Shown here: positions 1 to 55,344 of the stretch, one piece after another
How positions within the stretch are numbered: the first letter of the stretch is position 1
How the letters are laid out: every line of letters starts with the position of its first letter
Virus record (IMG/VR): IMGVR_UViG_3300046500_000118
Coordinates: 1-55,344 of that record
DNA length: 55,344 nt
Source: a virus
Strand: one strand, 5' to 3'
Notes under the pieces: generated by a model
Told to the model about the DNA's origin: nothing
The model's database searches: none
The model's input: the letters and a program-made list of their open reading frames with translations, nothing else
Program-made: the position numbers and the translations under genes

Positions 1-127
1 GAGTCCTTCCCCGCGAACAAGAAGAAGGAAGCTAACGCCCTCGCGGTCAAGGTCGAGAACGACAAGCACCTTGGCGTGTACGTCGACCGCAAGCACTCCA
101 AGCGCACGTTCGCAGACTGCTGGGAAG
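1..127. repeat. Terminal direct repeat (assembly overlap), left copy
   Basis: Bases 1-127 are identical to 55218-55344. The repeat lies inside the integrase reading frame and keeps that frame open across the join. An exact 127-base overlap is typical of a de Bruijn assembler closing a circle, so I read it as a sign of circularity (cohesive-ended or circular prophage DNA) and not as a biological terminal repeat. The unique length is 55,217 bp. Confidence 0.9.
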
Positions 128-1092
128 AGTGGCTGACCTTCGGCACCCGAGAGCCCTCGTCCCTCGCGCAGTACCGCAGCATCTACAAGAACCACTTCGA
201 GGAGCTGTTTGGGGCCCGGCGTATCGGCTCCATCACTCCGTCTGACCTCACCAAGTGGGAGCAGGGCCAGAGGGACCGCGGATACAAGCCGTACGGCATC
301 GAAGGCCGGAAAACCGTCCTCAAGTCGTTCCTGAAGTACTGCTACGAGGCCGAGATCATCGCCAAGTACCCCGGCAAGGCAATCAAGGTCAACGGAAGGA
401 ATGAATCGGCGTACCGGCCGATCGAGGACGACGAGATCCCGACCACGGCTGAGGTCATGGCCATATATGAGGCCATGCGGCCGGTATACAAGTCCTCCAT
501 CTGGACTCAGGCCGGATGCGGGCTCCGTGTCGGTGAGGCCCTGGCCGTTTCTCACACGGCTCTGACCAAGCGGGACGGCTGGTACTTCGTTCAGAACCAG
601 CTCACCAACTTCGGTGCCAACGACGGTGCCAACCGGGGGACCAACGTCAAGAACGAACCCAAGTGGTCTCGGAACGGCCGTTGGGTGCCTGTGCCTCCGT
701 CCGTGAGTGAGGAGCTGGAGAAGCACCGCGTCTTCTGGGAGCCCTGGGGCGATGAAGGCTGGTACTACGAGTCCGAGACCTACGCTGGCCGGCACCCGAG
801 CCGGACGACCTACAGCTACCGATGGACCGAGGCCCTGAAGCGGGCCGGGCTGGAGGACTCGGGGTACACCCCCAAGGCTCTCCGCCACTACTTCGCCTCC
901 ATGGCCATCGCTTCCGGTGTGCCGCTGTACGAGGTGGCCCGGTGGATGGGCCACAGCTCGACCAAGGTCACTGAGCAGGTGTACGCGCACATCGTTGAGG
1001 GGGCCGAGGAGAGGATCACTGGTGCCTTCGAGGCGTCCCTTGCCGACGCCTTCCGCACCCGCCTGAAGGTGGTGGGTGATGAGGTCGCATGA
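1..1092 (+). CDS. int: Tyrosine recombinase integrase, C-terminal 363 residues (5' end at 55113)
   Basis: Site-specific recombinase that integrates and excises the phage at attP/attB. The frame is open at base 1 and continues from the other end of the window, giving about 398 residues in total. A SAM-like core-binding domain (from FADCWEEWL) is followed by the catalytic domain. Visible signature parts are the box I arginine in CGLRVGEAL, box II KALRHYFAS, GHSS, and the nucleophile tyrosine in VYAHI. The first box II position, usually H in HxLRH, is K here, a substitution tolerated in many actinobacterial integrases. The excisionase lies just upstream, and candidate arm-type repeats and terminators lie just downstream, the usual int-attP layout. 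Confidence 0.95.
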   Translation, partial: ESFPANKKKEANALAVKVENDKHLGVYVDRKHSKRTFADCWEEWLTFGTREPSSLAQYRSIYKNHFEELFGARRIGSITPSDLTKWEQGQRDRGYKPYGIEGRKTVLKSFLKYCYEAEIIAKYPGKAIKVNGRNESAYRPIEDDEIPTTAEVMAIYEAMRPVYKSSIWTQAGCGLRVGEALAVSHTALTKRDGWYFVQNQLTNFGANDGANRGTNVKNEPKWSRNGRWVPVPPSVSEELEKHRVFWEPWGDEGWYYESETYAGRHPSRTTYSYRWTEALKRAGLEDSGYTPKALRHYFASMAIASGVPLYEVARWMGHSSTKVTEQVYAHIVEGAEERITGAFEASLADAFRTRLKVVGDEVA

Positions 1093-1113
1093 TGAGGGTC
1101 GCTGACCCCCAAT

Positions 1114-1135
1114 GCTGAGTTTTCGCTGAGTTTTC
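1114..1135 (+). repeat. Tandem 11-bp repeat, candidate integrase arm-type sites
   Basis: GCTGAGTTTTC occurs twice head to tail (1114-1124, 1125-1135), 22 bases after the integrase stop. A related pair in the same orientation and with the same 11-bp period lies at 1303-1324. Paired repeats spaced by one helical turn beside int are typical of arm-type binding sites. The function is inferred. Confidence 0.5.
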
Positions 1136-1181
1136 GGGCCTCCCGCTTGCATACGTGCAGGTGGGAGGCCCTTTTGTTTTT
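1136..1181 (+). terminator. Intrinsic terminator after integrase
   Basis: GGGCCTCCC (1136-1144) pairs with GGGAGGCCC (1163-1171). An inner TGCA/TGCA stem and a T-rich tract (TTTTGTTTTT) follow. It ends the integrase transcript. Confidence 0.85.
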
Positions 1182-1216
1182 AACGTCGAGTTTAGGTTGG
1201 CCACCTGATACCACAG

Positions 1217-1255
1217 GGCTCTGACCTGGGCAAACAGCCTGGTCAGGGCCTTTTT
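1217..1255 (+). terminator. Second intrinsic terminator downstream of int
   Basis: GGCTCTGACC (1217-1226) pairs with GGTCAGGGCC (1241-1250), with one G-U pair, followed by TTTTT. It overlaps the 3' end of the minus-strand gene at 1243-1497. Confidence 0.75.
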
Positions 1256-1497
1256 GCTGTGCTCGTTCGTACCCGTTCGATGTAGGTCTGACGCGTTGCT
1301 CTGCTGAGTTCCTGCTGAGTCTCCCGTGGCGAGATCGGGCCGTTGAGGTGTTCGAGGCAGGCGCCGGCCTTGTGCTGCGGGGAGCTGGGAGCCAGGCCAG
1401 GAACGGACGGCTTGCCGCAACGGTATCCATAGGTCCACTGCCCGGTCAGCTCGTCCGCGCGGCCGACTGTGTAGCGGCAGGTCTTCGGGCTGGTCAA
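1243..1497 (-). CDS. Small hypothetical protein, 84 aa
   Basis: Function not recognised. The gene starts at TTG (1497) with a good ribosome binding site, GAAAGGA, about 6 bases upstream. The product has three cysteines (CRYT, YRCGKP, ACLEHL) and a basic C-terminus (STAKRP), a composition seen in small actinobacterial zinc-binding or DNA-associated proteins. It lies opposite to its neighbours between int and the winged-helix gene, and it covers the second pair of candidate arm-type repeats. A competing plus-strand frame here has no such start signal. Confidence 0.5.
   Translation of the reverse strand: MTSPKTCRYTVGRADELTGQWTYGYRCGKPSVPGLAPSSPQHKAGACLEHLNGPISPRETQQELSRATRQTYIERVRTSTAKRP
1303..1324 (+). 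repeat. Second tandem repeat pair related to the int-proximal pair
   Basis: GCTGAGTTCCT (1303-1313) is followed by GCTGAGTCTCC (1314-1324). Both share GCTGAGT with the pair at 1114-1135 and use the same 11-bp period. The two pairs flank about 170 bp that would contain the attP core if they are arm sites. I could not identify a tRNA-like core identity segment. Confidence 0.45.
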
Positions 1498-1738
1498 AGC
1501 GATCCTTTCGGGATGTACGTGACCAGTGCAACCAAAATGGACACGCGTAGATTCCCCGGCGCGAAGCGCCGCGACACCGCGTTCGTCCCCGCCTCCGGGG
1601 ACTCCGTGCAGAAGACCACTTGACCGGAACCCGTGCGATCATGGTACGGTCATCGCAGTTTCAAGAACAACAGCAAAAGGCGACCCCGGCAGTGCTACCA
1701 ACACTCCGGGGTCCGACACCGAAGAGGGTAAGTCTTCG
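1498..1738 (+). promoter_or_regulatory. Divergent control region with promoter, 13-bp operator and start-site hairpin
   Basis: The stretch separates the minus-strand 84-aa gene from the winged-helix gene. A plausible promoter is TTGACC (1620-1625) with TACGGT (1645-1650), spacer 19. The phage-wide element TCGCAGTTTCAAG sits directly after it at 1653-1665, where a bound protein would block initiation. Just before the ATG, CGAAGA (1720-1725) can pair with TCTTCG (1733-1738) around the loop GGGTAAG, which would partly hide the ribosome binding site. Confidence 0.6.
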
Positions 1739-2665
1739 ATGCAGGTCAAGCGTACCAAGCACGCGTCCGCGTTCACCATCGTTCCGAACGCCATCCTTCA
1801 GCACCGCACGCTGTCTCTGACGGCCCGCGGCCTCCTCTGCCTTCTCCTCTCGCAGCCTGAGAACACGGCCGTCACGGTCAGGGAACTGACCGAGGACGTT
1901 GCCGAGGGCCAGAAGCGCGTCACCAACGCGATGAAGGAACTCCAGTCGGCCGGATACGTCGTCTGCACCCGCATGCAGAACGAGCGTGGCCACTGGTCCA
2001 CTCACGTCGAGGTCTTCGATGTTCCGCAGGCCGATGCACCGGAGGACGAGACTCCGAAGTCCGGTGGCCGGAAGTCTCGGCTCCTCGGGATCAACCCCTT
2101 CGGGGAAAAGAACCAGGTAAAGAACCCCCCTGCCCCCGAGGCTCCTGAGGTGCTGGCCGAGGTCGGCCAGGACCAGGGGGCGGGGGAGGATGCTCCGCAG
2201 AGCAACGAGGAGATTGGCCGCGCTGCGGCTGTCCTGGGCCGCCTGGGCTCCGCTGTGCCGTCGCTGATCCTTTCGGCCAGTGACGTGATGAGCCTCGCTC
2301 CTGTGGCCGCTCAGTGGCTTGAGCGGGGCGCTACTGAACTCCAGCTCCGCAACGAGCTGGTTGAGGGCCTTCCGGCCACGATCAAGAGCGCTCGCGCTCT
2401 GCTGGCCGATCGCCTGACTCGCAAGATGCCTCCCGTCCCGGTCGTGGTCGAAAAGCTGGTGGAGTGCGCCGAGTGCGGCGGCTACCTCCCCCGAGGCCAG
2501 AAGACCGGCATCTGTGGCCGCTGCGCTGGTGTGGCGCCGGCCATCAACGAACCCGCCACTGTTGGCCAGTCCTCTGAGGCTGCCTCCCTGTTGGCCGCTA
2601 TCCGTGAGCGCCGCTCTGCCGGGACCGTCAAGGGCTCTTCCCGCCGCGGCTTCGCCACCGTCTGA
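1739..2665 (+). CDS. Winged-helix protein with C-terminal zinc ribbon (replication initiator or regulator)
   Basis: 308 residues, start ATG 1739 after GAGGG. Residues 1-95 form a helix-turn-helix unit of the kind seen in Streptomyces plasmid and prophage proteins and in replisome organisers: F-T-I-V-P-N, then LSLTARGLLCLLLSQP, then a recognition-helix region ending in ELQSAGYV. A proline- and acid-rich linker follows. Near the end are two CxxC pairs (CAECGGYLP, CGRCAG) that should bind zinc. It lies 31 bp upstream of the DUF2637-like gene, probably in one operon, and an operator overlaps its promoter. It could be a lysogeny regulator or a plasmid-type replication protein; the sequence alone does not decide. 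Family-level confidence is good, role low. Confidence 0.6.
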   Translation: MQVKRTKHASAFTIVPNAILQHRTLSLTARGLLCLLLSQPENTAVTVRELTEDVAEGQKRVTNAMKELQSAGYVVCTRMQNERGHWSTHVEVFDVPQADAPEDETPKSGGRKSRLLGINPFGEKNQVKNPPAPEAPEVLAEVGQDQGAGEDAPQSNEEIGRAAAVLGRLGSAVPSLILSASDVMSLAPVAAQWLERGATELQLRNELVEGLPATIKSARALLADRLTRKMPPVPVVVEKLVECAECGGYLPRGQKTGICGRCAGVAPAINEPATVGQSSEAASLLAAIRERRSAGTVKGSSRRGFATV

Positions 2666-2696
2666 CCCCCAACCCACCCAATCGAAGGGGACAGTT

Positions 2697-3407
2697 GTGT
2701 CCACTGTCAGCATTGACCTGCCCTGGTACGCGAAACTCGTGTTCCGCATGGGCCGCCCTGTGGTCCTTGTGGCCGCGCTCCTCATGTCCATCCCTGGGGA
2801 GATCCACCTCGCCATAGTGGCCGGGTGGAGCCCGGATGTGGCCAAGCTGATGCCGGTCTGTGTGTCCGTCTACGCGGCGTGCTCTGCGGTCATCGCGGAT
2901 GTGGCCAAGAGAAGGAACCTGCCGACTCGGAAGAGCGCCCTTATCGGCGCCGGGGCGGCTCTGATTCTGGCCCTGGCCGCTCAGGACGTGTCCCACCTGA
3001 TCGAGCAGGACTACATGCACTCCTCCGCCATCCTGGTGGGGATTGTGTCCGCCATCCCGCCCCTCGTTGTGGCTCACATGCTTCACATGGCCGCTGCCCC
3101 GGAGAACACGGCCTCCGTGGTCGAGGTGGACGAGCCTGAGGACGACTTCGAGGATGAGCACCAGGACCAGGCCGAGAAGCCGCGGAAGCGTCGCCGGGGC
3201 CGCCCTGGTCTGACCGAGGCTGAGGTGCAGGTCGCTATTGACCGACTCAACACGGCCGGGGAGAAGGTGACCCCTGAGAACCTGGCCAAGATCCTGAACC
3301 GTGCGCCTCGTACGGCCAGGCGCTACCTGTCCGAGCTGAAGCAGCAGGAGACGGCCGAGAATGCGGCCGGTCAGCAGCAGGCCGGCATGCTGCCGCTGTC
3401 CATCTAG
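2697..3407 (+). CDS. DUF2637-like membrane protein with C-terminal DNA-binding domain
   Basis: 236 residues, start GTG 2697 with GAAGGGG six bases upstream. The N-terminal 125 residues contain about four hydrophobic helices (for example VVLVAALLMSIPG, ALIGAGAALILALAA, ILVGIVSAIPPLVVAHML), the DUF2637/Spd-like arrangement common on Streptomyces conjugative and integrative plasmids. An acidic stretch (EPEDDFEDEHQ) and a basic patch (KPRKRRRGRPG) lead to a C-terminal helix-turn-helix near NLAKILNRAPRTARRYL. This suggests a membrane-anchored DNA-binding protein, perhaps for DNA tethering, plasmid-like maintenance or silencing. The role is inferred; the domain order is visible. Confidence 0.65.
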   Translation: MSTVSIDLPWYAKLVFRMGRPVVLVAALLMSIPGEIHLAIVAGWSPDVAKLMPVCVSVYAACSAVIADVAKRRNLPTRKSALIGAGAALILALAAQDVSHLIEQDYMHSSAILVGIVSAIPPLVVAHMLHMAAAPENTASVVEVDEPEDDFEDEHQDQAEKPRKRRRGRPGLTEAEVQVAIDRLNTAGEKVTPENLAKILNRAPRTARRYLSELKQQETAENAAGQQQAGMLPLSI

Positions 3408-3424
3408 GCCGGAAATGCAGAAGG

Positions 3425-3444
3425 CCCCCGGCTTCGGCCGGGGG
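3425..3444. terminator. Bidirectional terminator hairpin with TTCG tetraloop
   Basis: CCCCCGGC (3425-3432), TTCG, GCCGGGGG (3437-3444) lie exactly between two convergent genes. The very stable UUCG-capped stem lacks a long U-tract, as often in high-GC actinobacteria. Confidence 0.75.
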
Positions 3445-3449
3445 TCCTC

Positions 3450-3623
3450 TCACTTGCGCCAGATCTCATGCATTGCCCAGTGGGCTAACTTCTCCCAGGT
3501 CCGATAGAGCGACTGCCCCACCTCACAGGGCTTCGCGTAGTACCGGCAGACCTCGCAGAGGTCTACGTGCCGTTGCCAGTCGACTGCGGCCGTCTTGGGT
3601 GCCGGTGGCTGCCAGCGGCTCAC
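3450..3623 (-). CDS. Small Cys-containing protein, 57 aa
   Basis: Starts at GTG 3623, overlapping the TGA of the upstream gene (GTGA), so translation is probably coupled. The product has one CxxC plus a third cysteine (CEVCRYYAKPCEVG) and a Trp-rich basic C-terminus (WEKLAHWAMHEIWRK). It may bind a metal ion. I do not recognise a named family, but paired short Cys proteins of this kind are common beside regulators on Streptomyces integrative elements. Confidence 0.6.
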   Translation of the reverse strand: MSRWQPPAPKTAAVDWQRHVDLCEVCRYYAKPCEVGQSLYRTWEKLAHWAMHEIWRK

Positions 3624-3796
3624 TTTGCGGCCTGGGCCGTCTTCTCCACCTCCGCAAGAGGGGTGAGTTCCTTGACGGACCGGCAGGGGGCACAGGCGTA
3701 GTAGCCCAAGCTGGGGCCAGAGACGCGCTCCACGATGCACACCAGTGCGGACATCTGCCATCCGTGGTGGTAGTCGCAGAAGCTAGGGTTGTTCAT
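3620..3796 (-). CDS. Small Cys/His protein, 58 aa
   Basis: Start ATG 3796 is preceded by the strong site GAAGGAG. The product carries CDYHHGW, an isolated Cys, and CAPC, enough ligands for one zinc site. It is the middle gene of a three-step overlapping minus-strand operon: the leader peptide stop overlaps its ATG, and its own stop overlaps the next GTG. The function is unknown. Confidence 0.6.
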   Translation of the reverse strand: MNNPSFCDYHHGWQMSALVCIVERVSGPSLGYYACAPCRSVKELTPLAEVEKTAQAAK

Positions 3797-3861
3797 GTCG
3801 GCAGCTCCTTCGCTAGGTGCCGGCGCCGGGTTCGGGGGTCACGCAGAGCCCCCGAGCCCAT
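3793..3861 (-). CDS. Possible Arg-rich 22-residue leader peptide
   Basis: An ATG at 3861 follows AAGGAA by four bases and opens a 22-codon frame whose product contains RTRRRHLAKELPT. Its TGA overlaps the ATG of the next gene. The good ribosome binding site and the coupling suggest real translation, perhaps as a leader that controls the downstream genes. Too short to be certain. Confidence 0.35.
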   Translation of the reverse strand: MGSGALRDPRTRRRHLAKELPT

Positions 3862-3946
3862 TTATTTCCTTCACCTATAGAATGCCGTAGAGCGCCCAGG
3901 AACTCCACCGATCGCCATAGGATCTACAGAGTGCCAAGGTCGAACC
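3862..3946. promoter_or_regulatory. Divergent promoter region with candidate GntR operator
   Basis: The space between the minus-strand small genes and the GntR gene contains CTATAGAATGCCGTAGA (3875-3891), which matches CTATAGAACGCCATAGA before the integrase gene (55049-55065) at 15 of 17 positions. A further partial match, GCCATAGGATCTACAGA, lies just upstream of the GntR start. It is a plausible autoregulatory operator. Confidence 0.45.
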
Positions 3947-4171
3947 ATGATCGAGTGGGACGACACAAGGCCGCGGTGGGAGCAGATCGCGGAGCGGATC
4001 AGGGCCGACATCGAGGCCGGCAAGTTGCCGTCCGGGGCGCGCGTGCCCTCTGTCGTTGCCCTCACCCAGACGTATGGGGTCGCACAACAGACCGCATACA
4101 AGGCCCTGGTGGCTCTAAGGGAGCAGGGGCTCATCAAGACCACTGCCGGCATGGGCTCTTTCGTGATCTAG
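3947..4171 (+). CDS. GntR-type winged-helix regulator, DNA-binding domain only
   Basis: 74 residues, start ATG 3947. The whole protein is one GntR winged helix: WEQIAERIRADIEAGKLPSG, then RVPSVVALTQTYGVAQQTAYKAL, and the wing ending in GMGSFVI. It lacks the usual effector-binding C-terminal domain of about 150 residues, so it should be a constitutive DNA binder or depend on a partner. KorSA-like GntR proteins regulate excision and transfer in integrative elements such as pSAM2. The shared motif ahead of this gene and ahead of int supports a role in controlling integration or excision, by inference. Confidence 0.85.
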   Translation: MIEWDDTRPRWEQIAERIRADIEAGKLPSGARVPSVVALTQTYGVAQQTAYKALVALREQGLIKTTAGMGSFVI

Positions 4172-4272
4172 CGTCAGATCACTAGTGATGCGTCACACAT
4201 TCAAGTAACTGGTCGCAGTTTCAAAAAATGTGATACCTCTAGAGGCACGCAAGAGAGCGAGCCGGGGTAGCA
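4172..4272 (+). promoter_or_regulatory. Promoter with 13-bp operator before exported protein
   Basis: TCGCAGTTTCAAa lies at 4213-4225 (plus orientation), followed by the extended -10-like TGTGATACCT. The operator would sit between the promoter elements. This makes the downstream gene part of the repressor-controlled set, or a lysogen gene tuned by it. Confidence 0.55.
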
Positions 4273-4707
4273 ATGCATTCGAAACTTCACGTCCTGAGCG
4301 CGTCTGCGGCCTCAATAGCCGCTGTCGCACTAGCCGGGACTCTCCTGGGCCCTCAGGGACAGGCCGAAAAGCCTCCACTCAGCCTGTCAGTCCCAGATGA
4401 GGCACCTAATTCATACCGAGCGGTAGAGGCTCCCGCTAAAACAGCGCCCGAAAAGGTGCTAGTGACCTATTCTCCCCCAATTCACAAGGAGAAGGTCAAA
4501 AAGCCAAAGAGGCATAGGCACAATAGGCATCGTAGGCATGTTCCTGTTCGTATTCAGGTCCTCAATGCCGTAAAGAAGCCTCAGGTAGAGGTTCCTCAAC
4601 CTCCCACAGCTCCCACGAGCCGGCCTGTGGTGGGCCGGCCGAAGCCAGTCCTCCAACTGGACATCCACTTGGCGGCTGGGGTATATACCCAACCGCCTAC
4701 AATATAG
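4273..4707 (+). CDS. Exported His/Arg-rich protein, 144 aa
   Basis: Residues 1-31 form a Sec signal peptide: a short basic start (MHSKLHV), a hydrophobic core (SIAAVALAGTLLG) and a likely cleavage after GQA. The mature part is proline-rich with a basic, histidine-dense block (KRHRHNRHRRH). No enzyme domain is visible. Base composition is lower in GC and codon use less biased than in the late genes, suggesting separate acquisition. A single secreted gene with its own controlled promoter, next to the lysogeny genes, may be a lysogenic conversion or exclusion gene; that is a guess. Confidence 0.6.
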   Translation: MHSKLHVLSASAASIAAVALAGTLLGPQGQAEKPPLSLSVPDEAPNSYRAVEAPAKTAPEKVLVTYSPPIHKEKVKKPKRHRHNRHRRHVPVRIQVLNAVKKPQVEVPQPPTAPTSRPVVGRPKPVLQLDIHLAAGVYTQPPTI

Positions 4708-5100
4708 ACGTCGGTGTCAATCCGGACGATCTGGGACACGAACCCCTCTATCTGAGACTCAGGTCACAGGTAGGGGGGCTTATTTATTTCCTTCCAGACA
4801 CCCATGTGTGGGGTGGTTGGGCCCTGTTGAGGGCCTTCAAGGCCCCCCTCTTGGTGCCGGCACGGCGTCAGCCGGGCCTCTAAAAGGGCTGAAACGTGGT
4901 TCGGGGTGGAAATAATCGTTGCGTAGGGCAATTGTTTAAACCCGTACACGCAGACAGGAAGGCACCCCCTGTGGGTCCTCGTTTATCGATTTAATGTATT
5001 ACCCCCCCTTTACATTCACTTGAGGAAAGATTTAATTCCTTTTCTCAGTAATGCACGGGTAAAGGTACGGTCATGGGGAATTAATTCCTTCAGTTAGGCA

Positions 5101-5130
5101 GTCTAACTACATCCTTCGCATGTCTAACTA
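5101..5130 (+). repeat. GTCTAACTA direct repeats, 21-bp spacing
   Basis: GTCTAACTA is found at 5101-5109 and 5122-5130. The start-to-start distance of 21 bp equals two helical turns, so a protein could bind both copies on one DNA face. Confidence 0.6.
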
Positions 5131-5155
5131 GGCTTGCTAATCATCATGGGTGTAA

Positions 5156-5221
5156 ATGTCCGGATATGCATGCATCTTCTGGACACAAAAACTGACCTAA
5201 TATGTCCGGGTTTGCATGCAT
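5156..5221 (+). repeat. 20-bp imperfect direct repeats around TGCATGCAT
   Basis: Copies lie at 5156-5175 and 5202-5221 and match at 18 of 20 positions (ATGTCCGGATATGCATGCAT and ATGTCCGGGTTTGCATGCAT). The core TGCATGCA is itself a palindrome. After the first copy, GGACA can pair with TGTCC to form a small hairpin. Iteron-like, function unknown. Confidence 0.6.
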
Positions 5222-5263
5222 TTCAAAAGGGGCATATAGGGACGAATTGGCATGAGCCGATTA

Positions 5264-5276
5264 CTTGAAACGGCGA
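5264..5276 (-). promoter_or_regulatory. 13-bp operator variant in the non-coding region
   Basis: CTTGAAACGGCGA differs at one position from the reverse complement of the consensus TCGCAGTTTCAAG. It includes TTGAAA, as at the early promoters, but I see no good -10 box at 17 bp. Confidence 0.4.
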
Positions 5277-5946
5277 TGCACTGATATTCTTTGGTTGTCG
5301 GAAAGGGAAAGGCACTAACTCCCCTCAGACCCACCCGCTAAGCGGGGTAGGGGAAAGGGTAGAGGCCAGACCTACCGAATGTAAAACAAATAGGGCCGTC
5401 AAGGCTCTAACAGGCATGCCCCGTGCCAGTAAGGACCGGGCCTCTGCGATGACCCTCTACGTAGTCGCGTCGCTTTTCGGAAGTGCGCGGCAAGCCTCCC
5501 CCACACGGGGAGGACGTAAGCCAGGCTTGGCCTATGGTGATCCGCCATGGGTGACCGGTGCCTACCCTTGATAACTCTATAGTGTGCTGTGCTCTGCCCT
5601 GAAATAAAAGGGTGTCTTGGCTAGGTCGCTCGGATAGCGGCTGAAAAAATGCGCGGGTGGAAATACCGTGTGTGGTCCAGGGTGAACCGAAATAGGGGAA
5701 CAACAGGTGTGCAGCATGCTAGGAACTAGAGAAATACGCTCCGTTTAAGTGCTGGGTAGTACGTACGGCATGTACGCGCGGAGCAATTGCTAGGCAGTCT
5801 CGCGGCGCGCTCGGTAGGGCGCGCTACGGACTGAATTAATTCTTACCCGTTGCACGGTGCGGGATATCGCCGTGGGGTGGCGGCCGGTCAAGCGGCCGTC
5901 GCCTGCTCTGTCCAACGTTCGCACTCCGTAGTACGAGGGAGGCACC

Positions 5947-6660
5947 ATGTCCGGTGAGTGGAAGGTCAAGGCACTGCCCGTCAAGGGCAAGCGCGCACGT
6001 AAGGCGGCTGCGGCCGGGGCGCCTAAGCCTAAGTTCGCCACCATCAACGGTGTGCGCAGGGAAGTGCGGCAGGCGCCTGCCAAGGATGCTCGGCCGTACC
6101 CTACGGCGCCGGTCAACGCTCGCCCCGGTAGCCGCGTCGCGGCTAATGGGATGCGCGGGCACACTGACCCGCTGGTCAAGCCGCTCCCGCGTCGCGGCAT
6201 CGGTCCCAAGCTGGACATTGCCCGAACCATGGACAAGCGGGAGCAATCCAACAACCTCCCGTTCATGCCTGAATTCCAGGCGGAGGGACAGCCGTTCCCG
6301 CGCATGGCGCGAGACGAGAATGGGCGCGTGATGCCGCGTGTCCGCACGGACAACGGCATGACTGACCAGCTCAAGGGGAAGGGCATAGGCCGCCGCGAGG
6401 ACGGCCAGGCGACGTACACCAAGCGGCAACTCGCGGAGCGCCAGGCGGAGTCTCAGGCTGTCCTGACAACGGCTCTGGAAGTCTCGCGGCTGCGACAGAT
6501 CGAGCAGGACTACCAGGACGCGCGCAAGGACGCGAAGCGTGCGCTCATGGACGCCATGGGGCGCAAGCGCGAGGCAATCGAGCGCGGGGACGTGGCTGCG
6601 GCCGAGGCCGCTCAAGAGGACATCCGTCGATTCCGCAAGGAATCACGCTTCAAGGGCTAA
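5947..6660 (+). CDS. Hypothetical basic protein, 237 aa
   Basis: Start ATG 5947 with GGGAGG seven bases upstream. The first half is Lys/Arg/Pro-rich and probably disordered (KGKRARKAAAAG). The last 90 residues (from KRQLAERQAESQ) are charged and helical, likely a coiled coil, ending in RRFRKESRFKG. No known domain is recognised. It is the first gene of the left plus-strand block, so it should be expressed early; a nucleic-acid-binding role is possible from its charge. Confidence 0.7.
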   Translation: MSGEWKVKALPVKGKRARKAAAAGAPKPKFATINGVRREVRQAPAKDARPYPTAPVNARPGSRVAANGMRGHTDPLVKPLPRRGIGPKLDIARTMDKREQSNNLPFMPEFQAEGQPFPRMARDENGRVMPRVRTDNGMTDQLKGKGIGRREDGQATYTKRQLAERQAESQAVLTTALEVSRLRQIEQDYQDARKDAKRALMDAMGRKREAIERGDVAAAEAAQEDIRRFRKESRFKG

Positions 6661-6736
6661 CTTTTGCCCGAAAACTTGAAATTGCGAGAACTTGAGTCTG
6701 TGAACCACTGACACCCACACCTACGGAGGTAATCCC
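6661..6736 (+). promoter_or_regulatory. Promoter/operator before the left small-gene block
   Basis: CTTGAAATTGCGA (6675-6687) matches the reverse operator at 12 of 13 positions. TTGAAA is followed after 17 bases by TGTGAA, a weak -10. CTTGAG is repeated nearby. GGAGGT sets the GTG start at 6737. Confidence 0.5.
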
Positions 6737-6994
6737 GTGACCATCTGCACCCGCTCTCTGGCCAACGTCCGTCCCCACATGCGCGGTAAGGGGCTGCTCG
6801 TGCTCCTGGAGCACTTCCGACGCAACCGGCAGGACTTCCGCAATGGCTGGGCGTTCGTGTTCACGCCGGGCCGTCGCAGGCCGCAAACGCGGCTCCTGCC
6901 CATCGTGCCGGTGGACGAGCCGAAGGCGCCGTACATGAGCACCTACCAGCACTACATCCACAACCCGGCCACGTGTGAGCTGGACCTGATCTGA
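6737..6994 (+). CDS. Hypothetical protein, 85 aa
   Basis: Starts at GTG 6737, seven bases after GGAGGT. A basic N-terminal half (MRGKGLLVLLEHFRRNRQ) is followed by a Pro-rich segment. No family recognised. It is followed by a strong hairpin at 7004-7042, so it may form a single-gene unit downstream of the controlled promoter. Confidence 0.6.
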   Translation: MTICTRSLANVRPHMRGKGLLVLLEHFRRNRQDFRNGWAFVFTPGRRRPQTRLLPIVPVDEPKAPYMSTYQHYIHNPATCELDLI

Positions 6995-7003
6995 CGCTCT
7001 CAG

Positions 7004-7042
7004 GGTTCCGTCGTGGCCACGCTGTGGCCACTGGCGGAATCC
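7004..7042 (+). terminator. Strong intercistronic hairpin
   Basis: GGTTCCG (7004-7010) pairs with CGGAATCC (7035-7042). Inside it, two copies of the palindrome GTGGCCAC (7013-7020, 7024-7031) pair with each other. There is no U-tract, so it may act in attenuation or RNA processing instead of termination. Confidence 0.5.
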
Positions 7043-7083
7043 GGTAAGCGTCCATGCAATGCCGGTGTACGTGAAAGGCCGAA

Positions 7084-7317
7084 ATGGCTCAGCACGTGAA
7101 TGCTCAGCTCCTCTTTGAGCACCTGAATAAGCGCACCACCCTCCAGCTCTGCGACGACTACAACGCCATGTCCGCGGGAGACGCGGACTGGCAGAAGTTC
7201 GCCGCCCGCATGGTCAGTGACCTGCTGTACCAGCGCAACGACACCGCGTGGTGGGAGTGGATGCTCGCAGGCAACCTCTTCGGCTCCGACCCGCACCCGT
7301 TCTTCGCCCCGAAGTAA
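7084..7317 (+). CDS. Hypothetical protein, 77 aa
   Basis: ATG 7084 follows AAAGG. The helical, Trp-rich product (TAWWEWMLAGNLFG) has no recognised domain. It sits alone between two hairpins, the second being the first conserved-loop element. Confidence 0.6.
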   Translation: MAQHVNAQLLFEHLNKRTTLQLCDDYNAMSAGDADWQKFAARMVSDLLYQRNDTAWWEWMLAGNLFGSDPHPFFAPK

Positions 7318-7330
7318 ACCCATAGGGAAC

Positions 7331-7357
7331 GGCCCGGACAGAGTAAGTGTCCGGGCC
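7331..7357 (+). ncRNA. Conserved-loop stem-loop, copy 1
   Basis: GGCCCGGAC, loop AGAGTAAGT (7340-7348), GTCCGGGCC, then TTTCTC. Five such elements occur only in the 7-16 kb plus-strand block, always between genes and in the sense orientation. Loop sequence and length are invariant while the stem varies by compensatory changes. It may be a terminator, a processing signal or a protein-binding RNA. Confidence 0.7.
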
Positions 7358-7383
7358 TTTCTCATCCCTGAGAAAGGCTCACC

Positions 7384-7911
7384 ATGGAACTGTCGTACAA
7401 CGAGATGTCGTGGCATCAGCAGCAGGCTTGGAAGCGCGGTGCAGCCGCGATCATCAGCGGCAAGCCGGAAGTGCAGCACGGCTACCGAAACTGTGACTGC
7501 TGCTCGTCGCTGGAGATTGGGCCGTTGGACGACGAGCCGTTCAAGTGCGACGGCTGCGAGAACGACGACTGCAACCCGGCCGAAACGGAGCACTGCTTCA
7601 CCGGCAACTGCGACGGGTCCGGATGTGGCTACTACGGGGCCTGTCACCTGCGGTGGGACTACGAGGCCGAGTTCGTTTACGAGCCCGAGGACCGGCCCGG
7701 CCTGAAATTCGAGATCGCCGCCATGGGTGGCGGCACGGTCGGTGAGGCGTACGCGGACAACGGTTGGTGGTACCGCGTGCTGCGCGACGACGAGCCGTTC
7801 TACGCGGGCAACGACCTGCGGTCGGGTGGCATCCCGCAGACGCACGAGGAGATGGCCCGAGTCCTCGTGGACTGCCTTGAGGCCGCTCACGTCGTCCCCG
7901 AGCTGGTCTGA
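7384..7911 (+). CDS. Cys-rich hypothetical protein, 175 aa
   Basis: ATG 7384 after GAAAGG. Residues 35-80 hold about a dozen cysteines (CDCCSS, CDGCENDDC, CFTGNCDGSGCGYYGAC), suggesting two or three zinc sites. The C-terminal 90 residues form a mixed alpha/beta region (EFEIAAMGGG and GIPQTHEEMARVLVDCLE). No known family is recognised. A hairpin with a 10-bp stem follows. Confidence 0.65.
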   Translation: MELSYNEMSWHQQQAWKRGAAAIISGKPEVQHGYRNCDCCSSLEIGPLDDEPFKCDGCENDDCNPAETEHCFTGNCDGSGCGYYGACHLRWDYEAEFVYEPEDRPGLKFEIAAMGGGTVGEAYADNGWWYRVLRDDEPFYAGNDLRSGGIPQTHEEMARVLVDCLEAAHVVPELV

Positions 7912-7931
7912 GCACACCTGGATTGGGTGAG

Positions 7932-7955
7932 GCACCTCGGCCGGCGCCGAGGTGC
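7932..7955 (+). terminator. Hairpin after the Cys-rich gene
   Basis: GCACCTCGGC (7932-7941), loop CGGC, GCCGAGGTGC (7946-7955): a perfect 10-bp stem without a clear U-tract. Confidence 0.5.
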
Positions 7956-8009
7956 AGCCCCCTGTCTGTGTGTACTCACAGGCCCGTAATTCGTCGGAGG
8001 GAACTCCCA

Positions 8010-8204
8010 ATGCTCAAGTGGTTCGACAGTCCGCGCCTGCACAACGTGTCGATCGGTCCTGCGATCCGCAAGTGGAGTCAGCCGCACATTCCCGGCCGGT
8101 ATCGCGTGACTGAGCCCGTAGGGGGCTCGCTCACCGGCTCTCGCTCGCTCTCGCGTCGCGGAGCTATCCGCACCTTCCAGCACTACGCCAAGAAGGGTTT
8201 CTGA
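8010..8204 (+). CDS. Small basic hypothetical protein, 64 aa
   Basis: Start ATG 8010 is chosen for the strong GGAGGGAA nine bases upstream. The product is basic and Ser/Arg-rich (TGSRSLSRRGAIRTF). Its TGA overlaps the next ATG (TGATG). It begins a five-gene overlapping cluster to 9543. Confidence 0.55.
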   Translation: MLKWFDSPRLHNVSIGPAIRKWSQPHIPGRYRVTEPVGGSLTGSRSLSRRGAIRTFQHYAKKGF

Positions 8205-8641
8205 TGTTCGACTACAGCCCTGCCGATGACAACAGCGATCGCGCTTACGTCGACTCCATGCTCTACAGCGACCAGACGGCCGACGACTTCACGCCCTACG
8301 GCGCGAACGGCTGGGGCAGGTCGGTATACATCGTCGCCTCTCAGCTCAACGGCAAGGAGACGGACGTTTACGAGGGAGGTGACTACGACAAAGCCGAGCA
8401 GATGGCTATCTCCGCTTTCGAGCGTTCCCACCGTAAGGCGTACGTGACCATCTACCTGGATGGTGGCAGTTGGCGGGACGTGAAGGCATACCCCAAGCAC
8501 CTCGCCCCGGATGCAAAGCCCGTAGTGACGGATGCCGGTGGGTGCCTGCACCCCCAGTGCGGAGAGATTCACCCGCTCTCCTGCTACTGCCGTTATGACA
8601 TGACCGCGGAAGAGATCGAGCGTTGGAAGGCGTACGCATGA
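8204..8641 (+). CDS. Hypothetical protein with C-terminal Cys cluster, 145 aa
   Basis: Coupled to the previous gene by TGATG. An acidic N-terminus is followed by a beta-rich middle (SVYIVASQLNGKETDVYEGG) and a short zinc-like cluster (CLHPQCGEIHPLSCYC). No family recognised. Confidence 0.6.
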   Translation: MFDYSPADDNSDRAYVDSMLYSDQTADDFTPYGANGWGRSVYIVASQLNGKETDVYEGGDYDKAEQMAISAFERSHRKAYVTIYLDGGSWRDVKAYPKHLAPDAKPVVTDAGGCLHPQCGEIHPLSCYCRYDMTAEEIERWKAYA

Positions 8642-8871
8642 GCGACGAGAAGACCTACACCCACGACCAGGTGAGCGAAGCCGCGAATGCGGCGGCCGAC
8701 CTGATCATTCAGGAGATCGAGTGTGACGACGAGTGGGAAGACCTGCTCAACCTGATGGTGAACGCGACCCTGACCGTTCTCACCACGGAGATGGGCGCTG
8801 ACCTCGAAGAGGTCGTGGAGGAGAACTACGGCCAGTCGTTGGACGAGTTCAAGGACGAGAGAGGTTTCTAG
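8638..8871 (+). CDS. Acidic hypothetical protein, 77 aa
   Basis: ATG 8638 overlaps the previous stop as ATGA. The product is strongly acidic and helical (IQEIECDDEWEDLLNLM). Small acidic phage proteins often bind host proteins or mimic DNA, but there is no direct evidence here. Confidence 0.6.
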   Translation: MSDEKTYTHDQVSEAANAAADLIIQEIECDDEWEDLLNLMVNATLTVLTTEMGADLEEVVEENYGQSLDEFKDERGF

Positions 8872-9089
8872 TGCCCATCCAAACGAAATGGGGCAGCACT
8901 GCCCAGACGAAATGGGACCTGATCACCGAAGCCGAAAAGGCGGATCTGGAGAAGATCCCGTTCGGCCACAGGTGCACCGGGTGCGGCGAATTGCTGGTCA
9001 CGGAGGCCAACTTCGCCAAGCACTTTTTCGTGCCCGATCCGCGGTACAAGAACATCGGGTATTGCCCGATCAAGGAAGGATTGATCTGA
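8871..9089 (+). CDS. Small zinc-binding-like protein, 72 aa
   Basis: GTG 8871 overlaps the previous stop (TAGTG). It contains CTGCGELL and a later cysteine in GYCPIKEG, plus a histidine, consistent with a degenerate zinc ribbon. No named family. Confidence 0.55.
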   Translation: MPIQTKWGSTAQTKWDLITEAEKADLEKIPFGHRCTGCGELLVTEANFAKHFFVPDPRYKNIGYCPIKEGLI

Positions 9090-9090
9090 G

Positions 9091-9543
9091 ATGAGCGAGT
9101 GGACCGTTAAGTACGACGGGCTTTCGAAGTACGGCCAGGAGAACACGCCGGACTACCGCGGATACGTGGTCCGAGTAAGCGACGGTGAGCCTGCAATTTG
9201 GTTCGCCTACGCCTACGACCAGGAGGACCAGCACACCTACTGGATCGGTAAGAGCGACACCGAGGCCGGCGCCCGCCAGCTCCTGGAACGGCTCGTAGCG
9301 GACGGCTGGCTCTGCGAGATATTCGTGAACGGTACCCAAGGCCACTGCACGGACCGGGCCGTGATGGTGAAGCACACGTGGTATGAGCGCAAGGCCGAGC
9401 GGCTGCGCACGCTGCTGTGTGAGCGGCACGGCCACGTGTTCGATGACTGGTCGCAGATGACGATCCGCGAGTACGTCAACACCTACAACGGTCTCGAACA
9501 GGACGCGCCGATCCTCGGTGACCGGATAGCACCGCAGAAGTAA
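9091..9543 (+). CDS. Hypothetical protein, 150 aa
   Basis: ATG 9091 lies one base after the previous stop. The N-terminal part is beta-rich and aromatic (GYVVRVSDGEPAIWFAYAYD) and the C-terminus helical. No recognised domain. It is the last gene before conserved-loop hairpin 2. Confidence 0.6.
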   Translation: MSEWTVKYDGLSKYGQENTPDYRGYVVRVSDGEPAIWFAYAYDQEDQHTYWIGKSDTEAGARQLLERLVADGWLCEIFVNGTQGHCTDRAVMVKHTWYERKAERLRTLLCERHGHVFDDWSQMTIREYVNTYNGLEQDAPILGDRIAPQK

Positions 9544-9564
9544 CGACGAGCGCGTTTGTCGAGA

Positions 9565-9591
9565 GGCCCGGACAGAGTAAGTGTCCGGGCC
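9565..9591 (+). ncRNA. Conserved-loop stem-loop, copy 2
   Basis: GGCCCGGAC, AGAGTAAGT (9574-9582), GTCCGGGCC, then TTTTCC. The arms are identical to copies 1 and 3, flanked by an extra A-T pair. Confidence 0.7.
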
Positions 9592-9640
9592 TTTTCCATG
9601 GGCGCTCGCCCAACTCCCCGAATTCAACGAAGGGTTCACC

Positions 9641-9958
9641 ATGCGCAAGTTCCTGCCTGCCGTCGTCCGTAACAAGCTCGCGCGTAAGCCGCGCACGATG
9701 ATCGGTTGGACGGCTGGGGACGGGATTGGCCTGACCGACACCCACCCCGCCTTCAATGCGGCCGAGCGCGTGAAGCTCGCGCTCACCATCTACGCCGGGC
9801 AGCACGACGCGGGCGAACCGCTGGAGACGGTTGCCAGCGACTTCCTTGCCGACCTATTCCACCTGCTGACGGTCGAGGGCGAGGACCCCGCGCACATCGT
9901 CAGCCGCGCGGAGCTGCACTTCGAAGCCGAGTACAACGCCGAGCCCGTTTTCGTCTGA
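9641..9958 (+). CDS. Hypothetical protein, 105 aa
   Basis: The start is set at ATG 9641, preceded by GAAGG; an upstream in-frame GTG would run through the hairpin. The basic N-terminus (RKFLPAVVRNKLARKPR) leads to a helical body (SDFLADLFHLLTVEGED). The function is unknown. Confidence 0.6.
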   Translation: MRKFLPAVVRNKLARKPRTMIGWTAGDGIGLTDTHPAFNAAERVKLALTIYAGQHDAGEPLETVASDFLADLFHLLTVEGEDPAHIVSRAELHFEAEYNAEPVFV

Positions 9959-9970
9959 GGAGAAACGACC

Positions 9971-10309
9971 ATGACTGTCTGCCTCGAAAAGATCTCCATC
10001 GGCATGGCCGGTTGCTGGCTCGATGGTCACTTCGGCTGGCACAACGCCTATCGAGTCGTACTGAAGGCCGAGGAGTTCGGGTTCGTCGTCCCGGAGGAGT
10101 ACCGGGACGTGATGGACAACTACTGCACGAACGGAAACTCCACGCTCTTCAACGAGACCGATGAGCAGTGGGAGGCCATTCACGGTCAGGGCGAACTTTC
10201 CGACCAGGCCACGGAATACCTTCAGGAGCGGGCTCCTAAGGATTACGCGTTCGTCTGGGACATGGGTGAGTTCCTGCTCATGACCGAGGAAGAGGCGTCC
10301 TACGTCTGA
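9971..10309 (+). CDS. Acidic hypothetical protein, 112 aa
   Basis: ATG 9971 follows GAGGAGA. Acidic and aromatic, with MAGCWLDGHFGWHNAYR near the N-terminus. No known domain. A hairpin with a GAAA loop follows. Confidence 0.6.
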   Translation: MTVCLEKISIGMAGCWLDGHFGWHNAYRVVLKAEEFGFVVPEEYRDVMDNYCTNGNSTLFNETDEQWEAIHGQGELSDQATEYLQERAPKDYAFVWDMGEFLLMTEEEASYV

Positions 10310-10323
10310 GCGGTTCCTGTTTG

Positions 10324-10353
10324 GTGGCGGCCGGGAAACCGGCCGTTCGCCAC
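10324..10353 (+). terminator. GAAA-capped hairpin
   Basis: GTGGC+GGCCGG (10324-10334), loop GAAA, CCGGCC (10339-10344), then GCCAC (10349-10353). A GNRA tetraloop on a two-part stem with no U-tract; intercistronic RNA structure of unknown role. Confidence 0.5.
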
Positions 10354-10378
10354 GGGTAACCGACAGAGAGGAAATGAC

Positions 10379-10885
10379 ATGTCCCGCAAGTACCCCAAGA
10401 AGGTTCGCAACGAGTTCAAGCGCAAGCTCAAGGCGGCCGATGCGTTCGTGGAGACGTGGACGAATTCCGGCTTGGCCGATTCCCTGATCGTGGATTACGA
10501 CTGCACGCTTGGGTGCGAAGAGGCCAACACCTATTCGGGCCTCATGCGTGCCTTCGGCTACGTCAATCACGCGGAAAGCATCATCGCGGACCATGGCGAG
10601 GACTGCGATCACCCGCACGCCCACGACTTCCGAGGTGTCTACACGTTCTCCTTCGACTCCCGGCTGATCGAAAGCGACGGCTGGACCATCGTCATGGACG
10701 GAAAGAACGGATTGGACGCCGAAACCAAGGCGAGGGACTTCATTGCGGATGCCCTTCGAAAGGCCCACAGAAAGTTCTTCGGGGCGTGGACGGACATTGA
10801 CCTGATCGACGTGGAGAGCGGCGTTCCCAGCTGCATGGCCCTGTACTCGTGGACCGACGCGCGCGGTTACGTGAAGGAGAAGTAA
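10379..10885 (+). CDS. Hypothetical protein, 168 aa
   Basis: ATG 10379 after GAGAGGAAA. A basic N-terminus (KYPKKVRNEFKRKLKAAD) is followed by a region with paired acidic/His clusters (DHGEDCDHPHAHD) that could hold a metal. No family recognised. The stop overlaps the next ATG (TAATG). Confidence 0.6.
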   Translation: MSRKYPKKVRNEFKRKLKAADAFVETWTNSGLADSLIVDYDCTLGCEEANTYSGLMRAFGYVNHAESIIADHGEDCDHPHAHDFRGVYTFSFDSRLIESDGWTIVMDGKNGLDAETKARDFIADALRKAHRKFFGAWTDIDLIDVESGVPSCMALYSWTDARGYVKEK

Positions 10886-11187
10886 TGGAATTTCAGCTTG
10901 GATACGGCACTGCCCACCTGTTCGCGGATGCCGTGGCCGCTTTCATACGCGGCAAGGCTGACACGGTGTGGCTGAACGAGCAGCGCGAGGAGTGGAACGA
11001 GCTGTGGGTCACCTTCCGTGATGCCGACACGGCTTCGGTGACGGTCTCCCGCGAGGCCGGCCGCCTCATGTTCTGGGTCTGGGGCGCTGCTTGGGCCTGG
11101 CGTGACCAGCACACCCGGAACCTGGTGAAGGCCGAACTTCGCCCGCAGTGGCAGACGCAGGTACGGCACCACGCCCTCACTCACTAA
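10885..11187 (+). CDS. Hypothetical protein, 100 aa
   Basis: The start ATG 10885 overlaps the previous stop. The Trp-rich product (MFWVWGAAWAWRDQ) has no transmembrane run long enough for a clear membrane call. Unknown function, last gene before hairpin 3. Confidence 0.55.
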   Translation: MEFQLGYGTAHLFADAVAAFIRGKADTVWLNEQREEWNELWVTFRDADTASVTVSREAGRLMFWVWGAAWAWRDQHTRNLVKAELRPQWQTQVRHHALTH

Positions 11188-11208
11188 TCGCTAGCCGCTT
11201 TGCCGAGA

Positions 11209-11235
11209 GGCCCGGACAGAGTAAGTGTCCGGGCC
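11209..11235 (+). ncRNA. Conserved-loop stem-loop, copy 3
   Basis: GGCCCGGAC, AGAGTAAGT (11218-11226), GTCCGGGCC, then TTTTCC. The similarity to copy 2 extends into the flanks (GAGA before, TTTTCCATGG after). Confidence 0.7.
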
Positions 11236-11266
11236 TTTTCCATGGCCGCTGGAGTAAAGGAGAAGC

Positions 11267-11527
11267 ATGGACGCGCCAGTTATGAACATCAGCTTCAAGG
11301 AGTACCCCGAGCCGAAGCGGTGGACTTCGGACGGTGGGCGGCTCCATTGGGTCGCTTACGGGGATGTCGTGGTGACGTGCTCGGAGCACGGCGAGGTGGG
11401 ACGGACTCTCGCAACGTCCAGCCTCGCCAAGGAATACCCCTGGTACGAGGGGAACGCCGTGCTGGCACAGGACAACCACATGTGGTTTTCGCACGGAATA
11501 GCCCAGGGCCATCACCGCCGTGACTGA
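11267..11527 (+). CDS. Hypothetical protein, 86 aa
   Basis: ATG 11267 after AAAGGAG. A predicted small beta-rich domain (RLHWVAYGDVVVTCSEHGEV) with a single CSEH motif. It overlaps the next gene by 8 bases. No family recognised. Confidence 0.6.
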   Translation: MDAPVMNISFKEYPEPKRWTSDGGRLHWVAYGDVVVTCSEHGEVGRTLATSSLAKEYPWYEGNAVLAQDNHMWFSHGIAQGHHRRD

Positions 11528-11855
11528 GCCCGACCCGGAGTTGGTCCGGGAATTCATGGTCATCTCTCGACTGAGAGAGCCGGGCGACGTGCGAGAGGTG
11601 ACGCCGCCTGAAGTCCGCTTCTTCAAGACCTATTACCCGGCCCACGTGAAGCGCGAGGCCGAAGAGGCTGCTCGTAGAGCCGAGTCGGAGCGGAGAGCGG
11701 CGGAGTCTCGTGAATCCTCCCGCAAGCGCGAGGCCCACAAAAAGCTCATGCGCGACATGCGCGAGTGGGGTCCTGAGAACGGCTATTTCGTCGGCACGCG
11801 GGGCCGTATCCCGCGAAAGGTCATCGAGGCATACAGAGAGGCAAAGGGACTGTGA
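11520..11855 (+). CDS. Lsr2-type DNA-binding domain protein
   Basis: 111 residues, start GTG 11520. After a long charged helix (EEAARRAESERRAAESRESS) the C-terminus reads MREWGPENGYFVGTRGRIP followed by a helix ending in IEAYREA. That matches the Lsr2 DNA-binding domain, where an RGR loop enters the AT-rich minor groove. Lsr2 is the actinobacterial H-NS analogue and silences foreign DNA. The N-terminal Lsr2 oligomerisation domain is replaced by a coiled coil. It may compete with host Lsr2 or manage phage silencing; role inferred, domain fairly clear. Confidence 0.7.
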   Translation: MTEPDPELVREFMVISRLREPGDVREVTPPEVRFFKTYYPAHVKREAEEAARRAESERRAAESRESSRKREAHKKLMRDMREWGPENGYFVGTRGRIPRKVIEAYREAKGL

Positions 11856-12196
11856 ATCACACTCATATGGCCGCGGGGATCGTCCCCGAGGAACTTTCCA
11901 ACTTGAGCGTGACCATCTCGTGGACGCCGGGCAAGACCCGCTATGCGGTCACGTTCTTCGGCGGAGACGGCAAGGCCATGGAAGGTCATGACTACTACGC
12001 CACCGCGAAAGAGCCTTTCGAGATCAATCCCAAGGAAGGGGATCTCGATATGCGCGTCTACGAAGCGATGCTGAACGTATACAACCCCCCGGCCAAGTTC
12101 GTCCAAATGCTCTCTGGATTCGGGCTCTTCAAGTGGTTCAGCCCGGCCGGTATGACCAGCAAGGCCCGTGCGGCGTACGAAGGCATTGACAAGTGA
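11852..12196 (+). CDS. Hypothetical protein, 114 aa
   Basis: GTG 11852 overlaps the Lsr2-like gene stop (GTGA). The N-terminal half is beta-rich (NLSVTISWTPGKTRYAVTFF) and the C-terminal half helical. Unknown, but translationally coupled to the Lsr2-domain gene. Confidence 0.6.
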   Translation: MNHTHMAAGIVPEELSNLSVTISWTPGKTRYAVTFFGGDGKAMEGHDYYATAKEPFEINPKEGDLDMRVYEAMLNVYNPPAKFVQMLSGFGLFKWFSPAGMTSKARAAYEGIDK

Positions 12197-12441
12197 GCCT
12201 GATGAAGCGATTCGGAATGGACCTTGACGAGCTGGGTGAGAAGGCCGCTAAGGCGGCCTGGCTCGACACTCCCGCGGAACGGCTCCGCGCCCTTACTGCG
12301 GTCTTTCAGGAATGCGGGGAGCGAGCCAACGCATACCACGATTCGATGTTCGCGGCTCGTCAGTTGGTCAAGGGGGCTGTGCTCGACTTCCGCATTGAGC
12401 GCACGGAAATGAACTGGGACAAGGAGTTTCACGGTGTCTGA
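12193..12441 (+). CDS. Hypothetical protein, 82 aa
   Basis: GTG 12193 overlaps the previous stop by GTGA. A helical, charged product (ERLRALTAVFQECGERANAY). No domain recognised. Confidence 0.6.
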   Translation: MSLMKRFGMDLDELGEKAAKAAWLDTPAERLRALTAVFQECGERANAYHDSMFAARQLVKGAVLDFRIERTEMNWDKEFHGV

Positions 12442-12820
12442 GAAGGTCACGCAGCAGGACACGCACGACCACGTTTTCGGTGTCGGCGCCTACACCTACT
12501 CGTGGTGGGAGGGCCGTGCACGGGCTTGGAAGTGGGCGTGGGACGGCATGGGAGATGTCCCGGACGGCTGGGCGTATGTGCTCAAGGCCGAGAATCCGAG
12601 CGCCGAGGGCTCGGTTGAGCGAGTGGTGAACCACTGGGCGCTGATCGGCGCCATGAACGCCATAGCGCACCCCCACGAGCCGTGGGGAGTGGACGCCGGC
12701 CCCGCGGCCATGCGGGAGTGCCGGGCCTTCCTGTTCGACCCGGACCAGGCCGACTTTGACGCGAGCACGGCGGATTGCGTGCTCCAGGTCGCTGCGTTCG
12801 GTGAAGTCGTCTACGGCTAA
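12434..12820 (+). CDS. Hypothetical protein, 128 aa
   Basis: GTG 12434, overlapping the previous gene by 8 bases. Many aromatics near the N-terminus (YTYSWWEGRARAWKWAW). No known family. It ends the overlapping cluster 11267-12820 before hairpin 4. Confidence 0.6.
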   Translation: MSEKVTQQDTHDHVFGVGAYTYSWWEGRARAWKWAWDGMGDVPDGWAYVLKAENPSAEGSVERVVNHWALIGAMNAIAHPHEPWGVDAGPAAMRECRAFLFDPDQADFDASTADCVLQVAAFGEVVYG

Positions 12821-12840
12821 CAGCGAGGGGCTTTAGTGAA

Positions 12841-12867
12841 GGCCGGGAAAGAGTAAGTTTCCCGGCC
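12841..12867 (+). ncRNA. Conserved-loop stem-loop, copy 4 (compensatory stem)
   Basis: GGCCGGGAA, AGAGTAAGT (12850-12858), TTCCCGGCC, then TTTGCC. Relative to copies 1-3, three stem positions changed on both arms so that pairing is kept, while all nine loop bases are unchanged. This is direct covariation support for the structure. Confidence 0.75.
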
Positions 12868-12940
12868 TTTGCCACGGACTCTCGCTGAGACCGAAAGTAC
12901 AACCCGAGGTCAAAAATGGAACGCACGAAAGGGTTATCAG

Positions 12941-13129
12941 ATGGCTCGCAAGGTGGTTGAGACGATCACGTGCGACGGATGCAAGAAGAAGGGGATCGAC
13001 GCTCCGGGAACCGTGAGCCTGACGATCATGGGCGATCAGTACGACCTGTGCGACGAGCACGGCAACAAGTTCAGGACTCTGCTGGCTGAGGCCCTGGGAG
13101 ACACCGGCAACGCGGCGCTGAGCGCCTAA
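12941..13129 (+). CDS. Small protein resembling the Lsr2 N-terminal fold, with Cys pairs
   Basis: 62 residues, ATG 12941 after GAAAGGG. The pattern MARKVVETITCDGC, then TVSLTIMGDQYDLC, then a helix (KFRTLLAEALG) follows the beta-beta-helix layout of the Lsr2 dimerisation domain, but adds CDGC and CDEH, which could bind zinc. Similarity to Lsr2 is my visual judgement only. It may equally be an unrelated zinc ribbon. Confidence 0.45.
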   Translation: MARKVVETITCDGCKKKGIDAPGTVSLTIMGDQYDLCDEHGNKFRTLLAEALGDTGNAALSA

Positions 13130-13148
13130 TCAAGGGGAGGATCAGGAA

Positions 13149-14489
13149 GTGTCGACGTTCGAGCAGATGTCATTTGGGCCTATGGGCGAGGCTGTGAAGG
13201 CTGCTATGCCTACGAGCGAGGCGGACCCCATCGGAGTCTGGGCTGCCGGTCTGGCAATGTATTCCTCAGCAATTAGCCGTACCGTACGACTCGACAACCG
13301 CAGGCCGGTCGTAGTCTGGACTGTGCTTGCCGGCCGCTCGGCCATCGGTCGTAAGGGTTACGCGTACAACACGGCCAATGCCGTGCTCGGCAAGACTCTC
13401 GGCGGCTTCATGCGCACGCGGAAGCGTGACGGAGTCTCGTCCGGCCCGTCCCTCGTTGACATGCTCTCGAAGATGGAGCTGGATACGGTGGGAGAAGAGG
13501 GCGGAATAGACGGTCGCACGATCATCGTTGAGGAGGAATGGGCCTCGGTACTCAAGGTCCAGAAGCGGTGCTCCAAGTTCAGCACCCTTTTCCGTACGGC
13601 CTGGGATGGAAAGCCGATCTCGAACAGGACAAAGAAGGACGGATTGCAGTCGGTTGCTCAGCCGCTTCTGGGGTTTCACGCCCACATCACTCCGGGTGAA
13701 TGGGCGAAGTATGTGAGTAGCAGCGAGGCTCTGGGAGGCTCGTACAACAGGCTTTTGCCGGTGCTGGTCGAGCGTTCGAAGATGCTCCCGTACAACAGCA
13801 AGCCTGTAGTCCCGGACACCAAGCCGCTTCAGGCGGCCTTCGAGTGGGCCACCGAGGAAGCCCGCGTCATGCGCTTCACTCAGGAGGCTGGAGAGCGGTA
13901 CGACGAGATCCGGGCCATCGTTGAGGATCGCATGGCGGAGATGCCCGAGCTGCTGTCGTCGTACATGGAGCGGGCGGCGGAGCAGGTACAGCGCATCTCG
14001 GCTGTCCTGGCTTCCACGGAGATGACGGAAGAGATCAGCACCGCGGCTGTTGAGGCGGCGTGGGCGTTCGTCTCCTTCTCCATGGCCAGTGTCGAGAAGC
14101 TGGTGAAGGACGCGGCATCGGACAGCGGTCCGAAGTCCTTGCAGGCGCCTGAGGACATGATCCGCGACGTGCTCAAGCGGTACGGCGGCGAGGCCCAGTC
14201 GTCGGCTTTGCTGCGAGCCCTGTGGGGCCGGATGAACGCGGCCGGCATCAAAGAGACGGTCGAGACCATGGATGACGTGGAGATGGTCAAGGAGAAGTCA
14301 CCGGGGCGAGGAGCCCCGAAGACGATCTATCGCCTGACCAGTGAACAGGACCAGGACGAGGACGAGCAGAAGCACGCCAAGCCCACGTTGAAGGTGCTCA
14401 ACGGGGAGCGACTGAGCCAGGCCGCGAAGCCGAAGCGGCAGCCCGCGGCGGCCAACGTGAACCCGTTCATGGCTGCTCTGGACCTGTAG
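13149..14489 (+). CDS. DUF3987-like P-loop-related replication protein
   Basis: 446 residues, GTG 13149 after GGGGAGG. An N-terminal helical segment (DPIGVWAAGLAMYSSAIS) precedes a degenerate nucleotide-binding loop (VLAGRSAIGRKGYA) and an acidic strand-end (RTIIVEEEWASVL). This is the layout of DUF3987 proteins, often paired with primase-polymerases on mobile elements. The C-terminal 100 residues hold a winged-helix-like segment (MIRDVLKRYGGEAQ). The first lysine of a classic Walker A is not obvious, so ATPase activity is uncertain. It is the largest protein of the left block. Confidence 0.5.
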   Translation: MSTFEQMSFGPMGEAVKAAMPTSEADPIGVWAAGLAMYSSAISRTVRLDNRRPVVVWTVLAGRSAIGRKGYAYNTANAVLGKTLGGFMRTRKRDGVSSGPSLVDMLSKMELDTVGEEGGIDGRTIIVEEEWASVLKVQKRCSKFSTLFRTAWDGKPISNRTKKDGLQSVAQPLLGFHAHITPGEWAKYVSSSEALGGSYNRLLPVLVERSKMLPYNSKPVVPDTKPLQAAFEWATEEARVMRFTQEAGERYDEIRAIVEDRMAEMPELLSSYMERAAEQVQRISAVLASTEMTEEISTAAVEAAWAFVSFSMASVEKLVKDAASDSGPKSLQAPEDMIRDVLKRYGGEAQSSALLRALWGRMNAAGIKETVETMDDVEMVKEKSPGRGAPKTIYRLTSEQDQDEDEQKHAKPTLKVLNGERLSQAAKPKRQPAAANVNPFMAALDL

Positions 14490-14497
14490 GAAGGGAT

Positions 14498-14719
14498 ATG
14501 GGCAAGTGCAACAAGGGGCTGTTCGTTCGCCCCTCCAAGAGAGTCGAAGAGATCTTTTCGCACGGCTCCCACGACGAGGCTTGGGGAGTCGTTGAAGAGT
14601 GGGCAGAAAAGATCAAGAAGCTTGGTATTGCTGATCGGTTCGGCGTGCACATGGCACGAAATGACCGAGGCTCGTTCGACGTGTTCCTGACCGACCGTTC
14701 TATCCCCACGACTACCTGA
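14498..14719 (+). CDS. Hypothetical protein, 73 aa
   Basis: ATG 14498 after AGGAAGG, eight bases behind the DUF3987-like gene. A small alpha/beta protein (HDEAWGVVEEWAEKIKKLG) without a recognised family; probably cotranscribed. Confidence 0.6.
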   Translation: MGKCNKGLFVRPSKRVEEIFSHGSHDEAWGVVEEWAEKIKKLGIADRFGVHMARNDRGSFDVFLTDRSIPTTT

Positions 14720-14730
14720 AAGGTACCGCC

Positions 14731-15612
14731 ATGCCTGAGACCATCACGCTTCCTGTGCCCGGACAGATTCGCCGGCACGTCATCAAGAACCTCGAACCGA
14801 CGACCAAGGGTGAGAGGGACCTCAAGGCCGCCAGCATCGCCGGCCACAAGGAGCTGGTAGCGCAGGAGAGGAACAGCCTCAACACGATCGATCTCCACCT
14901 GACCAATGAGGCCCTGGGGGTGGCGCTCGACATCGCCCGTGGCTGGCTCGACAGCGACAACGGCAACAACGTCATGGCGGGGAAGTCGATGCTCAAGTTC
15001 GAACTGGAGTACGAGCCGGATGACCCGCGAGAGATCCGGCACGCAATCAAGATGCCCAAGAGCCTGTCGGGGCAGTTCTCCGGTGAGTACGGCTACGACC
15101 CGAAGAGGTGGCTGAAGGAAGACAACGTTGTCCGCTTCGATCTGGACTGCATGAGTTGGACGGGAACCGGGGCGTCGGGTCGCGTCCGCGCCGAAACCCT
15201 CGGGTGGTTCCTGGGGAGGATGGGCAGGCTCACCGATCACCCTCACCCGGCCGTGCAGCGGGCAGCGAAGAAGTTCGTCAGCACCTACACCGAGCCGTAC
15301 GCCAAGACTCAGCGGCTCATCGCCGGATACGTGGAGATCGAGGACCAGGACCAGGCCCCCGAGCCTGAGACGGAGATCCTGACGGCCGACGACTTCCAGG
15401 CCGCTATTCGCGGCCGTGGTCCCGAACTGGTGGACGACGAGCCCGACGAGGGTCAGGCCCCTGAGCCCGCGGCCGTCGAGGAGACGGCGCCGCCCGAGAA
15501 CGGATACGAAGTGCCGGCCAACTTCCTGGAGCTGGCTGAGGAGGGCAACACCGTCGCCGCTAAGAAGTACTGGAAGCGGCGTTGCGAGGAGTACCGGAGG
15601 ACTGGCAAGTGA
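14731..15612 (+). CDS. Hypothetical protein, 293 aa
   Basis: ATG 14731 after AAAGG. Residues 1-210 look like a globular domain (EALGVALDIARGWLDS and SLSGQFSGEYGYDPKRW). An acidic, Pro-rich linker (EPDEGQAPEPAAVEE) and a short basic helix (KKYWKRRCEEYRRTGK) end the protein. The function is unknown; it is likely in the operon with the DUF3987-like gene, so a DNA transaction role is plausible. Confidence 0.65.
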   Translation: MPETITLPVPGQIRRHVIKNLEPTTKGERDLKAASIAGHKELVAQERNSLNTIDLHLTNEALGVALDIARGWLDSDNGNNVMAGKSMLKFELEYEPDDPREIRHAIKMPKSLSGQFSGEYGYDPKRWLKEDNVVRFDLDCMSWTGTGASGRVRAETLGWFLGRMGRLTDHPHPAVQRAAKKFVSTYTEPYAKTQRLIAGYVEIEDQDQAPEPETEILTADDFQAAIRGRGPELVDDEPDEGQAPEPAAVEETAPPENGYEVPANFLELAEEGNTVAAKKYWKRRCEEYRRTGK

Positions 15613-15723
15613 ATCCAAGCGAGATGCCTCAACAGAGACGAATGCGCCCCGTGCAAGGGCGCTTTTCTTCTCTCACCCGCAAGTGGCAGAATCTCAGCAA
15701 CACACAATCCTGGGAGGAAGCCA

Positions 15724-15939
15724 GTGGCAACGGTACTGCGGCCGAGAGATCTGAATCCTTCAGCCAGCATGGCCGAGTTCGAGTTCTGGAAGTGCCGGCA
15801 GTGCGGAGCTGAGCCCTTGGGCCTGTTCGAGGACGAGCGAGGCAGGTACCACTACCGCCACGACGATCCTGACGGGCTGGACCCGCACACGGACATCATC
15901 CCTCTCGGATACGTGGACGGCATACTCACGAGATTCTGA
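15724..15939 (+). CDS. Small zinc-ribbon-like protein, 71 aa
   Basis: GTG 15724 is preceded by GGGAGGAA. The core is EFWKCRQCGAEPLG followed by an HYRHDD segment, like a half zinc ribbon. A shorter start (ATG 15769) is possible. It is followed by conserved-loop hairpin 5. Confidence 0.55.
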   Translation: MATVLRPRDLNPSASMAEFEFWKCRQCGAEPLGLFEDERGRYHYRHDDPDGLDPHTDIIPLGYVDGILTRF

Positions 15940-15951
15940 ATTAACGAGAAA

Positions 15952-15982
15952 CGGCCCAGGGCAGAGTAAGTGCCCTGGGCCG
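15952..15982 (+). ncRNA. Conserved-loop stem-loop, copy 5 (longest stem)
   Basis: CGGCCCAGGGC, AGAGTAAGT (15963-15971), GCCCTGGGCCG. The 11-bp stem sequence differs from all other copies and stays fully paired; the loop is identical. Followed by TTCTCTTG. Confidence 0.75.
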
Positions 15983-16025
15983 TTCTCTTGTCATCGTACA
16001 GGCGGATCGCTCAAGACTGAATACG

Positions 16026-16054
16026 GGCCCCCGGACGCATGCCGGCCGGGGGCC
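16026..16054 (+). terminator. Terminator hairpin
   Basis: GGCCCCCGG (16026-16034) pairs with CCGGGGGCC (16046-16054), followed by TTT. With copy 5 it makes a tandem structure 44 bases long before the next gene. Confidence 0.6.
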
Positions 16055-16153
16055 TTTGCCATGCCCGAAAGGGGGGCCGAGTGGCGAGAGCGCCACCAGG
16101 TCGGACCGCATCCGACCAAGATCAAAAAACTCGAGTATGGAGACAGAGACATC

Positions 16154-16633
16154 ATGAGCAAGGGCAAGTGGATCGCTGGCGGAATCGTCGCCCTGGTAGT
16201 CATCGGCGCTGCGTCTGGCGGTAACGACGGCTCCTCCAAGCCGAAGGCGGACAACCCCGCGGTGGTCGAGTCGGTGACGCCGAAGACGGCCGACAAGTCG
16301 AAGGCCGCCCCCAAGGCCAAGCCGAAGGCGGCCCCGAAGTCGGTCGAGCAGCAGCTCATCGACTACGTGACCAAGCACGGCACTCCGACCGAGGCCGCGG
16401 CGGTCAAGCACGTCACGAAGATCCAGGGTGGGGACGAGAACAACAACATCTTGGACACGGCTGACGTCTACACGGACTACTCGGGCGGCATGTTCGGGTC
16501 GCACGCCAACGACGGCAAGCTGATCGCTTCCGCGTTCGCCGACTGGCAGAAGAGCCGTGGTCAGGCGAGTGAGAACGGCTTGGTGACGGTGTACGACAAG
16601 AACGCCGAGATCCTGTCCAACGGGCAGTTCTAA
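16154..16633 (+). CDS. Membrane-anchored hypothetical protein, 159 aa
   Basis: Start ATG 16154 was chosen because it directly precedes a basic residue cluster and one N-terminal hydrophobic helix (WIAGGIVALVVIGAASGG). A Lys/Pro/Ala-rich linker (KAAPKAKPKAAPKS) leads to an outward globular domain of about 85 residues. Flanked by terminators, so a separate unit. A single-span surface protein made by a temperate phage might act in superinfection exclusion; that is speculation. Confidence 0.6.
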   Translation: MSKGKWIAGGIVALVVIGAASGGNDGSSKPKADNPAVVESVTPKTADKSKAAPKAKPKAAPKSVEQQLIDYVTKHGTPTEAAAVKHVTKIQGGDENNNILDTADVYTDYSGGMFGSHANDGKLIASAFADWQKSRGQASENGLVTVYDKNAEILSNGQF

Positions 16634-16646
16634 CCCGCAGGTGAGG

Positions 16647-16671
16647 GCGGGGGTCGTCATGCGGCCCCCGC
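16647..16671 (+). terminator. Intrinsic terminator
   Basis: GCGGGGG (16647-16653) and CCCCCGC (16665-16671) followed by TTTTCC. Confidence 0.75.
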
Positions 16672-16735
16672 TTTTCCTTCACTGATCAACCACATATGAT
16701 CACGCGACGCATGAACCTGTGGGGGGTACATCTAT

Positions 16736-17044
16736 ATGACGCGAACGATCGTCGATCGCTACGGCTGGCCGAAGGTGCTCGTCGTTTCCTTGCTCGTCGG
16801 CTGCCTGATTGGCTTCATCAAGGTGCAGCTGAGCGGTAGCGATGGACCGCCATCCTGTGCGAAGAGCTACGTCGGCACGTATGACGGGCCGGGGGGCGAC
16901 GCGTTGGGCGAGTATGACAACAAGCTGGTGGAGTGTGACCACGCAGTCGAGAAGTGGTGCGCGGAGAACCACCCGGAGGACCCGGACGGTTGCTCGAACA
17001 ACGTCGAGATCGACGGAGACGCCCGCAACGTGGGGAAGAATTAG
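16736..17044 (+). CDS. Single-span membrane protein, 102 aa
   Basis: ATG 16736 after GGGGGG. One hydrophobic helix (VLVVSLLVGCLIGFIKV) is followed by an acidic domain with four cysteines (SCAKSY, ECDHAV, WCAEN, GCSNN), likely two disulfides outside the cell. No known family; another candidate surface or exclusion protein. Confidence 0.6.
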   Translation: MTRTIVDRYGWPKVLVVSLLVGCLIGFIKVQLSGSDGPPSCAKSYVGTYDGPGGDALGEYDNKLVECDHAVEKWCAENHPEDPDGCSNNVEIDGDARNVGKN

Positions 17045-17049
17045 GCGAG

Positions 17050-17220
17050 ATGAAGAACTTCAAGATCGAGTGGGACGGACCGGACGGTACGCGGGTCCGG
17101 TCTGTGGTGTCATACAGCGAGGGTGCGGCCGAGGGTCGCGCGGAGGAGCTGAGGGCCGAGAAGAAGAACGTCACCGTGGTTGAGGTGCCGATCTTCGAGA
17201 AGCGGCGGGGGGAGAGCTGA
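17050..17220 (+). CDS. Small hypothetical protein, 56 aa
   Basis: ATG 17050, five bases after the previous stop. A beta-beta-alpha-beta pattern (FKIEWDGPDGTRVRSVVSYS, then a charged helix). Its stop overlaps the next ATG (TGATG). Function unknown. Confidence 0.55.
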   Translation: MKNFKIEWDGPDGTRVRSVVSYSEGAAEGRAEELRAEKKNVTVVEVPIFEKRRGES

Positions 17221-17477
17221 TGGGCGCAAAGCAGGAACTTGAGAAGACCGCCCTGGAGTTGCTGGGCAAGGGTCTGGGCGCGTTGCTCAAGACTGCTGAG
17301 GATTACTCCTTCGTGAACGAGAAGGGGGCTATTCGAGCAGCGGCCACCTTCAACATCATCCCTGACCACCCGTTCCGGGTGGAGTTCGCGAAGGGTCCTA
17401 CGGGCGTCACCCTGAAATTCCCTAAGGTCAAGGTTGTCCCAGGTCAGGCGAAGAGGAAGTCTCCTCGGACTCGCTGA
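17220..17477 (+). CDS. Small hypothetical protein, 85 aa
   Basis: ATG 17220 after GGGGAGAG. An N-terminal helix and a beta-rich C-terminus with a basic tail (KRKSPRTR). It is the last gene of the left block and converges on the late genes. Confidence 0.6.
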   Translation: MGAKQELEKTALELLGKGLGALLKTAEDYSFVNEKGAIRAAATFNIIPDHPFRVEFAKGPTGVTLKFPKVKVVPGQAKRKSPRTR

Positions 17478-17496
17478 GGCGTGAAACAAAGAAAGG

Positions 17497-17520
17497 CCCC
17501 CCGGCCACACGGCCGGGGGG
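17497..17520. terminator. Bidirectional terminator between left block and late genes
   Basis: CCCCCCGGCC, loop ACAC, GGCCGGGGGG: a perfect 10-bp GC stem between convergent transcription units. The minus-strand side has a T-rich tail (TTTCTTTG). Confidence 0.85.
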
Positions 17521-17559
17521 CAGTTCTTATTCTCTCAACCCGAGGTAGACCCCTCTACC

Positions 17560-17868
17560 TCAGACCTGGGGGGCCGGCACCTCAGCGGGTGCCGGCTCGG
17601 CAGGAGCAGCTACCTCAGTAGCAACGGCCTTCTCCTGAAGCTTCTCGATCTCCGCAAGAGCCAGCTGGCCCGCTTCGGCCAGAGCCCACGCGGTGGCCGC
17701 CTTCGCGTCCTGCTTCCGCTGAGCGACCTCACCGAGGCCGAGCAGAGCAGCGACACAGCCAACGAGGGCTTCCCACGGGACGCCCGGCCAGCGGGCGACG
17801 AGGACGGGCGCCAGGGCGCCGACTAGACCGATCAGACGTACCGCGTGCTTGGCAAGGAAGTTCTTCAT
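17560..17868 (-). CDS. Putative holin
   Basis: 102 residues; ATG 17868 with GAGGAG upstream. Two hydrophobic helices (RLIGLVGALAPVLVARW and WEALVGCVAALLGLG) with a short turn are followed by a charged helix and a Pro/Ala tail, the shape of a small class II holin. It directly follows the endolysin gene in the same operon. Holins vary too much in sequence for proof. Confidence 0.65.
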   Translation of the reverse strand: MKNFLAKHAVRLIGLVGALAPVLVARWPGVPWEALVGCVAALLGLGEVAQRKQDAKAATAWALAEAGQLALAEIEKLQEKAVATEVAAPAEPAPAEVPAPQV

Positions 17869-17885
17869 TTCGACTCCTCAGAGGG

Positions 17886-18731
17886 TCACTTGCAGGTGGA
17901 CTTGGTGGCGGTCGGCTTCGGAGTCGCCTTGTGCGTCGCAGACGCCTTGGGAGACGGCTTGGCAGTCGCCTTCGGGGTCGGCTTCGAGGTCACGGAAGGC
18001 TTGGCCGGCACGTTGATGGTCTGGCCGGGCTGGACCAGGTCAGGGTTCTTCACCTGCGGGTTGGCAGTCAGGAGAGCCGCGAGGGTGACACCCGCTGCCA
18101 CAGCGATGGAACCGAGCGTCATGCCCGACTTCACGACGACCTTCTTCAGGCCGGTCGGGGCCGGCTTTGCGGCCGGGGTCGAGGAGACTGGGGCATCCGC
18201 CTTCGCGGCGTAGTGGAAGCCACTCTTGCCCTTGAGGGCAGGGTCCGCGGTGGTCACTCCCTCAGGGAACTTCGGCAGGCCGTAGCCGTAGGTGTTGGCG
18301 TCGCGCCGAGCGCGCTTGCGCAGGTACACGCCGTCACCCTCAGGCGAACCGGTGACGTTGGTATTGCCCTCGACGGTGTAGATGTACGTCGCGTCGTAGG
18401 CGTAGACGATTCCCGTGTGCGTCCCGCCGTTCGGGCCGTAGAAGACCTGAGCACCGATCGCCGGGAAGTCCGAGTAACGCCCCTTCTGACGGAACCAGTC
18501 CAGTGCCGTAGCACAAGACGCGGTACGCGGAAACAGGTCGGCGTTCCCCGACTTCAGTGCATCCCAGGAAACGAAGAGCGCACACCAGGCATAGCCACCA
18601 GCAGACACCCACGCCATACCAGGAACCTGAGCGGCGTACTTCTCCTTGTTGTTCCAATGGCCCCCGGAGAAGCCTTCCTTGTAACCTACTTCCGCCTTGG
18701 CTACCTTGATTAGCTCTGCGGCACCACTCAT
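17886..18731 (-). CDS. lysA: Endolysin: CHAP amidase/endopeptidase with LysM
   Basis: 281 residues; start ATG 18731 set by AAGGGGGA. The N-terminal 150 residues form a CHAP domain: catalytic Cys in GGYAWCALFVSW, His in GGTHTGIVYAYD, and an acidic residue in YTVEGNTN. After a linker, residues about 190-245 form a LysM motif (VKSGMTLGSIAVAAGVTL and NPDLVQPGQTINVP) for cell-wall binding. The tail is Lys/Pro/Thr repeats ending in a lone Cys. It degrades host peptidoglycan at lysis and sits between two small membrane protein genes. Confidence 0.9.
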   Translation of the reverse strand: MSGAAELIKVAKAEVGYKEGFSGGHWNNKEKYAAQVPGMAWVSAGGYAWCALFVSWDALKSGNADLFPRTASCATALDWFRQKGRYSDFPAIGAQVFYGPNGGTHTGIVYAYDATYIYTVEGNTNVTGSPEGDGVYLRKRARRDANTYGYGLPKFPEGVTTADPALKGKSGFHYAAKADAPVSSTPAAKPAPTGLKKVVVKSGMTLGSIAVAAGVTLAALLTANPQVKNPDLVQPGQTINVPAKPSVTSKPTPKATAKPSPKASATHKATPKPTATKSTCK

Positions 18732-18755
18732 CTTGTTGTCCCCCTTCAGGGCATG

Positions 18756-18786
18756 AAAAAGGAGGCCGGGCAAGAACCCGGCCTCC
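18756..18786 (-). terminator. Intrinsic terminator within the lysis region
   Basis: On the minus strand GGAGGCCGGG pairs with CCCGGCCTCC around six loop bases, followed by TTTTT. It lies between the 87-aa membrane protein gene and the endolysin gene. Confidence 0.85.
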
Positions 18787-18799
18787 GAAAAGGCAGTTG

Positions 18800-19063
18800 T
18801 CAGATACGTAGTGCTCTAAGTCGTTCCGGATCGAGGGCAGTCAGAATCTCGATGAGTCGCTTGTTCTCTTCCTCGATGCGGGAAAGACGTTCCTTGATCT
18901 CATCCATGTCTTGCTGGAGCCGGTCAGCTCTCGTCTTCTGGGCTTCGGCCTCTTCCTTCCAAACCTTGGCGGTGTTGAGTCGCCAAGCCGCCTTCGCCAT
19001 CACAGCGGCGGCTATAGCGGTGGAGAGTATCCCCGCGTACGTCATGAAGTCCTGAATGTCCAT
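18800..19063 (-). CDS. Membrane protein with coiled coil, second holin-like candidate
   Basis: 87 residues, ATG 19063 after AAGGAGG. One N-terminal hydrophobic helix (YAGILSTAIAAAVMAKAAW) leads into a long heptad-like charged helix (QQDMDEIKERLSRIEEENKR). The shape fits a type of actinophage holin or antiholin, or a lysis accessory protein. It lies directly after the tail spike gene and before the endolysin. Confidence 0.6.
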   Translation of the reverse strand: MDIQDFMTYAGILSTAIAAAVMAKAAWRLNTAKVWKEEAEAQKTRADRLQQDMDEIKERLSRIEEENKRLIEILTALDPERLRALRI

Positions 19064-19071
19064 GGGCCTCC

Positions 19072-21150
19072 TTACGCGGGTTCGACAATGAACCAGGCAA
19101 CAGTTGAAGTGTCAGATGCACCAGACTTGATCTGGAACGAGGTCCCTGCCGTACGTGCAGAGACGTAGGGGCTTCCGGGAGTTCCGCCAGGCGTCTGAAT
19201 CGTCAGGAAGATGCGGGAGTTAGCCGTAACGGCAGTGGTCGAAACCGTCACAGCAGTAGTGCCATTGAGGACGGCCGTGCCCATCTTCGCGTTGGTGCCC
19301 TCCTTGACCCGCAGACCCTTGCCAGCCAGGCCGACAATGAGGTCAGAGTCCGGAGTGCCGACCATGGCAGTGCCCTGCCGGCCCCAGGTGGTGTCTCGGG
19401 AGCCGGCCCCACCAGGACCCCACGTGAGGGTTCCATCGCCCAGGATGCGGGCGTTGTCGTTGGTCTGAGCGCCCTGGACGTTGAAGGCAATCGTGTTGTT
19501 CCCGGCAGCGTTCGGCCTGAGGGAAAGTCGCTGTCCGGCACCAAACTGCATGTCCACGTTCCCGCGGGTCTCGTAGTTCGAGCCGTCAACACGGGTAGCA
19601 ATCTGGGGCTGATTGGCAGGGAACCAGTTGGATACGCTGCTCCCTGTCCCCGTGAAGTTGGCGTTGACGACACGGACCACAGCGGTGCCAGAAATGTTGA
19701 TGAGGCCCTGGACGCCGACCGTGCCGACGGCTACGACGGACGAGCCGAAACGACAGTCGGTAATGAAACCTTCTGCTGAACCGGACCAGTTGATGTCATA
19801 ATTCGATCCGGTAGCGCCCACGCCGCCCTGGGAAATTGAGCACTCATCGAAGTAGATGCCGTAGCCGTTCGAGGTGACGTTGATGTTGTGCGTCTGGTTG
19901 TTCAGAATGCGTACGTTGCGAACTCGCACCTGATTAGCTGCACCAGAGACCAGAACGCCAACGGCCCCCTGCTGGATAACGCCACCGGCTATCTGGACGT
20001 TCTGAGGGTCGCCATTGGTGCCGCTCTCGATGACGACGTTTCCGACACCGGTCTGAGGACCGAGGGCATCAAGATTCTGAACAAACACGGCCGCGCAGTT
20101 ACCGGTGACTCGGAACGCGGCACCAGTGCCGCCCAAAGTCGCCTGCATCCACGGCAAGACGTTCTGACAGAGAACGTCCCACGCGTCCTCAATCCGGATT
20201 CCGTCAAGGTTGGCATTGGCACCGGAGTTGACGCCGAGATACCGCGTGAAGACATTGGAGATCTGGATGTTGGCAGCGAGGGCCGTGGGATCAGCCTTGA
20301 CGTGGATACCACCGGCACACGACTGGATTTTGATCATGTTGACCTGAGTGCCGTGCAGGGTGGTGCTCGCAGAACCGAAGAGTCTCAGGGCGTAGCCGTT
20401 GATCCACTGGAAGGTCGTGTTGAAGACTCTGAGTTCCTGAGCGCCCGAAGCCGTCACGCCGTGACAGGCGGGATTCGAAGTGGTCGTTGAGGAGTCTCCT
20501 CGAATCTGGAGTCCCTGAATCATGCAGTCGTCAGAAGACACCGTGATGGCACTGGAGCCGGTGAACGCGGCTCCGATCCGGATGGAGGTTGCCCCGTGGC
20601 CGGCTCCCTGAAGGGTGATCGGTGCGGGCAGGTTGAGTGGGCTGGAGCCGTTCAAGAGGTAGTTGCCGGGCGGGAAGACGACGGTTCCGCCCGCTGTGCC
20701 GAGAGCATTGATGGCGGCCTGGATAGCACCGGTGTCATCGGCGGTGCCGTTACCTGCGGTTCCATAGTCCTTGACGCTGACCGTGGCGGCGCTCGACTGA
20801 CGAACGAAGGTCGCATCCGCGTAAGCGCGGTCCCCGTGAGGGTCGATCCCGGAGACGTGGGAGCCGAACCGCTCTCCGACCGTGACAGAGACCAGAGCGA
20901 CCCTGGTACCGCCTCCGAAGTCGACCCACAGACGCTCGTATCCATCGGGGCCGAAGAAGGCCGCGAGGTAGCCGTCTCCGTCCGCCTGGAGCTGGAGCAG
21001 CGGGGCACCGTTGATGTCAGTCAGGTCCGTCAACTGCGCCGCGCCGGCACTCGGACCGTTCCAGACGGTTCCCACGGCGTTGGCCACTCGGGCACCGGTT
21101 ATGTCTTCGGCAACGCTATCCGCAGTACCGCCAAAAAGGTTGCGTGCCAA
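19072..21150 (-). CDS. Tail spike with pectate-lyase-like beta-helix
   Basis: 692 residues; TTG start at 21150, seven bases after GGAGGTG. The N-terminal 125 residues should attach to the tail. From about residue 126 the sequence reads VSVKDYGTAGNGTADDTGAI, the classic start of right-handed beta-helix phage spikes, followed by VVFPPGNYLL and many parallel-strand repeats. The C-terminal 150 residues form a separate beta domain ending in VAWFIVEPA. It probably binds or cleaves a host surface polysaccharide. A terminator lies just upstream, so it has its own level of expression. Confidence 0.85.
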   Translation of the reverse strand: MARNLFGGTADSVAEDITGARVANAVGTVWNGPSAGAAQLTDLTDINGAPLLQLQADGDGYLAAFFGPDGYERLWVDFGGGTRVALVSVTVGERFGSHVSGIDPHGDRAYADATFVRQSSAATVSVKDYGTAGNGTADDTGAIQAAINALGTAGGTVVFPPGNYLLNGSSPLNLPAPITLQGAGHGATSIRIGAAFTGSSAITVSSDDCMIQGLQIRGDSSTTTSNPACHGVTASGAQELRVFNTTFQWINGYALRLFGSASTTLHGTQVNMIKIQSCAGGIHVKADPTALAANIQISNVFTRYLGVNSGANANLDGIRIEDAWDVLCQNVLPWMQATLGGTGAAFRVTGNCAAVFVQNLDALGPQTGVGNVVIESGTNGDPQNVQIAGGVIQQGAVGVLVSGAANQVRVRNVRILNNQTHNINVTSNGYGIYFDECSISQGGVGATGSNYDINWSGSAEGFITDCRFGSSVVAVGTVGVQGLINISGTAVVRVVNANFTGTGSSVSNWFPANQPQIATRVDGSNYETRGNVDMQFGAGQRLSLRPNAAGNNTIAFNVQGAQTNDNARILGDGTLTWGPGGAGSRDTTWGRQGTAMVGTPDSDLIVGLAGKGLRVKEGTNAKMGTAVLNGTTAVTVSTTAVTANSRIFLTIQTPGGTPGSPYVSARTAGTSFQIKSGASDTSTVAWFIVEPA

Positions 21151-21171
21151 AAGGCACCTCCTAAGGGCATG

Positions 21172-21203
21172 AAAAAAGGCCCGGCTGGAGATGCCAGCGG
21201 GCC
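21172..21203 (-). terminator. Intrinsic terminator between tail genes
   Basis: GGCCCGCTGG/CCAGCCGGGCC stem on the minus strand with TTTTTT tail (21172-21177). Confidence 0.85.
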
Positions 21204-21223
21204 TAACTCGTCAGTGGTTGTGG

Positions 21224-22303
21224 TTAGTTGCCGAAGGTCGATGCCTCGTACACTCCGGAGATCTTGAGGTTGGAAAGCGGGGGGATGGCTCGAAGGCCGT
21301 CCAGTCCCTCACTGGTGTTGGTCGGGTTCGGGTAGAGCAGCGACGCGACGGTCTGACCGGAACTGCTCTGACCGATCTCGGCGAAGATCTCAACCACGTT
21401 GGGCAACCCACCGTTGAAGTTGGGGTTTCGAAGCAGACCCATAACTACCTGACCAGTGGCACCACTTGCGGCTGTCGGAAGAGTGACGCCGATGGTGCTC
21501 GTGCCCGTTCTCGTCGGTCCGGTGTCTTCCCAGTCGTTCTTCAGGTAGACCGAGAAGTAGACCGTCCCAGGGGCGATCCAACGCCAACGTCCCGTTCTGT
21601 TCGCGCTCGGGAGGTCGGTGTTCACGTTGACCAAACTCGGGGTGTATCCACGAGGCTTGGCGAGGTCACGCGCAATCACGTTGCCGTCTCGGCCGATCCA
21701 ATACTCAGACTGCGTATCGGTGTTGTTGCTGTCCATGTCCACGACGAACGAGCCGTTCGCCTGGTAGGCAGCCGCCTGGAGGGCATTCCACGGCACTGCC
21801 ATGTGCTCAGGGACATCGAACGGCATGACGTTGATGAGACTCAGAGCGCCGAGGTTGGCCGGCACAGTGACCTGATGGAGCGGCATCTCCCAGACACCGC
21901 CGTAGGTCTTGGTCAGACCCGGCGCCTTGGGGGTCGCCGCGGGCTGGCCCTGGACCACCGCGAGGTTGACGGAGCTGTTCGACAGGTTCGCCCGGAGAAC
22001 GACCACGTCAATGCGGCCGGTACTTCCGGTGTTGGCCGCGATGCTGACCGTTGCACTGGCCGTTAGCTGGTAGTAGAAGCCTCCGACGATCGCCCGGCCG
22101 GGGGCGACAGACACCGACGTGCCGTTGACCACGGCGGCCGTGAACGGCAGGGAGAAGGCGTCAATGCTCGTCTGGTCCAGCCGGAAGTCAACGCGGTCCT
22201 TGGCGAAGACCCGAGCCATGTATTGCCACTGAGCCTGTGACATCATCTGCGCGCCGCCACCGGCGCTATCGGCGGTGAACGGGTAACTTATCTCGTTTGC
22301 CAT
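21224..22303 (-). CDS. Minor tail protein / baseplate component
   Basis: 359 residues, ATG 22303 overlapping the upstream stop (TAATG). The start (MANEISYPFTA, then MSQAQWQYMARVF) and the conserved middle (SVAPGRAIVGGFYYQL, TGRIDVVVLRANL) are typical of actinophage minor tail proteins that trimerise at the tail tip. The C-terminal half may be a receptor-binding beta domain. It follows the gp37-like protein gene and precedes the spike. Confidence 0.75.
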   Translation of the reverse strand: MANEISYPFTADSAGGGAQMMSQAQWQYMARVFAKDRVDFRLDQTSIDAFSLPFTAAVVNGTSVSVAPGRAIVGGFYYQLTASATVSIAANTGSTGRIDVVVLRANLSNSSVNLAVVQGQPAATPKAPGLTKTYGGVWEMPLHQVTVPANLGALSLINVMPFDVPEHMAVPWNALQAAAYQANGSFVVDMDSNNTDTQSEYWIGRDGNVIARDLAKPRGYTPSLVNVNTDLPSANRTGRWRWIAPGTVYFSVYLKNDWEDTGPTRTGTSTIGVTLPTAASGATGQVVMGLLRNPNFNGGLPNVVEIFAEIGQSSSGQTVASLLYPNPTNTSEGLDGLRAIPPLSNLKISGVYEASTFGN

Positions 22304-23535
22304 TACATCCTCGCCTCTAGCTTGCGCAGCTTCTCACGCATATCGAAAACTGTCTTGTAAAGATTGAGCGGGTTACCTGCACCCTGATCACCGATGGACG
22401 GGGCCACGGTTTCCGTCTGCCCGCCCTGGTCCACGGTGATGGCCACCTCGCGCACGATGTCCACGTATTCGGTGCCGTCCACGGCAACCGTCACGATGTC
22501 GCCCACGAAATAGTCGCGGCCGAACTTGATGTGCGGGGTATCGATTGGGTAGATCTGGAAGTTGCCGTTCTTGGCACCCTGAGTCAGAGCCTCAGTGGCT
22601 GCGTCGAGAACGGCTTGCTGAGCCGTGGCGAACTGAGCATCCGTCACCGAAAGGTCAGCCTTGATGGGCTGTCCGGTAGTGGGGTCCGCCTTGATGGGGA
22701 GGTCTCGCCGGTCAAGGAACTGTTCGATCTGAATGCCCCACTCGGCCTCAGTGGCGGTGTCGATCTGCTGGTACATGTACCGGCCCTTGCCGGTGCCCTG
22801 GCAGGCCACAATCACGCGTGTCACAGTCGGAGCCGTCAGGTTCCACGTGAACTCACGCAGGTTGCCCAGTTCCTTGCTGAAGCGGATGGACTTGGACAGG
22901 TCCCGCGGAGCGTAGAGATACAGGTTGATGGCCTTGGCGTTGGGGTCGTACAGGAACCGGTATCCGGTGGTCTTGGTGTCGGTCCAGCTCTCAAGCTTTG
23001 TGCCGATGACGTCCCACTGGAGGTTGTCAGAGATCGTGTTGCCGATCGCGGCGTCACTGCCGACGATCGCGCCGGCCACCTGGCGGTTAGCCAGAGCACC
23101 AGGACCAAGAGCCTTGTTCAGCTCGTCCCAGATCAGGTGACCAGCCGGGCCTGAAACTGCTCGGGTGTCGTCTGTGGTATTCCACTGCTGCGTTGCCGCC
23201 TTGGTGGGGTCGGGGTAGGCAAGCCGGTTGTACGCAAGCTTGTTGTCGCACTTCCCACCGAAGTAGAGCGATCCCATCGACGTGTGCTGATCGTTGGTCC
23301 AATAGTGCTGGAAGCTCTCGATCTGCCCCGTGAGGATGGGGAGGTCAACGCCATCCTGATAGATGGCGACGCCCCCACCCCTCTGGAGAAGGTCAGACTG
23401 AGGCGTCCCCGCCTCCACAAGGATTTGCCATGAGCCTTGCGCCGAGTATCGGATCACAAGGTCCATCGAGATCCACGTATCGATAATGCCTATTCGGTTG
23501 AGTGCAGCGTCGCGCACCTCCACCCGATAGCCCAT
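22303..23535 (-). CDS. Minor tail protein, ReqiPepy6 gp37-like
   Basis: 410 residues. I place the start at ATG 23535, five bases after GAGG; an in-frame GTG two codons earlier is possible. The N-terminus (YRVEVRDAALNRIGIIDTWI) and the segment RYSAQGSWQILVEAGTP match the gp37-like tail family, whose members form the tail tip hub. It lies in the usual place after the distal tail gene. Confidence 0.8.
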   Translation of the reverse strand: MGYRVEVRDAALNRIGIIDTWISMDLVIRYSAQGSWQILVEAGTPQSDLLQRGGGVAIYQDGVDLPILTGQIESFQHYWTNDQHTSMGSLYFGGKCDNKLAYNRLAYPDPTKAATQQWNTTDDTRAVSGPAGHLIWDELNKALGPGALANRQVAGAIVGSDAAIGNTISDNLQWDVIGTKLESWTDTKTTGYRFLYDPNAKAINLYLYAPRDLSKSIRFSKELGNLREFTWNLTAPTVTRVIVACQGTGKGRYMYQQIDTATEAEWGIQIEQFLDRRDLPIKADPTTGQPIKADLSVTDAQFATAQQAVLDAATEALTQGAKNGNFQIYPIDTPHIKFGRDYFVGDIVTVAVDGTEYVDIVREVAITVDQGGQTETVAPSIGDQGAGNPLNLYKTVFDMREKLRKLEARM

Positions 23536-23547
23536 GTGCACCTCATG

Positions 23548-24537
23548 TCAGTAAGTCGTATAGCGCGGGAATATCTCCACCTTCGCGGAGGGAGTTCCGC
23601 TACCGGCGACGAGATCAGCTTGGACAGTCGACGTGCCCACAGGCACCGACCAAAAATTGGGGTTGGCGGACATCAGAGGGAAATAATTCGTCCCCTGGTC
23701 GTCCGTGATTGTCTTGTAGCCAGGACGGCTATCGATCGTGAGTGTCCGCCCGTTGGCCAGGCAGTCAGCCCCACCCGGCTGCGCCGGGATGCCCCAGCTC
23801 GAACCGTCCGGGCCAGTGAACTTGAAGGACTTCAGAGGTCCGGTAATCGTCCAGACAGGCCAGGCTTCGATGTCGCCCGGATTGTTGACGATGAGCTGGC
23901 CTGAGGCCGGCGTGCCGTTACTCAGCTTGATCGGGAAGAACGGGTTGCCTAGGAACGGCGACGGCGTGCCGAAGGTCCAGTTAGCGACCTCTTCCGTGTC
24001 CCCGTAGAACCACGGGTCAACGGCAATGAGCTGGATACCGTAGGACACCCAGTCGAAGCCCGAGGTGTCGACGGATTCATTTCCTTCCATGCCGTTCACG
24101 TAGTAGCACTTAATGCGGCGGGCCGCTCCGTCCTGCTCGATGAACGTCAGGACACAGAACCCGTTCTTGGGATTCAGCGCACTGGCAAGCTTGCGCTTGA
24201 ATGAGGTCAGTGTCTTCCGGTCGACCCCATAGACGAACACCGGCAAGAGGATCTGCCGGGCTGCTGCCCTTGAACCTCGGTAGATCGAGCCATCGAGGTT
24301 CGGGGAGTCGTCCGTGTGCAGTTCAAACGGAGGCATGTCGAGCCCTGACGCCCCCGGCTGGATCACGATTGCCGGCCACCAACGGTTCTGGAAGCCGGTG
24401 AGGGGGATCTCCTCCCCCTCACCATTGCTCCCTGTGATCGACACGTAGGTGTGCTGCCAATCCTCCGGAATCGGGATCAGTGGGTTGAGATCCCACTGCC
24501 CACCGTCGGGATTCTGTGGCCCTGCGGGAATCGGCAT
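23548..24537 (-). CDS. Distal tail protein
   Basis: 329 residues, ATG 24537 after AAGGAG. The beta-rich product has LTGFQNRWWPAIVIQPGASG near the N-terminus and a typical Dit core (ILLPVFVYG, SFKRKLASALNP, RIKCYYVNGMEG, IQLIAVDPWFYGD). It links the tail tube to the tip. Position directly after the tape measure supports the assignment. Confidence 0.85.
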   Translation of the reverse strand: MPIPAGPQNPDGGQWDLNPLIPIPEDWQHTYVSITGSNGEGEEIPLTGFQNRWWPAIVIQPGASGLDMPPFELHTDDSPNLDGSIYRGSRAAARQILLPVFVYGVDRKTLTSFKRKLASALNPKNGFCVLTFIEQDGAARRIKCYYVNGMEGNESVDTSGFDWVSYGIQLIAVDPWFYGDTEEVANWTFGTPSPFLGNPFFPIKLSNGTPASGQLIVNNPGDIEAWPVWTITGPLKSFKFTGPDGSSWGIPAQPGGADCLANGRTLTIDSRPGYKTITDDQGTNYFPLMSANPNFWSVPVGTSTVQADLVAGSGTPSAKVEIFPRYTTY

Positions 24538-24554
24538 TTAACACTCCTTGTCGA

Positions 24555-27500
24555 TTACAACGCGGCCATCGTTTCCGCGTACTTCATCGCCCGAAGAACC
24601 GCCTGAGTGGTGTTCTCGGACTTGGCTTCGTGAACGTGGATCTCGTACTTCGGACCCACCATCCCGGCCGTGTCCTTGGCGTTGTAGACGCGCTCACCCC
24701 CACCGAAATTGATCAACTCAGGACCCCGCTCACCCACCATTGCCATGCCAGGGGAAGCGGAGCGGGTACCGGTCGCGTAACCCTTGATCTTGCTGACCTT
24801 GGTGGTTTTCGTGGTCTTACCGCCGACGGTCCTTTCGGTAACCGTGGTGGTAGTTCCCTTTGCCGGGTCAGTCGTCGTGGTGGTAACCGTCGTGACCTTG
24901 CGGCCCTTCGAATCCGTCGAATAGGTCGTGGTGACCCTCGTCGTCTTCTTCTTGGAGGTGTTGCCTCCGCCCTTGACCGCCTGGCCTTCACCAGTCAGCC
25001 AGGTGAGGAGAGATGCCAGACCGGCACTGACCTGAGTCTTCGAGTTGAAGTGCAGTTTCTTCTTGAGGGTCTTCGTGATCGTGTCAGCGATACCCTCGAT
25101 CTGCTTCTTCAGCTTGTTGTCCTTCGCGGTCAGACCGTCGACGAGTGACTGAGCCGCCGCCTTGCCTGCCTTGTAGTACGAGCCAGCAACCGACTTTCCG
25201 AGGGAATCGCTAGCCGTTCCGATGGCCTTATAGGTCTTGTTGTAGTCGGATACCTGAGCAGCAGTGGACTTCAGTAGCTCCTTCGCCATGGAGTCGCCCT
25301 GTTCGGGCCCTGCCTGGGCAATCTCGCTGATGATGTCCTTGGAGAATCCCTTCTTTGTGAGCGCCGAAAGATCGCTCTGGAAGGACTTAATCGCTGCCAG
25401 ACGCTCGTGCAGGCTGTTGAGGCCGGCAGACGCCGAAACCCCGGAGTCGTTGAACACGTCCGTGAGGGAACGCAGCCCCTTGGCCTTGTCCGAGATGGAC
25501 GAAGCCATGGCGGACTCGTCCTTCTTGATCTGAGCCAGCTTGGCGTTCGCGTCCTTCAGCTTCGGCGCCAGGTCGGCCCGCTGCTTGACGAGCTTCTGGA
25601 GCTGCTTGTTCTCTCCGTCGAGCCATTTGTTCAGGGAGTTCGCAGTCTTCGAGCTGATCCGGTTAGAGGTGAACGCGTCCTTGATGATCTGGTACAGCTT
25701 GTTCACCGCGGAGTTCAGCGACGAGACGCCCTTTTCGGCGTCCGCAGCTACACCCGTGGTTCGCTTGCTTCCCGTACCGGTCGCGTATCCCTTGAGAGTC
25801 TTGACCGTCGCCAGCTTAGAATCCTGGTGGTTCAGAACGGTTTCCCCGCCCCCGAACTGGACCAGTTCCGGGCCTTCCTCACCGACCCAAGCCCAACCCT
25901 TGGCCGCACCCTTGGTACCAGTGGCATAGCCCTTGATCCCAGAGAGAGCCTTGGTCCAGCCCGATCCGTATCTATGGACGGCATAGTTGAGGCCGGCATA
26001 AATGGATGCAAGCGGGTCAGTAATACCCCGCTTAAAGTACGGTCCGGCATACGCCTTGAACGTCTGCGGAATGGTCTGCATCAGTCCCTGAGACGGATAT
26101 CCGGCCTTCGCGTTCGAGTCCGTCAGGTTAATCGCCTTCGGGTTACCCCCGGACTCCACTCCGATCCGGTGAAGGACCAGTGCGAGGTTCGATGGAGAAA
26201 GCCCGAGCTGAGCCAGGGCCATCTTCACCTGAGGCGTCCAACGAGACACCGAGGAGCCGACTCCCGGAGTGCTGAGCTGCTTATCCGCGAGCTTGCTGAC
26301 ATCCGGCGCCTTCGTCTTCAGGTGCTTGCCCGAGAAATCGAAAAGCCCCTTCAGGTTCGGAAGACTATCCTTTGCGGTCGACTCGACATCGCCCCAGACC
26401 TGCGAGGCATAATCCTTCGGGCTGGTGACAATTTCCTTGAGCACGTTGGCCGTGTCGATTACACCGTCATACTCGCCCTCCACCAGATCCCAGACACCCT
26501 TTACAGTGTCGGTTATGGAGCCGATCGGGTCAGTCAGGAAGCTGGTCCCGGAGTCCCAGACGCTCTTTACGGTGTCCCAGACGCCGCCGAAGAAATTCCC
26601 CACGACGCTCTTCAGGGTTTTCCAGGAAAGGAGGTCGCTGATGAACGACTCGCCTCGCTGGAGGATGTTGCCCTTGCCCTTCCAAACGTCCTTCCAGAAG
26701 TAGTCACCGGCGACAGGGCCGACAGCCCCACCGATAATGCCGATTGCCTGGCTGTAGCCGTCAGGAATTGGGAGCTTCTTGAGGAGATTCCACGAGTCCC
26801 GAGACATGAAGTTCTTCATGCCTTCGAGCTTTTCGGCCAAGTCCTTACCGATGAAGTGAGAGCCCGAGGTGCCGGCGCCCACGACGCCGCTCTGAGCGTC
26901 GCCGCCAAGCTGCCGAGAAGAGCTGTCCATCGTCATCGTGGCGAGGGCCCCAAGGCCATCCGACGAGATGTTGAAGTTCTTCGACGCCTCAATGAGCTTG
27001 TCAAGGCCAAGCTTTCCGAGGATGCCGCCACCGGCGAACTTCATTGCGTGACGGACTCCACCGACACCCTTCTGTCGAGCAATGTGGTTCATCTTGTGAA
27101 TAAAGGAGTGCCCAACAGCCTCGGTGAACTCAGGCCGCATAATCGATTCGCCACCGGACAAGTGCAGCTCACCAGCCGTGGGGCTGACGAACCTATGCAC
27201 GTCCCTACCAGGCGTGTAGCCCGGCAGAACACCACCAGTGGCCTTCCTCCTCTTCTTCTTCGAGGAGGACTTAGAGGAACCGCTCTTGCTGTTTCCACCA
27301 GGAGCGTGATTGGAGATGTTGTCCAGTCGGGTGTTCAGGATCTCGGCTTCACCGGCCGTGTCACTCAGTGCAGACTTGAGCTTCTTGATCTCCTTGACGA
27401 TCTTGTCCGTCTGCAACGAGTTGAGCTGACCGATACGGCCAATCAGCGACGACTTCCCCGGACCCACCTTCTTGGTGGTGTCGTCCGTCTCGTTCTTGAC

Positions 27501-30134
27501 GTGCGAGACCTCGCCCTTCAGGGCAGTGAGAGCAAGCCCGTTGAGCTTGTTTACCTGCTTGATCGAGCCCTTGGCAGCGGTCGTGACGCTGTCCGACTTC
27601 GCCTTGAGCCCCTTGAACTCGCCCTCGACGTGGTTCAGGTTGTGGTCGTTGAGGGCCGACACAGCCGACTTGGAGTGGTCGACCGACGTCTTGAACGCGT
27701 CGTCCTTCTGCGTGAGCTTCTTGAACTCGGTTTCGAGGCCCTGGAGTTGAAGATCCCGGAGGTTCTTCACCGCGGTCTCTGCGTCGCGGACCGCCTTCTC
27801 GGCCAGGTCCGCCTTCGCCTTGACACTGGAGTCCTTACCGGCGAACTCGTCGGCAAGCTGCTTCAGGTTCTCGGTCTTGAGATCGCTGATCTTGGTCTTC
27901 AGGTCCGAGATCTCACGCTCAAGATCCTTGACGTTCTGCTGGGCTCGGGACGTGTCGAGCTGAAGTTCCTCAGCCTGGCGCCTGGGGCTCTGCGCGGTAC
28001 GTCGAGCCTGGTAGCCACTCTTGAAGCCGTTGCCCTTGATGGCGGAGACAGCGCCGCTGACCACCCTAGACCCGAACTTTGCGGTGCCCTTGGTGAGCTT
28101 GAACGCACCCTTAGCCAGGCCGGCAATAGGTGACATCAGCTTGATGACGCCACCGACCAGCTTGAAGAGCGTGCCGAAGAGGAGAGCCCCGGTACCGATG
28201 ATCGCCGCGAACTTGCCGACCTTGATAATGAGGTCCGTCAGACCAGGGTGGTTCTTCAGGTAGTCCGTGGTCTTCTTCAACCACCCAGCAAAGATCGTCA
28301 GGTCCTTGAAAAGCTCCTTGATGATCTTTGCCGAAGGGCCCTTCAGATCTTTCGCGAGATCCGAGACCGTATTGAGGAGACCGCCCTTGTACTCATAGCC
28401 AACGGTCTTATCAACGAAGCCGTGCGCCTTCTTGTCGTAGACCCGCTTCGTGATGGCAGTCTTCTTACCCATGAGGGCTTCGCCGGCACCGGAGTACTCG
28501 TAGGTGCCATCCTTGTTCGGCTTGACGAACATGTTGGCCAGGCCGTACTTGCCCTGTTCCCACATGTTCGACAGGCGAGCGCCAATCGTCGCGGAACCCT
28601 GACTGATAGCCGAACCAGCAACCTTGGGATCACGGCCGCGCTTCAGGAGGGCGTCAACAATTCCCTCACCAGGGACACCGCCCGTGGTCTTGGCATCAGC
28701 CATCCAGTCCATCATCTGAGCCGAAGCGGTGTACTCCTTCGGCAAGGCAATCTTGATGCCCTTCTTCTTCTGCTGGTCGAGCTTGGCCTGGATTTCCTTC
28801 TTGGTGAACTTCCGGTCCGTGAATCCGAAGGTCTCGGCGAGTTCCTGAATGGGGATACCGGCATTGTCGGCAAGAGACTTGACGTTGCGCAGGGACGCGC
28901 GGTCAGCGTCCTGCATGATGCTGACGGCGTACATGGCACGGCCCACCTGAGCGGGGTCCGTAATACCGGCGAACGCCGAGAGGTTACCGATGGCCTCAAC
29001 AAGCGACGTGGCGCGCTTCGAAGCCTCCTTGGACGAACGACCGTGCGCCTTGCCAGCACGGGCATACTGAGTGCCGTACTTGAACATGTCCTCGACGGAA
29101 TACGGGGTCGCCGTACCGTAGGTCTTCAGCTCGTTGATCTGCTTCGCCGTGTCCTTGTTGGACACGCCCATTCGCTGAAGAGCGGTCTGAGCCTGCATCA
29201 TCGAGTCAGCCGCGGAGACACCCAGGTACGACATGGCGCCGGCAGCAGTCAGCAGAGGCGTAACCACGTTCCGCGTGATGGTGCGTCCGAAGTCGCTCAT
29301 GGTGGAGCCGAAGGCAGACACCTTCGTCCCGACGCTATGCACCGCGCCGGTCCAACTCTTCTCCACCTTGCGGGCGTTGCCCTGGAGAGTCCGGACCGTA
29401 GCGTTGTTCTGCCGGATCGTGTCCAGAGCCGCAGCCTTTTGAGCCTTCGCGGTGTTGAGAGCACCCTGAACCGCAGCGACGTCCGCCCTACGCTGCGTCT
29501 CCATCTGGGAGAGGATCTGAGCCTTGCGGGTGTTGTACCCCTCCGTGTAGGCGGCCTGAGCCTCACGAGCGGCAGTCTTCTGCGCAGTCGCCTCCATGGA
29601 CGCCTGGCGGATGATGAGCTTGGACAGGGAGGAGATCTGAACCTCACGGGCCCGCGCCTGGCGCGCTACCTCAGCGGCCTTCTCCTTCTCGGCGGCGAGC
29701 ACGGCCTTAGCCGATGCCGCAACCTCCGCCCTCTCCGCAACAGCGATGCGGGCGTTGGACTGCTCCACGTACTTGGCAAAAGCAGCCTGCTGCCTCTCCC
29801 GCTCGGCAAGCTGCTTCGCCTGGGCAGCCGTCACAGCCTTCATGGCCTTGAGGTAGCTAGCAGCCTCAGAGTTGGAGAGCTTCTTACGGGCCTCGATCGC
29901 GGCCTTCTCGACCTCGACCCGCTTAGCGGCCTCTTCCCCGTATTGGGCAGTGATCCACGCCTGGAGCTTTGCCTCAAGCTTGGCAGTCTGCTGAGCAAGC
30001 TTCTCGCGAGTACCAGAGAACTTGGCAATGGCCTCTTGTGCCCTGTCCAGCTCGGCCTTCAGCTCAGCCTGATTCATCTCGGGGGTGATCAGGATGAATG
30101 CGGAACCAACCTGAATCCTGCCCTTAGTCGACAT
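24555..30134 (-). CDS. Tape measure protein with lytic transglycosylase domain
   Basis: 1859 residues, ATG 30134 after GGGGAGCC. A long N-terminal coiled coil rich in Ala/Lys/Glu is followed by hydrophobic segments near residues 640-680 and a second coiled coil. Around residue 1270-1370 an SLT-like domain is visible: catalytic Glu in IGVESGGNP, then GLMQTIPQTF, then YAGLNYAVHRYG, suitable for local peptidoglycan cleavage during DNA entry. The Gly-rich unit GEEGPELVQFGGGE is repeated near the C-terminus as GERGPELINFGGGE. The length sets the tail length, and it follows the frameshifted chaperones. Confidence 0.95.
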   Translation of the reverse strand: MSTKGRIQVGSAFILITPEMNQAELKAELDRAQEAIAKFSGTREKLAQQTAKLEAKLQAWITAQYGEEAAKRVEVEKAAIEARKKLSNSEAASYLKAMKAVTAAQAKQLAERERQQAAFAKYVEQSNARIAVAERAEVAASAKAVLAAEKEKAAEVARQARAREVQISSLSKLIIRQASMEATAQKTAAREAQAAYTEGYNTRKAQILSQMETQRRADVAAVQGALNTAKAQKAAALDTIRQNNATVRTLQGNARKVEKSWTGAVHSVGTKVSAFGSTMSDFGRTITRNVVTPLLTAAGAMSYLGVSAADSMMQAQTALQRMGVSNKDTAKQINELKTYGTATPYSVEDMFKYGTQYARAGKAHGRSSKEASKRATSLVEAIGNLSAFAGITDPAQVGRAMYAVSIMQDADRASLRNVKSLADNAGIPIQELAETFGFTDRKFTKKEIQAKLDQQKKKGIKIALPKEYTASAQMMDWMADAKTTGGVPGEGIVDALLKRGRDPKVAGSAISQGSATIGARLSNMWEQGKYGLANMFVKPNKDGTYEYSGAGEALMGKKTAITKRVYDKKAHGFVDKTVGYEYKGGLLNTVSDLAKDLKGPSAKIIKELFKDLTIFAGWLKKTTDYLKNHPGLTDLIIKVGKFAAIIGTGALLFGTLFKLVGGVIKLMSPIAGLAKGAFKLTKGTAKFGSRVVSGAVSAIKGNGFKSGYQARRTAQSPRRQAEELQLDTSRAQQNVKDLEREISDLKTKISDLKTENLKQLADEFAGKDSSVKAKADLAEKAVRDAETAVKNLRDLQLQGLETEFKKLTQKDDAFKTSVDHSKSAVSALNDHNLNHVEGEFKGLKAKSDSVTTAAKGSIKQVNKLNGLALTALKGEVSHVKNETDDTTKKVGPGKSSLIGRIGQLNSLQTDKIVKEIKKLKSALSDTAGEAEILNTRLDNISNHAPGGNSKSGSSKSSSKKKRRKATGGVLPGYTPGRDVHRFVSPTAGELHLSGGESIMRPEFTEAVGHSFIHKMNHIARQKGVGGVRHAMKFAGGGILGKLGLDKLIEASKNFNISSDGLGALATMTMDSSSRQLGGDAQSGVVGAGTSGSHFIGKDLAEKLEGMKNFMSRDSWNLLKKLPIPDGYSQAIGIIGGAVGPVAGDYFWKDVWKGKGNILQRGESFISDLLSWKTLKSVVGNFFGGVWDTVKSVWDSGTSFLTDPIGSITDTVKGVWDLVEGEYDGVIDTANVLKEIVTSPKDYASQVWGDVESTAKDSLPNLKGLFDFSGKHLKTKAPDVSKLADKQLSTPGVGSSVSRWTPQVKMALAQLGLSPSNLALVLHRIGVESGGNPKAINLTDSNAKAGYPSQGLMQTIPQTFKAYAGPYFKRGITDPLASIYAGLNYAVHRYGSGWTKALSGIKGYATGTKGAAKGWAWVGEEGPELVQFGGGETVLNHQDSKLATVKTLKGYATGTGSKRTTGVAADAEKGVSSLNSAVNKLYQIIKDAFTSNRISSKTANSLNKWLDGENKQLQKLVKQRADLAPKLKDANAKLAQIKKDESAMASSISDKAKGLRSLTDVFNDSGVSASAGLNSLHERLAAIKSFQSDLSALTKKGFSKDIISEIAQAGPEQGDSMAKELLKSTAAQVSDYNKTYKAIGTASDSLGKSVAGSYYKAGKAAAQSLVDGLTAKDNKLKKQIEGIADTITKTLKKKLHFNSKTQVSAGLASLLTWLTGEGQAVKGGGNTSKKKTTRVTTTYSTDSKGRKVTTVTTTTTDPAKGTTTTVTERTVGGKTTKTTKVSKIKGYATGTRSASPGMAMVGERGPELINFGGGERVYNAKDTAGMVGPKYEIHVHEAKSENTTQAVLRAMKYAETMAAL

Positions 30135-30143
30135 CGGCTCCCC

Positions 30144-30874
30144 TTAGAGGTTGTTCATTCGGTTGAAGAAATCCACCACCTCATCCGTGGAGGCGTGCGC
30201 GTATGCGGAGGGCTCAATCTCGGTGATCTCCTCGCCCGGTCGCGGGAGCGGAGTCGGCATGGGGATGTCCTCCCCGTCCTCGCCTGAATTGGCTTTGATG
30301 AACAGCCAGTTGTTCAGCTCAAGGGCGTCAGAGATGCGAGCCAACAGATAGTCGGACTCGGACCATTCGGCGGCTTCATCAACGGTGGCCGCCAACACCG
30401 AACGCCCTGTCTGGCGAAGCAGAGAGTTGATCAGGACGGAGATTCGACGTAGAGAGAGCCGCCCACGCCACAAGTCCAGAAGGTCAACCCCGAAGTGCTG
30501 AAGCAAGTCCGCTTCAAGCTCCTCGGGGTACTTCCGAATGACGTAGACGGCTCGGCTCAGTTTCCCGTCGAGGTGTTGATCTTGTCGTTGAACGCCTGGA
30601 AGTCACGGATGGTCGGGCGGGTACGGCGGTACTCCTGCCACTGCTCCTCGCCCAGGACGATGCGGACGGCCTCAAAGTCGTTGTCGGCAAACACGACGTC
30701 AACCGGGTAGTCCATCGGGGACGGCAGGGTGTAGACCTTGCCGCCGTGCTCGACCTCGATCACGTCACCGCGGGCCTCAGCCTCGGCGGCAACCAGCTCG
30801 GCGCCGGCGTCGGGAACCTCAACGGTGTCAACGGACTCAACAGGCTCGTCGGCAGTCTTCTTAGCAGCAGCCAT
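30144..30874 (-). CDS. Tail assembly chaperone, frameshift fusion form
   Basis: Reading starts at ATG 30874, slips -1 at GGGAAAC (30560-30566 on the complementary strand) and continues to 30144, giving about 243 residues. After the slip the sequence reads LSRAVYVIRKYPEELEADLL, then FGVDLLDLWRGRLSLRRI. This is the lambda G/GT-type pair found just before the tape measure gene of nearly all long-tailed siphoviruses. The second frame has no good independent start in its first 25 codons, which supports the fusion. Confidence 0.9.
30557..30874 (-). CDS. Tail assembly chaperone, unshifted form
   Basis: 105 residues, ATG 30874 after GGAG. An acidic Ala-rich N-terminus (TADEPVESVDTVEVPDAG) precedes a compact domain (YPVDVVFADNDFEAVRIVLG). 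The unshifted product is expected to be the more abundant form and to coat the tape measure protein with the longer one during tail assembly. Confidence 0.9.
   Translation of the reverse strand: MAAAKKTADEPVESVDTVEVPDAGAELVAAEAEARGDVIEVEHGGKVYTLPSPMDYPVDVVFADNDFEAVRIVLGEEQWQEYRRTRPTIRDFQAFNDKINTSTGN
30560..30566 (-). promoter_or_regulatory. -1 ribosomal frameshift slippery site GGGAAAC
   Basis: The heptamer fits X XXY YYZ in the zero frame (G GGA AAC) and is followed immediately by the zero-frame TGA. The position at the end of the first chaperone frame is the conserved one. Confidence 0.9.
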
Positions 30875-30917
30875 GGGAACTCCAAAGGAAGCAAAGGGGT
30901 TTGGGGTGAGAGAGAGT

Positions 30918-30943
30918 GCCGGGGACTACGAGCCCTCCCCGGC
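30918..30943 (-). terminator. Hairpin between tail tube and chaperone genes
   Basis: GCCGGGG and CCCCGGC form a 7-bp stem around 12 loop bases, without a U-tract. A partial terminator here would lower chaperone expression below that of the abundant tube protein. Confidence 0.5.
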
Positions 30944-30966
30944 AGGGGCAGGAATTAATTCAGACG

Positions 30967-31545
30967 TCAGGACATGGCCTGATTGGTCAGGACGTAACCG
31001 AGGGAACCGTTGGAGTCCAGCGCCTCAATGGTGAGCTGGTACTCCTGAGCCGCCGTACGGACGAGCGTGATAGCGCCGCGGTCCTGGACCATCGCCCGAG
31101 GGATAACCACTCGGTTGTGGATGCCGTTCTGCGACCAGTCCACGACGAGCGAGATCTCCTGAAGCGTCGGGCTGCTGGAGAGGTCGAGTCGGTAGCTGCC
31201 GGTCGGGTTGCCGCCTCCGTCGAGAACCGGAGCCCAGTTGGCGCCGTAGAAAAGCTCAGTGGTGCTGATGCTGGTCTCAGCAAACGTGGCCGAGATCGAG
31301 AACGTAGCGGACGTGACGTTGTACAAGACGGGAACTGCGCTCTGCCAGACGTTCACCGGGTCCGTGTTGACCTGGGGAGTGATGGTGACACCCGCGTCAG
31401 TCACATAACCGAGCGTGGTGTATCCGGTCGGGGGAGTCGTCCCATCGCCCACATCGGTGGGCAGGGTGACGCCAACGGCCGGCGCCATGTAGACGTAACC
31501 GCTCGGCGCAAACCGAATCTTGGTGGTGTCGACGTTCGAAGACAT
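30967..31545 (-). CDS. Major tail tube protein
   Basis: 192 residues; start ATG 31545 preceded by AAAGGAG. Beta-rich with RFAPSGYVYMAPAVGVTLP near the start and TYTTLGYVTDAGVTI-like strands, as in actinophage tube proteins; the middle (VNVWQSAVPVLYN) fits too. It lies between a terminator and an attenuator hairpin, consistent with high separate expression. Confidence 0.85.
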   Translation of the reverse strand: MSSNVDTTKIRFAPSGYVYMAPAVGVTLPTDVGDGTTPPTGYTTLGYVTDAGVTITPQVNTDPVNVWQSAVPVLYNVTSATFSISATFAETSISTTELFYGANWAPVLDGGGNPTGSYRLDLSSSPTLQEISLVVDWSQNGIHNRVVIPRAMVQDRGAITLVRTAAQEYQLTIEALDSNGSLGYVLTNQAMS

Positions 31546-31567
31546 AGAGGCTCCTTTGGGGGGAAAC

Positions 31568-31592
31568 AAAAAACGGCCCCAAAGGGGGCCGT
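31568..31592 (-). terminator. Intrinsic terminator before the tail tube gene
   Basis: ACGGCCCC/GGGGCCGT stem around four bases, followed on the minus strand by TTTTTTG. Confidence 0.85.
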
Positions 31593-31612
31593 GAGGCTGA
31601 GGAGTTCAGGCG

Positions 31613-32002
31613 TTAGTCGTCAGCGACGAGGTATAGGCAGACTTCGCCCGTGTAAGCGGGCTCAAGGGATTCCTTGTCGGGATGCCAGTGCGGCGCTGAG
31701 ATCTCGTGCACGTCGAGCACCAGGGCGCCCTTCAGGGCCTTGCTCGGAAGCTGCTCAAGTAGGTACTCGCGCACGGTGTATGCGAGGGCGCCGGCCTCGG
31801 CCGCGCTCTGGCCGTACACGTCGTAAAGGACGTCCATACGGTCCATGCGGTCCCGCTGCATGCGGGCTCCACCAGACTGGATGACATAGACGGTGGTCTC
31901 ACCGACATTGCGGCCTACGAGGGTGCCTGTCACCGCGTCCGTAGGGATGTCAGGGAACGATCTCAAGAACTCGATTACGAGGGGGAGCGGATCAACTCTC
32001 AA
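31613..32002 (-). CDS. Tail terminator protein
   Basis: 129 residues. TTG 32002 overlaps the previous TGA (TTGA). The sequence (LPLVIEFLRSFPDIPTDAVT, then RMDRMDVLYDVYGQSAAEAG) matches the actinophage tail terminator/completion fold, which caps the tail tube and joins it to the head. It is the last gene of the connector cluster. Confidence 0.8.
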   Translation of the reverse strand: MRVDPLPLVIEFLRSFPDIPTDAVTGTLVGRNVGETTVYVIQSGGARMQRDRMDRMDVLYDVYGQSAAEAGALAYTVREYLLEQLPSKALKGALVLDVHEISAPHWHPDKESLEPAYTGEVCLYLVADD

Positions 32003-32382
32003 TCAATGCGCTCCTTCTCTAGAACTTCCTTGAAGAAGAACCGGCCCGCGTGCCTGTGTCCTGCCGGATCGCGGTAACCCTGCTCCTGGAGCATCGCGTG
32101 TCGAGCCCGCTCGTTCTCTTCAACCACGACGTAGCCGACCCATTCACGGTCGACCTCTTCGACCATGGGCGTGATGTTCTTCTTGATGGAGAACTCGTCA
32201 GTCGTCACGTGAGGGCCGCGAGGGGCAGCCTTGATCATCTTTCCGGCAAGCTCACCAGTCTTGGCGGATACCAGAGCCCTGACTTCTCCGGAGTGCATGA
32301 GCTTGGTTTCAAAGCCCATGTCGGTCTCGAACGTGAAGCGAGCGTTTGAGGATCTGGTGTACTGCTTTCCGCGCTTCGGCAT
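31999..32382 (-). CDS. Head-tail connector, HK97 gp10-like
   Basis: 127 residues; ATG 32382 overlaps the upstream stop (TAATG). The basic protein with GEVRALVSAKTGELAGKMIK and the C-terminal GRFFFKEVLE follows the gp10-like connector pattern. Order (adaptor, stopper, gp10-like, terminator) agrees with the family. Confidence 0.7.
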   Translation of the reverse strand: MPKRGKQYTRSSNARFTFETDMGFETKLMHSGEVRALVSAKTGELAGKMIKAAPRGPHVTTDEFSIKKNITPMVEEVDREWVGYVVVEENERARHAMLQEQGYRDPAGHRHAGRFFFKEVLEKERID

Positions 32383-32711
32383 TACTTAGTCACCATCCTC
32401 ACGTCGAGCATCGTGTATTGGCGGGAACCGAGCCTCCACCTCCACGCCTCCCCCTCGGGATGCCATGTGTTTCCCTGAAACTGGATTCGGTCAGCGGAAT
32501 CGACATCAACATCGCCGGGGAGGTAGAGCGTCGCCCTGTTGAGGGCGGTCTCACGGGAGGACTCGTCCGCCTTCCACGCACGCCGGTAGGGGACGCCGGC
32601 ACCCATGCCGGACCACACTTCGGTCTGGTTACCCCAGTCCCGGTGCTTCCCGTAGTCGTCGGTGACGAGCTGGGCGCGGTAGACGGTTATACGGTCGTTG
32701 AATAGCGCCAT
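32382..32711 (-). CDS. Head closure (stopper) protein
   Basis: 109 residues; the start ATG 32711 lies inside the adaptor gene, with a 25-base overlap. Beta-rich: LFNDRITVYRAQLVTDDYG at the N-terminus and QFQGNTWHPEGEAWRWRLGS near the end, the pattern of gp16/SPP1-type stoppers that seal the portal after DNA packaging. Confidence 0.75.
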   Translation of the reverse strand: MALFNDRITVYRAQLVTDDYGKHRDWGNQTEVWSGMGAGVPYRRAWKADESSRETALNRATLYLPGDVDVDSADRIQFQGNTWHPEGEAWRWRLGSRQYTMLDVRMVTK

Positions 32712-33307
32712 GTGATCTCCGGTCGGTCTGGCCTGTGGGCCTCGGATCGGTGCAGGGAGATCGACGCAACACGCTGCCTGTACTTGGACAGCATCGACTT
32801 TGCGGCCTCGGAGAGGCCCGAGTTGTACGCGGTGGCCGCGTACTGAACTTCCAAGTCGCCTGTCTTCTCCATGACAGTGCCAGGGGATACGGAGAGCCAC
32901 CGGATCACTTCAGAACAGACAGCCGCCCTCACCGCGGCTGGCACAGCCACCCAGCCCCAAGAGGCTGTAACTGTGGCCGTGGTGTACGCGGGAGCGTCAC
33001 GCAGATAGAGGGTGGACCCCATGACCTTCCATTCGTCGGTCGTGAGGTCTCTGTCCTCGTACTCGTCGTGCAGGGTGAGGGACGTGATGACCAGGTTGGG
33101 AGACAGAGAGGGGGCCAGTAGAGCCTGACCCCCCTCAACCACCAGATCGAACGTCTCGTTGGTGTGCTGCTGGAAGTCGTTCCGGCAGTAGTCAGTGACC
33201 AACCCTGTGGCGTCGTCTATGAAGGCGGTGATCCGAGCGGCCTCCGTGTCGTCTGCGACGGGCCTCCCGAGACGGGCGACCACATCGCTAAGGGTTACGA
33301 AGGCCAT
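32687..33307 (-). CDS. Head-tail adaptor protein (gp6/gp15-like)
   Basis: 206 residues, ATG 33307. The N-terminus (FVTLSDVVARLGRPVADDTE, then ITAFIDDATGLVTDYCRN) is typical of connector proteins of the HK97 gp6 type that form a ring beneath the portal. It directly follows the major capsid gene. Confidence 0.85.
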   Translation of the reverse strand: MAFVTLSDVVARLGRPVADDTEAARITAFIDDATGLVTDYCRNDFQQHTNETFDLVVEGGQALLAPSLSPNLVITSLTLHDEYEDRDLTTDEWKVMGSTLYLRDAPAYTTATVTASWGWVAVPAAVRAAVCSEVIRWLSVSPGTVMEKTGDLEVQYAATAYNSGLSEAAKSMLSKYRQRVASISLHRSEAHRPDRPEITWRYSTTV

Positions 33308-33312
33308 CCAGA

Positions 33313-34401
33313 TCAGATGATCTCGGACTCGGTGACGGTGACAGTCGAGTTGTGCGTGTTGATCGCGGCCTCAACGTTGCGAGCAACAACAAGCTGCTCA
33401 GGGCGAATCACCTTGGCGTCCCAGATAACACGGGACTTGATCGCGTCGGTGAAAGTCGCCTGCGGCTTGTAGGCCTCCATCTGCGCGAACGGAATAACCA
33501 CCGAAGTAGCGGCGGTGGAACCCATGAACAGGTCCACGGCGCCAAACTTGGAGTTGCCCTTCTTGATCAGAGGGTTGTTCGGCCGGGTGTGAGAACCGAG
33601 CGTGTTAGCGACGGTGACCGGAACACCGAGAATGGTGCCGATCGCAGCCGGGCCGTTCGGGATGACCGGGCTACCACCGTAAACCTGCGCTTCCACGAAC
33701 TTGGGGTCCTGGAGCAGGAGCGAACGCATACGCGGCGAGATGAAGAGGAACCGGTCCGCAGGGGCAGACTTGATGTCGAGGTTTTCGAGCATCGCAACCA
33801 CGTAGTCATAGACCGACAGGAAGCGGTTCGCCGCCTTGCGGGTCGTGTTGTCACCGGTCGGGGCGTCCGTGATCTCGTCAATGGTGCCGTGCAGAGCAGG
33901 CAGGCCGGTAACGACCGCGTTCGGGTCCGCCGCGCCATTCAGGTCCTTGCCGGACACAGCCGCGAGAAGGGTAGAGGCAACAATCTCGTCCAGCTTGACC
34001 GCCATAGCGCGGGCTCGCTGAGCAATCAGGTTGCTCATCAGGTCAATGCCCTGCTTGGTCTGGAGCTGGTGCAGAGCATCGACTTCGATGTTGAAGGACG
34101 AACCCTTAGCAACTCGCATGTCGATGTACTGGAGCGAAGCGTGGTCGGCCGCGCCGATCGCGCCGTACGCCGGCACGAGGCCCTTGTCGAGAACCTGATC
34201 GTTGACGAAGTGCGGGATGTGGACGACATCGCCCTCACGCCGGAACTCGCCCTCGTACTGTCGGTTCGTGAATCGAGCGGACGCGAGGACAAGCTCCTCT
34301 TCGAGATCCTGGAGAAGTTCCGCGGTCCAGATCTCGGGAATGAAAGTGGTACCGGAGTTAGCCTGAAGACCAGTCTTGGTCTGAGTGTTAAATCCTGCCA
34401 T
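33313..34401 (-). CDS. Major capsid protein, HK97 fold
   Basis: 362 residues, ATG 34401 after GAGGTAA. Features: an N-terminal arm (NTQTKTGLQANSGTTFIPEI), a spine-helix region (LIAQRARAMAVKLDEIVAST) and P-domain strands (ADRFLFISPRMRSLLLQDP). There is no long N-terminal delta domain, which fits with the separate scaffold gene upstream. Confidence 0.9.
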   Translation of the reverse strand: MAGFNTQTKTGLQANSGTTFIPEIWTAELLQDLEEELVLASARFTNRQYEGEFRREGDVVHIPHFVNDQVLDKGLVPAYGAIGAADHASLQYIDMRVAKGSSFNIEVDALHQLQTKQGIDLMSNLIAQRARAMAVKLDEIVASTLLAAVSGKDLNGAADPNAVVTGLPALHGTIDEITDAPTGDNTTRKAANRFLSVYDYVVAMLENLDIKSAPADRFLFISPRMRSLLLQDPKFVEAQVYGGSPVIPNGPAAIGTILGVPVTVANTLGSHTRPNNPLIKKGNSKFGAVDLFMGSTAATSVVIPFAQMEAYKPQATFTDAIKSRVIWDAKVIRPEQLVVARNVEAAINTHNSTVTVTESEII

Positions 34402-34421
34402 GTGTTACCTCACTGGATAGG

Positions 34422-34997
34422 TCAGATTTCACCCCTGAGAAGCGCGTCAAGGCGGCCGTCCTGGCGGGCCTTGTTGATTTCCGCGGGGGTCATGTTGGAG
34501 AGATCAGCTCGGGTGAGCTGGTTAGCGCCGGGAGATCCCTGGCGGCCAAGACCGATGTCCTGGCGAAAAGCGGGAGAGGATTCCCGCTTCGGGAGCGACG
34601 ACACGAACTCAGAAAGCGCGTCGGCATTGACCTGTCCGTCAGAGACGAACCGGGACATGTTGAGGAAGTCAGCCGGGGGAAGGTCCACCCCGGCATTCGC
34701 GGCCAGAGCGCGAAGCTCGGCCTCAGCAAGTCGAGTGCCAACCTCGGAGAGTGCGGAATTGCGACCCTCAGCCCTTGCGGCCTCAAGCGCCTTTTCCGTG
34801 TCCGTCATGGTCTGCTGCTTGAACGTGTCTCGCTCAGCAGACGCGTCCTTCCACCGCTGCTCATTCGTGCGGGAAAGGGACTTCCACTTGTCGACTTCGG
34901 CCTGAAGGCTTTCGAGAGTCGGGGTCTGCTGCTGGGACGTGTCGGTCGACTGTCCCGCTTCGGCGCCCGTGGAAGTGCTCTGGTTGTCGTCACTCAT
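34422..34997 (-). CDS. Scaffolding protein
   Basis: 191 residues; ATG 34997 after GGTGGATC. A Ser/Thr/Gln-rich start (NQSTSTGAEAGQSTD), a long charged coiled coil (ESLQAEVDKWKSLSRTNEQR) and a short C-terminal helix set (PAEINKARQDGRLDALL) that should bind the capsid, as in many siphovirus scaffolds. Confidence 0.85.
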   Translation of the reverse strand: MSDDNQSTSTGAEAGQSTDTSQQQTPTLESLQAEVDKWKSLSRTNEQRWKDASAERDTFKQQTMTDTEKALEAARAEGRNSALSEVGTRLAEAELRALAANAGVDLPPADFLNMSRFVSDGQVNADALSEFVSSLPKRESSPAFRQDIGLGRQGSPGANQLTRADLSNMTPAEINKARQDGRLDALLRGEI

Positions 34998-35030
34998 TGA
35001 TCCACCCATCCATTTCGGTGCTCGGGCATA

Positions 35031-35055
35031 AAAAAAGGCCGCCATTTCGGCAGCC
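35031..35055 (-). terminator. Intrinsic terminator between portal and scaffold
   Basis: GGCTGCC/GGCGGCC stem (one U-G pair) around GAAAT, followed on the minus strand by a seven-T tract. Confidence 0.8.
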
Positions 35056-35075
35056 GTCGTAATGCGTTGTTGAGG

Positions 35076-36572
35076 TTAGGCCGGGTTCTGTTTCCGGGCC
35101 TGATTGCCGCTGTTGCCCTGCGGCGGCTTCTGTGCCGTCTGCTGGGCCTTCTGCGACATGCCGGGAGGTCCGGCAGGCTTATCGCCGGGCTTGTCGCCGG
35201 CAGGGTCCTGCTGCATCGGCATGGGGTACTTCTTCGCCAGTTCCATTGCGGATTTGGCGTCGGCTTCCCTCATGTCTGCAAAGCGGGATATCTGCTGCGG
35301 CGTGTAGCCGGCATCGGAGAGGAGTTGGTCTCTCGGGACACCGATCATCTGAAGCTTCAGAAGGGCGTCCATGTGCTGTGCTTCGGTGCGGTTCTCGGGG
35401 TCCTTCCAGATGGTCTCTGCGGACCACGCTTCCGAGCGGGCATCGCCCATGACTGCGAAGCAGAGCCGCATGACCTGTTCCCAGGCTTCTCCGAAGTGGA
35501 GCATTCGCTCTCGGGTCTTGGCTATGAGACCGGCCTCCGCCGCGGTGATGGACTCACCGGAAGGAATCTGTCCACCACCATTGATGAAGTAGTGGAAGGG
35601 GATTCTGGAGATCGAGGCCATGTGCTGAACAAGCATCTCGATCAGAACCACGTAATTGCTCAGGTTGGCGGCCTCGAACTGGCCGAACTTGGCGTTTGGA
35701 TCTTCCGCCTGCAACAGTTTGTCCACTGCGACCTTGAACGGCTCGACGGGGTTACCGTGGTCGTCCTCAACGATTTCCAGGCCGGTGACGTACCGCTGGG
35801 GCCAGGCCGCGTACTCGGACGCCACCAGGGCGTCAGCAACCGTCTTGTTGATGGCGTCCTGAATCGGAACGACCACGTGAAGGTCTGAGACCGGATCACG
35901 GAGAAGACGGGACCTGTTCGTGATGGGAACCACCGGAACGACACCCAGAGGATTCTTCGAAACCTCCTTAGCCTCCCATGAGTACGAGCCCTTGGCGAAC
36001 GTGTAAACGCCCTCGGGGAGCCACAGCGTTACCCACTGCCGTCCCCAATCGTCGTAGTAGAACTTGGCTGCGGCGTCGATCTCTCGACGGCTACCAGGCT
36101 TGTACTGGACGATGAAGTTCTCGGCGGACTCAATCGTGATGGTGGGCTTGCCCTGCTTATCAGCCCACACGACCGCATAGCTAACGCCCTGAATCATCGC
36201 GTCGAGCATTGCGGCATTCGACTCGGAATCCATCGCGTTGCGCTGCCAAATGTCCCGAGCGTCCTTGTCCGCGTCAGGCTCGTCCGTCATCCGGAAGCCG
36301 TCGACATACAGGCGCTCGTTAACCGAGTCCACGATCATTCCGCAGAAGTTGTCCCTCCACGTGTCGAACGTGGAATGGAACTGATCGAAGTGGCGGACCT
36401 GAGCGAACATGAGCCGCTGGTGATAGCCGTCGTAGTACTGGCCGTAGATCTGGTAGGTAGCCTTGCGTCGAGCAAGCTTGGAGAACAGCCAGTCGAGCCA
36501 CTGTTCCGGGGTGGCCGGCGCCAGACCCGCGGGCACTTCATTTGGCGAAGTGTCGATGCTGAGAACGCTCAA
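35076..36572 (-). CDS. Portal protein
   Basis: 498 residues. TTG 36572 overlaps the terminase stop. The sequence fits SPP1 gp6-type portals: RKATYQIYGQYYDGYHQRLM, DNFCGMIVDSVNERLYVDGF, VVPIQDAINKTVADALVASE and a C-terminal helical region with ITAAEAGLIAKTRERMLHFG. The tail is Gln/Pro-rich. It forms the dodecameric DNA channel. Confidence 0.92.
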   Translation of the reverse strand: MSVLSIDTSPNEVPAGLAPATPEQWLDWLFSKLARRKATYQIYGQYYDGYHQRLMFAQVRHFDQFHSTFDTWRDNFCGMIVDSVNERLYVDGFRMTDEPDADKDARDIWQRNAMDSESNAAMLDAMIQGVSYAVVWADKQGKPTITIESAENFIVQYKPGSRREIDAAAKFYYDDWGRQWVTLWLPEGVYTFAKGSYSWEAKEVSKNPLGVVPVVPITNRSRLLRDPVSDLHVVVPIQDAINKTVADALVASEYAAWPQRYVTGLEIVEDDHGNPVEPFKVAVDKLLQAEDPNAKFGQFEAANLSNYVVLIEMLVQHMASISRIPFHYFINGGGQIPSGESITAAEAGLIAKTRERMLHFGEAWEQVMRLCFAVMGDARSEAWSAETIWKDPENRTEAQHMDALLKLQMIGVPRDQLLSDAGYTPQQISRFADMREADAKSAMELAKKYPMPMQQDPAGDKPGDKPAGPPGMSQKAQQTAQKPPQGNSGNQARKQNPA

Positions 36573-38134
36573 AATCCAACCACCCTAGCTCTACGTCGTT
36601 TAAGCCGCCCATCCGCGATGGCGTCAGCCCTCGCCTCGAATGCGAGAACTGCACACACCGCAAGGTCGATCTTCTTTTTGGACCTCGGAGAGTCCTTGGT
36701 AATGAGAAAGCCCTGAGGCACTTCCCGAACCACGGCATTCAGCACGTGGCGGGTAAGGTCGTCGTCTCCGTCGTGCAGAACGTCACGGACCATCGCAGCG
36801 GTACGGAATCGCTCGACTGCCTGAACCATGCGAGTAGGTTTGTTGGTCCAGAACTCGAATACGAAGTCGTCGCCCCATTCGAGAGCCCAACGGCCGATGT
36901 TCTCTTGCCAGTAAGGCGGGTCGGCATACATCCACTCAACCCGGTACGTCTCGAAGGCCCGCTTAACAGCGGCCTCAACAGAGAGAACGTCGACTTCCCA
37001 GTCAGGTTGGTTAGGGTCCCGTGGGTTCTCCCACACGCCGATGACGAACAGCTTCCCGTCCCTGAGTCGGCACCCGACAAGGCCCGTCGCGTCACCGCGG
37101 ATCGAGCCGTCAAAGCCAATGGCTATCTGATCGCCGGGCTTGATGGGATCGCCCTCGTTGAAGCATGTGTCCCATTCAGACTTAGACATCCAGCCGTCAG
37201 AAGACTCGGCAATGGTGTTGAAGAAGAAGCGCAGGTATGTCGAATCAGGCGTCGTACGGTCGTGGAGGATCGTTCGAGTCAGGCCGGGAATGTCAGCCCA
37301 AGTCGCGTCGCCGTATGCCTGTATGAGGGCCTGGCTGACCTTCTCTGCGTCCCGCAGCTCGTCTTGCTCGATCAGGCCCTCGATGCAGTCGTACAGCCAG
37401 TAGCCCGCACGGACCATCTCTGACTCGTGGATCTGCTGAGCGACCGAGTCCTCATTGGGGTTGTAGGCGTTGGTCGTTGTGACCCAACGCGAACCGGCAG
37501 AGGTCGTCTTCTCGATGTTTCGCTTGATGGTCTGGTAGAAGTCTGGGCCGCCATTCGAGCCCACCCAGTGATGGACCTCATCCATCAGGGCAAAGGTCGG
37601 GCGGTTACCCTCGTTGGTTCGGCCGGCAGTCGCCTTCGGCTTGATGGAGCCGGGCTTACCAGACTTGAACTGGACAACGGCCTTACCGATGTCGAGGTTG
37701 AACTCCTTCTCGGCTGGAGACTCCGAGAGCATTCCTCGGATCATCTCTAGCGTCTGCTCGGTCTGGTCGTACGCCGTGGCGCCGATCTGGACCGTAGGCA
37801 GCGGAACCCGCTTGGCTACCGGGAGACCAAACGCGTTGAAGTGGCTGAACCTGCAAGGTCCGATGAACTCGACAATGGCCATGGACGCCAACAGAGGCGT
37901 CTTACCCCAGCCCTTGGCTCGTCGTAGGGTGCCAGCGGAGAACTTCCATGTGCCATCGGGGTTGATGGCGTAGAACCACAAAACGAAGCGGAGCTGTTCC
38001 TTAGTGAACTGCCAAGGCTCACCAGCTCGTTCGCCATCAGGCTGGACAATGTATTTCTGAGCCCAGCGGATGATTTCGTATCCGAGCGTTTCCTTGGGGG
38101 AGGGAACTCCCTCGGGCAGATTGCCAGTCTGCAA
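36569..38134 (-). CDS. terL: Terminase large subunit
   Basis: 521 residues, TTG 38134. The ATPase has Walker A in RRAKGWGKTPLLAS and Walker B in TFALMDEVHHW. The nuclease domain has the acidic motif IAIGFDGSIRGDATG and later acidic residues (WMYADPPYW). It drives DNA packaging and cuts concatemers, with the small subunit encoded 16 bases upstream. Confidence 0.95.
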   Translation of the reverse strand: MQTGNLPEGVPSPKETLGYEIIRWAQKYIVQPDGERAGEPWQFTKEQLRFVLWFYAINPDGTWKFSAGTLRRAKGWGKTPLLASMAIVEFIGPCRFSHFNAFGLPVAKRVPLPTVQIGATAYDQTEQTLEMIRGMLSESPAEKEFNLDIGKAVVQFKSGKPGSIKPKATAGRTNEGNRPTFALMDEVHHWVGSNGGPDFYQTIKRNIEKTTSAGSRWVTTTNAYNPNEDSVAQQIHESEMVRAGYWLYDCIEGLIEQDELRDAEKVSQALIQAYGDATWADIPGLTRTILHDRTTPDSTYLRFFFNTIAESSDGWMSKSEWDTCFNEGDPIKPGDQIAIGFDGSIRGDATGLVGCRLRDGKLFVIGVWENPRDPNQPDWEVDVLSVEAAVKRAFETYRVEWMYADPPYWQENIGRWALEWGDDFVFEFWTNKPTRMVQAVERFRTAAMVRDVLHDGDDDLTRHVLNAVVREVPQGFLITKDSPRSKKKIDLAVCAVLAFEARADAIADGRLKRRRARVVGF

Positions 38135-38150
38135 GGGCGTTCACCTCTAT

Positions 38151-38579
38151 TCAGTCATTCAGGAGTCGAAACAGCTCCTCATCCAGATCAGTCGTGGTGG
38201 CCTCAGTGCCGGCCGTCTCTTCGGCCTGGTCCTGGTCCTGGTCGTCCTCAACGGACATGCGCAAGCGGGCGCGGTCCTCGACCGTGGCGCCCCACTTGGA
38301 AACCCTCTGCCGGATCTCGCCGGCAACCTTGGTGTCGCCCTGATAGAAGGTGTCCACCAACTTTGTGGTGATCTCCAGCTCTGCCCAGTCGGTTTCAATC
38401 CACTTGCCGGCCTGCGGCGAGGTGGCCCACGTCTTCCAGAACCTCTTGGCTCCTGCGGTCTTGATGCCGAGGCCAGGAGGGAGGGCACGGCCCTCGGTGG
38501 TCGAGCTGCTGAGCGACTGTGCGTGCTCGTGCTTGTTGCGCCTCTGCGCGTTTTCCTTCGGCTGGGGTCCTCTGGTCAC
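38151..38579 (-). CDS. terS: Terminase small subunit (putative)
   Basis: 142 residues; GTG 38579 overlaps the previous TGA (GTGA). A basic start (RGPQPKENAQRRNKHEHAQ) and WIETDWAELEITTKLVDTFY followed by DTKVAGEIRQRVSKWGATVE match actinophage terminase small subunits. The C-terminus is acidic (EDDQDQDQAEETAG) and may bind the large subunit. Confidence 0.8.
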   Translation of the reverse strand: MTRGPQPKENAQRRNKHEHAQSLSSSTTEGRALPPGLGIKTAGAKRFWKTWATSPQAGKWIETDWAELEITTKLVDTFYQGDTKVAGEIRQRVSKWGATVEDRARLRMSVEDDQDQDQAEETAGTEATTTDLDEELFRLLND

Positions 38580-38755
38580 GGGAGTCTCACCGCCTCGGGG
38601 TCGAGCCCGTAGAGGTCCCCCAGCTCGTCCAGCTCGAACAGCGCGTCCTGACGCCACCCGGACCGCTCCTGTGCCTTGGTCGGCCGCCGCACGGGCGTGG
38701 CCGGCGCACAGAAGTCGTAGGGGCAGTCAGGGCATGCACCGCGGCAGGCAGACAT
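38576..38755 (-). CDS. Small Cys-rich protein, 59 aa
   Basis: ATG 38755 with GGAGG seven bases before it. The N-terminal block has four cysteines (SACRGACPDCPYDFC), likely one zinc site, then an acidic helix (ALFELDELGDLYGLDPEAV). Stop overlaps the terminase small subunit start, so the two are coupled; it may be a packaging accessory protein. Confidence 0.65.
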   Translation of the reverse strand: MSACRGACPDCPYDFCAPATPVRRPTKAQERSGWRQDALFELDELGDLYGLDPEAVRLP

Positions 38756-38779
38756 GGGGGAACCTCCGGAAGGAATGAA

Positions 38780-39109
38780 TTAGATGCGGAACGGCTGGAT
38801 CGTCAGCTCGGCGTTGTCCACGTCGACGTGGAGGATCGGGCCGTAGTCGGCCACTGCGTACGGACCGAAGATCTGCGAGGCACCCGCCGCGAGGGTCTTG
38901 GTTCGAGGTGCCGGCGCGAAGCCGTCCACCGTGCGATCCAGATGGACCGAGAACGTGTGGGACGTGGCACCCGTGTTCTTGACGAGCAGGATCGTGGAAC
39001 CGCTGTTGACCACAGAGTTGAAGTTCACTGCGTCACCGGGGACCGCAGCCGGAACGCTGACTCCCGTTCGGTCGGACGTGGTTACCGGGATCGCTACACG
39101 CGCAGCCAT
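38780..39109 (-). CDS. Small beta-sandwich protein, possible decoration protein
   Basis: 109 residues, ATG 39109 after GGAGG. Entirely beta-type sequence (AIPVTTSDRTGVSVPAAV, TILLVKNTGATSHTFSVHLD, SQIFGPYAVADYGPILHVDV). Such Ig-like proteins often decorate capsids or tails. Its own terminator lies upstream, and it is the first structural-type gene ahead of terminase. Confidence 0.55.
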   Translation of the reverse strand: MAARVAIPVTTSDRTGVSVPAAVPGDAVNFNSVVNSGSTILLVKNTGATSHTFSVHLDRTVDGFAPAPRTKTLAAGASQIFGPYAVADYGPILHVDVDNAELTIQPFRI

Positions 39110-39133
39110 ATGGCCTCCTGGGTTCTAAGGAAT

Positions 39134-39162
39134 GAAAAAACCCGGCCCTCAAGGGACCGGGT
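39134..39162 (-). terminator. Intrinsic terminator after HNH gene
   Basis: ACCCGGTCCCT/AGGGCCGGGT stem on the minus strand followed by TTTTTT. Confidence 0.8.
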
Positions 39163-39173
39163 GGGTTATTTGC

Positions 39174-39500
39174 TTAGCTATGGCCACGTTCGGTGTATGT
39201 CTTCCGTTTGTGGCAGGTCCGACATAGAACCCAAAGGTTGTCCAGCTCCCACGAACCACCGCGGGCTACCGGGACGATGTGATCCACCTCAAGGTGCTCC
39301 CTCGCCCCGCACTGCTGGCAGGTGAACCGGTCTCTGGCAAGGGTTCTGGCCCTACGCCGAGACCAGTCAGAGGGCCTCGAAGCATTTCGAGCAGACGCTC
39401 TATCCCAGCTCTTCCGGAGCTGGTGTTCTCCGCAGCGACCGTCTCTCACGGTCGGGGTGAGGCAGCCCGTGTTCAGGCAGATGCTCTTGGCCCTGGGCAT
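39174..39500 (-). CDS. HNH endonuclease
   Basis: 108 residues; start ATG 39500 is set by GGGAGGG. A first Cys cluster (CLNTGCLTPTVRDGRCGEH) is followed by the HNH core: CQQCGAREHLEVDHIVPVARGG, WELDNLWVLCRTCHKRKT (split here for length). Such HNH proteins next to terminase assist cos cleavage and packaging in HK97- and phiC31-type phages. It is the first gene of the late minus-strand block. Confidence 0.9.
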   Translation of the reverse strand: MPRAKSICLNTGCLTPTVRDGRCGEHQLRKSWDRASARNASRPSDWSRRRARTLARDRFTCQQCGAREHLEVDHIVPVARGGSWELDNLWVLCRTCHKRKTYTERGHS

Positions 39501-39971
39501 GTCCCTCCCTGAGGTCTGAGGCCCCGGCCGGGTTCTGGTCTGGCAGCCGGGGCCGTCTCCCGGACGGCTCATCTGGAGCGGGTCACGCTCAACAGAGGGT
39601 CAACAGGAGATGCTTATGAGATCTATAAGTATGACTTTTTAAAGTCTGTCTACAGCCAAGTAGACAAGAACTTCTTAACGCTCTCTAACACTGTGTCTTG
39701 GTCGTTCGTTCGCTCGTTTCACTCGCTCTCTCACTAAGGATGTCGGTGTCAAAGCTGTTGGTCTGTGACGCGAGTTGGGGGAAGTGAGATCGAGGTCACA
39801 CTCTCAAGGTGTGACGTTGCTCCGTCCCAGGTCGCTTGGCAGGTAGGGCTTGAAAGTGTGGCGGCGAAGGCTGTAGCTTGTCTCAAGATCGCAGCACCCA
39901 TGCCCACCAGTGATGAAACCGAACTCACTGACCGCCCAGTGACGAAACCACACTGACAGGACTCGGAAAAG
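39501..39971. other. Divergent control region and candidate cos
   Basis: I see no firm gene here. The region separates the late (minus) and early (plus) blocks. It has an AT-rich core with the imperfect palindrome CTTATGAGATCTATAAG near 39612, AGTCTGTCTACAGCC, a repetitive CGTTCGTTCGCTCGTTTCAC stretch, the palindrome GTCACAC/GTGTGAC around 39796-39816, and two copies of CAGTGAYGAAACC between 39909 and 39950. Late and early promoters and the cos site could all lie here. Confidence 0.5.
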
Positions 39972-40466
39972 ATGACGAAACTGCCGGACAACCCGGAGCT
40001 ATTGAAGCTCTACAGGAACGGATTTTCCGATAAGGAAATTGCCGTGCAGTTCGACGTCACCGTTCAGGCTGTCAATTTGCGACTTCAGCAAATGGGCATT
40101 AAGCGTGCGCCTTTCCGGACTGTGGCAAAGGAAATACTCGAAGCCGCGTGGCCTTCGATAGAGACACGACGGGGTGAATTTATTCACCTGAATCGTGCGC
40201 GTGATCTCTATGCATTCCTGCGTCGGCAACTCGGAGACCCTGCGCTCACTAAAAATCAGCGCACTGCCGCAGAACGATTCGATCGTCTGATCAGGTCGCA
40301 GAATGCCGTTATGGACCTCCAGCCTGACGCCCCAGGCGGACCGTGGGTTCTCCTGCCTCGCAAGCCCTCAGACGGGCGTATGGTCATCCGCTGGCCCGAG
40401 GGCCGCGATCTGCCCAAGGGGGAGCTTCGGGCCGCACTGGACCTCCCGGACGAGCCCGAGGATTAG
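39972..40466 (+). CDS. HTH protein, candidate immunity repressor
   Basis: 164 residues, ATG 39972. The N-terminal helix-turn-helix is clear (LLKLYRNGFSDKEIAVQFDV, TVQAVNLRLQQMGIKR). A helical middle (EFIHLNRARDLYAFLRRQLG) and a hydrophilic C-terminus follow. Size, single N-terminal HTH and location between the late and early blocks, with repeats upstream and an operator downstream, resemble repressors of L5-like phages that bind asymmetric sites. It could instead be a late-gene activator. Confidence 0.6.
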   Translation: MTKLPDNPELLKLYRNGFSDKEIAVQFDVTVQAVNLRLQQMGIKRAPFRTVAKEILEAAWPSIETRRGEFIHLNRARDLYAFLRRQLGDPALTKNQRTAAERFDRLIRSQNAVMDLQPDAPGGPWVLLPRKPSDGRMVIRWPEGRDLPKGELRAALDLPDEPED

Positions 40467-40501
40467 ACTTCGTCCAACTCCCCGCGCGTAGATTGACTTG
40501 G

Positions 40502-40534
40502 ACCTCCCACACCGAAGGTGGCGGGAGGTTTTTT
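40502..40534 (+). terminator. Intrinsic terminator after HTH gene
   Basis: ACCTCCC (40502-40508) pairs with GGGAGGT (40523-40529), inner CACC/GGTG, followed by TTTTTT. Confidence 0.85.
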
Positions 40535-40874
40535 CATGTCCGAAGGCCCGTTCGGCATTACCGTACGGGCGTTGTTGCATCTTGTACTTTTAAACTTCCT
40601 TGACTGATCACGCACTGTAGTCACAAGCGGAAGCTACTCATCCGTAGGTGTCCGTACTGCCCGATTGGTGCCAACCTTGATCGCCCAGTGTCACAGTTTC
40701 AAGATCAGTAAGACGGTTGTATGTGACACCGAACACGTTTTGGTGTCTCACCTGCGGAAACTCGGGGTTTTAACGCGTTCCTAACCTTGCTACGTTGATT
40801 CACAGGAGCTTCACAACGGCTCCCTACACGTGACGGACAGGACCCCCGCAGGGGGTTGGGGCTTGGGGAGCGTT
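40535..40874 (+). promoter_or_regulatory. Early promoter region with 13-bp operator
   Basis: TCACAGTTTCAAG (40691-40703) is a one-mismatch operator copy, embedded in the inverted repeat GTGTCACA/TGTGACAC (about 40688-40735). Candidate promoter elements are TTGATC-N17-CAAGAT overlapping the operator, and TACGTT near 40790 with a TTTAAC 16 bases upstream. GGGGAG sets the start at 40875. Confidence 0.55.
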
Positions 40875-41375
40875 ATGACGCTTGAGCTGGGAGTCGAGGA
40901 CTCTGGTGCGATCCCGAAGGCGGTCCTGGGTAGCCAAATACCTCATGTGCGCGACAAGGAAGATGTGCCGCATGAACACGCCATCCCGGACTTCTACGGA
41001 CTCCAGCGCGGTTCCACTCTCAGTGAGTTCGTGGCAGCCGTAGAGAGGGAGCAGGCTCTCCGCAAGGAGCTGCGCGACCTGATCGCCACGTGCACGGACA
41101 TGGGCTGCATGGAGGACGACGAAGCGTTCGGACTTCTGCTCCTTCACACGCAGGCCAAGCCTGCTGGAGCGTCTAGCTATGTAGTCGAGTACCTGGACGT
41201 GATCATGTCCGATCAGATGGGCGAGGAGGGGCACACCCGTCTCACGAGCATCCGCGACCGGTTGGTGGCGGCCGGGAACGCCATCGATGTGGAGCGACTG
41301 AGCTTCGATCGACCCCACCCCGAACTCGACGGCAGTAGTTCATTCAAGATCATTCGATTTGCGAGGCGCATTTGA
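40875..41375 (+). CDS. Hypothetical protein, 166 aa
   Basis: ATG 40875 is preferred to an upstream GTG (40830) because of GGGGAG five bases before it. Mostly helical (RGSTLSEFVAAVEREQALRK and EDDEAFGLLLLHTQAK). No known domain. First gene of the replication block, overlapping the nuclease gene start, so likely a partner or regulator in DNA metabolism. Confidence 0.65.
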   Translation: MTLELGVEDSGAIPKAVLGSQIPHVRDKEDVPHEHAIPDFYGLQRGSTLSEFVAAVEREQALRKELRDLIATCTDMGCMEDDEAFGLLLLHTQAKPAGASSYVVEYLDVIMSDQMGEEGHTRLTSIRDRLVAAGNAIDVERLSFDRPHPELDGSSSFKIIRFARRI

Positions 41376-42160
41376 GCATTGAGACGCAGCCGAGAAGTGT
41401 CAGTCAGGTAGAGCAGTACGAGAAGTGTGCATGGCGCTTCTACCTCCAGCGGGTAGAGCGCGTGGTCCCCAGGCCCGCGGCTTGGAGCCACCACGGGACG
41501 GCCTTTCACAGCGCCGCTGAGGCGTTCGAGAGGTCGTCTCGTGCGTTGGGGGCCGAAGAGGTCGCAGAGGTCTTCCACGACGAGTACACGGCCTTGACGA
41601 ACGAGGCTCTGGAGAAGGAGCCCAACACTGACGTGTGGCTGGCTGCGGGCCGCTACACGGGCGGAGAGGACATCGAGCGCCGCTACTTCCTGGGGCTGGA
41701 GCACACGCGGGCCTACGTCGAGTGGAGCCTGAACAACGAGCCAGCCATCTGGAAGCAGATGGACGGGACGCCGGCACTGGAGCTGTCCTTCATGGTCGAG
41801 CTGGGCGGCATCAAGGTGCGCGGCTTCATCGACCAGGCCCTCAATGAGGGTGAGGGGACTGTGAGGGTCCGGGACCTCAAGACAGGCAGCATGAAGAGCA
41901 AGTTTCAGTTGCAGTCGTACTCCGTGGCGATGCGGCAGCAGTGGGGCGTGAACGTCGAGCTGGCTGACTGGTACCTCGCCAAGACGGGCAAGCTGTCCCG
42001 GCCGGTGAAGGTGTCCGAGGTATCTGAGGACGAGATCGGGCAGCGGTATGCCGACATGGACGCCCAGGTGAAGGCCGGCAACTTCCCGGCGAACCCTGGA
42101 TTCGACTGCCGGTTCTGCGACGTGTCGCACGCGTGCATATTTTTTTCGGACAGAACTTGA
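41372..42160 (+). CDS. PD-(D/E)XK nuclease, RecB/Cas4-like
   Basis: 262 residues, TTG 41372. Motifs of the PDDEXK_1 family: SVSQVEQYEKCAWRFYLQ at the start, HHGTAFHSAAEAF, ELSFMVELGGIKVRGFID, then the catalytic VRVRDLKTGSMKSKFQLQSY. Three C-terminal cysteines (CRFCDVSHAC) plus the N-terminal EKC form the four-Cys iron-sulfur set of Cas4/AddB-type exonucleases. It should process DNA ends in recombination. The next operon's -35 box overlaps its stop codon. Confidence 0.88.
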   Translation: MSIETQPRSVSQVEQYEKCAWRFYLQRVERVVPRPAAWSHHGTAFHSAAEAFERSSRALGAEEVAEVFHDEYTALTNEALEKEPNTDVWLAAGRYTGGEDIERRYFLGLEHTRAYVEWSLNNEPAIWKQMDGTPALELSFMVELGGIKVRGFIDQALNEGEGTVRVRDLKTGSMKSKFQLQSYSVAMRQQWGVNVELADWYLAKTGKLSRPVKVSEVSEDEIGQRYADMDAQVKAGNFPANPGFDCRFCDVSHACIFFSDRT

Positions 42161-42185
42161 AACTGCGACGCGGGCCCTGTATCTA
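42156..42185 (+). promoter_or_regulatory. Early promoter with operator at -35 (P1)
   Basis: CTTGAAACTGCGA (42156-42168), the exact reverse complement of the 13-bp element, contains TTGAAA (42157-42162). After 17 bases follows TATCTA (42180-42185). A second partial element, ACGCAGTTTCAGC (42226-42238), lies in the opposite orientation just downstream. Confidence 0.75.
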
Positions 42186-42209
42186 TGGAAGTAGGGAAAG
42201 GAGCACGAC

Positions 42210-42593
42210 ATCAATAGCTGGCACCACGCAGTTTCAGCGGCCCGCAAATGGGGCGGCGAACCTGAGTTGTACTTGCCGATAGAAGAGTTCATCGACTCCT
42301 CGAAGAAGATCCTGGGCGATGTCCGCCACCGGTCCATCTATCACCACACGGAAGGCGTGTGGCTGGTACAGCGCATCTTCGGAAACACGATTGACGTGCC
42401 GAAGGGCGATCGGATTGTGAAGGTGCCGACTCGGCTGATTGCTGAGCGGCACATTCTTGAAGACCTGGGCTGGCTCCCTTCGCCGGCCGACTACATCAAG
42501 GGAATGCCTGTCGAGGGCTGGATGTCCGGCTCTAAGCGTAAGGAAGTCCCCTTGGCCACCCTTCTCCTCAGCCAGCCTGGAGCCGCTGAATGA
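42210..42593 (+). CDS. DUF6915-like protein, apparent ATC start
   Basis: 127 residues if started at ATC 42210. The N-terminal SWHHAVSAARKWGGEPELYL, SIYHHTEGVWLVQRIFG, and the ILEDLGWLPSPADYI end match my recollection of the DUF6915 family, whose members begin with the same HHA..S.R..GG segment. An in-frame TAG (42192) and no ATG, GTG or TTG before this conserved segment leave ATC, placed six bases after AAAGGAG. The shorter TTG start (42267) would remove a conserved part. The function of the family is unknown. Confidence 0.7.
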   Translation: MNSWHHAVSAARKWGGEPELYLPIEEFIDSSKKILGDVRHRSIYHHTEGVWLVQRIFGNTIDVPKGDRIVKVPTRLIAERHILEDLGWLPSPADYIKGMPVEGWMSGSKRKEVPLATLLLSQPGAAE

Positions 42594-43108
42594 CCAACCT
42601 TGTGAAGTCGAACTTTCTCGGTATGCCTGTCTCGGGTGAGCTGCGCGAGGGCTCCTCTCGCGTGGACCAGAAGCCCGTTGAGGACCTGGCCCCGCTCCTT
42701 CAAGCCCTCCTGAACGACCCGACCATCACTGAGTTCGGGTGGACCCAGTACACGCCCTATTTCAACGATGGCGATGTCTGTGAGTTCAGCGTCGGTGAGA
42801 TCTGGGTTCGCACCACTGAAGAGGTGGACAACGAGAAGCGCGAGTACGACGACTACGACCTCTCCCTCTGGAACCATCCGAGCCTTGGCCACGGCGTATA
42901 CGACTACGTAGGCGAAGGGTGGGAGAGTCAGTACGTCGAGGTCGGTTACGAGGGGACGGACGAGAAGCGCTATCGGCGCGTCAAGGCCCTCAACGAGGCC
43001 ATCACCAGCGGGCAATACGAGTCGGCCCTTCTCAACGCCTTCGGGGATCACGCCCTGGTGACCGTCCGGAAGGACGGCATCGAGGTTGAGTTCTACGAGC
43101 ACGACTAA
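42590..43108 (+). CDS. Hypothetical acidic protein, 172 aa
   Basis: ATG 42590 overlaps the previous stop (ATGA). An acidic and aromatic protein (YDDYDLSLWNHPSLGHGVYD) with TITEFGWTQYTPYFNDGD in the middle; no recognised domain. Between two replication-operon genes, probably a replication accessory. Confidence 0.65.
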   Translation: MTNLVKSNFLGMPVSGELREGSSRVDQKPVEDLAPLLQALLNDPTITEFGWTQYTPYFNDGDVCEFSVGEIWVRTTEEVDNEKREYDDYDLSLWNHPSLGHGVYDYVGEGWESQYVEVGYEGTDEKRYRRVKALNEAITSGQYESALLNAFGDHALVTVRKDGIEVEFYEHD

Positions 43109-43119
43109 GGAGAACCCCC

Positions 43120-43938
43120 ATCTACAGCCTTCCACAGTCGGTGTTGGTCAAGGGAGCGGCAGGGGAACCGCTCCCTTCTCCATTTGTGGGCCTGGCTCGT
43201 CATGAGGTCGAGTTCCGGCGCGGTGAGTTCTCGCTCGTCGCTGCCGGACCCGGCACAGGCAAGTCACTGTTCGCCCTGAACCTGGCGCTGTACGGGAACA
43301 TCCCGGTGATGTACTACAGCGCCGACAGCAACGCCGCTACCCAGCTCACCAGGGCCACGGCCATCCTCACGGGCGACAACGTGAGGGACGTGAAGAGCCG
43401 GCTCCTGAAGGACGAGTTCGGGGAGTACCTGAAGTACCTCGCGAAGCGGTGGTGGATCAGGTTCAACTACGAGGCTCGACCCACGCTCATGACGATTGAG
43501 CGTGACCTCAAGGCATACCGCGAAGTGTTCGGCATATTCCCGCACTTGATCGTGGTGGACAACATCACCAACGTGGCCGGCGACGCCGCGAACGACAGCG
43601 CGGAGTCCTTCACCTTCGGCTTGGAAGCCATGTGCGAGTACATGTCTGACATGGCTCGGGTCACCGGCGCCCATGTCCTGTCCCTGCACCACGTAACGGG
43701 CGAGTACTCCGATGGTCTCCAGCCCATCCCGCTCTCGGGCGTGAAGGGCAAGATCGGCCGTGTCCCGAATGTGATTCTGACGATCCATAAGGAAATCGAC
43801 GGCATGGACGGGAGAATCCTCCACGTCTCCCCGGTCAAGAACCGGGAAGGTTTCGAGGACTCATCTGGACAAACCTTCTCGTCCTACGAGTTCAACAAGG
43901 TGAACATGCAGCTCACGGACGTGGCAGGCGGCCTCTAA
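43120..43938 (+). CDS. DnaB/RecA-like replicative ATPase, apparent ATC start
   Basis: 272 residues from ATC 43120, which stands seven bases after AAGGAG; the next usual start is GTG 43141. Walker A is AAGPGTGKSLFALNLAL, Walker B HLIVVDNITN, with a helicase-type sensor region (TGAHVLSLHHVTGEYS) and a conserved arginine/lysine end (RVPNVILTIHKE). It resembles the C-terminal ATPase of DnaB-family helicases but lacks the N-terminal DnaB domain. Acts with the primase at the phage replication fork. Confidence 0.85.
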   Translation: MYSLPQSVLVKGAAGEPLPSPFVGLARHEVEFRRGEFSLVAAGPGTGKSLFALNLALYGNIPVMYYSADSNAATQLTRATAILTGDNVRDVKSRLLKDEFGEYLKYLAKRWWIRFNYEARPTLMTIERDLKAYREVFGIFPHLIVVDNITNVAGDAANDSAESFTFGLEAMCEYMSDMARVTGAHVLSLHHVTGEYSDGLQPIPLSGVKGKIGRVPNVILTIHKEIDGMDGRILHVSPVKNREGFEDSSGQTFSSYEFNKVNMQLTDVAGGL

Positions 43939-43973
43939 GTAATCTACGTCACACGGAATCGAGGCTTCCGAAA

Positions 43974-44003
43974 CTTGAAACTGCGACGCCCGCGATCTAT
44001 GTT
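43974..44003 (+). promoter_or_regulatory. Early promoter with operator at -35 (P2)
   Basis: CTTGAAACTGCGA (43974-43986), TTGAAA (43975-43980), 17-base spacer, TATGTT (43998-44003). The same architecture as P1 and P3. Confidence 0.75.
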
Positions 44004-44027
44004 GGTAATAGGGAAAGGGGAGGGGAA

Positions 44028-44372
44028 ATGAACCGAACTTGCGGATACGACCTCAAGCGCGAAATCGTGGATGTTCTTCTCAATGAGAACCCGCAGATCT
44101 CGGGCAATCAGATTCAGAAGGCCGGTGGGGGTGTAGTCGCTCTCGTTCTCACAGTTGAGAATGCGAAGCGAATGCGGGTCTACCGTCTGGCGAAGGAACT
44201 GAAGTTCCACACTCGCTACAGCGCCGCTCAGGTCGTCGCAGTGTCGATGCCGACCGAATCCGGGCCGGCATGGGAAGTCCTCCCCCTATCTCATCTCCAG
44301 AGCCTTGCCGATGAGGCTGTCTCCCTCAAGAACCAGCTCAAGCTTGAGGCGGCTCTGAGGCCGCGTGTCTAA
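44028..44372 (+). CDS. Hypothetical protein, 114 aa
   Basis: ATG 44028 after AAAGGGGAGG. A winged-helix-like N-terminal half (LKREIVDVLLNENPQISGNQ) with a beta hairpin, then a C-terminal helix (SLADEAVSLKNQLKLE). First gene after promoter P2; may be regulatory, but no firm family. Confidence 0.6.
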   Translation: MNRTCGYDLKREIVDVLLNENPQISGNQIQKAGGGVVALVLTVENAKRMRVYRLAKELKFHTRYSAAQVVAVSMPTESGPAWEVLPLSHLQSLADEAVSLKNQLKLEAALRPRV

Positions 44373-44799
44373 ACCTCGTGCCGGATACCGGCAGTGCACG
44401 CGATGTCAGAAAAACCGTGCGGAGAAATTCTTCACCCCGAAGGGTCGGGTGTGCTCGACCTGTAGGAAGTCGACTCGAAGGGCTGCGTCACACGAATCCC
44501 GTGTGACCAACACCTACGGTCTAGCGGCTGGGGAATATCAGGCCCTCTTCGAGTACCAAGGCAAGGTCTGTGCCATCTGCACGGAGCCGAGGCGATACCG
44601 GCTCGACGTAGACCACGACCACAAAACCGGCCTCGTACGCGGACTCACCTGCCGGGCCTGTAACCGGAAGATCCTCCCGTACGCCAAGGACAATCCCGCA
44701 ATTCTGCGCAATGCAGCCGCTTACCTAGAAGACCCTCCAGCGTCCCGATTGCTTGGGCCGCGGTACCACGTGGATAACCGAGAGGCAGACGATGTCTGA
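44365..44799 (+). CDS. Recombination endonuclease VII-like
   Basis: 144 residues, GTG 44365. An N-terminal zinc cluster (CTRCQKNRAEKFFTPKGRVC) is followed by the endonuclease VII/HNH core: YQGKVCAICTEPRRYRLDV, DHDHKTGLVRGLTCRACNRK. T4 endonuclease VII homologues resolve branched DNA before packaging. Several temperate actinophages carry this enzyme in the same place. Confidence 0.9.
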   Translation: MSKPRAGYRQCTRCQKNRAEKFFTPKGRVCSTCRKSTRRAASHESRVTNTYGLAAGEYQALFEYQGKVCAICTEPRRYRLDVDHDHKTGLVRGLTCRACNRKILPYAKDNPAILRNAAAYLEDPPASRLLGPRYHVDNREADDV

Positions 44800-44932
44800 G
44801 GCGAGCATCAAGTTCGACTACCGCAAGTGGCGTGGTGAGAAGGAATACATGGGCTGCGCGAACCGCCAGTACAACTTTCCCGTTCACGTGAGGCGGATCG
44901 GTGACCAGCCGGCAACCGCAAGCGGTCGTTAG
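44792..44932 (+). CDS. Small basic protein, 46 aa
   Basis: ATG 44792 overlaps the endonuclease stop by 8 bases, and the frame overlaps the primase start. The product (FDYRKWRGEKEYMGCANRQY) is basic with no known domain. Tight overlaps on both sides support translation. Confidence 0.5.
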   Translation: MSEASIKFDYRKWRGEKEYMGCANRQYNFPVHVRRIGDQPATASGR

Positions 44933-45305
44933 GCCGCCAATTGCTGAGGTGCTGAAGCACTACTACTCAATAGACGTGAAAGAGCGGGCAGGGTGGTCCA
45001 AGATCCCCTGCCCGCTTCACGTGGACGAGAATCCCAGCGCCTCAGTGAACACAGAGAAGCAGCGATGGAACTGTTTCGTCTGCGATGTCTCTGAAGACTC
45101 GATAGACGTTGTAATGCGAGAGGAAGGACTTGGCTTCCGAAAAGCTCAGCTCTGGGCACATGAACGGTTCGGTGGAGGCGGCTCGGACGTACTTCCAGCA
45201 GTTCAAGGGGAGTCCGGCCGAGGAGTACATCAAGGCTCGCGGCCTGGGAGACGTGGCCGAGAAGTTCCGCCTCGGATACGTCGGTTCGGCGCTGACTGGT
45301 CATGA
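44901..45305 (+). CDS. DNA primase, N-terminal CHC2 zinc-finger part
   Basis: GTG 44901. The first 90 residues are a CHC2 zinc finger: WSKIPCPLHVDENPSASV, WNCFVCDVSEDSIDVV, then a helix ending WAHERFGG. Ligands are CPLH and CFVC. After about codon 93 the frame becomes Arg/Gly-rich low-complexity unlike primase, while the next frame carries the expected continuation. So the functional primase is either two proteins or a frameshift fusion with 45160-45840. Confidence 0.8.
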   Translation: MTSRQPQAVVRPPIAEVLKHYYSIDVKERAGWSKIPCPLHVDENPSASVNTEKQRWNCFVCDVSEDSIDVVMREEGLGFRKAQLWAHERFGGGGSDVLPAVQGESGRGVHQGSRPGRRGREVPPRIRRFGADWS

Positions 45306-45840
45306 GCAGCGAACGGGAATGCTGGTTCTCCCGTATCTGCGGCCGGCAGGCGGACCCCATGGCGTCGCCACCGTGCGATTCAGGTGTATCGCTGACGAAT
45401 GCGTGAAGGACGAGGCAGGTAACTACTTCGCCCCCACCCGCAAGGAAAACCACGACAGTCACAAGAAGTGGTACGGGAAGTACTGGGGTCTCCCCGGTGA
45501 CGCGCCCCGGCTCTTCAACACGACGGCTCTCATCACCGAAACCCCGTTCATCGTCGTCACCGAAGGCGAGTTCGACGCAGCGGTCTGGGAATCCGTTGGG
45601 GTGCCGGCCATCGCCTATCAGGGCACCGGCGCATGGCGAGACCACTTCATCCCGCCCCTGATCGGATTCGAGACCGTTTACGTGATCGCTGACGGAGACG
45701 AGCCGGGAATCAAGGCGGCCGAGAAGCTTGCCGCCCTTCTCCCCAATGCCAAGGTCATCGTCTTCACCGATGGCCACGACACCAATTCATTCCTTCATGA
45801 GTACGGGGCTGCTGCCCTGCGAGAAAGGATCGGCCTGTGA
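45160..45840 (+). CDS. DNA primase, Toprim part
   Basis: ATG 45160 (226 residues) in the +1 frame relative to the zinc-finger part. The usual linker helix (RTYFQQFKGSPAEEYIKARG, LGDVAEKFRLGYV) is followed by the Toprim core: VVTEGEFDAAVWESVG, AYQGTGAW, VYVIADGDEPGIKAAEKLA, and VFTDGHDTNSFL. E of TEGEFD and D-x-D of ADGDEPG are the metal ligands. It overlaps the zinc-finger frame by 146 bases. Confidence 0.85.
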   Translation: MNGSVEAARTYFQQFKGSPAEEYIKARGLGDVAEKFRLGYVGSALTGHEQRTGMLVLPYLRPAGGPHGVATVRFRCIADECVKDEAGNYFAPTRKENHDSHKKWYGKYWGLPGDAPRLFNTTALITETPFIVVTEGEFDAAVWESVGVPAIAYQGTGAWRDHFIPPLIGFETVYVIADGDEPGIKAAEKLAALLPNAKVIVFTDGHDTNSFLHEYGAAALRERIGL

Positions 45841-46037
45841 AGTCGAAGTGGAAGCCCGGAACGCGAGTCCGGGTGAAGGCCACCCTGAAGGACGGGACGG
45901 CCGGCCTCACGGGAACGGTCGAGGCCGTGAACTATGCCCAGGTCGAGGAGGCCACCTCGGTTCTTCTGGACAACCCTGACGGCGGATTCGATGCCCTGGG
46001 CGCGTTCTTCGAGGATGACGAGCTGGAGGCCGAGTGA
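45837..46037 (+). CDS. Small SH3-like hypothetical protein, 66 aa
   Basis: GTG 45837 overlaps the primase stop (GTGA). A basic beta-rich start (WKPGTRVRVKATLKDGTAGL) like KOW/SH3 barrels, then an acidic tail. Coupled to the next gene by GTGA. The role is unknown. Confidence 0.6.
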   Translation: MKSKWKPGTRVRVKATLKDGTAGLTGTVEAVNYAQVEEATSVLLDNPDGGFDALGAFFEDDELEAE

Positions 46038-46438
46038 GCTTCGAGCTTGGGCAGATCGTCTCCATCTCCCGCCCCTCCACGATCTACACGCGGCAGTTCA
46101 AGGGCGAGCGGGCTGTCATCACGAACCTCCACGAGGGCGACCCCTTCCCCTACGAGGTGACGTTCGCGAGTGGTATCTCCCTCGCCTTTGCCGGGGACGA
46201 GCTGTCGTCACTGGGCGGCGACGAGAAGCCGGACGACGAGGTGAATCACCCGTCGCATTACACCTGGCTCCCCAACGGCGTCGAGGTCATCGACATCACG
46301 GAGCTTTTCAACTTCACCCTTGGCAACGCGCTGAAGTACATCATGCGCGCCGGCCACAAGCACGACGAGCCGCTTACGGACCTGCGTAAGGCGGCCTGGT
46401 ACATCAACCGCGAGATAGAGCGTCTGGAGAATGCGTGA
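46034..46438 (+). CDS. DUF3310 domain protein
   Basis: 134 residues, GTG 46034. The C-terminal half is DUF3310: VNHPSHYTWLPNGVEVIDI, FTLGNALKYIMRAGHKHDEP, DLRKAAWYINREIERL. The N-terminal half repeats the SH3-like flavour of the previous gene (GQIVSISRPSTIYTRQFKGE). DUF3310 proteins are common in phage nucleotide and replication operons, sometimes labelled nucleotide kinase without strong support. Confidence 0.85.
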   Translation: MSFELGQIVSISRPSTIYTRQFKGERAVITNLHEGDPFPYEVTFASGISLAFAGDELSSLGGDEKPDDEVNHPSHYTWLPNGVEVIDITELFNFTLGNALKYIMRAGHKHDEPLTDLRKAAWYINREIERLENA

Positions 46439-47247
46439 AGCGCGTTGTAGTCGTATCCGACGTTCAGGCGCCTTTCGAGGACAAGAGGGCTCTCAAGAAC
46501 GTCATCCAGTTCATCGGGGAGTATCAGCCGGACGAGGTTATCCAGATCGGGGACCTGGTGGACCACCCGGCCCCGTCCCGTTGGTCCGCGGGGACCAGGG
46601 CGGAGTTCGAGGGCAACGTGATCAAGGATTCCGAGTACGTCAAGGCGTACTTCCTTGAGCCCCTGCGGGACGTTTACAGCGGCCCCGTGGGAATCCTGGA
46701 AGGAAATCACGACGAGCGCCCCCAGAAGTACCTTGCGAGCCGGGCGCCGGCACTTGCAGCACAGGACTCGTTCTATCGCTTTGAGAATTTGTTGGACTTC
46801 GAGTCCTACGACGTTCGGAAGCTTCAGCCTTACTACAACTTCGCGCCAGGCTGGGTAGCGATTCACGGGCACGAGTCGCCCGGCCTGAATCAAGTGCCCG
46901 GTGCCACGGCCCGGCTCAAGGCCGTGAAAGCGGGTGTCTCGGTCGTCATGGGCCACACTCACCGCCTGGCGGTCTCGCCTCACACAACGGGCCATAACGG
47001 GAAGCTGAAGACCATCTACGGGTTCGAGGTCGGGCATCTCATGGACGTGAAGAAGGCCGGATACCTGAAGAACGGACCCGCTAACTGGCAAAAGGGCTTC
47101 GGCCTCTTCTATGTCGGTAAGTATGGCGCCACTCCTCAGGCCATTCCGGTTGAGGATGACGGCTCTTTTGTCGTGGAAGGTGTGCGGTACGGGGAGATCA
47201 AGCGTGGGCCTCGGGGCCAGTTCGCGCAAAAGGGAAAGAGTGAATGA
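46435..47247 (+). CDS. Calcineurin-like metallophosphoesterase
   Basis: 270 residues, GTG 46435 overlapping the previous stop. The metallophosphoesterase motifs are in order: VVSDVQAPFED (D-x-H variant with Q), IQIGDLVDH, ILEGNHDER, AIHGHES and VVMGHTHRLAV. The usual DxH reads DVQ here, so one metal ligand is changed. Related phage enzymes act as DNA exonucleases or phosphatases; the substrate is not visible from sequence. Confidence 0.9.
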   Translation: MKRVVVVSDVQAPFEDKRALKNVIQFIGEYQPDEVIQIGDLVDHPAPSRWSAGTRAEFEGNVIKDSEYVKAYFLEPLRDVYSGPVGILEGNHDERPQKYLASRAPALAAQDSFYRFENLLDFESYDVRKLQPYYNFAPGWVAIHGHESPGLNQVPGATARLKAVKAGVSVVMGHTHRLAVSPHTTGHNGKLKTIYGFEVGHLMDVKKAGYLKNGPANWQKGFGLFYVGKYGATPQAIPVEDDGSFVVEGVRYGEIKRGPRGQFAQKGKSE

Positions 47248-47798
47248 CGGACATCATCAACTGGGAGCCGCTTACGGCCCTTGCAGAGAAGATCGCATAC
47301 GAGATCGCGGGTAAGTGGCAGATCGTTGAGCCTGACGACGTGAAGCAGGAAATCATGCTCCACGCGGTGAAAGAGCAGCACATCGTCTCTCAGTACCAGG
47401 GCAATGAGGAAGTTCTCCGGAAGATCTTCTACACCGCAGGCCGGCGCTATGCCGCCAAGGAGCGGGCGTATCTGGATTTGATGGATGACCAGTACTTCTA
47501 TACCCCTGACGAGGTGCGGGGGGTGATGCGGTCGTTCGTCTACACAGACGCCGAGGTGTCTGACCAGATCGGCAAGAAGGACGACCTGACCCGTTGTGTC
47601 ATAACGGACAACATCCTCTCTGCCCGGATGGACGCCGAGAAGGCCATCAAGCGCGTTAACCGTGATTACCAAGAGGCGATCATGCGGCTGTTCGTCTATG
47701 GCCTTTCGCCCGTGAACGAGACCGATCGCAAGCGGGGATATCGAGCGATCGACGCTCTCACCGCTGAGATGAACCGAAACATACGAACAGGACGGTAA
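47244..47798 (+). CDS. Putative sigma-factor-like protein
   Basis: 184 residues, ATG 47244 (ATGA overlap). An N-terminal helix set (KIAYEIAGKWQIVEPDDVKQ, EIMLHAVKEQ) is similar to sigma region 2, where DVxQE is typical. The C-terminal segment (RMDAEKAIKRVNRDYQEAIM, then RKRGYRAIDALTAEM) may be an incomplete region 4 helix-turn-helix. It could direct late transcription. The resemblance is moderate. Confidence 0.5.
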   Translation: MTDIINWEPLTALAEKIAYEIAGKWQIVEPDDVKQEIMLHAVKEQHIVSQYQGNEEVLRKIFYTAGRRYAAKERAYLDLMDDQYFYTPDEVRGVMRSFVYTDAEVSDQIGKKDDLTRCVITDNILSARMDAEKAIKRVNRDYQEAIMRLFVYGLSPVNETDRKRGYRAIDALTAEMNRNIRTGR

Positions 47799-47802
47799 GA
47801 CC

Positions 47803-49827
47803 CTGACTGACTGGAAGACCCCCACTGCTAAGACTGTCTATGAGCGCACCTACCGGCGAGAGAAGCCGGACGGGACGTTGGAGACCTGGCCTGAGACCGT
47901 GCGGCGCGTGGTCGCCGGCAACGTGGCCCTTGTCGATGAGAGGTACATCGAGCCGGGTGAGGCTGAGCGCCTGGTCGAGCTGATCGAGTCCTGGAAGGTG
48001 ATGCCCGCGGGGCGTCATCTGAAGTCGAGCGGCGTCAACGATTACGCGCTCAACAACTGTTGGGCTGCGGGCTGGTACCCCGAGTACCCTGAGGAACACT
48101 TCACGTTCACGCTGCTGCGGCTCGCAGAGGGCGGAGGCGTCGGAGCCAACTACAGCAACCACTACCTCAGTGAGTTCCCGGACATCGTGAGCCCGGTGAA
48201 GGTGCACATCGTGTGCGACCCGAGCCACCCTGACTTCGAGGAGATGGCTGAGGCTGGTCTGATCTCCACGGAGTACAGCCACACGTGGGCCGGCGCCTAC
48301 GGCGTGGAGGACTCCCGAGAGGGTTGGGCGGAGGCCCTGGGCGATCTCATCCGGACTGCCCACGATTCCAAGACCCGGCACCAGGACCGCGTGTATGACG
48401 TGTCCCGAGTCCGGTTCAAGGGCGCCCCGCTGCGATCCTTCGGCGGGACCGCTTCGGGTCCGCTGCCGTTCGCTGAGATGTTGGTGAACGTCGGCAAGAT
48501 CCTGACTCGCGCTGTGTTCGGGCCTGTTATGTGGGCTCCGCTTGACGGCATGTCTGCCATGGAGATCGATCACGAGATCGCCCGGTGCATCGTCTCCGGT
48601 GGTGTCCGTCGCTCCGCTCGCATGTCCATCATGCGATGGGACGACCCGCAGATTGACGAGTTCCTGGCCTGCAAGGCGGACCAGTCTCGGCACTGGACAA
48701 CGAACATATCGATCGAGGTAGATGACTCCTTCATTGAGGCGGTACACGACGGGCACATAGGTGCTCAGCTCGTACTCAACCAGCTCGCTGAGTCTGCCCT
48801 GACCAACGGGGAGCCTGGCTTCTGGAACTCGTCTCTGAGCGCCGTTGGCGAGGTTGATGGGGTCTACACCACCAACCCATGCGGGGAGGCTTTGCTGACG
48901 CCTGCCGAGCCGTGCAACCTCGGTTCGGTCAACCTCGGGGCGTTCGTGGACTACGACGGCAACGTCGACACGGGCGGGCTGTTGGAAGCTCACCGCCTGG
49001 TGACCCGGTACCTGATCCGGGCCACGTGTGCGGGGGTGGCCGATCCCAAGTCCGCGGTGGCCATTGCTCGTTACCGGCGTATCGGTGTTGGTCACTTGGG
49101 CTTTGCCGATTTCCTGGCCAAGGCCGGGCTTCGATACAGCGAGGCGGCCGAGAGTTGGCAGGTTCAGCAGACGCTCAAGCTGCTGGCCGAAGAGGTGGAC
49201 GCCGCTGCCGTTGAGTACTCGAACACCATGCGTATCCCTGTCCCGATCAAGAAGCGGGTCATCGCCCCCACGGGGACGATTTCCAAGGTGGCTGGTGTAT
49301 CTGGAGAGGCGGCTCATGCTCCTTTCAGCGATTACTTCCTTCGTCGTATCCGGTTTTCTATGGTGGAGCCGGAAGAGGTCCGACAGGTGGAGGAGTACCG
49401 GAACAAGGGATACAAGGTCGAGCCGTGCATCTACGCGGCGAACACGATGGTGGTAGAGATCCCGACCAGGGACCCGCTTGTCAGTGAGGTCATGGACCCG
49501 TCCGTGATCGAGCACGTCGGCATGTTGTCCCTTGAGGACATGCTGTCGGTTCAGGCCCTCTACCAGGAGTATTGGGCTGACCAGGCGGTGAGTTACACGG
49601 CCTCCGTCGACCCTGAGCGGTACACCGTGGATGACGTGGCCCGCATCCTGCTGGAGTTCATGCCCCGGCTGAAGGGCTCCACGATCTTCCCCGAGCTGTC
49701 TCGGGACCAGGCTCCGTACGAGCGGATCACGCGAGAGCAGTACATCGTGATGGCTGCCCGTGTCGGCATCGAGACCGAAGACACCGGTTTTGATGAGATT
49801 TGCGCCAGTGGTGCCTGCCCTATCTGA
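47803..49827 (+). CDS. Class II ribonucleotide reductase, apparent CTG start
   Basis: 674 residues from CTG 47803. The expected family N-terminus (TAKTVYERTYRREKPDGT, ETWPETVRRVVAGN) lies upstream of the first usual start (TTG 47878). An in-frame TGA at 47770 leaves only CTG. Motifs: LNNCWAAGW (first active-site Cys), TNPCGEALLTPAEPCNLGSV (thiyl Cys and PCNLGS), IAPTGTISK and the C-terminal CASGACPI. The adenosylcobalamin-dependent enzyme reduces ribonucleotides to make DNA precursors, with ThyX and the deaminase. Confidence 0.93.
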   Translation: MTDWKTPTAKTVYERTYRREKPDGTLETWPETVRRVVAGNVALVDERYIEPGEAERLVELIESWKVMPAGRHLKSSGVNDYALNNCWAAGWYPEYPEEHFTFTLLRLAEGGGVGANYSNHYLSEFPDIVSPVKVHIVCDPSHPDFEEMAEAGLISTEYSHTWAGAYGVEDSREGWAEALGDLIRTAHDSKTRHQDRVYDVSRVRFKGAPLRSFGGTASGPLPFAEMLVNVGKILTRAVFGPVMWAPLDGMSAMEIDHEIARCIVSGGVRRSARMSIMRWDDPQIDEFLACKADQSRHWTTNISIEVDDSFIEAVHDGHIGAQLVLNQLAESALTNGEPGFWNSSLSAVGEVDGVYTTNPCGEALLTPAEPCNLGSVNLGAFVDYDGNVDTGGLLEAHRLVTRYLIRATCAGVADPKSAVAIARYRRIGVGHLGFADFLAKAGLRYSEAAESWQVQQTLKLLAEEVDAAAVEYSNTMRIPVPIKKRVIAPTGTISKVAGVSGEAAHAPFSDYFLRRIRFSMVEPEEVRQVEEYRNKGYKVEPCIYAANTMVVEIPTRDPLVSEVMDPSVIEHVGMLSLEDMLSVQALYQEYWADQAVSYTASVDPERYTVDDVARILLEFMPRLKGSTIFPELSRDQAPYERITREQYIVMAARVGIETEDTGFDEICASGACPI

Positions 49828-49861
49828 GTAATGCAAGTGAAAGCCGTCACAGCGGCTAAAA

Positions 49862-49891
49862 CTTGAAACTGCGACACCAGTACCGCACTAT
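49862..49891 (+). promoter_or_regulatory. Early promoter with operator at -35 (P3)
   Basis: CTTGAAACTGCGA (49862-49874), TTGAAA (49863-49868), spacer 17, CACTAT (49886-49891). Confidence 0.75.
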
Positions 49892-49914
49892 GGAAATAGA
49901 GGAAGAGGTTCCGA

Positions 49915-50448
49915 GTGAGCTATCCGGACCCGTTTGACGAGCGATCCCCTTGGGATGAGGCCCCTGAAGCACCGACGAAGGAGAACAAGCCTGTGACCAC
50001 TGCTGCCCCTGAAGGTCCCGCACCTTTCAAGATCGGATTCACTCTCAAGGCCGGAAATGGCTTTGACGCTGAATGGCTCACCCCCGCCGTCTACGGCCAC
50101 AGCGCAGAGGACACCGCCCGTCGCGGCGCCGAGCTGCTGACCGCGATGAAGAACGAGGGTCTGATCGACCTCACTTCGAAGGCCGCGGAGTACACCCGCA
50201 GCCAGTACAAGGGCAGCGGTGCCAACCCTGGGGGCGGTGGCGCCCCGAAGCGATTCAACGGCGGCAAGGTCGAGCAGCGCGGCGGCGGAGGGTCGGCGCC
50301 GCAGGTGGCCGGCGACGACTGCCCTCACGGTCGCTCTCTCGTCTCGAAGTCCAATTGGTCGGCTCTGTTCTGCCAGGCCGAAGACAAGGGTTCGCAGTGC
50401 GAGCCGCTGTGGAAGCAGAAGGACGGCAGCTTCAAGGCCAACAAGTAA
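49915..50448 (+). CDS. Hypothetical zinc-ribbon / DNA-binding-like protein, 177 aa
   Basis: GTG 49915 after GAAGAGG. An acidic Pro-rich start, a beta segment (FKIGFTLKAGNGFDAEWLTP), a Gly-rich linker (RFNGGKVEQRGGGGS) and a C-terminal Cys cluster (DDCPHG, LFCQAE, QCEPLW). The layout recalls phage single-strand DNA-binding or recombination accessory proteins. First gene after P3 and followed by a terminator, so probably made in quantity. Confidence 0.6.
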   Translation: MSYPDPFDERSPWDEAPEAPTKENKPVTTAAPEGPAPFKIGFTLKAGNGFDAEWLTPAVYGHSAEDTARRGAELLTAMKNEGLIDLTSKAAEYTRSQYKGSGANPGGGGAPKRFNGGKVEQRGGGGSAPQVAGDDCPHGRSLVSKSNWSALFCQAEDKGSQCEPLWKQKDGSFKANK

Positions 50449-50465
50449 CACCGCACGCTGTTGAT

Positions 50466-50492
50466 GGGGAGCCGGGTTCGGCCTGGCTCCCC
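50466..50492 (+). terminator. Intrinsic terminator
   Basis: GGGGAGCC (50466-50473) with GGCTCCCC (50485-50492), followed by TTTT. Confidence 0.8.
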
Positions 50493-50509
50493 TTTTGCAT
50501 GGGAGAAAC

Positions 50510-51214
50510 ATGGAATTCCGGTCTGCCGTGGGTGTCAGTCTCATCAAGTCAGATGCCTATGACCACGACGTGACGATGGCTGCTCGTGTCTCAACCCTTG
50601 GCGCTGAATCGGCCGACTTTGACGCTGACCTTCCCGTTGAGGGCCTGATCAACTTCCTCATGCGCGACCGTCACGGATCGCCTTTCGAGCACACCAGCTT
50701 CACTTTCTTGATCGAGGCGCCCATTTTCGTAGCGCGTGAATTCATGCGCCACAGGGCCGGATGGTCTTACAACGAAGAGTCCGGAAGGTATAAGGAGCTG
50801 GAGCCTGTCTTCTACAAGCCCGCGGATGGTCGTCCACTGCGGCAGGTTGGGAAGCCGGGCAAGTACCAGTTCGTTGCTGGCGACTACAAGCAGCAGCGAG
50901 CCGTAAGCGGTGACATTGAGCGAATCAGTACCGAGGCATACAGCGCTTACAAGCGGCTGCTGGATCTCGGTGTTGCCCGCGAGGTGGCCCGAATGGTGTT
51001 GCCGGTGAACATCTTCACCAGCTTCTACGCGACCTGTAACTCACGCTCGCTCATGCACTTCCTTAGTCTCCGTACGCAGCGGGAGAATGCGCGATTCGCG
51101 TCCTTCCCACAGCAGGAAATCAGGATGGTCGCAGACCAGATGGAGGCCATCTTCTCGGCCTACATGCCGCTTACTCATGCCGCATACGAGAAGCACGGAA
51201 GGATTGCCCCGTAG
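50510..51214 (+). CDS. thyX: Flavin-dependent thymidylate synthase
   Basis: 234 residues, ATG 50510 after GGGAGAA. The ThyX signature RHRAGWSYNEESGRY is present, with substrate/FAD residues further on (ARMVLPVNIFTSFYATCNSR and FLSLRTQRENA). It makes dTMP from dUMP using FAD and folate. Together with the reductase and deaminase it gives the phage its own dTTP route. Confidence 0.95.
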   Translation: MEFRSAVGVSLIKSDAYDHDVTMAARVSTLGAESADFDADLPVEGLINFLMRDRHGSPFEHTSFTFLIEAPIFVAREFMRHRAGWSYNEESGRYKELEPVFYKPADGRPLRQVGKPGKYQFVAGDYKQQRAVSGDIERISTEAYSAYKRLLDLGVAREVARMVLPVNIFTSFYATCNSRSLMHFLSLRTQRENARFASFPQQEIRMVADQMEAIFSAYMPLTHAAYEKHGRIAP

Positions 51215-51351
51215 TGAAGCACCTTGCTGCCGCATTTCTGCTGATCACCCTCACCCTGGGTTTCATCGCCACCAGGGCTTATGCGCCCTGTTCGGTCTGG
51301 AACCTCTCGAACGCAAGTGACGTACCGGCGCGGTGCGTCATGCACCGATAA
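51214..51351 (+). CDS. Small exported protein, 45 aa
   Basis: GTG 51214 overlaps the ThyX stop (TAGTG). The product has a signal peptide (KHLAAAFLLITLTLGFIATR) with likely cleavage after AYA, and a mature part of about 22 residues with two cysteines, perhaps one disulfide. Function unknown. Confidence 0.55.
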   Translation: MKHLAAAFLLITLTLGFIATRAYAPCSVWNLSNASDVPARCVMHR

Positions 51352-51360
51352 GGAGCCCTC

Positions 51361-51444
51361 TTGCCAATCATCTACTTCTTCACTGGCATGGCGGCGATGT
51401 ACTTCATCCTCGCCCTCGCTGCGGCGGCGCGAGATGGCCGCTAA
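51361..51444 (+). CDS. 27-residue membrane peptide
   Basis: TTG 51361 is preceded by AGGAG at five bases. The product is essentially one hydrophobic helix (IIYFFTGMAAMYFILALAAA) with a charged end (RDGR). It overlaps the next ATG. Many phage membrane micropeptides target host proteins or the membrane; no specific role is visible. Confidence 0.5.
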   Translation: MPIIYFFTGMAAMYFILALAAAARDGR

Positions 51445-51628
51445 GACTCTGTTCCACGACGAAATCCAAGTCATCGGCTGGGAGAACGGCGGGGTTTCCG
51501 TCGTCTGTAAGCACTGTGATTTTGAGCTGGGCGGCGGTGGTTGTGACTGCTGCTCTGACAACGAAGTGACCTTGGCTGATCTGTTGAGGGCTGCCGAAGT
51601 AGAGCACGACTGCGAGGAGCAGGAATGA
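51434..51628 (+). CDS. Small Cys-rich protein, 64 aa
   Basis: ATG 51434 lies within the end of the preceding micropeptide gene. It contains VCKHCDFELGGGGCDCCSD, five cysteines and a histidine that may bind zinc, and an acidic C-terminus. No family recognised. Confidence 0.6.
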   Translation: MAAKTLFHDEIQVIGWENGGVSVVCKHCDFELGGGGCDCCSDNEVTLADLLRAAEVEHDCEEQE

Positions 51629-51816
51629 GCAAGGAAAAGGTCCGCGTCACTGTCGTCATGGAGTACGAGCCGGAAATGGCTCACTACCCCGGCTGTTCCA
51701 CGGTGGCTGAGGCCGCCGCTTACGACGAGCGGGAAAACCCGTTCTTCGAGTATCCCGATGCTTACCTCACTGAGGAAGACGTCGTTTCCATCACTTTCGA
51801 GGCTGTACCTGCTTAA
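51625..51816 (+). CDS. Small hypothetical protein, 63 aa
   Basis: ATG 51625 overlaps the previous stop (ATGA). A strand-helix-strand pattern (KVRVTVVMEYEPEMAHYPG and VVSITFEAVPA) similar to small phage accessory proteins. It lies 11 bases before the polymerase gene. Confidence 0.6.
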   Translation: MSKEKVRVTVVMEYEPEMAHYPGCSTVAEAAAYDERENPFFEYPDAYLTEEDVVSITFEAVPA

Positions 51817-51827
51817 TAGGAGACTGA

Positions 51828-53624
51828 GTGAAGGTCCTGCACTACAAGATCAAGCGGCAAGAAGTTCGGATCAATGTAGTCGAGGACACCTCTGATCTCC
51901 ACGCATTCCGGTCGTGGCTGGCCAATAACCCGATTCTCGGCTTCGACACCGAAACCACCGGCTTGGATTGGTGGAATGCCGACCGCGGATTCCGTGTGCG
52001 GCTCGTCCAGTTCGGCAATGGCATCGAATCCTGGGTGCTTCCTGTAGAGCTGGGCGAGCCCTTCCAGCGGGCCGCCATTCTGGCCATTCAGAAGGCCGAG
52101 CGGCTGATAGCCCACAACGCCATCTTTGATGAGCACGTGGTAGAGGTCGGATTGGGAATCCCGCTTGAGGAGATAGCTCCCAAGACCATCTGCACGAAGA
52201 TCACGGCTCACCTCGTTGACCCCCGACAGGTCAAGGAAGGTGGCCCCGGCCTGAAATTGGAGGAGCTGACAGCTCACTACATAGACGAGATGGTTGCCCA
52301 AGAGGTGAAGGGCAGCATGGTCCAGATTGCTCGGAAGTACAAGACGACCAAAGACAAGATCTGGCCCATAGTCGAGCTGTTTGACGACGACTACAACCTA
52401 TACGCCGGCATGGACCCCATCTTGGCTTACCGGCTCTTCCATGTGACGTGGCCTTCTGTGAGGGCCAGGAGCAAGGCGAAGGGCCTGTTTAGCTGGGAAC
52501 ACCGTCTCAACCACGTCACGGGCCTCATGGAGCGGTCTGGCTACCTGCTTGATGCGGATTACGCGTCCATGCGCGTGGCCGAGCTGGCTGCCGAAGAGGC
52601 TAAGTGGCTTGAGGAGGTTCGCAGGTGGGGTGTCGAGAACGTCAACTCGAATCAGCAGCTCATCACGGCTTTCTTGGGCTTCGGCTTCAAGCTGACCAAG
52701 AAGACCAAAAAGGGCAACCTGGCGATGGATGCCGAAGTCTTGGACTCCATCGACCACCCGCTAGCCGAGGCAGTCAAGAAGGCGACCAAGGCAGCTAAGT
52801 GGCGGTCCACGTGGTTCGAGAATGCACTCAATGGGAGGGATTCTCAGGGTCGGGTTCATGCGTCGATCAACTCGATTCAGGCCCGCACGGCGCGAATGAG
52901 CATCACGGGCAGTGTGCCGGCGCAGACGTTCCCCTCGGGGACTGGCTTTGTCCGCCACATGTTCCTGGCGGACGACGGCCACGTTTCGGTGACTATCGAC
53001 TTCGCCAATATGGAGCTTCGGTTCCTGGCGGCTATGTCGGAAGATCCGGTCATGGTGGAGGCGTTCCTTAACGGGAAAGACCTGCACCAGATCACCGCGG
53101 ATGCGGCCGGCGTGCCTCGCAAGGTCGGGAAAATGGGCAACTTCCTGATCGTGTTCGGCGGGGGCTGGAAGGCCCTCATGGAGCAGGCTCACGTATCCGA
53201 GGAGATGGCCAGGAAGACTATCGACGCCTTCAACTCCACCTATACATGGGTGGACAAGTTGGCCAAGAAGCTTTCTGGTGAGGCAAAGCGTCAGGGCGGC
53301 ATTTACACCGTTACTGGCCGCTGGCTTCCGGTGGACCGCAGCCGTGCTTACTCGGCCCTGAACTACTACATTCAAAGCGGATCTCGGGATATTACGGCCC
53401 GAGCCATTCTGAATCTCCATGCAGCAGGGTTTACCCCCTGGATGCGGCTCCCTATTCATGACGAGATCGTATTCAGTTTCCCGAAGGATCAGGCAAAGGA
53501 ACTGACCCGCGAAGCGGCGCGGATCATGGCATTCACCATCCGGGATGTCCTTATTCCGGCAGAGGGTGAGATCGGACATCGGTCCTGGGGGTCGGTACTC
53601 GAACTCGAAGACAGCAAGCACTAG
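51828..53624 (+). CDS. DNA polymerase I, family A, with 3'-5' exonuclease
   Basis: 598 residues, GTG 51828. The exonuclease domain shows FDTETTGLDWW (Exo I), LIAHNAIFDEH (Exo II) and an Exo III-type acidic end. The polymerase has motif A VTIDFANMELR (usual DYSQIELR, so Y and Q are replaced by F and N), motif B RKVGKMGNFLIVFGGG and motif C LPIHDEIVF. No 5'-3' exonuclease domain is present, as usual for phages. It replicates the phage genome. Confidence 0.95.
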   Translation: MKVLHYKIKRQEVRINVVEDTSDLHAFRSWLANNPILGFDTETTGLDWWNADRGFRVRLVQFGNGIESWVLPVELGEPFQRAAILAIQKAERLIAHNAIFDEHVVEVGLGIPLEEIAPKTICTKITAHLVDPRQVKEGGPGLKLEELTAHYIDEMVAQEVKGSMVQIARKYKTTKDKIWPIVELFDDDYNLYAGMDPILAYRLFHVTWPSVRARSKAKGLFSWEHRLNHVTGLMERSGYLLDADYASMRVAELAAEEAKWLEEVRRWGVENVNSNQQLITAFLGFGFKLTKKTKKGNLAMDAEVLDSIDHPLAEAVKKATKAAKWRSTWFENALNGRDSQGRVHASINSIQARTARMSITGSVPAQTFPSGTGFVRHMFLADDGHVSVTIDFANMELRFLAAMSEDPVMVEAFLNGKDLHQITADAAGVPRKVGKMGNFLIVFGGGWKALMEQAHVSEEMARKTIDAFNSTYTWVDKLAKKLSGEAKRQGGIYTVTGRWLPVDRSRAYSALNYYIQSGSRDITARAILNLHAAGFTPWMRLPIHDEIVFSFPKDQAKELTREAARIMAFTIRDVLIPAEGEIGHRSWGSVLELEDSKH

Positions 53625-53634
53625 GAGGGGCACC

Positions 53635-53838
53635 TTGAAACTGAGTGAGTTGATTGCTGACGCAGAGCGGACCCTGAAGGAGCGCGGGGACATTCCCGTT
53701 GTGGTTCCTGACTCGGGATGCGGCTGTTGTAAGGGCTACGTCTACGACCCGGCTGAGGCCGAAGTCGATACGGAGGCGGAGGCGTATGACGCCTCGTGGA
53801 AGGTCGTCAAGTATCCAGTTGTCTACGTCGTGGGCTGA
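53635..53838 (+). CDS. Small hypothetical protein, 67 aa
   Basis: TTG 53635, six bases after GGAGG. A conserved-looking fold with LSELIADAERTLKERGDIPV and DSGCGCCKGY, then a strand (WKVVKYPVVYVVG). Proteins with this layout occur in many Streptomyces phages without assigned function. Confidence 0.65.
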   Translation: MKLSELIADAERTLKERGDIPVVVPDSGCGCCKGYVYDPAEAEVDTEAEAYDASWKVVKYPVVYVVG

Positions 53839-53850
53839 GGAGAGTAACGA

Positions 53851-54120
53851 ATGACTGAGAAACACGAGAACATGAACGAGGCCGATTCCATCATCTCGAA
53901 TATCGAAGCTCAGATGGCTCTTGCCAACCTGGAGAAGCGCGGTGAGTATGCGGCCGGCATCGCCATCCTGTCCGGGGACGTCCTGAAGGCGGCCCTGATG
54001 TCCGGAGTCCCGTACCCCCTCGCTAGGGAGATGGCCGCTGACTTCTGGAAGGCGGAGATGTTGGCAGACACCATTGCCGGCCTTCTCCGGAACGCGGACC
54101 TGGACGAGGACGAGGATTGA
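53851..54120 (+). CDS. Hypothetical helical protein, 89 aa
   Basis: ATG 53851 after GAGGAG. All-helical (IISNIEAQMALANLEKRGEY), moderately acidic, ending in ADLDEDED. No domain recognised. Its stop overlaps the lipoprotein start. Confidence 0.6.
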   Translation: MTEKHENMNEADSIISNIEAQMALANLEKRGEYAAGIAILSGDVLKAALMSGVPYPLAREMAADFWKAEMLADTIAGLLRNADLDEDED

Positions 54121-54305
54121 GATACCTGGCCATCGCGGCGGCTGCCGCGGTCCTGGTCCTTTCCCTCACTGGGTGCGACGGCAGGAAGTGTCTCCAGTCC
54201 CACACGGAATTTATGCCTGTGTGGATGTTGGATGGCAAGGGCGGAGGCTCCGTGTCGATCGTCCCCATGGATATCTGTGACAAGTACGAGGAGCCTAAGC
54301 ACTGA
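54117..54305 (+). CDS. Small lipoprotein, 62 aa
   Basis: TTG 54117 overlaps the previous TGA (TTGA). The signal peptide (RYLAIAAAAAVLVLSL) ends in the lipobox LTGC, so the cysteine should be lipidated at the cell surface. Two more cysteines follow. Phage lipoproteins often block superinfection; inferred only. Confidence 0.7.
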   Translation: MRYLAIAAAAAVLVLSLTGCDGRKCLQSHTEFMPVWMLDGKGGGSVSIVPMDICDKYEEPKH

Positions 54306-54748
54306 GTTGCCAGATCCATTACGCCTGTACCGTCCTGCACGGTGCAAAGCGTCCTTGTTGGGATTGCTATTTCCTCAGCATCGCTGAGTCCGCCTCAGAG
54401 CGGGGTGACTGTGTTCGGAAGCAGGTTGGGGCGGTACTGGTCCGCCCCGACCATCGAACGGTCATCACGGGATACAACGGCGCCGCTCCTGGCGGGCCGA
54501 GCTGCCTCGAAGGCGACTGCGAGCGATGCAACAGCGATGTGCCGGCCGGTACCGGCTATGAGGGCTGTATCGAGTACCACGCCGAGGCCAACGCCATCAT
54601 GTGGGCAAGGCCAGAGGACCGTATCGGCACCACGTTGTACGTCACGTTCGAGCCCTGCGGCGACTGCCGAAAGCTCATCCGCGGTGTGGGCATAGCTCAC
54701 GTGGTGTGGCTCGTGAACAGGACCAACATCCGTCGTTGGACTGTCTGA
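54302..54748 (+). CDS. dCMP deaminase, apparent CTG start
   Basis: 148 residues from CTG 54302, overlapping the lipoprotein TGA (CTGA) and eight bases after GAGGAG. An in-frame TAA at 54296 and the lack of ATG, GTG or TTG before GTG 54539 rule out a usual start upstream of the conserved RPCWDCYFLSIAESASERGD region. Zinc motifs: YHAEANAI and FEPCGDC; also GYNGAAPGGPSC. It converts dCMP to dUMP for ThyX. Confidence 0.85.
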   Translation: MSCQIHYACTVLHGAKRPCWDCYFLSIAESASERGDCVRKQVGAVLVRPDHRTVITGYNGAAPGGPSCLEGDCERCNSDVPAGTGYEGCIEYHAEANAIMWARPEDRIGTTLYVTFEPCGDCRKLIRGVGIAHVVWLVNRTNIRRWTV

Positions 54749-54761
54749 AGGAATGAATTGG

Positions 54762-54794
54762 GAAGCCCCTCGGTGCTGGGTGCCGGGGGGCTTC
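54762..54794 (+). terminator. Terminator at the end of the replication block
   Basis: GAAGCCCC (54762-54769) pairs with GGGGCTTC (54787-54794); an inner CGG/CCG extends the stem. It separates the early block from the excisionase and integrase. Confidence 0.75.
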
Positions 54795-54836
54795 GCCTTG
54801 TTTCAAGGGCGCATTAAACACGTTAGGGGATTGCGC

Positions 54837-55022
54837 GTGGCTGCTGGTGGCTCGAACCGGCTGATGACGGTGGACGAGACGGCAGAGCTGCTTTCGGTGC
54901 CGAAGCGGACGCTCTACGGCAAGTGGCGGGAGTGGGGTCTCCCCGGCTACCGGGTGGGCAAGCACCTCCGGTTCCGAGAGCGGGACGTAGAGCACTGGAT
55001 AGGTCAACAGGCTTGCAGCTAG
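54837..55022 (+). CDS. xis: Excisionase-like MerR/HTH_17 protein
   Basis: 61 residues; GTG 54837 chosen for AGGGGA six bases upstream, which avoids reading through the terminator. The fold is the small winged helix of DNA-binding excisionases: RLMTVDETAELLSVPKRTLY, then KWREWGLPGYRVGKHLRFRE, then DVEHWI. It lies about 90 bp before int, typical for a directionality factor that bends attP and promotes excision. Confidence 0.88.
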   Translation: MAAGGSNRLMTVDETAELLSVPKRTLYGKWREWGLPGYRVGKHLRFRERDVEHWIGQQACS

Positions 55023-55048
55023 GGCAAGTTGCCGTGTAAAACATCACT

Positions 55049-55065
55049 CTATAGAACGCCATAGA
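55049..55065. promoter_or_regulatory. Candidate GntR operator before integrase
   Basis: CTATAGAACGCCATAGA contains an imperfect dyad (CTAT-ATAG) and matches the motif at 3875-3891 in front of the GntR gene at 15 of 17 positions. It lies between xis and int, 47 bases before the int GTG. Confidence 0.45.
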
Positions 55066-55112
55066 ACAGAGTCCTGGAAGCGGCTCTGACCTGCGAAGAG
55101 ATGGGGTTGCTC

Positions 55113-55344
55113 GTGGCTTCGGTCATCAAGCGGTGTGGGTGCAAGGTCGGGGCCTGGTCGCGGTGCTCGCACTCGTGGGTGGTCCGGTTCAGGGACGCCA
55201 AGGGAGACCAGAAGGAGGAGTCCTTCCCCGCGAACAAGAAGAAGGAAGCTAACGCCCTCGCGGTCAAGGTCGAGAACGACAAGCACCTTGGCGTGTACGT
55301 CGACCGCAAGCACTCCAAGCGCACGTTCGCAGACTGCTGGGAAG
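55113..55344 (+). CDS. int: Tyrosine integrase, N-terminal part (continues at base 1)
   Basis: GTG 55113 starts the sequence ASVIKRCGCKVGAWSRCSHS, which then gives WVVRFRDAKGDQKEESFPAN. The Cys/His-containing beginning (CGC, CSH) is the arm-binding domain usual in actinobacterial phage integrases. ATG 55101, four codons upstream, is also in frame but has no spacing to its ribosome binding site. From 55218 the sequence repeats bases 1-127, and the complete protein has about 398 residues. Confidence 0.92.
   Translation, partial: MASVIKRCGCKVGAWSRCSHSWVVRFRDAKGDQKEESFPANKKKEANALAVKVENDKHLGVYVDRKHSKRTFADCWE
55218..55344. repeat. Terminal direct repeat, right copy
   Basis: Identical to bases 1-127. 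Remove one copy to obtain the circular sequence. Confidence 0.9.

Follow-up and report, generated by a model that had tools for sequence, protein, structure and literature searches.

Hairpins at the gene junctions of a temperate Streptomyces phage and its relatives carry a loop word that is uniform inside one phage despite differing stems and is replaced by other words in other phages, which points to control at the RNA level by a factor that reads the loop, with a phage protein as the most likely candidate. A loop frozen in each genome and re-invented in each relative, on changing stems, is strong evidence for a specific reader. The stretch of DNA analysed in this study (hereafter the window, 55,344 nucleotides in full) is from an R4-like temperate Streptomyces phage, with relatives including Ponzi and Ibantik, which carry serine integrases, and Success, which carries a tyrosine recombinase. 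The window hairpins lie between the small genes of one block, a pattern common to this Streptomyces phage family, and hairpins were found in the same gene block of at least 22 related phages and prophages, often at homologous sites. A DUF3987-like gene (13149..14489, + strand), homologous to Ponzi gp66, served as the marker for collecting relatives. About half of the gp66-bearing loci have no word family, and R4 itself has neither the word family nor a scaffold match. No Rfam 15 family matched anywhere in the window above its gathering score, and no description of such hairpins was found in a literature search that had most subscription papers outside its reach.

Five word hairpins in the window

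The window contains exactly five copies of the 9-mer AGAGTAAGT, at 7340, 9574, 11218, 12850 and 15963, always on the + strand, compared with 0.12 copies expected and at most one in shuffled sequences. Every copy forms the apical loop on a stem of 10-15 pairs, G-U pairs counted. The arm GGCCCGGACA is common to three of the five copies; GGCCGGGAAA and GGCCCAGGGCA take its place in the remaining pair, and there both sides are changed to match. The initial annotation had described five hairpins with an identical loop, three sharing their arms and two with matched arm changes, and this description holds in full. Its stem size of 9-11 bp needs amendment: stems are present at all five sites, but those of sites 2-4 are part of a longer element of ~86 nt.

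Site 1 (7331..7357, + strand) is the hairpin GGCCCGGACA-GAGTAAG-TGTCCGGGCC, and it fits the covariance model R1 in its inner part only (7323-7365, 26.9 bits). Sites 2-4 are full elements on the + strand, all three being training copies of R1. Site 2 (9540..9625, 84.8 bits) comprises an outer helix, an internal loop and an inner hairpin at 9561-9595 with the word at 9574-9582; site 3 (11184..11269, 85.3 bits) has its inner hairpin at 11205-11239 and its word at 11218-11226; site 4 (12817..12901, 70.2 bits) has them at 12836-12872 and 12850-12858, on a stem unlike those of sites 1-3. Site 5 (15950..15984, + strand), recognized by repeat and stem, is AACGGCCCAGGGCA-GAGTAAG-TGCCCTGGGCCGTT with the word at 15963-15971; its outer scaffold was not found, and R1 gave no match there at E<=0.01. 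Sites 1-4 start 13-17 nt downstream of the end of the preceding open frame, that of site 1 being counted as 7084-7317. The same block also contains a word-less hairpin with a GAAA tetraloop, GGCGGCCGG-gaaa-CCGGCCGTT (10326..10347, + strand), and relatives have tetraloop counterparts at this position.

Loop words private to each phage

The loop words include GAGTAAG in the window, GTCGAGA in Ponzi, GTAGCAG in phage L016, TTGATGT in L024, AAGGACAC in Success and AGGGGTA in L077. A genome carries up to seven word copies, at gene junctions. Loops are 7-12 nt long with no position invariant among phages, and among related phages the words are related too, changing gradually. In the near relative L014, GAGTAAG is retained and the stem is changed. 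The 85 word hairpins collected from 22 phages, a set that was gathered with a lenient stem threshold and includes some chance coding matches, have 70 distinct 5' arms and keep 7.7 of 8 pairs, compared with 3.9 when the arms are shuffled. In a swap test across 17 genomes, each genome's own word was found in 2-7 hairpin loops (mean 3.9) and a foreign word in 0.35, and word copies outside hairpins were near background in these genomes. Block-level shuffles agree, with 5 copies against at most 2 in the window, 8 against 2 in Success and 6 against 2 in L077.

In L025, L020 and L024 the word persists although the loop-adjacent part of the stem is broken. Some sites of word-bearing phages have deviant loops, namely site 5 of L016, site 2 of L017 and one site each in L072 and L019. 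Loops usually evolve faster than stems. The initial annotation had taken free loop divergence with the stems alone kept as evidence against its reading; this pattern is absent, and loops differ between phages in concert per genome. These sequence comparisons support a constraint on the loop that is independent of the stem, and a sequence-specific trans-acting reader is therefore likely. The same reader had been proposed in the initial annotation from loop conservation within the window, and the proposal now appears likely, given a loop that is uniform per phage, different between phages and carried on a changed stem in L014. The natural words, at least 22 together with their hairpins, provide a ready specificity panel for reader hunting.

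A covarying, phage-borne scaffold

The ~86-nt element of sites 2-4 has a covarying outer helix and a conserved internal loop (CUUUGg...CCAUGG). It occurs across the whole phage family, with some copies carrying a tetraloop. Both sides are changed in 13 of 20 pairs, those of the outer helix among them, and the covariation score of 0.387 exceeds the 0.156 of shuffled and the at most 0.131 of slid alignments. Among 61 genomes around the S. typhae genome, strong matches to the scaffold model are confined to the prophage of S. typhae, and the other 60 genomes, searched with host terminators in mind, gave weak single matches only. The scaffold is therefore phage-borne.

Alternative pairing with Shine-Dalgarno sequences

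At site 1, a competing hairpin, HP2 (7353..7380, + strand), is predicted when the 5' arm of the word hairpin is masked. In this fold, the Shine-Dalgarno (SD) sequence AGAAAGG of the gene starting at 7384 is base-paired to the 3' arm of the word hairpin, so that the two hairpins are mutually exclusive in the predicted pairing. Folding with the 5' arm masked gave -28.7 kcal/mol and an SD unpaired value of 0.00. Equivalents of HP2 were found in Ponzi, L016, L019 and L069, and masking the 5' arm in the window, Ponzi, L016 and L015 turned the SD sequence from partly open to fully paired. Moreover, extensions private to the alternative hairpin covary (CTC/GAG, GTGT/ACAC and GCGT/ACGC), and L085 and L078 have another, unrelated site where the SD sequence pairs via CCTCCCC/GGGGAGG. 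SD switching was rejected as a rule for all sites, being clear at a minority that represents essentially two site lineages. Where it is predicted, the alternative pairing is the most direct mechanistic clue and points to translation. Antitermination and processing, both raised in the initial annotation, are hypothetical roles.

Proposed mechanism

Our preferred reading, which we hold with about even confidence, is that the window hairpins are an intercistronic RNA element with a compensated helix and a private word, read by a co-evolved phage RNA-binding protein. The reader protein would bind the hairpin on the early transcript of its own phage and prevent the word hairpin from opening. Where a switch is predicted, as at site 1, the 3' arm of the word hairpin would double as the anti-SD strand of the competing hairpin, and a closed word hairpin would leave the ribosome-binding site of the next gene open. 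At other sites, binding may decide what becomes of the transcript where one gene meets the next, through read-through, processing or coupling. Three parts of this scheme are inferences: an RNA role of the element in the cell, the protein nature of the reader and the direction of its effect.

A further, tentative possibility is a self-recognition code, in which every phage of the family would mark a number of its gene junctions with a private word on a shared scaffold and a cognate phage factor would switch translation or read-through of accessory early genes, leaving relatives with another word, whether co-infecting or resident, unserved. Such a code would mirror immunity specificity at the level of RNA and would operate separately from the repressor-stoperator system that these genomes use on DNA. 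Should the reader prove to be a protein, it would add a second layer of self-recognition beside repressor-stoperator immunity, and the family would offer a large set of orthogonal RNA-hairpin/protein pairs usable as tethering tools.

Alternative explanations

The hairpins might instead be recombination or module-boundary sites, with the word as a crossover spacer or as a short homology for cassette exchange, a reading we regard as rather unlikely. A crossover spacer may have any sequence but must be identical between partners in one genome, and a uniform yet arbitrary asymmetric centre of 7-9 bp fits this rule. All word sites have a single orientation, and the L024 phage and the near-identical L023 differ by the loss of one gene that is flanked by a word hairpin and the tetraloop hairpin following it. 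The junction of this loss, however, is in the shared 3' arm and thus outside the loop. The arms, which would be the recombinase-binding part, are highly diverse yet exactly complementary (the 70 distinct 5' arms among 85 elements), no recombinase common to all word-bearing phages was seen, and the covarying outer helix together with the SD-linked alternative pairing suggests RNA rather than a recombination site.

A role of the hairpins as ordinary intrinsic terminators or as structures at mRNA ends, with a functionless loop inherited by duplication or gene conversion, is unlikely. GC-rich stems after stop codons would suit terminators, as would the T-rich tail of site 1, and the tetraloop hairpins on the same scaffold in the block are possibly plain terminators. 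However, under a rule demanding a GC-rich hairpin and, immediately behind it, a T-tract with at least 5 T in 8, site 1 is the sole one of the five sites to pass. In addition, the stems have diverged with compensation around a constant loop, whereas a neutral loop would be expected to change first, and the word is kept on the broken loop-adjacent stems described above. The initial view that plain terminators fall short is thus borne out by loop constancy on differing stems.

That the loop is the target of an antisense small RNA encoded by the phage is very unlikely. A base-pairing partner could tolerate an arbitrary, freely changing 7-nt word, and loop-loop contacts of 6-7 nt are common. The gradual drift of words among related phages, in contrast, counts against an antisense target. 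A search for complements of the 7- to 11-nt words, covering either strand as well as hairpin loops and using the swap control, found no enrichment, be it on the + strand or in loops: the reverse complement of the word occurred 4.65 times per genome against 3.90 for the words of other phages, and 0.29 against 0.28 times in loops. Complements of the extended words (8-11 nt) are absent from most genomes, and the L072 phage has neither the 7-mer nor a 6-mer complement in its 54.6 kb. The small-RNA option of the initial annotation is accordingly not supported as far as a phage-encoded partner is concerned.

We give little credence to the word being a stoperator, the DNA site at which a cluster A-type immunity repressor blocks RNA polymerase in lysogens. 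The word-bearing phages do encode such a repressor, which in the window (39972..40466, + strand; homologue of Ponzi gp38) is of the L5/TipsytheTRex stoperator-binding type and was rejected as the reader. Stoperators are asymmetric, intergenic, oriented along transcription and phage-specific (PMC9283540, PMC6550527), and the word matches these traits. However, another repeated intergenic motif suits the stoperator role, namely AACTTGAAACTGTCA in Ponzi, with a copy adjoining the repressor gene, and AGTTGCCTCCTGGGT in Success. Outside hairpins the word shows none of the enrichment expected of a free DNA site, and no AGAGTAAGT is present in the repressor and early-promoter region of the window (39480-41400); the nearest match to this region, exact and 1-mismatch matches considered, is at 41895, inside a coding frame. 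The repressors of the window and L016 are 75% identical and their words differ, while the words of the window and of the S. typhae prophage are similar and their repressors 47% identical; across phages, the partial correlation between word and repressor sequence is 0.13. A covarying stem would also be unnecessary for a DNA roadblock. The repressor stoperators and the loop word are different motifs. The sequence TTTCAAGATC occurs near the window repressor.

Search for the reader

For the favoured RNA-binding protein, comparing gene presence in 18 word-bearing and 7 word-less genomes revealed no gene that separates the two groups, and gp66 (DUF3987) was rejected as the reader, being found in word-less phages too. 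A fast-evolving gene following the repressor (40830..41375, + strand, start possibly at 40875), homologous to Ponzi gp37, is a candidate by co-variation. Its family ranked first over 17 phages in a mirror test whose permutation ignores shared ancestry, and 10th of 81 within the nearest nine. The gp37 family remains a weak lead because it is not first within close relatives. The AlphaFold model of gp37 has a pLDDT of 78, and its predicted fold had no significant match in the PDB, the best being ribosomal S6-like (E 0.015).

Relation to known systems

In the N/boxB system of lambdoid phages, a phage-specific hairpin loop of the early transcript is the same across the sites of one phage, differs in relatives and is read by that phage's own protein. 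The family described here likewise repeats one loop across the sites of a phage and has a different one in relatives. The lambdoid reader N is a small arginine-rich protein; here, neither gene presence nor co-variation singled out a reader. A boxB hairpin, however, measures ~15 nt, carries a GNRA-like pentaloop and is found once or twice per genome, close to early promoters, whereas the present words are of 7-9 nt without a common fold signature, occur at gene junctions in up to seven copies and sit on a much longer scaffold. The GNRA-like pentaloop pattern is absent from the 85 hairpins, as in the words GAGTAAG, GTCGAGA and TTGATGT.

Stoperators, as known from cluster A mycobacteriophages and R4-like Streptomyces phages, resemble the words in being short, oriented and multi-copy. 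A stoperator is a 13-bp site on DNA that has no hairpin, and some stoperators lie at early promoters; in contrast, the word sits on a hairpin, and in Ponzi and Success the stoperators are another motif. An ANTAR target consists of paired hexaloops in which certain positions are fixed. The window family has single hairpins with 7-nt words, not two tandem hexaloop hairpins with fixed A1 and G4. It would resemble ANTAR targets in that a protein-read loop controls expression after transcription start, the reader here being a putative one (PMC3369931).

Two mycobacteriophage families show the opposite division between arms and centre. The SAS/ESAS elements of cluster K are likewise multi-copy and in one orientation; they lie in the half of the genome with the non-structural genes, comprise inverted repeats that precede gene starts and have a consensus specific to each subcluster. 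Unlike the family described here, in which the loop is constant and the arms vary, they conserve the inverted-repeat arms and vary the spacer (PMC3203893). The 17-bp palindromes of cluster O are also numerous inverted repeats, often intergenic, but many are intragenic, both orientations occur, and they have invariant arms around a variable 3-bp centre, whereas the window family has varying arms around an invariant centre (PMC4351075).

Loop words in related phages

The 55,344-base window contains five copies of the sequence AGAGTAAGT, all on the + strand, against an expectation of 0.12, and every copy sits in a strong hairpin, as its loop (sites 1-5: 7331-7357, 9561-9595, 11205-11239, 12836-12872 and 15950-15984). 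The remaining matches in a one-mismatch search were at background level. The initial annotation had described five stem-loops with an invariant loop and matched changes in their arms, and its coordinates, loop and arms were all borne out by word search and hairpin folding. Sites 1-4 start 13-17 nt 3' of the end of the upstream open frame within the forward small-gene block, in which site 5 also lies.

Among annotated phages, the window, a temperate phage of the R4/cluster A type, is closest to Streptomyces phage Ponzi (77% identity across 20% of the first 25 kb), with Ibantik and Success further away. Related loci (L-numbers) were gathered from IMG/VR and Streptomyces genomes via the 446-aa marker gene (13149-14489, + strand; DUF3987-like, homologous to Ponzi gp66) and scanned for 7-mers recurring in hairpin loops. 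As the central result, the loop sequence, or word, is constant over the hairpins of one phage, and each phage has its own: GAGTAAG in the window (5 copies), GTCGAGA in Ponzi (4), GTCGATG in L015 (3), GTAGCAG in L016 (4), AGGCGAG in L017 (2), GCCAAAG in L018 (4), GGTTCAG in L019 (2), ATGGTGC in L020 (4), TTGATGT in L023/L024 (5-6), TTGACGC in L025/L022, GAGGAAG in L060, an S. typhae prophage (4), AGGCTAAG in L063 (3), AGGGATG in L064 (5-7), AAGTTGGAATG in L066 (3), TCCTAAG in L072 (3), AGGGGTA in L077 (6-7), ATGAGTA in L078 (5-6), TCTCGTA in L082 (2), GATGCGA in L084 (3), G[AG]GTCAG in L085 (5) and AAGGACAC in Success (7, intergenic). Words drift rather than jump, because related phages carry related words (the window and L060; Ponzi and L015; L024 and L025; L064 and L077). 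With a marker gene 95% identical to the window's, L014 has a different stem at site 5 and retains GAGTAAG in its loop. The scan found no word family at about half of the marker-gene loci, and word-bearing phages have another loop at a few sites.

When every phage's word was scored in every one of 17 genomes, each genome had its own word in 2-7 hairpin loops (mean 3.9) and a foreign word in 0.35. In these genomes, the own word was close to background outside loops, and its reverse complement was not enriched (4.65 vs 3.90 overall, 0.29 vs 0.28 in loops). The 69 unique stems retain 7.7 of the 8 pairs next to the loop, compared with 3.9 after permutation of the 3' arms, and each of these positions shows several pair types.

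A family-wide RNA element

When sites 2-4 were aligned with their homologues, the hairpin proved to lie within an outer helix, with a conserved internal loop (consensus ...GAGCnCCUUUGnCGAGAGGCCCGGACA-word-UGUCCGGGCCUUUnCCAUGGnCGCUC...). Both sides have changed in 13 of 20 pairs, including six outer-helix pairs, and the covariation score was 0.387, whereas shuffles scored 0.156 and slid pairings no more than 0.131. A covariance model trained on the 16 aligned sequences, sites 2-4 of the window included, found further full-length copies across the family, also in word-less phages, where a tetraloop such as UUCG, CUUU, AUCA or CAGU takes the place of the word. The homologous site 5' of the 13149 gene carries a word in the window, L020, L022, L024, L064, L077, L078 and Success, and a tetraloop in Ponzi, L069, L070, L065, L068 and L073; R4 carries neither a word family nor a match to the model. 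In a search of 61 genomes around that of S. typhae, strong matches were confined to the S. typhae prophage, and no Rfam family corresponds to the element. The finding is real and extends beyond what was first reported, to an RNA element present throughout the family whose loop word is private to each phage and uniform within its genome. A further hairpin set in the Ibantik group (L009, L081, L082), flanked by TATC...TCTTACTG and with loops based on CTCG(T/A), is possibly a third version.

Proposed mode of action

Most probably, a phage-encoded RNA-binding protein recognises the element and controls expression at gene junctions, which would be achieved partly by keeping the next ribosome-binding site open; we infer both the protein nature of this reader and the direction of control. 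The next gene after site 1 starts at 7384, and its Shine-Dalgarno can pair with the 3' arm of the word hairpin plus a few extra bases, giving a second hairpin at 7353-7380. In the window, Ponzi, L015 and L016, folding with the 5' arm masked produces this hairpin, which pairs the whole Shine-Dalgarno. Its private extension covaries (CTC/GAG in the window, GTGT/ACAC in Ponzi and L016, GCGT/ACGC in L019), and L085 and L078 use CCTCCCC/GGGGAGG likewise at a different site. Among 54 elements with a recognisable Shine-Dalgarno, its unpaired fraction dropped by more than 0.3 at 16 and rose at 3. Mean complementarity to the own arm exceeded that of permuted pairs (0/2000), with homologous copies not independent; for this reason, and since only eight elements have strong complementarity, the pairing belongs to a subset of the elements. 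It gives the best indication both that the hairpins function as RNA and that a ribosome-binding site is freed when the word hairpin closes.

A fast-evolving gene 3' of the repressor (40830-41375) ranked first among gene families for co-variation with the word in 17 phages (partial correlation about 0.4-0.5) and was only 10th of 81 in the nine closest phages. For the predicted fold of its product there was no significant match; the top one was ribosomal protein S6-like (E 0.015). As the reader, it is a lead only.

Alternative readings

That the hairpins are recombination sites is possible but weaker than control by an RNA-binding protein: one cassette loss between adjacent hairpins is observed, but arm diversity is too great for a recombinase. 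This loss distinguishes the otherwise nearly identical L024 and L023: a single small gene is missing exactly between two intercistronic hairpins, with the junction within the shared 3' arm (L024, IMGVR_UViG_3300046513_000178, contig positions 29614-29995). A plain terminator leaves the word unexplained and, at four of the five sites, the tail as well. The window does have a very strong classical terminator at 1136-1171, a 16-bp stem followed by TTTTGTTTTT, which contrasts with the word hairpins. The word was rejected as a stoperator or repressor site, since the stoperator-like motifs of Ponzi and Success differ from their loop words and word similarity is not tracked by repressor similarity.

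The immunity repressor of the window (39972-40466) is of the TipsytheTRex type. The motifs AACTTGAAACTGTCA in Ponzi (L001/L003; oriented copies at 256, 1636, 35049, 37244, 38323, 44902 and 55020, one adjoining the repressor gene) and AGTTGCCTCCTGGGT in Success (L011/L012) are probably the true stoperators. The window's own stoperator may include TCAAGATC, which has two copies around the repressor and early-promoter region (39883 and 40699). The DUF6884-containing protein encoded at 14731-15612 has 293 aa, compared with 490-630 aa in most close relatives, and its gene may be shortened or split.
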